Positions 1-45,709 of a DNA stretch of 45,709 bases are shown here, piece after piece. The position numbers and the translations under genes were made by a program. Positions within the stretch are counted from its first letter, which is position 1. The number at the start of each line of letters is the position of its first letter. The stretch spans positions 1 to 45,709 of the forward strand of contig JAQYAI010000061.1 in the NCBI GenBank assembly GCA_029227655.1, read 5' to 3'. Source of the stretch: a bacterium (GTDB lineage: Bacteria; Bacillota; Clostridia; Lachnospirales; Lachnospiraceae). The notes below the pieces were generated by a model. That model worked only from the letters and a program-made list of their open reading frames with translations, did no database searches and had not been told where the DNA came from.

Positions 1-225
1 CGTGAGATCGTGATGCTGCTTGGGCAGAAAGGGCTTCGCGGAGAGCTTGTCGACAATATTGTAGAAGAGATGTATGCAGAAGAATCGGAACTTTCTACAA
101 TTAAAGAAATCATGAGAAAGAAAAGGTGGAATCCTTCTGAAATGGAAGAAAAAGAGAAACAGAAGATGCTTGCTTATCTGATGAGGAAAGGATTCTCTTA
201 TGAGGAGATTCGTAGGGCTTTATAA
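1..225 (+). CDS. recX: Regulatory protein RecX, C-terminal part (5' end lies outside window)
   Basis: Open frame to the window edge; C-terminal sequence KGLRGELVDNIVEEMYAEESE...LMRKGFSYEEIRRAL is RecX-like. Confidence 0.75.
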   Translation, partial: REIVMLLGQKGLRGELVDNIVEEMYAEESELSTIKEIMRKKRWNPSEMEEKEKQKMLAYLMRKGFSYEEIRRAL

Positions 226-335
226 GGTGAATTCGCAGGGGTTTTTGAGGTGAATTCCTTGACATATTTATAAAATCAGTATAAAATTGATATGTTGTAC
301 TATGTATAACGAAAACTAAATAAGGAGGTGCTCCT

Positions 336-1889
336 GTGCCAATAGGATTAACTATTGCTGCAGTAGTTGTTTCAGTAATCGTTGCGGTGCTTATTACTTA
401 TTTTGCCACAGTAAACAAATTAAAGAATGATGCAGATTCTAAGATTGGTAATGCTGATGTTAAGGCAAGAGAGATCATCGATGATGCATTAAAGGCAGCA
501 GAGGCGAAGAAGAAGGAGTCCCTTTTGGAAATTAAGGAAGAGTCAATCAGAACGAAGAACGAGCTCGAAAAGGAAACAAAAGAACGTAGAGCAGAGTTAC
601 AGCGTTATGAGAAACGTGTCCTTTCCAAAGAGGAAGCCATCGAAAAGCGTTCAGAAGCAATTGAGCGTCGTGAAGCATCGTTCACATCAAGAGAAGAAGC
701 GATGAAGCAGCGTGAAGCAAAAGTAGAAGAACTTAGCAAGCAAAGAGTGCAGGAACTCGAAAGAATCTCAGGACTTACCTCCGAACAGGCAAAGGATTAT
801 CTGTTAAAGACTGTTGAAGAAGATGTAAAACATGATACTGCAAAAATGATCAAAGAGCTGGAAAATCAGGCAAAAGAAGAGGCTGATAAGAAAGCAAAAG
901 AATATGTTGTTACAGCAATTCAAAGATGTGCAGCAGATCATGTGGCTGAGACTACAATTTCAGTGGTACAGCTTCCTAGCGATGAAATGAAGGGTAGAAT
1001 TATTGGTAGAGAGGGACGTAATATTCGTACATTAGAAACTCTTACAGGAGTGGAACTGATAATTGATGATACTCCGGAAGCAGTGGTATTATCAGGGTTC
1101 GACCCAATCCGCAGGGAAGTTGCGAGAATTGCACTGGAACGTCTTATTGTTGATGGACGTATTCATCCGGCAAGGATCGAAGAGATGGTAGAGAAAGCCC
1201 AGAAAGAAGTAGACACAATGATTCGTGAAGAAGGGGAAGCAGCTGCATTAGAAGTTGGTGTACATGCTATCCACCCAGAACTCATTCGTCTCCTTGGACG
1301 TATGAAGTTTAGAACAAGTTATGGACAGAACGCATTAAAGCATTCTATCGAAGTTGCCCAGCTTGCAGGACTGCTGGCCGGGGAAATCGGATTAGATGTT
1401 CGTACAGCTAAACGAGCTGGACTTTTACATGACATTGGTAAATCTATTGACCACGATGTAGAAGGATCACATATTCAGATCGGTGTGGATTTATGTAGAA
1501 AATACAAAGAATCTCCGATTATTATTAATGCGGTCGAAGCACATCATGGTGATGTTGAACCAGAAACCCTTATTGCATGTGTTGTACAGGCGGCTGATAC
1601 AATTTCCGCTGCAAGACCGGGTGCAAGAAGAGAAACATTAGAAACATACACAAACAGATTAAAACAGTTAGAAGATATCACGAACCAGTTTAAGGGCGTT
1701 GATAAGTCTTTTGCAATTCAAGCAGGTAGAGAGATTCGCGTAATGGTAGTTCCTGAACAAGTATCTGATGATGATATGGTATTATTAGCCAGAGATATTT
1801 CAAAACAGATTGAATTTGAATTGGAATATCCAGGACAGATTAAGGTAAACGTAATTCGTGAATCGCGCGTTACAGATTACGCAAAATAA
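336..1889 (+). CDS. rny: Ribonuclease Y
   Basis: N-terminal TM, long coiled coil, KH domain ([29 protein letters not shown]) and HD domain ([17 protein letters not shown]). Confidence 0.97.
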
Positions 1890-1897
1890 TTCATTTA

Positions 1898-1938
1898 AAT
1901 CACCCTGACATGTGATTATGTTGGGGTGATTTTTTTTG
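1898..1938 (+). terminator. Intrinsic terminator after rny
   Basis: AATCACCC ... GGGGTGATT followed by a T-run. Confidence 0.8.
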
Positions 1939-2005
1939 TATGAAAGACAATTGACAAATATACAGTTAAACGAGAAAATATATCTATATATCAGGAGGTG
2001 GCAGC

Positions 2006-2542
2006 ATGGAGCAGGATATTAAGAGAGTTAGAAGGGAAAGGATGTATCAGGGGACGGTAGTGGATATCTATCGTGATTACATGCAGTTTTCCAATGGAAA
2101 TACAGAGGAATGGGATTATATTCATCACAGAGGAGCCGCAGCGGTTCTTCCGGTTATGGATGACGGCAGACTGATTATGGTGCGACAATATCGGAATGCT
2201 TTGGAAAAATATATCCTAGAACTTCCAGCGGGTGCGCTTGACTATCCGGAAGAACCAGGAATCGTATGTGCAGCGCGGGAACTGGAAGAAGAGACAGGAT
2301 ATCGCTCAGAAGATTTAGAATGGCTGCTTACTATAAGAACAACGGTGGCGTTAAGTAATGAGAAAATTGATATTTATGTGGCGAGAAATTTAATTTCAAC
2401 CAGACAGCATCTAGATCCAAATGAGTTCGTAGAAGTGGAAACCTATACACTGGATGAGTTGAAACAGATGATTTTTTCAGGGGAAATAGAAGATGGAAAA
2501 ACAATCGCAGCAATCATGACATATGCTGAGAAATACCAATAA
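2006..2542 (+). CDS. NUDIX hydrolase (ADP-ribose pyrophosphatase-like)
   Basis: Nudix box region GALDYPEEPGIVCAARELEEETGY; RBS AGGAGG upstream. Confidence 0.9.
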   Translation: MEQDIKRVRRERMYQGTVVDIYRDYMQFSNGNTEEWDYIHHRGAAAVLPVMDDGRLIMVRQYRNALEKYILELPAGALDYPEEPGIVCAARELEEETGYRSEDLEWLLTIRTTVALSNEKIDIYVARNLISTRQHLDPNEFVEVETYTLDELKQMIFSGEIEDGKTIAAIMTYAEKYQ

Positions 2543-2604
2543 AACAGAATAATTGATAAAACCTGGCATATAATGGAATATCGAAGATCAGGAGGGAATC
2601 ATGC

Positions 2605-3144
2605 GTGATCCGGAGAAATAGATATTATCTTTTAGGACTTTATATGGCAGGTTTTTTTGTCGGAATTTTATATGCTAATTTTATTGGAGTAAATTATATC
2701 GCATCAACGGGAATTTTTCATGAATTTTTTTTGAGTCAGTATATTAATCAGGATGTTATAGCAGCAAAATATTTTTTGTATCTGTTGAAACAAAGGCTGG
2801 GTCCGGTGTTGCTGCTTTCGTGTGCAGGGATGACCAAATTCAGAAAGATTGCAGCTGTGTGCACACTGTTGTGGACAGGCTTTGCAGGAGGAACACTTGC
2901 GGTGACAGCAGTGATCCGGATGGGAGTCACTGGGATGTTATATTATTTTGCCGTCATCCTTCCACATAGCATATTTTATGTTTTTGCCTATGCTATTTTG
3001 ATCTGCTATCTGGCAGAAGCGCCGGAAAATAAATGGAATCTTTGGAAAACAGTGTTCGTCTGCTTATCTCTGGCAGCCGGAATTCTGACAGAAGCATATC
3101 TAAATCCATATATCGTAAAATGGGTCATGAAAATCGTGGGTTGA
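2605..3144 (+). CDS. SpoIIM-like (stage II sporulation protein M) membrane protein
   Basis: Multi-TM ~179 aa protein, GTG start, RBS GGAGG; topology and motifs (N-terminal GxxxG TM, ILPHSIFYVFAY) resemble SpoIIM/DUF95. Confidence 0.6.
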   Translation: MIRRNRYYLLGLYMAGFFVGILYANFIGVNYIASTGIFHEFFLSQYINQDVIAAKYFLYLLKQRLGPVLLLSCAGMTKFRKIAAVCTLLWTGFAGGTLAVTAVIRMGVTGMLYYFAVILPHSIFYVFAYAILICYLAEAPENKWNLWKTVFVCLSLAAGILTEAYLNPYIVKWVMKIVG

Positions 3145-3200
3145 CAGAAACATATTTCTGTGATAATTTTAAATCACAATTCCTAGTAAAATACTAGGAA
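3141..3200 (+). promoter_or_regulatory. Promoter with two dyads upstream of the Rrf2/IscR gene
   Basis: TTGACA (3141-3146), 17-bp spacer, TAATTT (3164-3169); dyad ACAGAAA-CATA-TTTCTGT (3144-3161) and dyad TTCCTAGTA-AAA-TACTAGGAA (3180-3200). Confidence 0.7.
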
Positions 3201-3219
3201 ATAAAAGGAGTGGTTTCCT

Positions 3220-3672
3220 ATGAAAATATCAACGAAAGGAAGATATGGACTCCGGGCTTTTATTGATCTTGCGAGATACAGTGAAGAAGGTCCTGTTTCT
3301 ATAAATAGTATTGCCCAAAGGCAGGAGCTGTCAGAGGGATATCTGGAACAGCTAATGGCAAAATTAAAGAAAGCCGGCCTGGTGAAGAGTCTTCGTGGTT
3401 CTGGCGGCGGATATATTCTTGCAAAAGATGCTTCGGAAGTATCGGTGGGAGATGTACTGCGGGCGCTGGAAGGTAATATGGAGCTTGTCACCTGTGCGGC
3501 ATTTCATGATGTAGAATCCTGTGGCTTGCAGAAAACTTGTGTGACAAAATATGTATGGCAGAAGATCAATGAGAGCATCCTGAGTACAATTGATGAAATA
3601 AAAATAGATACACTTGTCGAACAAAGCAGACAAGAAGGAGGAAAATATGACGAAACTGATATATTTGGATAA
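3220..3672 (+). CDS. Rrf2 family transcriptional regulator (IscR-like)
   Basis: MKISTKGRYGLRAFIDLA..., SEGYLEQLMAKLKKAGLVKSLRGSGGGYILA and three Cys in the 90s region. Confidence 0.93.
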   Translation: MKISTKGRYGLRAFIDLARYSEEGPVSINSIAQRQELSEGYLEQLMAKLKKAGLVKSLRGSGGGYILAKDASEVSVGDVLRALEGNMELVTCAAFHDVESCGLQKTCVTKYVWQKINESILSTIDEIKIDTLVEQSRQEGGKYDETDIFG

Positions 3673-4843
3673 TGCAGCAACAACTAAGATGGCACCGGAA
3701 GTGGTGGAAGCCATGATGCCATATTTGACAGAAGAGTATGGAAATCCATCTGCAATTTACAGTATAGGTGCCAAGAATAAAGAAGTAATTTCGAAGCAGA
3801 GAGAAATCATTGCGGATATGATTGGGGCAAAAGCAAATGAAATATATTTCACAGCAGGTGGATCAGAGGCCGACAACTGGGCGTTAAAAGCCACATTTGA
3901 AGCGTATGGCAAAAAGGGAAAACATATAATTACGACAAAAATTGAGCATCATGCGATTCTTCATACCGCAGAATATTTGGAAAAACAGGGCGCAGAAGTG
4001 ACCTATCTGGATGTGGATGAAAATGGACTGGTTTCGCTGGAGGAGTTGGAAGCAGCTATTCGACCAGATACTATATTGATTTCCGTGATGTTTGCAAATA
4101 ATGAAATTGGAACGATTGAGCCAATCAAAGAAATCGGAGCGATTGCGAAGAAACATGGCGTCTTGTTCCACACAGATGCAGTGCAGGCATTTGGACAGGT
4201 GCCGATAGATGTGGATGAATGCAATATTGATATGCTCAGCGCAAGTGGGCATAAGCTGAACGGACCAAAAGGAATTGGATTTCTTTATATCAGAAAAGGT
4301 GTGAAAATCCTTTCTCTGATTCATGGTGGGGCCCAGGAGAGAAGAAGACGGGCCGGAACAGAAAACGTTCCTGGAATCGTGGGATTTGGTGCAGCTGTAA
4401 AAAAGGCAAAAGCTACGATGAACGAAAAGTCAAAATACGAATCTGAATTGAGGGATTATTTAATAGAACGGGTGCTTGCGGAAATTCCTTATGCAAGACT
4501 GAATGGACACCCAACTAAACGTCTTCCAAACAACGCAAACTTTGCGTTTGAATTTATCGAGGGAGAATCCATGCTGATTCTTCTGGATATGGCGGGAATC
4601 TGTGCATCCAGCGGCTCTGCCTGTACATCAGGTTCGTTAGATCCGTCGCATGTACTTCTGGCAATTGGACTTCCTCATGAAAAATCAAATTGTTCTCTTA
4701 GACTGACACTTAGCGAAGACACAACGAAAGAAGAAATTGATTTTGTAGTGGACAAGTTAAAGGAAATCATAGAACGATTACGAGGAATGTCCCCATTATA
4801 CGAAGATTTTGTAAAAAAGCAGAAGAAAAAAGAAGAAGAATAG
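3647..4843 (+). CDS. nifS: Cysteine desulfurase (NifS/IscS family)
   Basis: YLDNAATTKMAPEV..., HTDAVQAFGQ, SASGHKLNGPKGIGFLY, SSGSACTSGS. Start at 3647 after AGGAGG; overlaps the regulator 3' end. Confidence 0.96.
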   Translation: MTKLIYLDNAATTKMAPEVVEAMMPYLTEEYGNPSAIYSIGAKNKEVISKQREIIADMIGAKANEIYFTAGGSEADNWALKATFEAYGKKGKHIITTKIEHHAILHTAEYLEKQGAEVTYLDVDENGLVSLEELEAAIRPDTILISVMFANNEIGTIEPIKEIGAIAKKHGVLFHTDAVQAFGQVPIDVDECNIDMLSASGHKLNGPKGIGFLYIRKGVKILSLIHGGAQERRRRAGTENVPGIVGFGAAVKKAKATMNEKSKYESELRDYLIERVLAEIPYARLNGHPTKRLPNNANFAFEFIEGESMLILLDMAGICASSGSACTSGSLDPSHVLLAIGLPHEKSNCSLRLTLSEDTTKEEIDFVVDKLKEIIERLRGMSPLYEDFVKKQKKKEEE

Positions 4844-4871
4844 TTTATAATAGACAAGAAGGAGAATTGAT

Positions 4872-5312
4872 ATGTATACAGCAAAGGTAATGGATCATTT
4901 TGAACATCCAAGAAATATGGGAGAAATTGAAAATGCCAGTGGAGTGGGCACTGTGGGAAATGCGAAATGTGGAGAGATCATGAGAATTTACATGGATATT
5001 GATGATGAAGGAATTAGCCGTGATGTGAAATTCAAGACATTTGGCTGCGGGGCAGCAGTTGCCACAAGCAGTATGGCAACAGAACTGGTAAAGGGAAAAC
5101 ACATAGAAGAAGCAATGAAGGTGACAAATAAGGCAGTGATGGAGGCGCTTGACGGACTTCCGCCGGTTAAGGTTCACTGTTCATTGCTCGCAGAAGAGGC
5201 AATTCATGCTGCGCTTTGGGATTACGCAGAAAAGAAAGGTATTAAGATAGAAGGGTTGGAAAAACCAAAATCAGATATTCATGAAGGCGAAGAGGATGAC
5301 GATGAATATTAA
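4872..5312 (+). CDS. nifU: Fe-S cluster assembly scaffold NifU/IscU
   Basis: MYTAKVMDHFEHPRNMGE..., GNAKCGEIM, KTFGCGAAVATSSM, VHCSLLAEEAI. Confidence 0.95.
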   Translation: MYTAKVMDHFEHPRNMGEIENASGVGTVGNAKCGEIMRIYMDIDDEGISRDVKFKTFGCGAAVATSSMATELVKGKHIEEAMKVTNKAVMEALDGLPPVKVHCSLLAEEAIHAALWDYAEKKGIKIEGLEKPKSDIHEGEEDDDEY

Positions 5313-5330
5313 GAAGATGAGAGGAACAAG

Positions 5331-6407
5331 ATGGACAAGAAGAAGGTAGTTGTGGGATTATCCGGAGGTGTGGACTCGTCGGTGGCGGCATATTTACTGA
5401 AAGAACAAGGATATGACGTAATCGGAGTCACCATGCAGATCTGGCAGGAAGAAGAGATTCTCACACAGGAAGAAAATGGTGGCTGTTGTGGAATTACGGC
5501 GGTGGAGGATGCAAGAAGAGTGGCAGCAACTTTGGACATTCCATATTATGTGATGAATTTCAGGAAAGAGTTTCAGAAAGAGGTTATTGACTATTTTGTG
5601 AATGAATATCTGAATGGGCGGACACCGAATCCGTGTATTGCCTGTAACAGATATGTGAAATGGGAAGCACTGCTTGCAAGAAGTATGGAGATTGGTGCAG
5701 ACTATATTGCTACAGGGCATTATGCTCAGATTGATCAGCTTCCGAATGGAAGATATGCAATCAAGCATTCGAAGACAAAAGCGAAAGACCAGACATATGC
5801 CCTTTATAATCTGACGCAGGAGCAGTTAAAAAGAACACTGATGCCGGTGGGCGCATATACCAAAGAAGAAATCCGGGGAATTGCAGAACAAATTGGTCTT
5901 CAGACTGCACATAAACCGGATAGTCAGGATATCTGTTTTGTGCCGGATGGAGACTATGCGTCCTTTATCGAAAGAGAGTGCAGCTGCAAGATTCCAGAAG
6001 GGAATTTTGTGTCATTGGATGGAAAGATTTTAGGCAAGCATAAAGGCATTACACACTATACGGTAGGGCAGAGAAAAGGACTTGGACTGTCACTTGGACA
6101 CCCGGCATTTGTACTGGAAATACGTCCGGAGACGAATGAAGTCGTAATCGGCTCTAACGAAGATTCTATGACTTGTGAAGTGAGAGCGAATAAACTGAAT
6201 CTTATGTCCAGAGAAGAGATTGAAGATGGTATGAGAGTATTTGCAAAAATCCGTTACAATCACAAAGGCGCATGGTGTACAGTCAGGAAAACAGGTCAAG
6301 ATGAAATTCTCTGTATATTCGAAGAACCACAGCGCGCGGTTACACCGGGACAGGCTCTTGTTATGTATGAGGGTGATTACGTGTTAGGTGGAGGAACAAT
6401 ACTCTAG
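5331..6407 (+). CDS. mnmA: tRNA-specific 2-thiouridylase MnmA
   Basis: [47 protein letters not shown]. Confidence 0.97.
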
Positions 6408-6415
6408 GAGGAAGC

Positions 6416-7216
6416 ATGAAAGCAGATTATCATATGCATACATCTTTTTCGAAGGATGCACATACACAGCCGGAAGAAATGATAGAAGCTGCGATACAGA
6501 AAGGTCTTCAGACGATTTGCATCACGGATCATATGGATAAAGATGTGATGATAAAAGGAGAAGAATTCATTTTTGATACAGATCTTTATTTTGAAAAAAT
6601 ACAGGACCTGCAGCAAAAATATAAGGGAAAGATAGAAGTGCTGATTGGTGTGGAAGTCGGAATGCAGCCACATCTGTCGGAGTATTTTAAGGAATATACC
6701 AGAAAGTATCCTTTTGATTTTGTGCTTGGCTCCGTGCATGTGATCGGTGGAGTAGATCCTTATTATCCGGAATTTTTCGAGGGAAAGACAGACACACAGG
6801 CTTTTAGGGAAATGCTGGATGAGACGATAGAAAATATTCAGCTTTATTCCGATTATGATTCGTTGGGTCATCTGGATTATATCGTCCGATATGGAAGAAA
6901 CAGGGAAAAAGAATATTCTTATGAGAAATTTAAAGAACAGATTGACTTCATTCTTAAGTTTTTAATAGAGAATGGAAAGGGGCTGGAAGTAAATACTGCC
7001 GGACTCAAATACGGACTTCCATTTGCACATCCTCACCCGGATATTATCAAAAGATATGTGGAGCTTGGAGGAGAAATCGTTACGCTTGGTTCTGATGCAC
7101 ATAAGCCAGAGCATGTGGCGTATGATTTTGAAAAGGTAAAACCACTTCTCCAGGAATGCGGTGTTAAATATTTAACAAAATTTAAGTCCAGAAAACCATT
7201 TTTTGAGTTAATTTGA
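6416..7216 (+). CDS. PHP-domain histidinol-phosphatase family
   Basis: DYHMHTSFSKDAH, CITDHMD, GSDAHKPEHV. Confidence 0.88.
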   Translation: MKADYHMHTSFSKDAHTQPEEMIEAAIQKGLQTICITDHMDKDVMIKGEEFIFDTDLYFEKIQDLQQKYKGKIEVLIGVEVGMQPHLSEYFKEYTRKYPFDFVLGSVHVIGGVDPYYPEFFEGKTDTQAFREMLDETIENIQLYSDYDSLGHLDYIVRYGRNREKEYSYEKFKEQIDFILKFLIENGKGLEVNTAGLKYGLPFAHPHPDIIKRYVELGGEIVTLGSDAHKPEHVAYDFEKVKPLLQECGVKYLTKFKSRKPFFELI

Positions 7217-7255
7217 TAAAAATAAGGAAAGAACGGTAAAAATAGGAAAAGACTC

Positions 7256-7284
7256 TTGAATTTTTTCATACGATTTAGTACAAT
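7256..7284 (+). promoter_or_regulatory. Putative sigmaA promoter of gap operon
   Basis: TTGAAT, 17 bp, TACAAT upstream of gap. Confidence 0.5.
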
Positions 7285-7376
7285 AAACAAGGATTGATGA
7301 ATCTTTAACAATATTAAGGAATTATCAAAAATCAAGGGTGTAATAATACTGATAAACCTATAGGAGGATGAAAATC

Positions 7377-8396
7377 ATGGCAGTTAAAGTAGCAATTAAC
7401 GGATTTGGACGTATTGGACGTCTTGCATTTAGACAGATGTTTGGAGCAGAAGGATATGAAATCGTTGCAATCAACGATTTAACATCTCCAAAAATGTTAG
7501 CTCATTTATTAAAGTATGACTCAACACAGGGTAGATATGCATTATGTGATAAAGTATCTGCTGGTGAAGATTCAATCACAGTTGACGGAAAAGAAATCAA
7601 AATCTACGCAAAAGCTAACGCAGCTGAACTTCCATGGGGAGAACTTGATGTAGATGTAGTTCTTGAATGTACAGGATTCTACACATCAAAAGAAAAAGCA
7701 GAAGCTCATATCAAAGCAGGTGCTAAGAATGTTATCATCTCAGCTCCAGCAGGAAATGACCTTCCAACAGTTGTTTACAATGTAAACCATGACATTATCA
7801 CAAAAGATGACCACATTATCTCAGCAGCTTCTTGTACAACAAACTGTTTAGCACCAATGGCAAAAGCACTTAATGATTTCGCACCAATCAAATCAGGTAT
7901 CATGTGTACAATCCATGCTTACACAGGCGATCAGATGACACTTGACGGACCACAGAGAAAAGGTGATTTAAGAAGATCTCGTGCAGCAGCAGTTAATATC
8001 GTACCAAACAGCACAGGTGCAGCAAAAGCAATTGGTCTTGTAGTTCCAGAATTAAATGGTAAACTGATCGGTGCAGCTCAGCGTGTTCCAACACCAACAG
8101 GATCTTCAACAATTCTTACAGCAGTTGTAGAAGGAACTGTAACAGTGGAAGAAATCAATGCAGCTATGAAAGCAGCATCTAATGAATCCTTCGGATATAA
8201 TGAAGATTTAATCGTATCAAGCGATATCGTTGGTATGACATATGGTTCTTTATTTGATGCTACACAGACAATGGTAAAACCACTTGACAACGGAACAACA
8301 CAGGTTCAGGTTGTTTCATGGTATGACAATGAAAACTCATACACAAGCCAGATGGTAAGAACAATCAAACATTTCGGTACATTACTCGGAAAATAA
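7377..8396 (+). CDS. gap: Glyceraldehyde-3-phosphate dehydrogenase, type I
   Basis: [54 protein letters not shown] before 7377. Confidence 0.98.
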
Positions 8397-8473
8397 TTGA
8401 TTTTCATAAGGGTCCGGTCTGATTATTTCGGACCGGACCTATTTGTATAGAAAGCGATATGGAGGACATAACA

Positions 8474-9667
8474 ATGCTTAACAAAAAATCAGTAGATGAT
8501 ATTAATGTAAAAGGCCTTAAAGTTCTTGTAAGATGTGACTTTAATGTGCCATTAAAAGATGGAAAGATCACTGACGAAAACCGTCTCGTTGCAGCGCTTC
8601 CAACACTGAAGAAATTAATCGCAGACGGTGGAAGATTAATCCTCTGCTCACACCTTGGTAAACCAAAGGGAGAACCAAAACCAGAATTATCGCTTGCTCC
8701 AGTGGCGGTTCGTCTTTCAGAACTTCTTGGACAGGAAGTAAAATTTGCAGCTGACCCAGAAGTAGTTGGACCAAACGCAAAAGCAGCAGTAGAAGCTATG
8801 AAAGATGGAGATGTAATCCTTCTTGAAAACACACGTTACAGAAAAGAAGAGACAAAGAACGGTGAAGAATTCTCGAAAGAACTTGCTTCCTTATGTGACG
8901 TATTCGTAAATGATGCATTCGGAACAGCTCACCGTGCACACTGTTCAAACGTTGGTGTAACACAGTTTGTCGACACAGCAGTGGTTGGATATTTAATGCA
9001 GAAAGAAATCGATTTCCTCGGAAATGCAGTCAATAATCCAGAAAGACCATTCATCGCTATTCTTGGTGGAGCGAAAGTTTCAAGCAAGATTTCTGTTATC
9101 GAAAACTTACTTGATAAAGTGGATACACTGATCATCGGTGGTGGAATGTCTTACACATTCAGCAAAGCTCAGGGTGGAACTGTTGGAACATCTCTTCTTG
9201 AAGAAGATTACTGTGAATATGCGCTTAACATGATCAAGAAAGCAGAAGAAAAAGGTGTGAAATTATTACTTCCGATTGATACAGTAATTGCAGATGCGTT
9301 TGATAACGATGCAAATAGAAAAGTTGTGGATTCAAATAACATTCCAGATGGATGGATGGGTCTTGATATCGGACCAAAAACAGCAACAATGTATGCAGAA
9401 GCTGTAAAAGAAGCGAAGACAGTTGTATGGAATGGACCAATGGGTGCATTTGAAATGCCAAATTTTGCAGCAGGAACAGAAGCAGTAGCAAAAGCACTTG
9501 CAGATACAGATGCAGTGACAATCATTGGTGGTGGAGACAGTGCAGCAGCAGTGAACCAGTTAGGATATGGGGATAAGATGACACATATTTCAACAGGTGG
9601 CGGAGCTTCTCTTGAATTCCTTGAAGGAAAGGAATTACCAGGTGTAGCAGCAGCCAATGACCGATAG
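8474..9667 (+). CDS. pgk: Phosphoglycerate kinase
   Basis: [43 protein letters not shown]. Confidence 0.98.
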
Positions 9668-9680
9668 GAGGAAAGCAAAA

Positions 9681-10430
9681 ATGGCAAGAAAGAAAATTAT
9701 TGCAGGAAACTGGAAGATGAACATGACTCCATCTCAGGCAGTTGAACTTGTAAATACATTAAAACCACTGGTACAGACAGAAGATGCAGATGTAGTATTC
9801 TGTGTACCGGCAATCGATATCATTCCAGCAATGGAAGCAGCAAAAGGAAGCAACATCAGTATTGGTGCTGAAAATATGTACTTTGAAGATAAAGGTGCAT
9901 TCACGGGTGAAATTTCACCAGCTATGCTTGTTGATGCAGGCGTAAAATACGTTGTTCTTGGACACTCTGAAAGAAGAGAATACTTTGCAGAAACAAATGA
10001 GACAGTGAACAAAAAGATGTTAAAGGCTTTCGAGTATGGAATCACACCAATCATGTGCTGTGGAGAATCTCTTACACAGAGAGAACAGGGCGTAACAATG
10101 GACTTCATCCGTCAGCAGGTCAAGATTGGATTCCTTAACGTAACTGCTGATCAGGCAAAAACAGCAGTAATCGCGTACGAACCAATCTGGGCAATCGGAA
10201 CCGGTAAAACGGCTACAACAGAGCAGGCACAGGAAGTCTGCAAAGCAATTCGCGAATGCATCGCTGAAATCTACGATGAAGCTACAGCAGAAGCTATCCG
10301 CATCCAGTACGGCGGATCTGTAAATGCGAAGACAGCTCCGGAATTATTTGCACAGCCGGATATCGATGGAGGACTTGTCGGAGGCGCATCATTAAAACCA
10401 GAGTTTGGGCAGATTGTGAATTGGAAATAG
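9681..10430 (+). CDS. tpiA: Triosephosphate isomerase
   Basis: [44 protein letters not shown]. Confidence 0.98.
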
Positions 10431-10450
10431 ATACATATGCATAAAGAATG

Positions 10451-10480
10451 GCGTTGTACTAGAAAGTACAGCGCTTTTTT
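10451..10480 (+). terminator. Intrinsic terminator after tpiA
   Basis: GCGTTGTACT-AGAA-AGTACAGCGC + TTTTTT. Confidence 0.88.
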
Positions 10481-10561
10481 ATAAGTTATAGCTTGATGGA
10501 ACTGTTGCAAAAGTGGTTGCTATGAAGAAAAACCATTTCGCCAGTGACCTTAGATTTCGTC

Positions 10562-10832
10562 TGGAGTATCTATGGCAGAAAAGTTTTTTGTCAGCCACCC
10601 TATTTTTCATCAAAAGTATCTATATAGAAAAATCACTTTCCAAAATACTCACTTTTTTTATCTGAGTATCTATATATAAATAAATGAAAATAAGGTACTC
10701 AGAATCATTTTTTTGGGTTTCTATAGAGAAAAAATATTGTTCTAGGTACTAAAATTCAGGTAGATAAGAGAAAAAACATAAAAAGCGGGTGACTAGAGAA
10801 AAAATTATTCTGTATGGGTACTCTCAGAAATA
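10562..10832. repeat. Degenerate ~50-bp tandem repeat array
   Basis: Recurring core (G/A)GTATCTATA.AGAAAAA at about 10564, 10613, 10664 and 10715 (steps 49, 51, 51), then decaying copies near 10758, 10785 and 10816. Confidence 0.6.
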
Positions 10833-10864
10833 AACTTTCACTTAAAGTGCTGAAGGGATTCGGT

Positions 10865-10894
10865 GCAAAATAACTGACTAATCAGTTATTTTGC
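10865..10894. repeat. Perfect 13-bp inverted repeat (hairpin)
   Basis: GCAAAATAACTGA-CTAA-TCAGTTATTTTGC. Confidence 0.85.
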
Positions 10895-10984
10895 GACACT
10901 CCCATTTTTATACAGTTGAATGAAGTCTGTATTCTGCAGGACTTATCCAATTTGGTTCAGGTAAAATGTTTTGGTGGATTTTAT

Positions 10985-11275
10985 TTATTTCTGTGAGTGA
11001 AGTTCTTGAAAATATTGAACCAGGCGATAAACTAATTGTATTTCTCGTTCTGATAGTGAAGAGATATCTAAAGTTATATTTGTAGAAAGTCCAAGCAAAT
11101 AGTCAGTAGATACTTTAAATAACTGCGAAAGTTCAATAATGTATGCGGTCGAAGGAATGGAAATTCCCATTTCCCATGCGTTTACACTGCTGCGGGTAAT
11201 GTTTAGTTTTTTAGCTACATCTGCTTGTGTCATGTTGTTTGAAAGACGTAATTCTTTAATTCTATCTGCGACCAT
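10985..11275 (-). CDS. XRE-family helix-turn-helix transcriptional regulator
   Basis: MVADRIKELRLSNNMTQADVAKKLNITRSSVNAWEMGISIPSTAYIIELSQLFKVSTDYLLG. Confidence 0.92.
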   Translation of the reverse strand: MVADRIKELRLSNNMTQADVAKKLNITRSSVNAWEMGISIPSTAYIIELSQLFKVSTDYLLGLSTNITLDISSLSEREIQLVYRLVQYFQELHSQK

Positions 11276-11385
11276 GATTTTCTCCTTTTTCCGATATATT
11301 ATTGTAATTTGAAGGAGATTTCATTATCATAATGATACTTAAAATTGATAAAAGGAAAGTGCAATGATATATTGTAATTGCATAA

Positions 11386-11568
11386 ATGAAGAATAAATCA
11401 TTAAAAGTATTAATTGCTATAGCACCATTTTTTGTTGGAATATTTTACGAATGGGCCTCCGTTCTTTTGTCCATTTTTTTGATAGGATATTTGCTGCATT
11501 GCTATTATCATAATGGTAAAATCAGAGTTCCAAAAAGTATTACATTATTATCGACAATCATAAAATAA
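11386..11568 (+). CDS. Small hydrophobic protein, unknown function
   Basis: 60-aa hydrophobic ORF, divergent from the XRE gene; no clear canonical RBS. Confidence 0.4.
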   Translation: MKNKSLKVLIAIAPFFVGIFYEWASVLLSIFLIGYLLHCYYHNGKIRVPKSITLLSTIIK

Positions 11569-11651
11569 ATTTTGTATAACGGATAATACCGCACAACTTG
11601 CATATAATTGTTGTGCGGTATTGTCATATTGAACCGTGGAAGGAATATAAT

Positions 11652-12496
11652 ATGCATATTATTCATAAGTTTAAAAATCCTGTATTATTGGAGATATTAT
11701 TTATAATATTATTATGTATTTTTATGTCTGTACCTGTTTACGCTAAAGAGAATAGCGAGCCAACGTTTCTGTTTGAAATGTCTATAGAAGGAAATGATAC
11801 GAAAGAAGTATCATGTGGTGATATTATTACTGTGGATTTGAAACTGAATCGAACGGATATGGATCATCCATATACAATGTATGCGATGCAGAATGAAATT
11901 CGTTATGATAGTGAATTCCTTGAACTGGTGGAGAATGGATTTATTATTTCTGATAAAATAACATCAACAGATATTGCTAACACAGATAATTTTCGTGAGT
12001 TTTACGTTAACTTTTTGTCCATGAGTGGTGGAGAACAGTGGGATTCATCAACAAAACTGGGGACTATACGATTTAAAGTTATAGGAAAAAGCGGAGTATC
12101 AAAAATAACCAGTCAAGATTATTTGGTTTCTTTGAAAGATGGTTCTGGGACATATTTGTGTGAAGCCAATAATGTGACAGTTATAGTATCAACAGATTGT
12201 ACTGTTAAATTTGAAAGTCGGGGTGGAACGCCAATTTCTGATAAAACAGTACAATATGGGGAAAAGTTAGATCCGCCGGATGATCCAGTACGGGAAAGTT
12301 ATTCGTTTGAAGGGTGGTATTCAGATATTGATCTGACAGATAAATGGGACTTTGAGAAAGATAAAATATGACTTTATATGCAGGTTGGTCAGATAGTGCT
12401 TCAGAAATAAATGTGCATCACAGTAATTTGTACTGGTTAATTATTCTAATTGTCATATTTATCATTTGGCAGAGTCATGAGCGTAAACAAAAATAA
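11652..12496 (+). pseudogene. Secreted cohesin-like/InlB B-repeat (Listeria-Bacteroides repeat) surface protein, frameshifted
   Basis: Signal peptide; CTVKFESRGGTPISDKTVQYGEKLDPPDDPVRESYSFEGWYSDIDLTDKWDFEKDKI* ends at 12371. The repeat resumes in another frame at 12368 as MTLYAGWSDS...LYWLIILIVIFIIWQSHERKQK* (stop 12494-12496). Confidence 0.72.
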
Positions 12497-12576
12497 TAAT
12501 ATTATACTCGCGTCTTTACTACTTGATAAAAATAAAAGTGGATTGGTATAAGTTCGCATTAATAGAATTTGTAGAG

Positions 12577-12692
12577 ATTTTCACAAACTCTTGCAACTGT
12601 GACCAGAATCATGCAAAATAATGGCGTTGGTCGGTAGGTGAATTTGTTCCTGCACAACGGCGCTATTGTTTTTTTGAATGAAAGCATAGAAG
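12577..12692 (+). repeat. Leader/terminator repeat, copy 1
   Basis: About 92% identical by eye to 15399-15512; TTGCAA, 17 bp, CAAAAT, then hairpin with T-run. Confidence 0.85.
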
Positions 12693-12732
12693 TTTGCTAA
12701 ATAAAACTTTGGATTTTAATAAATTTATCTGT

Positions 12733-12773
12733 AAAAAAGAAGCCTGTGGATTGCTCCACTAGGCTTCTTTTTT
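12733..12773 (-). terminator. Intrinsic (bidirectional) terminator of the ABC substrate-binding protein gene
   Basis: AAAAAAGAAGCCT ... AGGCTTCTTTTTT. Confidence 0.88.
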
Positions 12774-12798
12774 ATGAAAGTGCTTATTTGCTTATTGG

Positions 12799-14064
12799 TT
12801 ATTTTAAGTTTTCGTTTAAGTATGGAGTTGCTGTATCAGTGATATCAACAGCTTCTTCATCTGAAATTCCATCAATTTCTTTAGCGATATTGTACCAGTC
12901 TTCAAATGTTGTACCAAGAGGAATCACAGGATCAATTTCTTCTTTGATATAAGTCTGGAAGTCTTCAATATTGGCAGCCTCAAGTACATCAGAAGAGATA
13001 AGTGTGTTACGATCTTTGATCAAAGGAATCTCTTCTTCTGGAATTTGAGGGAACTGAGTATAATAATTTAAGAAACTATCCACGTTTTCATCTGTAAACT
13101 TCCATGTAATCGTACGTCCTTCTGCCACTGTTTTCATATACATTGTACGAAGAGCAACATATGGATCTACGTCAAAGCCATCAGCGAACATCATAGCAGC
13201 ATTATATGGGTGTTCATACATGAATTTAACTGCTAAATGGTGTGCATAGATGAGTCGTCTTGCAAGTTCTGGGCATTTTTCTGAAAATTCAGTATTCATT
13301 GCGTATACACAGCAAAGTCCCCAGTCATTATAATCTGATTCAGCAGAAACATCAGCAGCAGCCCAGTCAGTAGCAAGAATATGTCCGAATCCTTCAAATT
13401 CAGCAATAGATGCATAAGGGTCACAACATCTGAAAGCATCAATCTGCCCCGCTTTTAAAGCAAACATAGCATCCTGCTGTCCCATATTTACAATTGTATA
13501 TTTAGAAGGATCAGTATCAAAACCAATCTCTTCCTGCCATGTAAGGTATGCAGGGTCAATGTCAGGAGTTTGTGTCATGGAAATAGTTTTTCCAATTAAA
13601 TCTTGAGCATTTTCAATTTCATTACTTGCAACAAGATACATAGATCCACCCATATGGTTTGCAGCAGCGATAAAGAATGGAGCACCCTGGTTTACAGAAC
13701 GGATGGCACCTTCAACTCCAGTGTAACCAACATCCATAGAACCACTGGTAAGCGCTTTTAATGTTTCGCCAGATTTAGTTACATTTACTTTTAAGCCTAA
13801 AGCTTCGTAAATACCTGCTTTTTCACCGATGATGGCACCTACCATGTGGTCACAGCTGAAGTATCCCATTTCAATCACATAATCTTTTTCCACGTCGTTT
13901 AATTCGCCAAATTCAAAATCTTTTACCGCTTCTTCAGCACTATAACCTGTTTCGGCGACATCTTTTGTTGCTCCACGATCACTACTGTCACGGCAAGCTG
14001 TCAAAAGAGATGTTGACATTGCTGCAACAAGAAGTGTTGCGATAATTCTTTTTTTCATAAACAA
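12799..14064 (-). CDS. ABC transporter substrate-binding lipoprotein (NMT1/SsuA/ThiY-like)
   Basis: Lipobox ...MSTSLLTAC; GEKAGIYEALGLKVNVTKSGETLKALTSGSMDVGYTGVEGAIRSVNQGAPFFI. Confidence 0.88.
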   Translation of the reverse strand: MFMKKRIIATLLVAAMSTSLLTACRDSSDRGATKDVAETGYSAEEAVKDFEFGELNDVEKDYVIEMGYFSCDHMVGAIIGEKAGIYEALGLKVNVTKSGETLKALTSGSMDVGYTGVEGAIRSVNQGAPFFIAAANHMGGSMYLVASNEIENAQDLIGKTISMTQTPDIDPAYLTWQEEIGFDTDPSKYTIVNMGQQDAMFALKAGQIDAFRCCDPYASIAEFEGFGHILATDWAAADVSAESDYNDWGLCCVYAMNTEFSEKCPELARRLIYAHHLAVKFMYEHPYNAAMMFADGFDVDPYVALRTMYMKTVAEGRTITWKFTDENVDSFLNYYTQFPQIPEEEIPLIKDRNTLISSDVLEAANIEDFQTYIKEEIDPVIPLGTTFEDWYNIAKEIDGISDEEAVDITDTATPYLNENLK

Positions 14065-14475
14065 ATCCTCCTCTAAAAATACCTTTGTGAAAAGTAAAAA
14101 TTAATATTCATTAATAATTACAGGCAAACTATAACAAAAGAACAGGAAAAAGAAAAGAGAAAAAATGAAATATTATTGCTTTTGATAAAACAAAAGATAA
14201 TATTAAGAAAACCTATAAAGTAAGAACTGGAAGTTATAAGGAATAGTAACCTGTTGTGAAATTTTTCGATTGTGAAATTCTGCGGAATAAAAATTGTGTT
14301 CTCCAATCACATATGCTAAAATACAAACAAAGCATTTAGTTCTATTTGTCTAAGCGAAAGCGTCTGATCTCATCTCATACATCAGAATTTTTTAGAAATC
14401 ACAATGCTTGATTACCCAAAACAGGCAGAGGATTTCTAAGTAGATACGATATGGAGAGAACCTCTGCACAATTTC

Positions 14476-15186
14476 ACAGAGGAGGTCTTACTGTATAATG
14501 CCATCAATAAGACGCATTATAATGACCCGGAGCTTCTGGAAATTAATACGTTACAAAATGCGATTTACATGTCGATGAAGAATGACGTGTCATTTATCAT
14601 TGATTCCAGATTGTCATTGTATGAACATCAGTCTACATACAGTCCTAATCTTCCGATACGTTATCTGTTGTATGTTGCAGACATTTATGCGAACATAACA
14701 AAAAATGAAAATCTGTACGGAACAAAGAAGGTCATGATACCGCCACCGAGATTTTTAATCTTTTATAACGGAAGAGAAACGTATCCAGAGCGGGTGCGAA
14801 GATACGCAGAGATAATGAAACTGGAAGCTGCGGTAGAACGTGCAATAACGGAATGTATCAGGGAAGGAATTCTGTCGGAATTCCTGTCAAGAAACAGAGC
14901 GGAGGCGAAGCGGATGAGTATATATGAATATGACGAAGAAAGACATATGCGCCAGACCCGCGCAGAAGGATATGAAGATGGCGAAGCCGCTGGAATGAAA
15001 AAGGGCGAAGAAATTGGAAGAAAAATAGGTGAAGAGATTGGAATAAAAAAAGGTGAAGTGTCTGGTATGGATAGGATTAATCAGTTGACTATCATTCTTG
15101 CAAAGAACAATCGTACAGAGGATATCATAAAGGCGGCCAATGATCCGGAATATCAGAAGAAATTATTAGAAGAGTTTTCGTTATGA
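14476..15186 (+). pseudogene. Rpn family recombination-promoting nuclease / PD-(D/E)XK transposase-like remnant
   Basis: NKTHYNDPELLEINTLQNAIYMSMKNDVSFIID...PPPRFLIFYNGRETYPERVRRYAEIMKLEAAVERAITECIREGILSEFLSRNRAEAKRMSIYEYDEERHM; N-terminus missing and an internal stretch apparently absent. Confidence 0.65.
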
Positions 15187-15336
15187 GATTTTATTTGAAA
15201 GATAAAGATAGTTAGATGAGAAACTATTTAGCATGACAAAATTTTCAAACCGTCATAAAGGAAGGAACAGAAAACGCAGCGCGTCACGAGAACTGTACTT
15301 GATTAGCCTTGTGACATCTGTTAAATTATGTCAAAC

Positions 15337-15383
15337 AGATTCTCTTTTGTTTTTTCTCTTGAAGCGCATGGCTGAGCTGTCAC
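15337..15383 (-). repeat. Degenerate remnant of the dispersed palindromic element
   Basis: Reverse complement GTGACAGCTCAGCCATGCGCTTCAAGAG matches the left end of the full copies (GTAACAGTTCAGCCATGCGCTTCAAAGAG). Confidence 0.6.
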
Positions 15384-15398
15384 CAAGATATTGATGAA

Positions 15399-15512
15399 AT
15401 TTTCACAAACTCTTGCAACTGTAACCAGAATCATGTAAAATAATAGCGTTGGTGGTAGGTGTATTTGTTCCTGCACATCGGCGCTATTGTTTTTTGAAGA
15501 AAAGCATAGAAG
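15399..15512 (+). promoter_or_regulatory. gpmI leader: sigmaA-type promoter directly followed by hairpin terminator (repeat copy 2)
   Basis: TTGCAA (15413-15418), 17 bp, TAAAAT (15436-15441); hairpin AATAGCG (15442-15448) ... CGCTATT (15482-15488) + GTTTTTT. Confidence 0.7.
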
Positions 15513-15525
15513 GAGATTGATAGAA

Positions 15526-17064
15526 ATGAGTAAAAGACCAACCGTTTTAATGATTTTAGATGGATATGGACTGAATGAAAACGAACATGGAAATGCGGTT
15601 GCCCAAGCGGCAACTCCGGTGATGGATAAATTAATGAAAGAATGTCCATTTGTGCGTGGAAATGCCAGTGGACTTTATGTAGGGCTTCCGGATGGACAGA
15701 TGGGTAACTCAGAGGTGGGACATCTGAATATGGGAGCAGGAAGAATCGTATATCAGGATCTTACAAAAATCACGAAAGCAATTCAGGATGGTGATTTCTT
15801 TGAGAATCCTGAGCTTTTAAGAGCATGTCAGAATGCGAAAGAGAATCATTCTGCGCTTCATTTGCTTGGTCTGGTGTCAGATGGTGGAGTACATAGTCAT
15901 AATGGACATATTTACGGACTTTTGGAACTTGCAAAAAGGCAGGGGCTTTCGAAAGTCTATGTACACTGTTTCCTTGATGGAAGAGACACCCCTCCGGCAT
16001 CAGGAAAGGATTATGTGCAGGAATTGGTGGATAAGATGGCGGAGATCGGTGTTGGTGAAGTGGCAACCGTATCAGGCCGTTATTATGCGATGGACCGTGA
16101 TAACCGTTGGGACCGTGTAGAGAAGGCATATAATGCAATGGTAAAAGGAAAAGGCGAGAAGTGTGATGACGCTGTAAAAGCAATTGCAGCATCTTACGAA
16201 AAGGATGTAACCGATGAATTCGTGCTTCCAACTGTCATTGTAAAAGACGGCGAGCCAGTCGCTAAGATTTCGGATAATGACTCTGTGATTTTCTTCAACT
16301 TCCGGCCAGACAGAGCAAGAGAGATTACAAGAACATTCTGCGCAGACGATTTTACAGGATTTGACCGCGGGGAACGCGTGAAGACAACTTATGTATGCTT
16401 TACAGAATACGATGTCACAATTCCAAATAAGACAGTTGCCTTCGTGAAAACAGAAATTAAAAATACATTCGGTGAATATCTTTCCAAATGTGGACTTACA
16501 CAGGCGCGTATTGCTGAAACAGAAAAGTATGCACACGTAACTTTCTTCTTTAACGGTGGTGTAGAAGCGCCAAATCCAGGCGAAGACAGAATTCTGGTAA
16601 ATTCTCCGAAGGTAGCAACTTATGACCTGAAACCGGAAATGAGCGCTTTTGAAGTGTGTGATAAGCTTGTGGATGCGATCAAAGCTGAAAAATACGATGT
16701 GATTATCATCAATTTTGCTAATCCAGACATGGTAGGACACACAGGTGTAGAAGCAGCAGCAATCAAAGCGGTAGAAGCAGTGGATGTATGTGTGGGAAGA
16801 GCTGTAGAAGCCGTGAAAGAAATGAACGGGCAGATGTTCATCTGCGCGGATCATGGGAATGCAGAACAGCTTATCGACGAAGAAACAGGCGAACCATTTA
16901 CAGCGCATACGACGAATCAGGTTCCGTTTATCCTTGTAGGTGCGGAAGGATACGGATTAAGAGAAAATGGATGCCTTGCCGACATTGCTCCAACACTCCT
17001 TGAATTAATGGGAATTGCGCAGCCAGAAGAGATGACAGGAACATCACTTTTAATTAAGAAATAA
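15526..17064 (+). CDS. gpmI: 2,3-bisphosphoglycerate-independent phosphoglycerate mutase
   Basis: [68 protein letters not shown] before 15526. Confidence 0.98.
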
Positions 17065-17125
17065 ATACTGGATCATCTGAATGATCCGTTCAATACAAAG
17101 GACATTAGAACACTTTTTTCACGGA

Positions 17126-17166
17126 AAGTGGTACTCTGTAAGTTAATACAGAGTACCACTTCTTGT
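17126..17166 (+). terminator. Strong hairpin terminator after gpmI
   Basis: AAGTGGTACTCTGTA-AGTTAA-TACAGAGTACCACTT, perfect 15-bp stem, followed by CTTGTTTTA. Confidence 0.8.
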
Positions 17167-17199
17167 TTTATAAAAAGATATTTGCTGTGTCTAAAATCC

Positions 17200-17265
17200 C
17201 TATATTTTTAGGCAAATATAGTGGAAATGTCTGAATTTTAGATATATGGGCTATATTTGCCCATA
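17200..17265. promoter_or_regulatory. Cluster of inverted repeats upstream of HdeD-like/radical SAM genes (candidate operators)
   Basis: GGCAAATATAG (17211-17221) / CTATATTTGCC (17251-17261); CTATATTT...AAATATAG (17200-17221); TATGGGC-TATATTT-GCCCATA (17245-17265). Confidence 0.5.
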
Positions 17266-17317
17266 GCAGAGATAAAATCAGGCTTATAAAATAGAGACAT
17301 CAAACAAGAAAAGAGAG

Positions 17318-17905
17318 GTGAATACATTGAAAAGACTTCGTATGGCAAGGGATGGGTATATTTTAATATCTTTCATTTTTTACATAAGCGGAATCATCTA
17401 TATGATTTTACCTTCTGTATCTCCAATGGTGGTATGTATTTGTAGCGGGATTATTCTGATAGCTTATGGAATTGTAAAAATCATAGGATATTGTTCTGAA
17501 GATTTGTATAATCTTGCTTTCCAACATGATCTTGCATGTGGAGTGTTTCTAATAGTAGTAGGAGTTATTACTCTTGGGTGCAATTTACGCATTCAATCCT
17601 ACCTGACACCAGCACTGGGGCTTCTGATTCTGTTAGATGCGGTTTTGAAACTCCAGACATCTAAGGATGCAAAAGTATTTGGAGTGAAAACATGGAACGA
17701 GATTCTGACAGTTTCTATCATAGCAGGTATTTTCGGCATTCTTATTATTGTAAAACCGTTTCGGGGAATAAGGGTTACACATATCATCAATGGCTGTGGG
17801 CTACTGGCAGAGGGGATAATGAATCATCTGACTGTAAAAGAAACAGTTAAAATTACGAATAAAAATGCTCTGTCAGATGAAAATGAGAATGATACAAATG
17901 AGTAA
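17318..17905 (+). CDS. HdeD-like/DUF308 family membrane protein
   Basis: Six-TM-type small protein with repeats typical of HdeD/DUF308 (CSGIILIAYGIVKIIGY, GLLILLDAVLKLQTS, NGCGLLAEGIMN). Confidence 0.7.
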   Translation: MNTLKRLRMARDGYILISFIFYISGIIYMILPSVSPMVVCICSGIILIAYGIVKIIGYCSEDLYNLAFQHDLACGVFLIVVGVITLGCNLRIQSYLTPALGLLILLDAVLKLQTSKDAKVFGVKTWNEILTVSIIAGIFGILIIVKPFRGIRVTHIINGCGLLAEGIMNHLTVKETVKITNKNALSDENENDTNE

Positions 17906-17935
17906 ATAAATGTACAAAACAAGGAGGAAATTATC

Positions 17936-19291
17936 ATGGATGTATCAACAACAATCAAAAAGTTCGGCCTGGAACAGGCGTTTCACTATCTGTACAAAGA
18001 CCCTGAAAAGAATCTTCTTAAGCTGATGGACTGGGCAGACAAATTCGCAGGGGAAGAATTTGTACCACAGCGAAGAATGGTTCGTGAGGCAATGACGAAT
18101 CCGGAGCATCCGTATTATGGATATATTCGTCATATTATTCAGGATATCGATCCTCATGTTATGAAGACGAATGCTGTTAATTTCTTTATTAACGCAGCTT
18201 TAGTCGGATGGCCGAAGCAGAATGAATGCCGCGAGAAGTATGGATGCAATATTCCATGGACAATCCTGCTGGATCCTACCAGTGCCTGTAATTTGCATTG
18301 CACCGGATGCTGGGCAGCCGAATATGGTAATAAACTGAACCTTACTTACGAGGAAATAGACAATATTATTGAACAGGGCAAGGAACTGGGCGTTTATATG
18401 TACATATATACTGGTGGAGAACCTCTGGTGCGTAAAAAAGATCTGATTAAGATTTGTGAAAAACATTCTGATTGTGTATTTCTTTGTTTTACCAACGGTA
18501 CCCTGATCGATGAAGCGTTTGCAGATGAAATGCTCCGGGTTGGGAATTTCGTGCCGGCAATTTCATTGGAAGGATTTGAAGAAGCCACTGATCTGCGGCG
18601 AGGGGATGGCGTATTTAAAAAGGCAACGGCAGCTATGAATCTTTTGAGAGAAAAAAAGTTATTCTATGGTATCTCTGCATGTTATACCAGTGCAAATTTT
18701 GCATCTATTACATCCGAGGAATTTTTTGACAGCCTGATTGATCTTGGAGCTTATTTTGTCTGGTATTTCCATTATATGCCGGTTGGAAATGACGCATCCC
18801 CGGAACTTATGCCAACGCCGGAACAGAGAACGGAAACTTATCGTCGAATTCGTCATTATCGTGCTACGAAACCATTGTTTGCAATGGATTTTCAGAATGA
18901 TGCAGAATATGTGGGCGGCTGTATTGCCGGAGGACGCCGTTACTTCCATATCAATGCCAATGGAGATATTGATCCGTGCGTATTCATCCACTACTCAGAC
19001 TCTAATATCAGAGAAAAGACGATCCTGGAGGCACTGCAGTCACCGATGATGATGGCATACCATGATAACCAGCCGTTCAATGAAAATATGCTGCGCCCAT
19101 GTCCGATGCTTGAAAATCCGGAAAAATTAAGGAGCATGGTTGCAGGAACAGAAGCACATTCAACAGATCTTCAGTCTCCGGAAACGGTCGATCATCTATG
19201 TGCAAAGTGTGACAGATATGCGGAGAATTGGAAACCGGTTGCGGATGAATTGTGGAGGGAGAATAGAGCGAATAAGGAGAAAGTGAATTAA
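17936..19291 (+). CDS. Radical SAM protein with SPASM-like C-terminal domain
   Basis: DPTSACNLHCTGCWAAEYG (CxxxCxxC), YTGGEPLVRK, C-terminal CIAGGRRYFHINANGDIDPCVFIHYS ... CPMLENP ... CAKCDRY; RBS AAGGAGG. Confidence 0.9.
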   Translation: MDVSTTIKKFGLEQAFHYLYKDPEKNLLKLMDWADKFAGEEFVPQRRMVREAMTNPEHPYYGYIRHIIQDIDPHVMKTNAVNFFINAALVGWPKQNECREKYGCNIPWTILLDPTSACNLHCTGCWAAEYGNKLNLTYEEIDNIIEQGKELGVYMYIYTGGEPLVRKKDLIKICEKHSDCVFLCFTNGTLIDEAFADEMLRVGNFVPAISLEGFEEATDLRRGDGVFKKATAAMNLLREKKLFYGISACYTSANFASITSEEFFDSLIDLGAYFVWYFHYMPVGNDASPELMPTPEQRTETYRRIRHYRATKPLFAMDFQNDAEYVGGCIAGGRRYFHINANGDIDPCVFIHYSDSNIREKTILEALQSPMMMAYHDNQPFNENMLRPCPMLENPEKLRSMVAGTEAHSTDLQSPETVDHLCAKCDRYAENWKPVADELWRENRANKEKVN

Positions 19292-19304
19292 GAAGGAGAT
19301 AATT

Positions 19305-20349
19305 ATGACAAAAGAGAAACGATTATTTACATCGGAGTCTGTTACAGAAGGACATCCAGAAAGTAGTCCGTGATACGATTCGAGAGATTGGATATACCAG
19401 AGGAAAATATGGTTTTGATGCAGATACCTGTGGTGTTATTACAGCAATTGATGAACAGTCTGCAGATATTGCTATGGGTGTGGATAAAGCATTGGAAGCA
19501 AAGGAAAAAGCGATGTCAAACGATGAAATCGAAGATATTGGAGCTGGTGATCAGGGAATGATGTTTGGCTATGCAACCAATGAGACGGAAGAATATATGC
19601 CATATCCGATATCTTTGGCTCATAAACTGGCATTTCAACTGACAAAAGTACGTAAAGATGGAACGCTGCCGTATTTAAGACCAGATGGAAAAACACAGGT
19701 TTCCGTAGAGTATGATGAGAATGATAAACCGGTAAGGCTGGAGGCAGTAGTACTTTCTACGCAGCATGATCCGGAAGTTTCTCAGGAGCAGCTTCATGAG
19801 GATATCAAGAAATATGTTTTTGATGTGATACTCCCGGGAAATATGGTGGATAAGGATACAAAGTTCTTCATTAATCCTACAGGACGTTTTGTTATTGGCG
19901 GTCCACATGGAGACAGTGGACTGACAGGTCGTAAAATTATTGTTGACACCTACGGTGGATATGCAAGACATGGTGGAGGAGCATTCTCAGGGAAAGACTG
20001 TACAAAAGTAGATCGTTCTGCATCTTATGCAGCACGTTATGCGGCGAAAAATATCGTAGCAGCAGGGTTGGCTGAAAAATGTGAGGTTCAACTCTCCTAC
20101 GCTATCGGTGTAGCGAAGCCTACTTCAGTTAATGTAGATACTTTTGGAACAGGAAAGCTTTCAGATGAAGATATCACAGAGATTATACGTGAAAATTTTG
20201 ATTTCCGGCCTGCAGGAATCATTAAAATGTTGGATTTGAGGAGACCAATTTATAAGCAGACAGCTTCCTACGGACATTTTGGAAGAAATGATTTGGACCT
20301 TCCATGGGAAAAATTGGATAAAGTAGAGAAATTAAAGATGTATTTATAG
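19305..20349 (+). pseudogene. metK: S-adenosylmethionine synthetase with internal out-of-frame deletion
   Basis: Starts [19 protein letters not shown] (19305-19361), then jumps to [38 protein letters not shown]... in the next frame (19360 on) and continues to ...[29 protein letters not shown]. About 45 aa of MetK N-terminal sequence missing. Confidence 0.9.
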
Positions 20350-20386
20350 TATTGCAAATGCATCAGTAAAGGTGGGTGAAGGATAG

Positions 20387-20812
20387 ATGCAGACAACAGC
20401 GCTTTTTGAAGAAACACAAGGACAAACTATGATAGATTGCAAAGTGGCGTGGTACATTACTACGCCTTCTGATTATAAAATTCTGTTTATTATAAATTCT
20501 TTTGAGAGATTTCACATACTGGCAAAGAAATGGAACATACCAGTGGAAGAGTTGGATAGGATTGTTTTATTACCAGGCGAACAGTCATCCATAAGAGGAT
20601 TGGAATATTTTCTCATAAACAATAATAAAGCCCCAATTTATCTTCCCAGGGCAGGCAATGAGGTGCGGTTACATTCTTTGTATCATAAGTTATTTTCATA
20701 TACAGATCCACTTCTTCTTAAGAATTGGGAAAAACGGATTATTTACATAGATGAATTTGTGGATATTGGTGATATGATCCAAGTGGTTACAAGAGAACCG
20801 AAGCAAGTATAA
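20387..20812 (+). CDS. Truncated metallo-beta-lactamase-fold protein lacking metal ligands (pseudoenzyme or pseudogene)
   Basis: KILFIINSFERFHILAKKWNIPVEELDRIVLLPGEQSSIRGLEYFLINNNKAPIYL matches the MBL pattern LLFDTG...VLSHGHYDHTGGL.YFL..N.KAPIYLH, with the HxHxDH box replaced. Confidence 0.6.
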   Translation: MQTTALFEETQGQTMIDCKVAWYITTPSDYKILFIINSFERFHILAKKWNIPVEELDRIVLLPGEQSSIRGLEYFLINNNKAPIYLPRAGNEVRLHSLYHKLFSYTDPLLLKNWEKRIIYIDEFVDIGDMIQVVTREPKQV

Positions 20813-20881
20813 AGGAAAAGTATGAGACAGGAGCTTTTGGAATAGGAATCAGTAGAAAATTATAGAGAGGAAAGAAAAAAA

Positions 20882-21097
20882 GTGAAAGACAAAATAGCGC
20901 AGATTGTTCGTATTGTAACGGTTCCTCCTGTATTGATATTTTTTATGCTGCTTATATTAATTTGCATGATTCTTTATGGTATTGAGTTTTGGGCATCTAT
21001 ACGATTAAAGCGACATACCATATCAGAATTCATAGCAGGAAGCCTCACTGCCCTTGTTGCGTTTGGAAGTGCTGCATTACATTTTGGGTTTTATTAG
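20882..21097 (+). pseudogene. Membrane protein (PAP2-like/phosphatase-type family) with apparent internal deletion
   Basis: N-terminus MKDKIAQIVRIVTVPPVLIFFMLLILICM fused to a C-terminal-type segment FWASIRLKRHTISEFIAGSLTALVAFG; only 71 aa. Confidence 0.45.
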
Positions 21098-21656
21098 TGC
21101 TGATAGCTTCTGCAGATTTTAAAATGGCCTGTTTGCCTGAACCATGATGCAATTCCGTAATGCGGATGAAACTTTTTTCAAGATCGTAGTTCATACCATT
21201 GTCAAGCCAGTCAAGATAAACACCAACCAGAGCACATTTGTAAAAGCGAATGAAAAGTGCCCTGTCTTCTGGTGGGAGAGTCAGAGTGGCAGTAGCGGTA
21301 TCAATATATTTTGTTACCATGTGCAACGATAGTTCGTTTAAAGAATTTAAAAAAACTTCACGCTGAAGAGAACGATAAATATGAAGCACAGCCTTTTTGT
21401 GTTGTAAGGTGTTCTGAATAATGGGTGTAATACAATCAATAGGGGAACCAAAACTGCAATACGTTTGAATAATATGCTCATGTTCGCTTTTGATACTGTT
21501 TTCCAAAAGCTCTGGAATGTCATGAAAATGATAATAAAATGTATTACGATTCAGGTGGCAACGGTCAACGACATCTTTTACAGTGATTTTATTATATGGT
21601 TTTTCCTCTAACAATTGCCAGAAAGCATCAATAATAATATTTTTTGTATGGTTCAT
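21045..21656 (-). CDS. TetR/AcrR family transcriptional regulator
   Basis: N-terminal HTH IIIDAFWQLLEEKPYNKITVKDVVDRCHLNRNTFYYHFHDIPELLE. Confidence 0.92.
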   Translation of the reverse strand: MNHTKNIIIDAFWQLLEEKPYNKITVKDVVDRCHLNRNTFYYHFHDIPELLENSIKSEHEHIIQTYCSFGSPIDCITPIIQNTLQHKKAVLHIYRSLQREVFLNSLNELSLHMVTKYIDTATATLTLPPEDRALFIRFYKCALVGVYLDWLDNGMNYDLEKSFIRITELHHGSGKQAILKSAEAISTNKTQNVMQHFQTQQGQ

Positions 21657-21821
21657 TTTATCAGCTCACTTTAGTGTAAATTAGTTGCAGTGCAAGAATC
21701 TTTTAGTATAGATGATAGACTTGTGTAAGGTCTGTCTTTAATCATAGTATAGCATAAAAAAATTAATTTTACAAAAAAATGTAAAGGTTGTTGTATATAA
21801 AACAAATAGAAAATACAGAAA

Positions 21822-22028
21822 AAGTATCCCGTATCTGCGGAAAAATTAAGACAGAGAGCTGAGCGATATAATCGGGAATTAGCATTAGTGAAAGAATATC
21901 GAGAGAAGGGGAAGGTGCTGATTATATCCCCAGATGATACATGCGGAGTGGATACCTTAACCAGAGATCAGAAAGCTTTAATGCGGTTTTACGAAAAAGG
22001 CTTTCAGGATGCAAATGCAATCGATTAG
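21822..22028 (+). pseudogene. Patatin-like phospholipase, C-terminal fragment
   Basis: In-frame KYPVSAEKLRQRAERYNRELALVKEYREKGKVLIISPDDTCGVDTLTRDQKALMRFYEKGFQDANAID*; no start or catalytic domain present. Confidence 0.6.
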
Positions 22029-22128
22029 CGAAGCAGCTGGTGGAAGTTCTAAATTTATCATTCACAGCGTGTTTCAAGAAAACAGAAATAGCTGCTTCGC
22101 ATTTAAATAAGGGGGGTGAAGGACTAGT

Positions 22129-22824
22129 ATGGAAAAGAAAACGATTCCGAAAGATAATTCGCTAAAATGGATGAACAAAGGAAAAGTATTCCTTGTAATT
22201 ATATGGGGGATAATTATCCTGATTTTTTTGATAAAAAGGAAAGATATCACCATAGATGGTATTTTAAATTATACTCCACAGAGTCCGATACTGGCGGCGT
22301 TTATGATGATAGGATTATTTGCACTTAAGAGTCTTAGCATTGTGATTTATTCGGGTATCCTTTACGTTATAGATGGAATCCTGTTTCCACTTCCTGTAGC
22401 AATTTTAATGAATATTTGTGGCTCTATTGTTATGGTCACATTGCCATATGTTATAGGAAAAAAAGTAGGGGCGAGGGCCGCAGTCTATGTAGTGGAAAAA
22501 TATCCAAAAGCAAAGTCGTTAAATAAGCTTCGTTCTGAAAATGATTTTATTTTTACTTTTTTTGTAAGGATTATCGGCAGGCTCCCCAGTGATATTGTAA
22601 GTATGTATATGGGGGCAGTTGGGGTAAAATATCAAAAGTATCTGTCAGGAAGTATTCTGGGGATGTTACCACATATGATTACTTTTCCTGTTATGGGGAT
22701 GAACATAACCAATCCTAGGTCTCGGGAATTTATCGTGTCTTTGTGTGTTGAAATTATAATTATGATAGGGACTACAACAGCGTATGCTTTAAATAAAAGG
22801 AACCGCAAAAGGAAATATAGTTAA
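22129..22824 (+). CDS. TVP38/TMEM64 family (VTT domain) membrane protein
   Basis: ALKSLSIVIYSGILYVIDGILFPLPVAILMNICGSIVMVTLPYVIGKKVGAR...FFVRIIGRLPSDIVSMYMGAVGVKYQKYLSGSILGMLPHMITFPVMG; RBS GGGGGGTGA. Confidence 0.88.
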   Translation: MEKKTIPKDNSLKWMNKGKVFLVIIWGIIILIFLIKRKDITIDGILNYTPQSPILAAFMMIGLFALKSLSIVIYSGILYVIDGILFPLPVAILMNICGSIVMVTLPYVIGKKVGARAAVYVVEKYPKAKSLNKLRSENDFIFTFFVRIIGRLPSDIVSMYMGAVGVKYQKYLSGSILGMLPHMITFPVMGMNITNPRSREFIVSLCVEIIIMIGTTTAYALNKRNRKRKYS

Positions 22825-22874
22825 GGATGAAAGGAGACTGGCTATGAAAACACTGCTAAACGTTAGGGGGTGCA

Positions 22875-23045
22875 ATGGTGCTTGTGGGCGTTTTGATGGT
22901 GTTAAATTACTTTCAGGAAAAAATGTTCCTTGAAAAGCAATCAGATGAATTTTCATATGGCATTATCATGTTCAGTATGGGAACTGCATTTCTGATTAAA
23001 GGTTCTGATGCATTGGAAGCAATAGGCATTACTACTTTTATTTAA
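22875..23045 (+). CDS. Small membrane protein, possible remnant
   Basis: MVLVGVLMVLNYFQEKMFLEKQSDEFSYGIIMFSMGTAFLIKGSDALEAIGITTFI*, 56 aa, below the ORF-track cutoff. An upstream ATG with RBS (MKTLLNV...) is in a different frame. Confidence 0.4.
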   Translation: MVLVGVLMVLNYFQEKMFLEKQSDEFSYGIIMFSMGTAFLIKGSDALEAIGITTFI

Positions 23046-23360
23046 CCCACTTGAGAAATTTTCGAAGCATGTTGTTATTTTGGGCTTAGAGCTTATTGCA
23101 GTCAGTATCCCTTTCGCAAAATTATTTCCAATAACACCAGATGGGTCTATGTAGCTTTTAGTAGTCTTTGTATATTTTTGATTAGTTACTTCTATTTGTG
23201 GGATTGATAAAAATGAATAAAATAAATTTTAGAAATTCAAAAATATCCATCAAAATGGCAAAATTCCATGATTTGGTAAAAATAATGCAAGAATCAATTG
23301 ACGAAAAATCATTTTCTGTATATACTAGCATACATAGGAGATTTTGGAGGATTTTGCATT

Positions 23361-24650
23361 ATGACAGCGTACAAAGATTTGAGTAAAGAAGAATTATTAG
23401 AATTACATGACTCTTTATCAAAAGAGTTTGATGCAATAAAGGAAAAAGGACTGAAGTTGGATATGTCACGTGGAAAACCTTCACAGGCACAGCTTGATCT
23501 TTCTATGGGCATGATGGATGTTCTGTCAAGTGAGTCGAACCTGTTTTGTGCGGAAGGTGTTGACTGTAGAAACTATGGTGTTTTGGATGGTATTAAAGAA
23601 GCAAAGCAGTTGTTTGCTGATATGATGGAAGTTCCGAAAGATAATATTATCATTTTTGGTAACTCCAGCTTAAATGTCATGTATGATACCGTAGCCCGTG
23701 CCATGACTCATGGAATTCTGGGAAGCACACCTTGGGCAAAGCTTGATAAAGTAAAATTCTTATGTCCGGTACCTGGGTATGACCGTCATTTTGCAATTAC
23801 AGAATTCTTTGGAATAGAAATGATTCCTGTTCCAATGACAGAGAACGGACCTGATATGGATATCGTAGAAAAGTATGTGGAAAACGATCCAGCAGTGAAG
23901 GGAATCTGGTGTGTTCCAAAATATTCGAATCCACAGGGGATTACATACTCAGATGAGACCGTACATCGTTTTGCAAGACTGAATCCGGCAGCAGAAGATT
24001 TCCGTATTTTCTGGGATAATGCATATGGAATCCATCATTTGTATGAAGATAAGCAGGATTATCTGGTTGAGATTTTCATGGAATGTAAGAGAGAAGGCCA
24101 TCCGGATATGGTATATAAGTTTGGATCAACTTCGAAAATCAGTTTCCCTGGCTCAGGAATTGCCGCAATCGCAGGATCGGATGCGAATATGGCAGAAATC
24201 CGTAAGATGATGTCGGTCCAGACAATTGGACATGACAAAGTAAATCAGCTTCGCCATGTAAAATATTTTAAAAACATACACGGCATGGTAACACATATGA
24301 AGAAGCATGCCGAGATTTTAAGACCAAAATTTGAAGCAGTCCTTAACTGTCTGGACAGAGAGCTTACAGGACTTGAAATTGGAACCTGGATCAGACCACG
24401 AGGAGGATATTTCATTTCCTTCGATTCGATGGAGGGATGTGCAAAGGCAATCGTAGCAAAAGCAAAAGAAGCAGGGCTTATCATGACACCTGCAGGAGCT
24501 ACATTCCCGTATGGTAAAGACCCAAAAGACAGTAATATTCGTATTGCACCATCATTCCCGACTCCGGAAGAACTGGAACTTGCAACAAAGGTATTTGTAC
24601 TCAGTGTAAAACTGGTCAGCGTTGAGAAACTTCTCGAGGCATTTAACTAA
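23361..24650 (+). CDS. Aminotransferase class I/II-fold PLP-dependent enzyme (aspartate aminotransferase-like)
   Basis: GLKLDMSRGKPSQAQLDLS, FGNSSLNVMYD, WCVPKYSNPQG, FGSTSKISFPGSGIA; RBS GGAGG before 23361. Confidence 0.92.
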   Translation: MTAYKDLSKEELLELHDSLSKEFDAIKEKGLKLDMSRGKPSQAQLDLSMGMMDVLSSESNLFCAEGVDCRNYGVLDGIKEAKQLFADMMEVPKDNIIIFGNSSLNVMYDTVARAMTHGILGSTPWAKLDKVKFLCPVPGYDRHFAITEFFGIEMIPVPMTENGPDMDIVEKYVENDPAVKGIWCVPKYSNPQGITYSDETVHRFARLNPAAEDFRIFWDNAYGIHHLYEDKQDYLVEIFMECKREGHPDMVYKFGSTSKISFPGSGIAAIAGSDANMAEIRKMMSVQTIGHDKVNQLRHVKYFKNIHGMVTHMKKHAEILRPKFEAVLNCLDRELTGLEIGTWIRPRGGYFISFDSMEGCAKAIVAKAKEAGLIMTPAGATFPYGKDPKDSNIRIAPSFPTPEELELATKVFVLSVKLVSVEKLLEAFN

Positions 24651-24663
24651 TATATTCCCTTAT

Positions 24664-24706
24664 AAAAAATATGAGAAGCTCGTTTTGCGGGCTTCTCATA
24701 TTTTTT
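24664..24706. terminator. Bidirectional terminator between convergent genes
   Basis: AAAAAATATGAGAAGC ... GCTTCTCATATTTTTT. Confidence 0.9.
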
Positions 24707-27700
24707 ATTGTTGTTCTATTTTCGCATAAGCCGTAGAAAGCATCAATTTAATACGGTTGAGCTGATTTACTTCACTTGCGCCCGGATCGTAGTCGATAGC
24801 AACGATGTTGGATTCTGGATGTCTGCGGCGCAGTTCTTTGATAACACCTTTTCCTACGACATGGTTTGGAAGGCAGGCAAATGGCTGTGTACAGACGATG
24901 TTTGGTACACCGCTGTGGATCAGTTCTAACATTTCTCCAGTCAGGAACCATCCTTCACCAGTCTGGTTCCCCAGTGAAACAATTTCTTTCGCCATTTTGG
25001 CAGTTTCTTCGATTCGTCCTGGTGGGGTGAAACGTGTGCTCTTTTTCAATGCGTCTGTGGCCGGTTTCCGGAACCATTCGATGAAGTCAATTCCAAGATT
25101 GCAAAGTCTTGCAGTTTTTTTACTCATGCCAAGGTTCTCAGCTTTAAAGTTCGTGTTGTAGAAGCAGTAGAGCAGGAAGTCGATGAGGTCAGGCACAACG
25201 GCCTCTGCGCCTTCCTGTTCCAAAAGGTCGACTAAATGGTTGTTTGCAGCCGGCATGAATTTCACAAGAATTTCTCCGACAACACCGACTCGCGGTTTCT
25301 TAATATCCAATAATGGAAGTGTATCAAAATCATGCACAATATCCTGACAAAGCTTTTTGAAGCGATGTCTGCTTGGATAACCGTTGGATACAAAGTCGAT
25401 TGCAATTTTTTCCCATTTCTTATGCATCTCATTGGCAGAACCTGGCACTGCCTCATATGGACGAACGCGGTACAGACATCTCATAAAGATATCACCCAGA
25501 ACAGCGCCATATGCAACTCTAAGTACAAGTGGAGCAGTTAATTTAAAACCAGGATTATCTTCCAGACCGTTTAAATTCAGGGAAATAACAGGAATGTGAG
25601 GATATCCCGCTTTCCCCAGTGCACGGCGGATAAATCCTACATAGTTGGAAGCACGGCATCCGCCTCCGGTCTGTGTCATGATGATTGCTAATTTATCTGT
25701 GTCATATCTTCCGGAAAGCACGGCTTCCATGACCTGCCCCACGACCATTAAAGATGGATAGCATGCATCATTATTTACATATTTCAGGCCAATATTTATT
25801 GCATCTTTATTATCGTTTCTAAGTAAAGCCAGATGGTAGCCGGCTTTCTTGAATGCAGCTTCGAGTATGTTGAAATGAATTGGTGACATCTGTGGACAAA
25901 GGATAGTGTAAGTCTTTTTCATTTCTTTTGTAAATACTATCTTTTCAATCGAGGCTGGCCGAATTGTTCTTTCAGTTTCTGAACGTTCACGAACCCGGAT
26001 TGCAGCGATAAGTGAACGAATACGGATTCTGGCAGCGCCCAGGTTGTTTACTTCGTCGATTTTAAGAGAAGTATAAATCTTGCCTGATTTTGTAAGGATG
26101 TCAGCCACTTCATCGGTCGTTACCGCATCAAGTCCACATCCAAAAGAGTTAAGCTGAATCAGATCAAGGTCATCTCTCGTTTTTACAAAATTTGCTGCAG
26201 CATATAATCTTGAATGGTACATCCACTGATCCAATACAATAAGCGGATGTTCAGCAGGATTCAGATGTGAGACCGAATCTTCTGTGAGAACAGCGATACC
26301 GTAGCTTGTGATCAGTTCAGGAATGCCATGGTTTACCTCTGGATCATAGTGGTATGGGCGTCCGGCAAGGACAATACCTCTAGTTCCGGTCTTTTCCATA
26401 TAGGCAAGGGTCTCTTCTCCTTTTTTGTAAATATCTTTACGGCAATGATCGAGTTCTGTTAATGCGGCGCGGACAGCGCTTTGGATTTCCTCGCGGGAAA
26501 TATGTTTCTTTGAACCGAAATCACGGGTGAGAACATTTACCAAAGAATCCTCGCTGCTAAGAGAGAGGAATGGGTTCATAAATTCCACTTTGCCAGAAAT
26601 GATAGGATCCATGTTGTTCTTAATATTTTCTGCATAGGATGTTACGATTGGGCAGTTATAATGGTTGTCGGCCTCTGGAAATTCATTTCTTTCGTAAGGA
26701 ATACATGGATAGAAAATGAATTTTACACCTTCATTGATTAGCCATTGAACATGTCCGTGTGCAAGTTTTGCAGGGTAACATTCAGATTCACTTGGGATGG
26801 ATTCGATCCCTAATTCATAAATCTGGTGTGTGGATGCCGGTGAGAGCACAACCCGGAAACCAAGATTTGTGAAAAATGTGTACCAGAATGGGTAGTTCTC
26901 ATACATATTAAGGACACGAGGAATACCGACCGTTCCGCGGTATGCTTTTTCTTCGGAAAGAGGCTCATATCCAAAATAGCGTTCGTTTTTATAAGCGAAT
27001 AAGTTCGGAATGTCTGTATTTGTCTTTTCTTTTCCGAGTCCGCGCTCACAGCGGTTTCCGGAAATAAAGCGGCGTCCGCCACTGAATTTGTTAATTGTAA
27101 GACGGCAGTTGTTTGTACAACCATGGCATTTGCTCATAGTCGTGCTGTATTCAAGTGTATTGATGTCGTCGAGAGAAAGCATTGTTGTAGTCTTGCATTC
27201 TTTGAAGCCGTAACGTTCTCTTGCAATCAGAGCAGCACCGAAAGCACCCATGATACCTGCAATATCAGGACGGATAGCTTCGCATCCCGCAATCTTTTCA
27301 AAACTTCGAAGAACTGCATTATTGTAGAAGGTACCACCCTGGACAACAATTTTCTTGCCAAGTTCTGAAGCGTCAGAGACTTTGATTACTTTGAACAGTG
27401 CATTCTTAATAACAGAATAAGCAAGACCAGCAGAAATATCAGCGACAGAGGCCCCTTCTTTCTGTGCCTGTTTTACTTTGGAATTCATAAATACTGTACA
27501 GCGTGTTCCAAGGTCGATCGGATGTCTCGCAAACAATGCTTCATGCGCAAAATCTTCAACGGTGTAGTTCAGCGATTTGGCAAATGTTTCAATAAATGAG
27601 CCGCATCCTGAGGAGCATGCTTCATTTAATTGCACGCTGTCAACGGTATGGTTCTTAATCTTGATACATTTCATATCCTGACCGCCAATGTCAAGAATGC

Positions 27701-28955
27701 AGTCTACGGAAGGCTCAAAATATGCAGCAGCATAATAGTGAGAGACTGTTTCGACTTCCCCTTCATCCAGGAGGAGTGCAGCCTTGATGAGCGCTTCGCC
27801 ATAACCGGTCGAGCAGGAGTGGGCAATGGTCACACCTTCAGGAAGATGAGCATAAATTTCTTTGATTGCGTTCAGCGTCGTGCCTAGAGGATCCCCATCA
27901 TTATTATGATAGAAAGAATAAAGAAGGGTTCCGTCTTCTCCCACAAGAGCAGCTTTGGTTGTGGTCGAACCAGCATCAATTCCTAGGAATGCATTGCCTT
28001 TATAAGTAGAAAGATCGGCGACTGGGACCTGATGCTTTTTATGACGGGAAATAAATGCGTCATATTCTGAACTGTTGGCAAAAAGCGGTTCCATACGCTC
28101 TACTTCGAATTCAAGCTGAATGTGGGAATCCAGTTTCTGCTGGAGTTCCTGCAAGGTTGTTTCTACATCTAATTTGGAATTCTTTGCAGCACCTACGGCA
28201 GCAAAGAGATGAGAATATTTCGGAACGATGGTATGTTCTTCGTCTAATTTTAACGTACGGATAAATGCTTCACGAAGTTCTGAGAGAAAATGCAATGGCC
28301 CTCCAAGGAAGGCAACATGGCCGCGGATGGGTTTACCGCAGGCAAGTCCACTGATGGTCTGGTTGACTACAGCCTGAAAAATGGAGGCGGATAAGTCTTC
28401 CTTTGTTGCACCATCATTGATGAGTGGCTGGATGTCTGATTTGGCAAATACACCACAGCGTGCAGCAATGGTATACAAAGCCTTATAATCCTTTGCATAT
28501 TCATTTAATCCAGTTGCGTCTGTCTGAAGGAGAGAAGCCATCTGGTCGATGAAAGAGCCGGTACCACCAGCACAAATTCCGTTCATGCGCTGTTCGATGT
28601 TGCCGTTTTCGAAATAAATGATCTTTGCATCCTCGCCGCCGAGTTCAATGGCAACATCTGTTTCAGGAGCATAGTCCTGAAGAGCGGTAGATACAGCAAC
28701 GACTTCCTGAACGAATGGTACGCCAAGGTGTTTCGCTAAAGAAAGTCCGCCGGAACCAGTAATCATAGGAGATACTTTGATAGAACCGAGCTTGTGAAGG
28801 GCACGCCCCAATAAGTCAGAAAGGGTTTCCTGTATATTGGCAAAATGTCTTTCGTAATCTGAAAACAGAACATCTTTATCCTTGTTGAGAACCGCGATTT
28901 TAACAGTTGTTGATCCAATGTCGATACCAAGGGTATGTAAATCTGTTTGACTCAT
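24705..28955 (-). CDS. Large acyl-CoA dehydratase activase-type protein (tandem BcrAD/BadFG ASKHA ATPase domains + DUF2229/HgdB-like region)
   Basis: 1416 aa. First domain [15 protein letters not shown]...[12 protein letters not shown]...[13 protein letters not shown]; second [16 protein letters not shown]...[13 protein letters not shown]...[15 protein letters not shown]; Cys-rich C-terminal half. Confidence 0.93.
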
Positions 28956-29107
28956 ATGTAATACCTCGTAATATATAAATATGAATGTGTGAAAAATGAA
29001 AGTGTTTCTTCCTATTAATAATCAAGAATGATCAAGTTTTTATTTTCACTATGGAATTGTAAACCATGAAAAAAAAAAAGGCAAGTAAAAAAACAGTAAA
29101 GAATTTT

Positions 29108-29258
29108 GTAACAGTTCAGCCATGCGCTTCGAATAGAAATAAAACAACAGAGAGCTTGCTCACATAGTTGTTTTATTTCTTTTTGAAGCATATGGCGCTC
29201 TGCCGAAGCGAGAAGTAGCGCGGGCGCGCGGATTCGACCTGCATGGCTGAACTGTTAC
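29108..29258. repeat. Dispersed palindromic element, full copy 1
   Basis: Perfect 18-bp terminal inverted repeats GTAACAGTTCAGCCATGC / GCATGGCTGAACTGTTAC with nested internal stems; homologous to 42158-42309. Confidence 0.92.
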
Positions 29259-29350
29259 GGAATTTGAAAGATTTATGGATGGAATTGACAAAGCAATTTG
29301 CAGAGGATAAAATAACAACAACAGTCTTAAATAGAAGTGGAGAATAGTAA

Positions 29351-30196
29351 ATGAATTGGTTAGATAAGTTAGAAAGAAAATTTGGAAGATACGCAGTAAA
29401 GAATCTCACTGTTTATCTGCTGGCATGTTATGCAGTAGGGTTTATTGTTGATCTGGTTATGCCGAAACTGGCATATTATTTTACGTTTGAGCCGGCACTT
29501 ATTTTTCAGGGGCAGATCTGGCGGCTCATAAGCTGGGTAATCATACCGCCGTCAGATGGTGTTATTTATTTCATTTTTATGATGCTTCTGTATTATTCGC
29601 TGGGAATGACTCTGGAGAATATTTGGGGAACATTCCGGTATAATCTTTATATTTTTTCGGGAATGATATTTACAGTGATAGGTGCGTTCCTTGCTTATTT
29701 TATTATCACTGTACAGAGCGGCGGAGCTGTGATTGGAATCGGAGGCCTTGTGAGCACTTATTATATTAACCTGACGATTTTCCTTGCGTGTGCTGCGATC
29801 ATGCCAGAGTTAAAGCTTTATCTTTATGGGATTCTTCCGGTAAAGATGAAATGGTTCGCAATTTTGGACGCAGTTCTGATTGGAATGGATCTGATAGGTG
29901 GAAATACGGTCACAAGAATTATGATTGTTGCATCACTTTTGAACTTTATTTTATTTTTCCTTTCCAGCCGCAACGCACAGCGTTATAATCCGAAACAGGT
30001 AATCCGAAGAAAGAAGTTCGAACAGGAAGTGAAGCGCCCGGTACACAGTTATGAAAATGGTGCCAGACATAAATGTGCTGTCTGTGGAAGAACAGAGTTA
30101 GATGATCCGAATCTGGAATTCCGTTACTGTTCAAAATGTAATGGAAACTATGAATATTGCAGTGACCATTTATTTTCACATGAACATGTGAAATAG
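29351..30196 (+). CDS. Rhomboid-like membrane protein with C-terminal Cys/His zinc-ribbon-like tail
   Basis: IWRLISWVI, YYSLGMTLENIWGTFRYNLYIFSGM; C-terminal CAVCGRTELDDPNLEFRYCSKCNGNYEYCSDHLFSHEHVK. Confidence 0.7.
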   Translation: MNWLDKLERKFGRYAVKNLTVYLLACYAVGFIVDLVMPKLAYYFTFEPALIFQGQIWRLISWVIIPPSDGVIYFIFMMLLYYSLGMTLENIWGTFRYNLYIFSGMIFTVIGAFLAYFIITVQSGGAVIGIGGLVSTYYINLTIFLACAAIMPELKLYLYGILPVKMKWFAILDAVLIGMDLIGGNTVTRIMIVASLLNFILFFLSSRNAQRYNPKQVIRRKKFEQEVKRPVHSYENGARHKCAVCGRTELDDPNLEFRYCSKCNGNYEYCSDHLFSHEHVK

Positions 30197-30220
30197 AGAA
30201 TGAGACAGATGGAGGCATAA

Positions 30221-31660
30221 ATGAAAAAGACAAAAATTATTTGTACCATGGGTCCAAATTCCAATGACAGAGAGCTGATGAGAAAACTGATTCAAAATGG
30301 AATGGATATTGCCCGTTTCAATTTCTCGCATGGTGATCATGAAGAACAGAAGGCAAGAATGGATATGCTAAAGGAACTCCGTGAGGAAGAAAAGCGACCA
30401 GTTGCAATCCTTCTCGATACCAAAGGACCGGAGATTCGTACAGGTACGTTAAAAAATGGCAGGAAAGTAACCCTCTGTGAGGGAGATGAATTTACGCTTA
30501 CAACAGAAGATATCGCAGGAGATGCATCAAAAGTATCAATCACCTATGAAGGTCTTGTCCATGATATTACAATTGGAAAGAGGATTCTGATCGATGATGG
30601 TCTGATTGAACTTGAAGTAACGAATAAGAATGAGACAGAAATCTTTTGTAGAATTATCAATGGCGGAGAGCTTGGCGAACGTAAGGGAGTAAATGTGCCG
30701 AATGTTCAGGTCAGACTTCCTGCAATTACGGACAAAGACCGTGAAGATATCGCGTTTGGTGTGGAACAGGGAATTGATTTTATTGCAGCTTCTTTTGTGC
30801 GCAGTGCAGAATGTATTCTGGAAATCAAGGCATTACTTAAGAATATGAAAGCGCCGTATATTCCAATCATTGCCAAGATTGAAAATGAAGAAGGCATCAG
30901 AAATATTGATGAGATCATTCGCTGTGCGGATGGAATTATGGTTGCCAGAGGTGATCTCGGTGTGGAGATTCCGGCAGAACAAGTTCCTTATCTGCAGAAA
31001 ATGCTGATTCAGAAGTGTAATGATAATTATAAACCGGTCATTACAGCTACACAGATGCTGGATTCTATGATTCGAAATCCACGTCCGACGAGAGCGGAAG
31101 TGACTGATGTTGCAAATGCCGTCTATGATGGAACAGATGCGGTAATGTTATCAGGAGAGACTGCACAGGGAAAATATCCGGTAGAAGCACTGAAAATGAT
31201 GTGTCAGATCGTGGAAAATGCAGAAGCACATCTGGATTATGACCGAATCAGTGAACAGAACAGAACAAAACGTAAAAAAGGGATTTCAAGTGCACTTGGA
31301 TATTCCGCAGTGACAACAGCAGATACACTGGGAGCAAAATGTATCATCACTCCGACAGTGACGGGTGCGACAGCGAGAGTGCTTTCAAAATTCCGGGCAA
31401 AAACAGTAATTTATGGAGTATCTCCAAATGAGGCATCCCTTAGAAGAATGCAGATTTACTGGGGCGTATGTCCGATGAAATCGATTTTATATCATACAAC
31501 AGAAGATATTTGTACAGGGGCAATTGAACTGCTCAGTGCAAAACAAATCGTGGAAGGCGGAGACATTGTTGTGCTTACAGCGGGAATTCCTTCGCCAAAT
31601 ATCAATAATACAACAAAAGACGGACTCAGCAATATGATGAGAATTGCGGTCGTTGAATAA
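30221..31660 (+). CDS. pyk: Pyruvate kinase
   Basis: KTKIICTMGPNSNDRELMRKLI, LLDTKGPEIRTG, GIMVARGDLGVEIPAEQVP, ATQMLDSMIRNPRPTRAEVTDVANAVYDGTDAVMLSGETA. Confidence 0.97.
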   Translation: MKKTKIICTMGPNSNDRELMRKLIQNGMDIARFNFSHGDHEEQKARMDMLKELREEEKRPVAILLDTKGPEIRTGTLKNGRKVTLCEGDEFTLTTEDIAGDASKVSITYEGLVHDITIGKRILIDDGLIELEVTNKNETEIFCRIINGGELGERKGVNVPNVQVRLPAITDKDREDIAFGVEQGIDFIAASFVRSAECILEIKALLKNMKAPYIPIIAKIENEEGIRNIDEIIRCADGIMVARGDLGVEIPAEQVPYLQKMLIQKCNDNYKPVITATQMLDSMIRNPRPTRAEVTDVANAVYDGTDAVMLSGETAQGKYPVEALKMMCQIVENAEAHLDYDRISEQNRTKRKKGISSALGYSAVTTADTLGAKCIITPTVTGATARVLSKFRAKTVIYGVSPNEASLRRMQIYWGVCPMKSILYHTTEDICTGAIELLSAKQIVEGGDIVVLTAGIPSPNINNTTKDGLSNMMRIAVVE

Positions 31661-31683
31661 AGAGGCAGAAGAGGAGAGGCATC

Positions 31684-32979
31684 ATGGAAAAAAGACCATT
31701 TATAACGAAAGACAGATTAGAAGAAATTACAAAGACATATCCAACACCATTTCATCTTTATGATGAAAAAGGAATCCGTGAAAATGCAAAAGCATTAAAG
31801 GAAGCTTTTGCATGGAACAAAGGCTTTAAAGAATATTTTGCTGTGAAAGCAACACCAAATCCAAGTATTCTTAAGATTTTACAGGAATATGGATGCGGAT
31901 GTGACTGTTCCTCTTATACAGAATTGTTATTAGCACAGTCAGTAGGTTCTGTAGGAGAAGATATCATGTTTTCTTCGAATGAAACTCCTGCGGAAGAATT
32001 TGTGCTTGCACACAAATTAGGTGCGATCATCAACCTGGATGATATTACACATATCGATTTCCTGGAAAAGACAATTGGAGAGATTCCGGAAACGATCAGC
32101 TGCCGTTACAATCCAGGTGGATTGTTCAAGATTTCCAACAGTATTATGGATAATCCTGGAGATGCAAAATACGGGCTTACAACAGAACAGCTCTTTGAAG
32201 CATTTAAGATTCTGAAAGCAAAGGGAGCGAAAGAATTTGGAATTCATGCTTTCCTTGCAAGCAATACAGTGACCAACGAATATTACCCGACACTTGCGAA
32301 AGTACTTTTCGAAGTGGCTGTAAAATTACAGAGAGAAACAGGAGTTCATATCAAGTTTATCAACTTATCTGGTGGAATTGGAATCCCTTATCGTCCGGAT
32401 CAGGAACCGAATGATATCAAAGTCATCGGCGAAGGAGTAAGAAAGGTATACGAAGAAATCCTTGTTCCGGCTGGAATGGGAGATGTGGCCATTTATACAG
32501 AACTTGGACGTTTCATGCTTGCACCGTACGGATGCCTTGTTACAAGAGCCATTCATGAAAAGCATACACACAAGGAATATATCGGGGTAGATGCATGTGC
32601 AGCGAACCTGATGCGCCCGGCTATTTACGGAGCTTATCATCATATCACAGTTATGGGAAAAGAAGATGAACCATGCGATCATACTTACGATGTAGTAGGT
32701 TCTCTTTGTGAAAATAGTGATAAATTTGCAATTGACCGAAAGCTTCCGAGGATTGATAAGGGAGATCTGCTTGTCATTCATGATACAGGGGCCCATGGTT
32801 TCTCGATGGGATACAATTATAATGGACGTCTTCGTTCGGCAGAAATCCTTTTGAAAGAAGATGGAACTACAGAACTCATCCGTAGAGCCGAAACCCCGGC
32901 GGACTATTTTGCGACATTTGATTCACTTCCAATTTACGAAGAACTGAAAAAGAATATGGAAAATGCTTCTGCATTATAA
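31684..32979 (+). CDS. lysA: Diaminopimelate decarboxylase family PLP enzyme
   Basis: EYFAVKATPNPSILKILQEYGCGCDCSSYTEL, INLSGGIGIPYRPDQEP, ELGRFMLAPYG. Confidence 0.88.
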   Translation: MEKRPFITKDRLEEITKTYPTPFHLYDEKGIRENAKALKEAFAWNKGFKEYFAVKATPNPSILKILQEYGCGCDCSSYTELLLAQSVGSVGEDIMFSSNETPAEEFVLAHKLGAIINLDDITHIDFLEKTIGEIPETISCRYNPGGLFKISNSIMDNPGDAKYGLTTEQLFEAFKILKAKGAKEFGIHAFLASNTVTNEYYPTLAKVLFEVAVKLQRETGVHIKFINLSGGIGIPYRPDQEPNDIKVIGEGVRKVYEEILVPAGMGDVAIYTELGRFMLAPYGCLVTRAIHEKHTHKEYIGVDACAANLMRPAIYGAYHHITVMGKEDEPCDHTYDVVGSLCENSDKFAIDRKLPRIDKGDLLVIHDTGAHGFSMGYNYNGRLRSAEILLKEDGTTELIRRAETPADYFATFDSLPIYEELKKNMENASAL

Positions 32980-33015
32980 GACTTGAAATAAAACGGAAAT
33001 AATTTGAAAAACAGC

Positions 33016-33044
33016 TTGCGAACATAGTAAAAATATGCTAATAT
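33016..33044 (+). promoter_or_regulatory. Putative sigmaA promoter of tRNA-Leu
   Basis: TTGCGA, 17 bp, TAATAT about 20 bp upstream of the tRNA. Confidence 0.6.
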
Positions 33045-33063
33045 ATTTTATGTTCGTGAGAAC

Positions 33064-33146
33064 GCCGGCGTGTCGGAATGGCAGACGAGGCAGACTCAAA
33101 ATCTGTTGTGGGCAACCACGTGCGGGTTCAAGTCCCGCCGCCGGCA
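33064..33146 (+). tRNA. tRNA-Leu (anticodon CAA)
   Basis: Acceptor GCCGGCG/CGCCGGC, anticodon loop CTCAAAA, long variable arm, T-arm GCGGGTTCAAGTCCCGC; CCA not encoded. Confidence 0.93.
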
Positions 33147-33150
33147 TCAA

Positions 33151-33180
33151 AACTCCTTGATATTGTTCAAGGAGTTTTTC
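33151..33180 (+). terminator. Intrinsic terminator after tRNA-Leu
   Basis: AAACTCCTTGA-TATTGT-TCAAGGAGTTTTTC. Confidence 0.88.
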
Positions 33181-33212
33181 TTTTATAGGGTAACAGACAG
33201 AGGAAAAGATTT

Positions 33213-34505
33213 ATGGATGAAAAAGAAAGAGACGAGAGAGAAAAGCATGATAGAGAGCGACAGATCAAGCGCAGAAAATTAAAGCAAGAGCGAATCAGAC
33301 GAATTCGGAAAATGAGGATTTTGGGTTATATTGCAGTGATTCTTGTTCTGCTCCTGATTGGTGTCAGCGTTTATGCCTGTTTAAACAAGGAGAATAAAGA
33401 AGCAAAAGAGCCGGAAAAGAAGGTAGAAGATACCGAAAAGAACGTGGAAGAAGTTTATGCAGAGCCGGAGATTGATATTGTGATGGTCGGTGATATTCTG
33501 CTTCATGAGCCGGTACAGGAGAGTGGAAAGCTTGCAGACGGAACCTACAATTACGATCATCTCTTCGCAAATGTAGCGGAAGATATTCAGGCAGCCGATA
33601 TTGCGATTGCAAATCAGGAGGTTATTTTAGGAGGAACAGAGATTGGCCTCTCCGGATATCCTAATTTTAACGGACCGTTTGAGGTGGGAGATGCGTTGGC
33701 GAAAGCGGGATTTAATGTTGTGCTTCATGCGACGAACCATACCCTGGACAGAGGGAAAGAGGCACTTGTGAACTGTATGAATTTCTGGAAACAGAAACAC
33801 AGTGATGTGGCAGTGCTTGGAATTTTTGATTCACAGGAAGCCTACGATAATGATATTTATGTTTACGAACAGGATGGAATCAAAATTGCAATTCTGAACT
33901 ACACTTATGGGACGAATGGAATGCCGTTCCCGGAGGACATGCCATTTGCACTTGCCATGCTGGACGAGGAAAAAGTTGTTTCCGATATCGAGAAAGCCAA
34001 TGAACTTGCGGATTTTGTTGTGGTCTGTCCACATTGGGGAACAGAATATGAACACACAGAGGATGCAGGGCAGGAATACTGGACCAAAGTCTTCCTCGAA
34101 CATGGAGTAGATCTTGTGCTTGGCACTCATACGCATTATATACAGCCGGTAGAAATGTTAAGAGATGAAAATGGGAATACTATGCTTGTATACTATTCTC
34201 TTGGCAATTTCATCAACGCGACTGCTGAAAGCGGAAGTGGAACTGCAGACCGTATGATTGGCGAGATGGCAGAAATTACAGTAGCTAGAAAAGAAAATGG
34301 TGAAGTATATATCAAAGATTATGGTGCGGAACCACTGGTCACACAGCTTTTATATGGCACACAGGAAATCACGACATATAAACTGTCTGATTACACAGAA
34401 GAACTGGCCGCACAGAATAAGATTCTTGAGAAAGATTCCGTGTTCAGTCTGGAATTCTGTCAGAATCTTTGTAAGAAAGTTTTAGGAGAATTATATCATG
34501 AGTAA
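33213..34505 (+). CDS. CapA family protein (PGA_cap metallophosphatase-like), membrane-anchored
   Basis: Basic N-terminus + TM, DIVMVGDILLHEPVQESG, IANQEVILGG, HATNHTLDRG, VCPHWGTEYEH, GTHTHYIQPVE. Confidence 0.92.
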   Translation: MDEKERDEREKHDRERQIKRRKLKQERIRRIRKMRILGYIAVILVLLLIGVSVYACLNKENKEAKEPEKKVEDTEKNVEEVYAEPEIDIVMVGDILLHEPVQESGKLADGTYNYDHLFANVAEDIQAADIAIANQEVILGGTEIGLSGYPNFNGPFEVGDALAKAGFNVVLHATNHTLDRGKEALVNCMNFWKQKHSDVAVLGIFDSQEAYDNDIYVYEQDGIKIAILNYTYGTNGMPFPEDMPFALAMLDEEKVVSDIEKANELADFVVVCPHWGTEYEHTEDAGQEYWTKVFLEHGVDLVLGTHTHYIQPVEMLRDENGNTMLVYYSLGNFINATAESGSGTADRMIGEMAEITVARKENGEVYIKDYGAEPLVTQLLYGTQEITTYKLSDYTEELAAQNKILEKDSVFSLEFCQNLCKKVLGELYHE

Positions 34506-37107
34506 AATCGTATTGATCGATGGTCACAGTATTTTGAATAGAGCATTTTTCGGACTTCCCGATCTGACAAACGCAGAAGGGCTTCATACAAATGCGATTT
34601 ATGGCTTTTTAAATATTATGTTTAAGATACTGGAGGAAGAAAAACCAGAATATCTCACAGTGGCATTTGATGTGCATGCGCCGACCTTCCGGCATGAAAT
34701 GTATGAAGAATACAAAGGAACCCGCAGACCAATGGCAGAAGAACTTCGCCAGCAGGTACCTGTGATCAAAGAAGTACTCGCTGCCATGGGAGTGAAGATC
34801 GTGGAGAAAGCCGGGCTTGAAGCAGACGATATTCTTGGAACTTTATCGAGAAAATGTGAAGAAAATGGAATGGAAGTCGTTATCATTTCCGGGGATCGTG
34901 ATCTGCTTCAGCTTGCCACAGAACATGTGGAAATCCGTATTCCAAAGACGAAGCGAACAGGAACAGAGATTGAAAATTATTATGCGGCGGATGTAAAAGA
35001 AAAATATCAGGTCACACCAAAAGAATTTATCGATGTGAAAGCACTTATGGGGGATACCTCAGACAATATTCCGGGTGTGCCAAACATTGGAGAGAAGACT
35101 GCAACAAAAATTATCGTAGAATATGGTTCCATTGAAAATGCATATGAGCATGCGTCAGAAATAAAACCGCCAAGGGCAGCTAAAAATCTGGTGGAATTCT
35201 GGGAGCAGGCAAAACTCAGTAAAGTACTTGCAACAATTGAATTAAATGCAGAGTTTGATTATGATATGAATGAAGCAAAGCTTGGAAATCTGTACACGGA
35301 AGAAGCCTATGTCTATTTCCAGCGTCTTCAGTTCAAGAATCTTCTGTCGCGTTTTGATGTACAGACAGAAAATGCACTGGAAGATTATTTTAAAGTAGTA
35401 AAATCTGTAAAAGACGCAGAAAAAATATTTGAAAAAGCAGAAAAAGCAGAGGTTGTCGGTATTGCTCTTTATAAAGATATAACGAATGTACTTCCATTAT
35501 TTGTAAATGAAGCAGGGATTACAGGTGCAGCCATTGCCTTTGGAAAGAAGGATATCTATTGTATTTCTTCTGAAAAGGGGCTGGATATCCAGTGGCTGCT
35601 CGAAAGGATCACAGCACTTTCAGATAAAGCAGCCCATATCGCGGTGTTTGATCTGAAAGAGAAACTTTCACAGATTCCGATTCATAGAGAAGACGTGTGT
35701 TTTGATGCGACGATCGCGGCATATTTGTTGAATCCTCTGAAGAATGATTATACGTACACAGATGTGGCGCAGGAGCATCTGAATCTGCTGATCGATGAAA
35801 AAGCATCCATCCAGACAAAGGCCTGCTATGAAGCGTACACGGCCTTTGCTGCGTATGAGGTTCTTGCTAAGAAATTAGAGGAGCAGGGCATGGAAAGACT
35901 GTTCCGGGAAGTGGAAATGCCACTTGTCTTTACCTTGTTCGGAATGGAACAGGCCGGGGTGAAAATCGAAGCGGAAGCGCTGAAGGCATACGGGCAGAAG
36001 CTTGGAGAACAGATTGCAATTTTAGAAAAGGAAATCTATACACTTGCAGGAGAAGAATTTAACATCAATTCACCCAAACAGCTTGGTGTTGTCCTTTTTG
36101 AACATTTGTCACTTCCGAATGGAAAGAAGACAAAGACCGGTTATTCGACAGCAGCAGATGTTCTGGAAAAGCTGGCACCAGATTACCCGGTTGTTTCAAA
36201 GATTCTGGAATATCGTCAGCTCAGTAAATTAAAATCGACTTATGCAGACGGGCTTGCTGTATTTATCCAGGATGATCAGAGAATTCATGGAAAATTCAAC
36301 CAGACCATCACGGCTACTGGAAGAATCAGCAGTACAGAGCCGAATCTTCAGAATATTCCGATCCGAATGGAACTTGGAAGACTGATTCGTAAAGTATTTA
36401 TTCCGGAAGATGGCTATGTGTTCGTGGATGCAGATTATTCACAGATCGAGCTTCGTGTACTTGCCCATTGTTCTGGTGATAAAGAACTGATTCAGGCATA
36501 TAAAGAAGCGCAGGACATTCACAGGATTACAGCTTCACAGGTGTTCCACACGCCATTTGAAGAAGTGACGGATCTGCAGAGAAGAAATGCAAAAGCGGTG
36601 AACTTCGGAATTGTGTATGGAATCAGTTCTTTCGGACTGAGTCAGGATTTAAGTATCACAAGAAAAGAAGCGCAGGAATATATCGAACGGTATTTTGAGA
36701 CTTATCCGGGAATTAAGAAATTTCTGGATGACGCTGTTGCCCATGCGAAAGAAAATGGTTATGTGGCGACGATGTTCGGAAGAAGACGGCCAATTCCAGA
36801 GCTTTCATCAAGCAATTTCATGCAGAGACAGTTCGGAGAACGAATTGCAATGAATTCGCCGATTCAGGGTGCGGCGGCAGATATAATGAAAATTGCCATG
36901 ATTGCGGTAGATAAGGAACTTAAGAACAGAAAGATGAAATCGAGACTGGTCTTACAGGTGCATGATGAACTTCTCATTGAGGCATGGAAAGATGAAATAG
37001 AGGAAGTAAAAGAAATTCTGAAGAGGGGCATGGAAGGAGCGGCATCTCTGGAGGTTCCACTTGAAATTGATATGCATGTAGGAGAAAACTGGTACGAGGC
37101 AAAATAG
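34498..37107 (+). CDS. polA: DNA polymerase I
   Basis: 5'-nuclease domain (VLIDGHSILNRAFFGLP), pol motifs DADYSQIELRVLAH, RRNAKAVNFGIVYGIS, QVHDELLIEA. Confidence 0.97.
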   Translation: MSKIVLIDGHSILNRAFFGLPDLTNAEGLHTNAIYGFLNIMFKILEEEKPEYLTVAFDVHAPTFRHEMYEEYKGTRRPMAEELRQQVPVIKEVLAAMGVKIVEKAGLEADDILGTLSRKCEENGMEVVIISGDRDLLQLATEHVEIRIPKTKRTGTEIENYYAADVKEKYQVTPKEFIDVKALMGDTSDNIPGVPNIGEKTATKIIVEYGSIENAYEHASEIKPPRAAKNLVEFWEQAKLSKVLATIELNAEFDYDMNEAKLGNLYTEEAYVYFQRLQFKNLLSRFDVQTENALEDYFKVVKSVKDAEKIFEKAEKAEVVGIALYKDITNVLPLFVNEAGITGAAIAFGKKDIYCISSEKGLDIQWLLERITALSDKAAHIAVFDLKEKLSQIPIHREDVCFDATIAAYLLNPLKNDYTYTDVAQEHLNLLIDEKASIQTKACYEAYTAFAAYEVLAKKLEEQGMERLFREVEMPLVFTLFGMEQAGVKIEAEALKAYGQKLGEQIAILEKEIYTLAGEEFNINSPKQLGVVLFEHLSLPNGKKTKTGYSTAADVLEKLAPDYPVVSKILEYRQLSKLKSTYADGLAVFIQDDQRIHGKFNQTITATGRISSTEPNLQNIPIRMELGRLIRKVFIPEDGYVFVDADYSQIELRVLAHCSGDKELIQAYKEAQDIHRITASQVFHTPFEEVTDLQRRNAKAVNFGIVYGISSFGLSQDLSITRKEAQEYIERYFETYPGIKKFLDDAVAHAKENGYVATMFGRRRPIPELSSSNFMQRQFGERIAMNSPIQGAAADIMKIAMIAVDKELKNRKMKSRLVLQVHDELLIEAWKDEIEEVKEILKRGMEGAASLEVPLEIDMHVGENWYEAK

Positions 37108-37117
37108 AGGATTTGGA

Positions 37118-37720
37118 ATGAGAAAAATCGGAATTACGGGAGGCGTTGGCTCCGGAAAGAGCAGAGTTCTGGAATATCTGGAGGATATCCCGGGCGTGGC
37201 AGTGTATCAGGCGGATCTGATTGCGCGTCAGCTACAGATGCCCGGGCAGAAATGTTATGAAGCAATTGCAGAGTATTTTGGGACAGAAATTCTGGCAGAA
37301 GATCAAACAATCGACAGGAAACGCCTGGGAGAACTGGTCTTTCAGGATAGAGCAAAATTGCAGATTTTGAACAATATGGTCCATCCGGCCGTGAATCAGA
37401 GAATCAAAGAATTGATTCAAGAAGAGGATAAAATGGGAACCAGGATATTTTTTCTGGAAGCGGCCCTTCTGACTGATGCATTTTACAGACAGATTCTGGA
37501 TGAAATCTGGTATATTTACACAGAAGAACCGGTGCGGCGGGAGCGCTTAAAAGCATCCAGACATTATACAGAGGAAAAGATCACCAGTATGATAAATTCA
37601 CAACCGTCAGAAGAGATGTTCCGTACATTCTGTGACAAGATCCTGGATAATACGGGTGATTTTGAAAAAACAATAAAACAGATAGATGACCTGCTGCAAA
37701 GCAGTGGGAAACAGGAGTAG
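37118..37720 (+). CDS. coaE: Dephospho-CoA kinase
   Basis: KIGITGGVGSGKSRVLEYL, YQADLIARQL, MVHPAVNQRI. Confidence 0.95.
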   Translation: MRKIGITGGVGSGKSRVLEYLEDIPGVAVYQADLIARQLQMPGQKCYEAIAEYFGTEILAEDQTIDRKRLGELVFQDRAKLQILNNMVHPAVNQRIKELIQEEDKMGTRIFFLEAALLTDAFYRQILDEIWYIYTEEPVRRERLKASRHYTEEKITSMINSQPSEEMFRTFCDKILDNTGDFEKTIKQIDDLLQSSGKQE

Positions 37721-37723
37721 AAA

Positions 37724-38521
37724 ATGAGATTATGCAGTATTGCGAGCGGCAGCAGCGGAAATTGCATTTATGTGGGAAGCAATAATACCCATCTGCTGGT
37801 CGATACCGGAATCAGTAAGAAGAAAATCGAAGAGGGCTTAAAAGAGCTGGAAATCAAAGGGGAGGAATTAAGCGGAATTCTGGTCACACATGAGCATGTG
37901 GACCACGTTCAGGGACTCGGAGTTTTCTGTAGAAAATACGAAATTCCAGTCTATGCCACAAAAGGGACGCTTCGGGGAATTCAGGCCTTAAGAAGTCTTG
38001 GGAAAATGCCGGAAGGCCTCTATCATGAGATCAAAGCAGATGAAGAATTTTCCTTGGGGGATATTCAGGTTCATCCATTTGCCATTTCACATGATGCCAA
38101 TGAGCCGACGGGATACAGGTTTCAGAGTGGAGAAAAAAGAGTCGCAGTTGCGACAGACCTTGGAAAATATGATGAATACATTGTAAATAATTTGAAAAAT
38201 CTGGATGCACTTTTGTTAGAATCGAATCATGATGTACATATGCTGGAAGTGGGACCTTACCCATATCCGTTAAAACAAAGAGTGCTTGGTGACCGGGGAC
38301 ATTTATCAAATGAGTTGTCAGGACGTCTTCTTTGTGATATACTACATGATCATTTAAAGAAAGTACTCTTAGGGCATTTGAGTAAAGAAAATAATTATGA
38401 GAAGCTGGCATATGAGACAGTAAAACTGGAAATTACTTTGGGAGATAATCCATACAAAGGGGAAGATATTCCAATTTCAGTTGCAAAGAGAGACCGCAGG
38501 TCAGAAATTGTTGTTGTTTAG
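37724..38521 (+). CDS. MBL-fold metallohydrolase (YycJ/WalJ family)
   Basis: LCSIASGSSGNCIYVGSNNTHLLVDTGISKKKIEEGL, VTHEHVDHVQGLGVF, ESNHDVHML. Confidence 0.92.
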   Translation: MRLCSIASGSSGNCIYVGSNNTHLLVDTGISKKKIEEGLKELEIKGEELSGILVTHEHVDHVQGLGVFCRKYEIPVYATKGTLRGIQALRSLGKMPEGLYHEIKADEEFSLGDIQVHPFAISHDANEPTGYRFQSGEKRVAVATDLGKYDEYIVNNLKNLDALLLESNHDVHMLEVGPYPYPLKQRVLGDRGHLSNELSGRLLCDILHDHLKKVLLGHLSKENNYEKLAYETVKLEITLGDNPYKGEDIPISVAKRDRRSEIVVV

Positions 38522-38550
38522 TATAAGTATTAAAAAAAGGAGGTTCTCAA

Positions 38551-39408
38551 ATGGGAAAGATTGCGATTATGACTGACAGTAATAGTGGAATTACGCAGGC
38601 AGAGGGGAAGAAACTTGGAGTTTATGTACTTCCGATGCCGTTTTATATAAATGATGAACTGTTTTACGAAGATATTACACTTACTCAGGAAGAGTTTTAT
38701 AAAAGATTGGAAGAAGATGCAGACATCAAGACTTCACAGCCGGGACCTGGAGATGTAATGGGAATGTGGGACAAGATTTTGGAAGAATATGATGAAGTCG
38801 TATATATACCGATGTCCAGCGGGCTTAGCGGTTCCTGTGAGACTGCAATGATGCTGGCTCAGGATTATGATGGGAAAGTTCAGGTGGTCAATAACCAGAG
38901 AATTTCCGTTACACTATATCGTTCTGTGATGGAAGCAAAGGAATTAGCTGCAAAAGGAAGAAGTGCTTTGGAAATCAAGGAATTGCTGGAAGCGACCAAA
39001 TTTGATTCTGATATTTACGTTACTTTAGATACTTTGAAATATTTGAAAAAAGGCGGAAGACTGACACCGGCTGCTGCTGCAATCGGGACGGTCCTTAATT
39101 TGAAACCGGTACTCAGAATCAAGGGAGAAAAGCTGGATGCTTTTGCAAAGACAAGAGGATGGAAGGCATCAAAGAAAAAGATGCTTGCTACTTGTCAGGA
39201 ACTTCTGGATACAGAGTTTAAGGGAGCAGAAGTGTATATTGACGCTGCATATAGTGGAAACAGGGAAGATGCCGAAGAGTGGAAAAAGGAAATCGAAGAA
39301 GCATTTCCGGGATATGACGTCTATATGGCTCCATTGTCACTCAGTGTAGCCTGTCATATCGGAGCAGGGTCAAAGGCGATTACGATTACAAAGAAATTAG
39401 ATAGATAG
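38551..39408 (+). CDS. DegV family (fatty-acid-binding) protein
   Basis: IAIMTDSNSGITQAEGKKLGVYVLPMPFYIND, TSQPGPGDV, PMSSGLSGSCETA, YLKKGGRLTPAAA. Confidence 0.95.
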   Translation: MGKIAIMTDSNSGITQAEGKKLGVYVLPMPFYINDELFYEDITLTQEEFYKRLEEDADIKTSQPGPGDVMGMWDKILEEYDEVVYIPMSSGLSGSCETAMMLAQDYDGKVQVVNNQRISVTLYRSVMEAKELAAKGRSALEIKELLEATKFDSDIYVTLDTLKYLKKGGRLTPAAAAIGTVLNLKPVLRIKGEKLDAFAKTRGWKASKKKMLATCQELLDTEFKGAEVYIDAAYSGNREDAEEWKKEIEEAFPGYDVYMAPLSLSVACHIGAGSKAITITKKLDR

Positions 39409-39432
39409 GATTTTACATTTGTGTCATTGTGT

Positions 39433-39463
39433 CAGGGTGGATAGGATTATCCACCCTGTTTTT
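39433..39463 (+). terminator. Intrinsic terminator (convergent degV/tmcAL)
   Basis: CAGGGTGGATA-GGAT-TATCCACCCTG + TTTTT. Confidence 0.9.
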
Positions 39464-40691
39464 ATGAAAGGATGCAGAGGGACTGCGAATGTTCTTCTAC
39501 GAAAGGAGTTCTGAATTTATCTGTCACAACTGTTTCGTATAAATTTGCGGCATAACAATCCTTTTTAAGCATCAGCTCGCCGGTTTCTGAAAGAGAATCA
39601 CAGTTGCCTATTTTGGTGATGACAGGAATCCGGCTATGTTCTTTGAACTCTTTTAATACAGGACTGTCAGATCTTCGAAAACCAAGTACACGGGCATAAT
39701 GGCAATATCCGTTCGTTTTACAGGAAGATAAATCGGTCTGCTTTATGTCCAGAACAATATGCATAAGGGCACGGCTGATCCTGCTGAAGGTAAGTTCTTT
39801 TGTTTTCAGTAGCTCGCAGAACTGAGACCATCCCAGGAATTGGTTGCGAAGATTTATGATCCGGTGTGCCAGATCCTCAGAGATATCAGCATAAGTGCAG
39901 AGGCTTTCCTGCGTTTCGGATAAAAGTCTGTATTTCAGAAGCAGAGAAAAATCATCGCATGTGAAAGGTCCTTTTTCTGTACAATAGTCTTGTATTAGTG
40001 TGTAAGCAGAGGAAGGTACCTGTGCGGAAATGTTATTTATGGTATTTTGAGCAAAGCATTTTCGTATCGCAGATGCGGAACTGTATTGTTCGTGCAGATC
40101 TGTTTCGTGATAGCCGGCCCCCTTTCGTTTGATGGTAAAAGGGGTGATATCACTGTGAAGTGCATATAACGCTTTGAGATATTCAATTCCCAGAATATTA
40201 TTTGGCTCTGTTAAAACTTTTGACAGGTTTTCATTCTGTGTGTATGCTGCAAATGCCTGTTGTCTTGCCAGGGGATAGGACATTCCCTGACGGAGATACG
40301 ATTGCAGTTGTTCTTTGTAAGACTCGGGTTCTTCATGAAGAATTTTCGCGATTGTTTTTAGTTCATTCAGATTTCCAGATTCACTTCCAAAGCATAATGC
40401 ATCAATACAGCCAAGCGAATGTAGCAGGTTGACAGCGCCATGGGCAAAATATTCTGCACTTCCAGTGGCAAAACATACCGGAAGCTCCAGGATAACAGAG
40501 GCGCCTTCCAAAAGCGCCATTTTCGCGCGCAGATGCTTTGGAAAAATGGCAGGCTCGCCGCGCTGTACAAAATCGCCGCTCATAACGACGACAGCGGTGT
40601 CGCAATTTGATGTTTTAAGTGCTTCTCTTATATGAAAAGCATGTCCGTTATGGAACGGATTATATTCAGCAATGATTCCAAGAATTTTCAT
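39462..40691 (-). CDS. tmcAL: tRNA(Met) cytidine acetate ligase TmcAL / nucleotidyltransferase
   Basis: MKILGIIAEYNPFHNGHAFHIREA, VVMSGDFVQRGEPAIFPKHLRAKMAL, LELPVCFATGSAEYFAHGAV, EPNNILGIEYL. Confidence 0.93.
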   Translation of the reverse strand: MKILGIIAEYNPFHNGHAFHIREALKTSNCDTAVVVMSGDFVQRGEPAIFPKHLRAKMALLEGASVILELPVCFATGSAEYFAHGAVNLLHSLGCIDALCFGSESGNLNELKTIAKILHEEPESYKEQLQSYLRQGMSYPLARQQAFAAYTQNENLSKVLTEPNNILGIEYLKALYALHSDITPFTIKRKGAGYHETDLHEQYSSASAIRKCFAQNTINNISAQVPSSAYTLIQDYCTEKGPFTCDDFSLLLKYRLLSETQESLCTYADISEDLAHRIINLRNQFLGWSQFCELLKTKELTFSRISRALMHIVLDIKQTDLSSCKTNGYCHYARVLGFRRSDSPVLKEFKEHSRIPVITKIGNCDSLSETGELMLKKDCYAANLYETVVTDKFRTPFVEEHSQSLCILS

Positions 40692-40797
40692 GTTATGAGA
40701 AAGAATCTCCTTGTATATTATTTTTGAAAAGATTATACTATAAAAGAATTAAATTAGCAAAATAATCTATAAGTAAAAACGAAAGGAGAAAACCAAG

Positions 40798-42150
40798 ATG
40801 GAACATGAAAAGATTTTGGGACTCCTGGAGAACAGGCAGTATAAAATTTTAAAAGATGAACTGGAAAATTGTTACCCTGTTGACATTGCAGAACTGATGG
40901 AAGAACTGGATGAAAAGCAGGTCCTTATTATTTTCCGACTTTTAGATAAAGATAATGCAGCGGAAACATTTTCCTATATGAACGGTGATATGCGTGAGAC
41001 GTTGATCAATGCGCTTACGGATTCCGAATTGGAAGAAGTCATGGACGAGATGTATCTGGATGATGTTGTTGATGTGTTGGAAGAACTCCCGGCCAATGTA
41101 GTAGACCGTCTTCTCATGGCTACCGATGAAGAGACCCGCCAGCAGATCAATTCGCTGCTTAAATATCCAGAGAACAGCGCCGGAAGTGTCATGAATGTGG
41201 AATATATCGGGCTTCGCCCGGACATGACAGTAGAAGAAGCGATTCTGAAGATCCGGCAGGTCGGTATTAATAAAGAGACCATCTATACCTGCTATGTTAC
41301 AGATAAGCGAAAGTTAATCGGGGTCGTCGACGTTAAGGATCTTCTGACGAACAGCGATACCCGTACCATGGAAGAGATTATGGACACGAATGTCCTTTAT
41401 GCGCATACTCTGGATGATCAGGAAGATGTGGCACAGATGATTAATAAATACGGTCTTGTTGCCATTCCAATCGTAGACAGAGAAGGTTATCTGGTCGGAA
41501 TTGTAACGGTAGACGACGCTATGGAAGTCTTACAGGATGAGACGACCGAAGATATGAGCATGATGGCCGGTATCAGTCCTACAGAGGACAGTTATTTTGG
41601 AACCAGTGTGTTCCAGCACGCGAAGAGCAGAAGTGTATGGCTGATTTTCCTGATGCTGTCGGCAACATTCAGTGGACTGGTTCTGGATCATTTCTCGCCG
41701 GTCATTCTGGCGATGCCTGTGTTAAATGCATTTGTGCCAATGCTTACAGGTACTGGAGGTAACTGTGGTTCCCAGAGCTCGACACTGGTCATTCGTGGAC
41801 TTACAGTTGGCGAGATAGAGTTTAAAGACATTTTTAAAGTTATTTTTAAAGAAGTAAGAGTTGCACTTATGGTGGGTGTTTTCCTCGCGGTTATCAATGG
41901 AATCCGTGTCGTGATCATGTATCAGGGAAAAGTAGAGAGTCCAATGCTGCTTGCATTTGCACTTGGAATTACTTTGATTTGTACGATTACGCTGGCGAAG
42001 GTCGTTGGATGTACCCTGCCGCTGGCAGCCGAGAAAATAGGACTTGACCCAGCAATCATGGCGGCACCTCTTATCACGACAATTGTGGATACTTGTACAA
42101 CATTTGTATATTTTACGATTGTATGCTGGATATTCCGTTTATCTGCTTAG
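40798..42150 (+). CDS. mgtE: Magnesium transporter MgtE
   Basis: N-terminal MgtE_N, CBS pair, TM domain PVLNAFVPMLTGTGGNCGSQSSTLVIRGL. Confidence 0.96.
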   Translation: MEHEKILGLLENRQYKILKDELENCYPVDIAELMEELDEKQVLIIFRLLDKDNAAETFSYMNGDMRETLINALTDSELEEVMDEMYLDDVVDVLEELPANVVDRLLMATDEETRQQINSLLKYPENSAGSVMNVEYIGLRPDMTVEEAILKIRQVGINKETIYTCYVTDKRKLIGVVDVKDLLTNSDTRTMEEIMDTNVLYAHTLDDQEDVAQMINKYGLVAIPIVDREGYLVGIVTVDDAMEVLQDETTEDMSMMAGISPTEDSYFGTSVFQHAKSRSVWLIFLMLSATFSGLVLDHFSPVILAMPVLNAFVPMLTGTGGNCGSQSSTLVIRGLTVGEIEFKDIFKVIFKEVRVALMVGVFLAVINGIRVVIMYQGKVESPMLLAFALGITLICTITLAKVVGCTLPLAAEKIGLDPAIMAAPLITTIVDTCTTFVYFTIVCWIFRLSA

Positions 42151-42157
42151 AAAATTT

Positions 42158-42309
42158 GTAACAGTTCAGCCATGCGCTTCAAAGAGAAAGAAAACAACTG
42201 AGAGTTTACTCGCAAAAGTTGTTTTCTTTCTTTTGAAGCATATGGCGCTCTGCCGAAGCGAGAAGTAGCTGCATCGCAGCGGATTCGAGCTGCATGGCTG
42301 AACTGTTAC
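42158..42309. repeat. Dispersed palindromic element, full copy 2
   Basis: Same 18-bp TIRs as copy 1; internal stem GAAAGAAAACAAC/GTTGTTTTCTTTC and GCTGC-ATC-GCAGC. Confidence 0.92.
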
Positions 42310-42430
42310 AAAAAATTCGTTAAAAACATAACAACTATTGTGTACCACGTTTTAATGAGATATAATATGAAATATAACGGGCTTATATTGTAAACAAATG
42401 AAGTAAAGCCGCGAAGGGAGAATTAGACCA

Positions 42431-43618
42431 ATGAACGTATTAGTAATTAACTGTGGAAGCTCATCATTGAAATTCCAGCTTATCAACTCTGACACAGAAG
42501 CAGTATTAGCAAAAGGATTATGTGAAAGAATCGGTATTGACGGAAGACTGACATATCAGCCAGAAGGCGGAGAAAAGGAAGTTAACAACCTTGCAATGCC
42601 AACACATACAGAAGCCATTCAGTTCGTAATCGATGCTCTTACTAATGAAAAGACAGGAGTTGTTAAGAGCCTTGATGAAATCGGTGCAGTAGGACATCGT
42701 GTAGTACATGGTGGAGAAAAATTCACATCTTCAGTAGTAGTTACACCAGAAGTAAAAGCAGGAATCGAAGAATGTAACGACCTTGCTCCACTTCACAACC
42801 CAGCGAACCTTATCGGTATCACAACATGTGAAAACTTAATGCCAGGAAAACCACAGGTAGCAGTATTTGATACAGCTTTCCATCAGACAATGCCGGCAAA
42901 AGCATATATGTATGGTCTTCCTCATGAATACTATGACAAATATAAAGTAAGACGCTACGGATTCCACGGAACAAGCCACAGCTTCGTTTCTAAGAGAGTA
43001 GCTGAATTCCTTGGAAAAGACTACAACAATACAAAGACAATCGTATGTCACCTTGGAAACGGATCTTCTATCTCAGCAGTTCTTAATGGACAGTCAGTAG
43101 ATACTTCAATGGGTCTTACACCACTGGAAGGTCTTGTAATGGGAACACGTTCAGGAGATATCGATCCAGCTATCATGGAATTCATCGCTAAGAAAGAAAA
43201 CCTTGATATCGCAGGAATTATGAACGTACTTAACAAGAAATCAGGTGTTGAAGGTATTTCTGGCGTATCAAGCGACTTCCGTGACCTTGCAGATGCAGCA
43301 AAAGAAGGAAACGAACTTGCTGAATTAGCACTTGAAGTATTCGCTTACAGAGTAGCTAAATATGTAGGAAGCTATGTGGCAGCTATGAACGGTGTTGACA
43401 ATATCGTATTTACAGCTGGTATCGGTGAAAATGACGTTGAAACAAGAGCAAGAATCTGCAAATATTTCGGATACCTTGGTGTTGAAATCAATGAAGAAGC
43501 TAATGGAAAACGTGGAAAAGAAATGATCATTTCTACACCAGAATCAAAAGTAACTGTACTTGTTATTCCAACAAACGAAGAACTTGCAATCGCAAGAGAA
43601 ACAGTTGCTTTAATCTAA
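42431..43618 (+). CDS. ackA: Acetate kinase
   Basis: MNVLVINCGSSSLKFQLI, VGHRVVHGGEKF, VFDTAFHQTMP, RRYGFHGTSHSFV, CHLGNGSSI. Confidence 0.98.
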   Translation: MNVLVINCGSSSLKFQLINSDTEAVLAKGLCERIGIDGRLTYQPEGGEKEVNNLAMPTHTEAIQFVIDALTNEKTGVVKSLDEIGAVGHRVVHGGEKFTSSVVVTPEVKAGIEECNDLAPLHNPANLIGITTCENLMPGKPQVAVFDTAFHQTMPAKAYMYGLPHEYYDKYKVRRYGFHGTSHSFVSKRVAEFLGKDYNNTKTIVCHLGNGSSISAVLNGQSVDTSMGLTPLEGLVMGTRSGDIDPAIMEFIAKKENLDIAGIMNVLNKKSGVEGISGVSSDFRDLADAAKEGNELAELALEVFAYRVAKYVGSYVAAMNGVDNIVFTAGIGENDVETRARICKYFGYLGVEINEEANGKRGKEMIISTPESKVTVLVIPTNEELAIARETVALI

Positions 43619-43726
43619 TTAAAATTCAAAAAAGGTCGTGACCTTAACATTTTTACTACAGTCCAGCTTTGTCTGGACTGTAGTGAGTTATGGCGAAAAG
43701 TTTTGTACAAAAGCCGAAGAATTTGG

Positions 43727-43754
43727 TTGACAAAAGAAAAATACGTGTTATAAT
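43727..43754 (+). promoter_or_regulatory. Putative sigmaA promoter for DUF177-rpmF
   Basis: TTGACA, 16 bp, TATAAT. Confidence 0.65.
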
Positions 43755-43782
43755 AGTTTAGGTATGAATAGGAGTAACGATT

Positions 43783-44310
43783 ATGTTAATAAACCTATCT
43801 GAAGTCTTAGCTGAACCACATAAGACGATTGTACAGGATGTAACATCTGAGACGAAATCTGTTCGAATTGGTGGAAAGGAATTTGACATCAATGAGATAA
43901 GTCCGGTACACCTCAAAGTGGAGTACACAGGAGAGAAGAAGATTCGTATTACTGGGAATGTTTCTTTGAAAGTAACGATTCCATGTGACAGATGTCTGGA
44001 AGATGTATTGACAGAGCTCGACTTGGATATCGAGAAGAATGTTAATCTGAATGTTGATTGTGATGCAGATGAAGACGATTCCGATGAAGCGAATTATATT
44101 GACGGATATCATCTTGATGTAGAGCAGTTGCTCTATAATGAGATATTGGTGGGATGGCCGATGAAAGTTCTATGTAGCGAAGACTGTAAAGGTATTTGCA
44201 GCGTATGTGGTCAGAACCTAAACCAGGGATCATGTGACTGCGAAGACACAAGTCTGGACCCTAGAATGTCAGTTATCCGCGATCTTTATAAGAATTTTAA
44301 GGAGGTGTAA
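43783..44310 (+). CDS. DUF177 (YceD) family protein
   Basis: CDRCLEDV, NEILVGWPMKVLCSEDCKGICSVCGQNLNQGSCDCE; directly upstream of rpmF. Confidence 0.93.
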   Translation: MLINLSEVLAEPHKTIVQDVTSETKSVRIGGKEFDINEISPVHLKVEYTGEKKIRITGNVSLKVTIPCDRCLEDVLTELDLDIEKNVNLNVDCDADEDDSDEANYIDGYHLDVEQLLYNEILVGWPMKVLCSEDCKGICSVCGQNLNQGSCDCEDTSLDPRMSVIRDLYKNFKEV

Positions 44311-44313
44311 CCT

Positions 44314-44493
44314 ATGTCAATCTGTCCAAAGAATAAATCTTCTAAAGCAAGAAGAGATAAGAGAAGAGCAAACTGGAAAATGAGCGCTCCAAACTTAGTA
44401 AAATGCAGCAAATGTGGAGCACTTATGATGCCACACAGAGTTTGCAAAGCTTGCGGTTCTTACAATAAGAAAGAAATCATCACAGTTGAATAA
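44314..44493 (+). CDS. rpmF: 50S ribosomal protein L32
   Basis: MSICPKNKSSKARRDKRRANWKMSAPNLVKCSKCGALMMPHRVCKACGSYNKKEIITVE*, 59 aa, below the ORF-track cutoff; RBS AAGGAGGTG. Confidence 0.97.
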   Translation: MSICPKNKSSKARRDKRRANWKMSAPNLVKCSKCGALMMPHRVCKACGSYNKKEIITVE

Positions 44494-44507
44494 TTAAGAT
44501 GTGAGTG

Positions 44508-44538
44508 GGAGAGTTCCGGGAGGAGCTCTCTTTTTTTC
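44508..44538 (+). terminator. Intrinsic terminator after rpmF
   Basis: GGGAGAGTTCC ... GGAGCTCTC + TTTTTTT. Confidence 0.8.
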
Positions 44539-44539
44539 G

Positions 44540-44588
44540 GTAACAGTTCAGCTATGCAGCGAATTCGAGCTGCATGCTGAACTGTTAT
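44540..44588. repeat. Minimal copy of the dispersed palindromic element
   Basis: GTAACAGTTCAGC-T-ATGCAGC-GAATTCGA-GCTGCAT-GCTGAACTGTTAT; termini and apical GCAGC/GCTGC retained, core deleted. Confidence 0.85.
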
Positions 44589-44686
44589 AATTTAGTGTTA
44601 CGAATTATCACATTCAATAAGTAGAAAGTATTGATTTTTATATGGATGTCAAGTAAAATAAAACAGTAATGCTGGGAGGTAACAGT

Positions 44687-45700
44687 ATGAAAGAAACAAC
44701 AAAAATAGTGCTTGACGCAATGGGAGGAGACAATGCACCTGTCGAGATCATCAAAGGCGCAATCGAAGCAGTGAACAAGCGCGAAGATATCGAAATTATC
44801 CTGACGGGAAAAGAAGATATCATTAATCAGGAACTTGCAGGATATACTTATAACAAAGACCAGATCAGTGTTGTGAATACATCAGAGGTGATTGAAACAG
44901 CAGAACCGCCTGTAATGGCGATCAGAAAGAAGAAAGACTCTTCTATTGTTGTCGGCCTCAAAATGGTCAAAAAAGGTGAGGCGGATGCGTTTGTTTCTGC
45001 TGGAAGTTCCGGTGCAGTTCTTGCCGGAGGACAATTGCTTGTCGGTCGCGTGAAAGGTGTGGAGAGACCACCACTTGCACCACTCATTCCAACAGAAAAA
45101 GGATTTTCTCTTTTGATTGACTGTGGGGCGAATGTAGATGCAAGACCTTCCCATTTAGTCCAGTTTGCTAAAATGGGTTCTATTTATATGGAAAATGTAA
45201 TAGGGGTTAAGAATCCGAAAGTAGCGATCGTAAATATCGGAGCAGAAGAGGAAAAGGGAAATGCACTGGTAAAAGAAACATTTCCACTTTTAAAAGAATG
45301 TGAAGATATCAATTTTATCGGAAGCATTGAGGCGAGAGAGATTCCACATGGTCAGGCAGATGTAATTGTCTGTGAAGCCTTTGTAGGAAATGTAATTCTG
45401 AAACTCTATGAAGGGGTTGGAGGCGTTATGGTCAGTATGATCAAGAAGGGGCTTATGACAACTCTTCGCAGTAAGATCGGAGCACTTTTGATCAAACCTG
45501 CATTGAAGGAGACAATGAAGAGCTTTGATGCCAGTGAATATGGCGGAGCGCCATTATTGGGTCTGGAGGGACTTGTGGTAAAAACGCACGGAAGTTCAAA
45601 AGCAAAAGAAGTATGCAATTCCATTTTACAATGTGTAACATTTAAAGAACAGAAGATCAACGATCAGATTAGAGAATGTTTCCAGAAAGATGTACAGTAA
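44687..45700 (+). CDS. plsX: Phosphate acyltransferase PlsX
   Basis: IVLDAMGGDNAPVEIIKGAIEAV, GLKMVKKGEADAFVSAGSSGAVLAG, LLIDCGANVDARP, EAFVGNVILKLYEGVG; RBS GGGAGG before 44687. Confidence 0.97.
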   Translation: MKETTKIVLDAMGGDNAPVEIIKGAIEAVNKREDIEIILTGKEDIINQELAGYTYNKDQISVVNTSEVIETAEPPVMAIRKKKDSSIVVGLKMVKKGEADAFVSAGSSGAVLAGGQLLVGRVKGVERPPLAPLIPTEKGFSLLIDCGANVDARPSHLVQFAKMGSIYMENVIGVKNPKVAIVNIGAEEEKGNALVKETFPLLKECEDINFIGSIEAREIPHGQADVIVCEAFVGNVILKLYEGVGGVMVSMIKKGLMTTLRSKIGALLIKPALKETMKSFDASEYGGAPLLGLEGLVVKTHGSSKAKEVCNSILQCVTFKEQKINDQIRECFQKDVQ

Positions 45701-45709
45701 AATAAAAAA

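Follow-up and report, generated by a model that had tools for sequence, protein, structure and literature searches.

The ISBst12 group of the IS66 family is characterized by a single ORF, and one of its members, ISDge4, has been caught transposing; its ends read GTAACTGCTCAGCA and it is associated with an 8-bp repeat (PMC12898284). Among structured RNAs, the closest described class is Clostridiales-1 (RF01699), which was listed by Weinberg et al. 2010, with no link to mobile elements in the main text (PMC2864571). The element reported here resembles bacterial MITEs in being short, non-coding, TIR-bounded, multicopy, intergenic, and non-autonomous, and it differs from them in its conserved three-hairpin interior, whose arms covary across many genera. 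No description of this MITE family was found in a search limited to published papers. A likely parent can now be named for a repeat that is common in gut Lachnospiraceae and is otherwise met by annotation or RNA-motif searches as unexplained palindromes.

The window, meaning the whole 45,709-nt stretch of Lachnospiraceae DNA analysed, carries two full copies of an element that is very probably a MITE with an IS66-type parent. Copy 1 (29108..29258, + strand) is 151 bp long with its CTTG tip on the + strand, and copy 2 (42158..42309, + strand) is 152 bp long, situated 7 bp past the stop codon of mgtE, with ackA downstream. An earlier sequence-only reading had described a dispersed palindrome of about 151 bp with exactly these limits for copy 1, and had suggested mapping its copy number and insertion sites. 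In the own genome (a 2.2-Mb draft in 196 contigs, estimated to be 82% complete), 17 copies of near-full length were found, with 81-100% identity to copy 1, together with partial and TIR-only matches; a simple survey placed most copies between ORFs, with no orientation bias relative to the neighbouring genes (7 vs 7). The reading was also right that the element encodes no protein; no ORF of at least 120 aa overlaps copy 1 or copy 2. In G002 and G004, both of the same genus, mgtE and ackA are adjacent and the element is absent from the interval, which represents an empty site for copy 2.

Smaller pieces are present as well. A solo remnant of the TIR/H1 end lies at 15341..15386 (- strand), and a derivative of about 50 bp, consisting of two TIRs and the AATTCGAGCTGC stem, lies upstream of plsX (44540..44588, + strand). 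The latter was considered as a widespread unit and rejected, because among 397 genomes a single further copy (at most 3 mismatches) was detected, and that copy is in the own genome (G000:C173:111-160). The window also contains a direct repeat of about 110 bp in two copies (12564-12674 and 15386-15495; 88-95% identity), the second of them upstream of a phosphoglycerate mutase gene. At gathering thresholds, a tRNA was the sole Rfam match in the whole window.

The left TIR of copy 1, GTAACAGTTCAGCCATGC (29108..29125, + strand, 18 bp), has its exact reverse complement at the right end (29241..29258, - strand), and the 18-bp TIRs of copies 1 and 2 are identical, as had been claimed. Among 299 genomes of the family that were sampled, 57 contain the TIR 14-mer GTAACAGTTCAGCC, with up to 77 sites per strand; the reversed pattern, used as a control, gave one match in total. 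In a 17-mer scan of named genomes, Lachnospiraceae predominate among the matches listed. Copy 1 is flanked by decayed 8-bp target duplications, agaatttt on the left (29100..29107) and ggaatttg on the right (29259..29266), and in both window copies the decay has reached 6/8. The flanks of the own 17 copies were 68% identical at the 8-bp register (register 0), compared to 44% for a cross-copy null, with 8/8 agreement in four copies. For 80 TIR pairs collected from other, mostly Lachnospiraceae, genomes, the left and right 8-mers were 81% identical (35% in the null); identity across these related TIR-bounded elements peaked solely at length 8, and reached at least 7/8 in 56 of the 80. Several elements of 29-50 bp (L055:1486-1514, L140:7594-7625, L053:1473-1514, L061:1501-1542, and L152:7269-7318) amount to hardly more than back-to-back TIRs with perfect 8-bp duplications; either they moved at that size, or they were shortened post-insertion.

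The duplications bear directly on the affinity proposed in the sequence-only reading, which was to REP/BIME-like or MITE-like families. An element of the REP/BIME type, mobilized by the Y1 transposase associated with REPs, would likewise be palindromic, intergenic, and multicopy. However, REP/BIME elements have no TIRs with target duplications, and depend on another transposase; REP elements are not known to leave target duplications of such a kind. Because the 8-bp target duplications and the TIRs are those of an IS66-family insertion sequence, which has a DDE transposase, REP/BIME with a Y1 transposase is almost certainly the wrong model, and the MITE half of the proposal is the one retained.

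A candidate parent was recognized through its ends. Roseburia inulinivorans DSM 16841 contains a TIR-bounded element of 1829 bp (L155 81-1909), which matches the MITE TIR exactly and encodes a 485-aa protein with a PF03050 domain (E 5e-19). Six close homologues that have a visible end (one each in G036, G238, G308, and G321, and two in G373; two left and four right ends) also carry the exact TIR, giving 7 of 7 when R. inulinivorans is included. A less similar homologue in G047 (66% over a fragment) ends in GTAACTATTCAGCC, and among the more distant homologues every end had at least 3 mismatches to the TIR. The end GTAACTATTCAGCC is also that of ISGka4 on pHTA426, which shows 2/14 differences from the TIR and 8/8 duplications, and a Deinococcus relative ends in GTAACTGCTCAGCA, with an 8/8 duplication. 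The window element has in common with the ISBst12 group, represented by ISGka4 and ISDge4, the TIR form GTAAC..TTCAGC, the 8-bp duplication, and, in the presumed partner, a single-ORF DDE_Tnp_IS66 transposase lying between TIRs like its own; it is unlike the group in being transposase-free and about ten times shorter.

The R. inulinivorans transposase scored 132.9 against the NCBIfam IS66 model (cut-off 180), and its element is without a clear target duplication (2/8); none of the Lachnospiraceae genomes examined yielded a complete autonomous copy flanked by duplications. Little similarity between the MITE and the insertion sequence was noticed outside the TIR. A partner in the same genome is no requirement for a MITE, and no homologue of the L155-type transposase was found in the own 82%-complete draft, so that these may be relic copies, unless the gene sits in the missing part. 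The sole IS66 element of the own genome (L031, G000:C14) looks intact and has TnpA/TnpB/TnpC-like ORFs; it was rejected as the parent, since its TIRs differ (GTAAGCGATTC; GTAAGCGATTCAAAACAAGGCG). A 2170-bp TIR pair (L153) was rejected as an insertion sequence because its ORFs are not transposase-like, and viral contigs yielded no relative of the transposase.

With TIRs, a duplication of fixed length, dispersed transposase-free copies, and an empty site in relatives, the element has the attributes of a MITE, and both its ISBst12/IS66 parentage and its mobility are well supported. We propose that the 14-18 bp at its ends belong to an ISBst12-group insertion sequence of the IS66 family, and that the single DDE transposase of the latter would act in trans on such ends, leaving 8-bp target duplications, with insertion mostly into A+T-rich intergenic DNA. 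The L155-type transposase presumably moved the copies in the own genome, and transposition may still go on.

The interior between the TIRs is predicted to form three hairpins. In copy 1 these are H1 (29126..29189, + strand), with the tip GAG-CTTG-CTC and arms that covary among copies and genera, the short H2 (TGGCGCTCTGCCG; 29193..29205, + strand), and H3 (29207..29240, + strand), whose internal loops resemble a module of Clostridiales-1 RNA. Copies 1 and 2 folded much better than their shuffles (z -10.3 and -9.5), and the folding energy of the copies was better kept than in neutrally mutated copies (mean z -3.2, relative to a partly circular null in which the ancestor is the consensus). Three covarying stems had been inferred in the reading from copies 1 and 2. 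The changes are real, but comparison of the 17 copies revealed their weight to be unequal: several copies share the subfamily difference AAATAAA/TTTATTT versus AAAGAAA/TTTCTTT, whereas GAGT..ACTC occurs in copy 2 alone and GCGCG..CGCGC in copy 1 alone, where the remaining copies have CTGC..GCAG. Other copies show private paired changes as well, in the long stem of L016 and L017 and even within the TIR (GTACC/GGTAC in L013). Within a copy, the left arm is closer to the right arm than either is to the arms of other copies (p 5e-5 for the outer stem, p < 5e-5 for the long stem). In one related element, L157:1558-1744, the tip of H1 has flipped with respect to H2, as though it had been inverted across its own arms.

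Covariation is weaker in the own subfamily than in other genera, because the own copies differ little. Unusually, a 185-188 bp subfamily and others, found in several genera, keep to one order (TIR stem, H1 tipped by G-CTTG-C, H2, H3, TIR), and their H1 arms differ widely. For 17 elements of other genera, 93.5% of pair cells were standard, double changes occurred in 21/21 H1 pairs, and the covariation score was 0.49, compared to 0.16 for shuffled and at most 0.10 for slid alignments. When tree-simulated alignments served as the null, 7 of 31 pairs reached significance, and of all 3321 column pairs the top five were structural; this test was performed with our own script modelled on R-scape, not with R-scape itself. 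A covariance model of the other-genera elements, containing no own-genome sequence, recovered copy 1 at 29122-29206 (46.5 bits, E 5.5e-8) and copy 2 at 42172-42256 (39.5 bits), and no further match in the window had an E of 10 or less. These findings support the maintenance of the fold through compensatory change, which the sequence-only reading had put forward with significant covariation over many copies as its check.

As to why the fold is kept, that reading had offered function or palindrome-correcting gene conversion, a choice that can now be narrowed. When the elements were oriented by their tips, the arm mismatches comprised 35 G.U and 10 A.C (p 2.5e-4), or 24 and 6 when counted as unique events (p 0.0014), both p-values being inflated by relatedness; the own 17 copies alone provide too few independent events for this polarity. 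Since strand-symmetric DNA processes predict equality, the excess of G.U on one strand points to the folding of one strand, either RNA or single-stranded DNA. Selection on one folded strand is slightly preferred as the reason for the fold, and that strand would be RNA, which is likelier than single-stranded DNA. Two observations weigh against an RNA role: the copies have no orientation bias relative to neighbouring genes, and no promoter-like site was detected inside copy 1, the flanking ones pointing away from it. A cis-regulatory RNA was rejected, given the lack of orientation bias relative to genes.

One alternative is that the fold is functionless, the element being a passive MITE whose paired changes stem solely from DNA-level palindrome correction, through templated repair or hairpin-mediated conversion. 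The paired changes private to single copies, in the TIR of L013 and in the long stem of L016 and L017, would be explained in this way, as would the flipped tip of L157 and the absence of orientation bias. The G.U excess, however, is unexpected under strand-symmetric correction, and across genera the G-CTTG-C tip and the layout persist, in contrast to the unconserved arms. As the whole explanation, palindrome correction is conceivable and on the doubtful side; the private paired changes and the flipped hairpin suggest that DNA-level palindrome events occur too. Most likely, selection on one folded strand would keep the three-hairpin interior between the ends, and palindrome-templated changes may also help the arms to change in step. 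The family offers a naturally occurring collection of fast-evolving hairpins, on which a G.U/A.C test can separate selection on the fold from palindrome correction.

The element also resembles Clostridiales-1 RNA. The whole length of copy 1 matched RF01699 (36.2 bits, E 1e-6), below the gathering score of 48, and L189, from another genome, matched at 31.2 bits (E 0.006); L150 gave no match. The MITE and Clostridiales-1 have in common an outer stem, a CTTG-tipped hairpin, the internal-loop module GAGAA(A)GTAGC..GCGGATT(T)CGA, and their occurrence in the same bacterial group. Four true Clostridiales-1 copies are present in the own genome, and their outer ends differ from those of the MITE; the class has TGATGCC..GGCATCA at its outer ends, and a target duplication was not seen by eye. 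In the reverse direction, true Clostridiales-1 went undetected by the MITE model of other genera (best 14.4 bits, E 1.4). Membership in Clostridiales-1 was not accepted, the match being under gathering and not reciprocal, and a kinship of the MITE interior with this class is plausible. Matches to miRNA families were put down to chance similarity with long hairpins.

The shared module and tip, the full-length match of copy 1, the match of L189, and the presence of true Clostridiales-1 in the same genome would be accommodated if the interior were a divergent Clostridiales-1 RNA, transcribed and trans-acting, that was captured between IS66-type ends. With the score under gathering, L150 unmatched, and true Clostridiales-1 missed by the MITE model, such a capture appears rather unlikely. 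The broader proposition, in which a functional structured RNA with kinship to Clostridiales-1 is carried by a Lachnospiraceae superfamily of IS66-type MITEs and so travels as a transposable element, is judged unlikelier still. If the link holds, an orphan RNA class would become testable as mobile-element cargo. Two arrangements of Clostridiales-1 itself were also observed. In L141:6071-6409, a Clostridiales-1 RNA (120 bits, 6187-6344) lies inside a 187-bp-type element, forming a composite of 339 bp, and in L280 (G000:C98), directly after a true Clostridiales-1 copy, its ends recur in a second, short version (TGATGCCAGGGTCA..GGCATCA).
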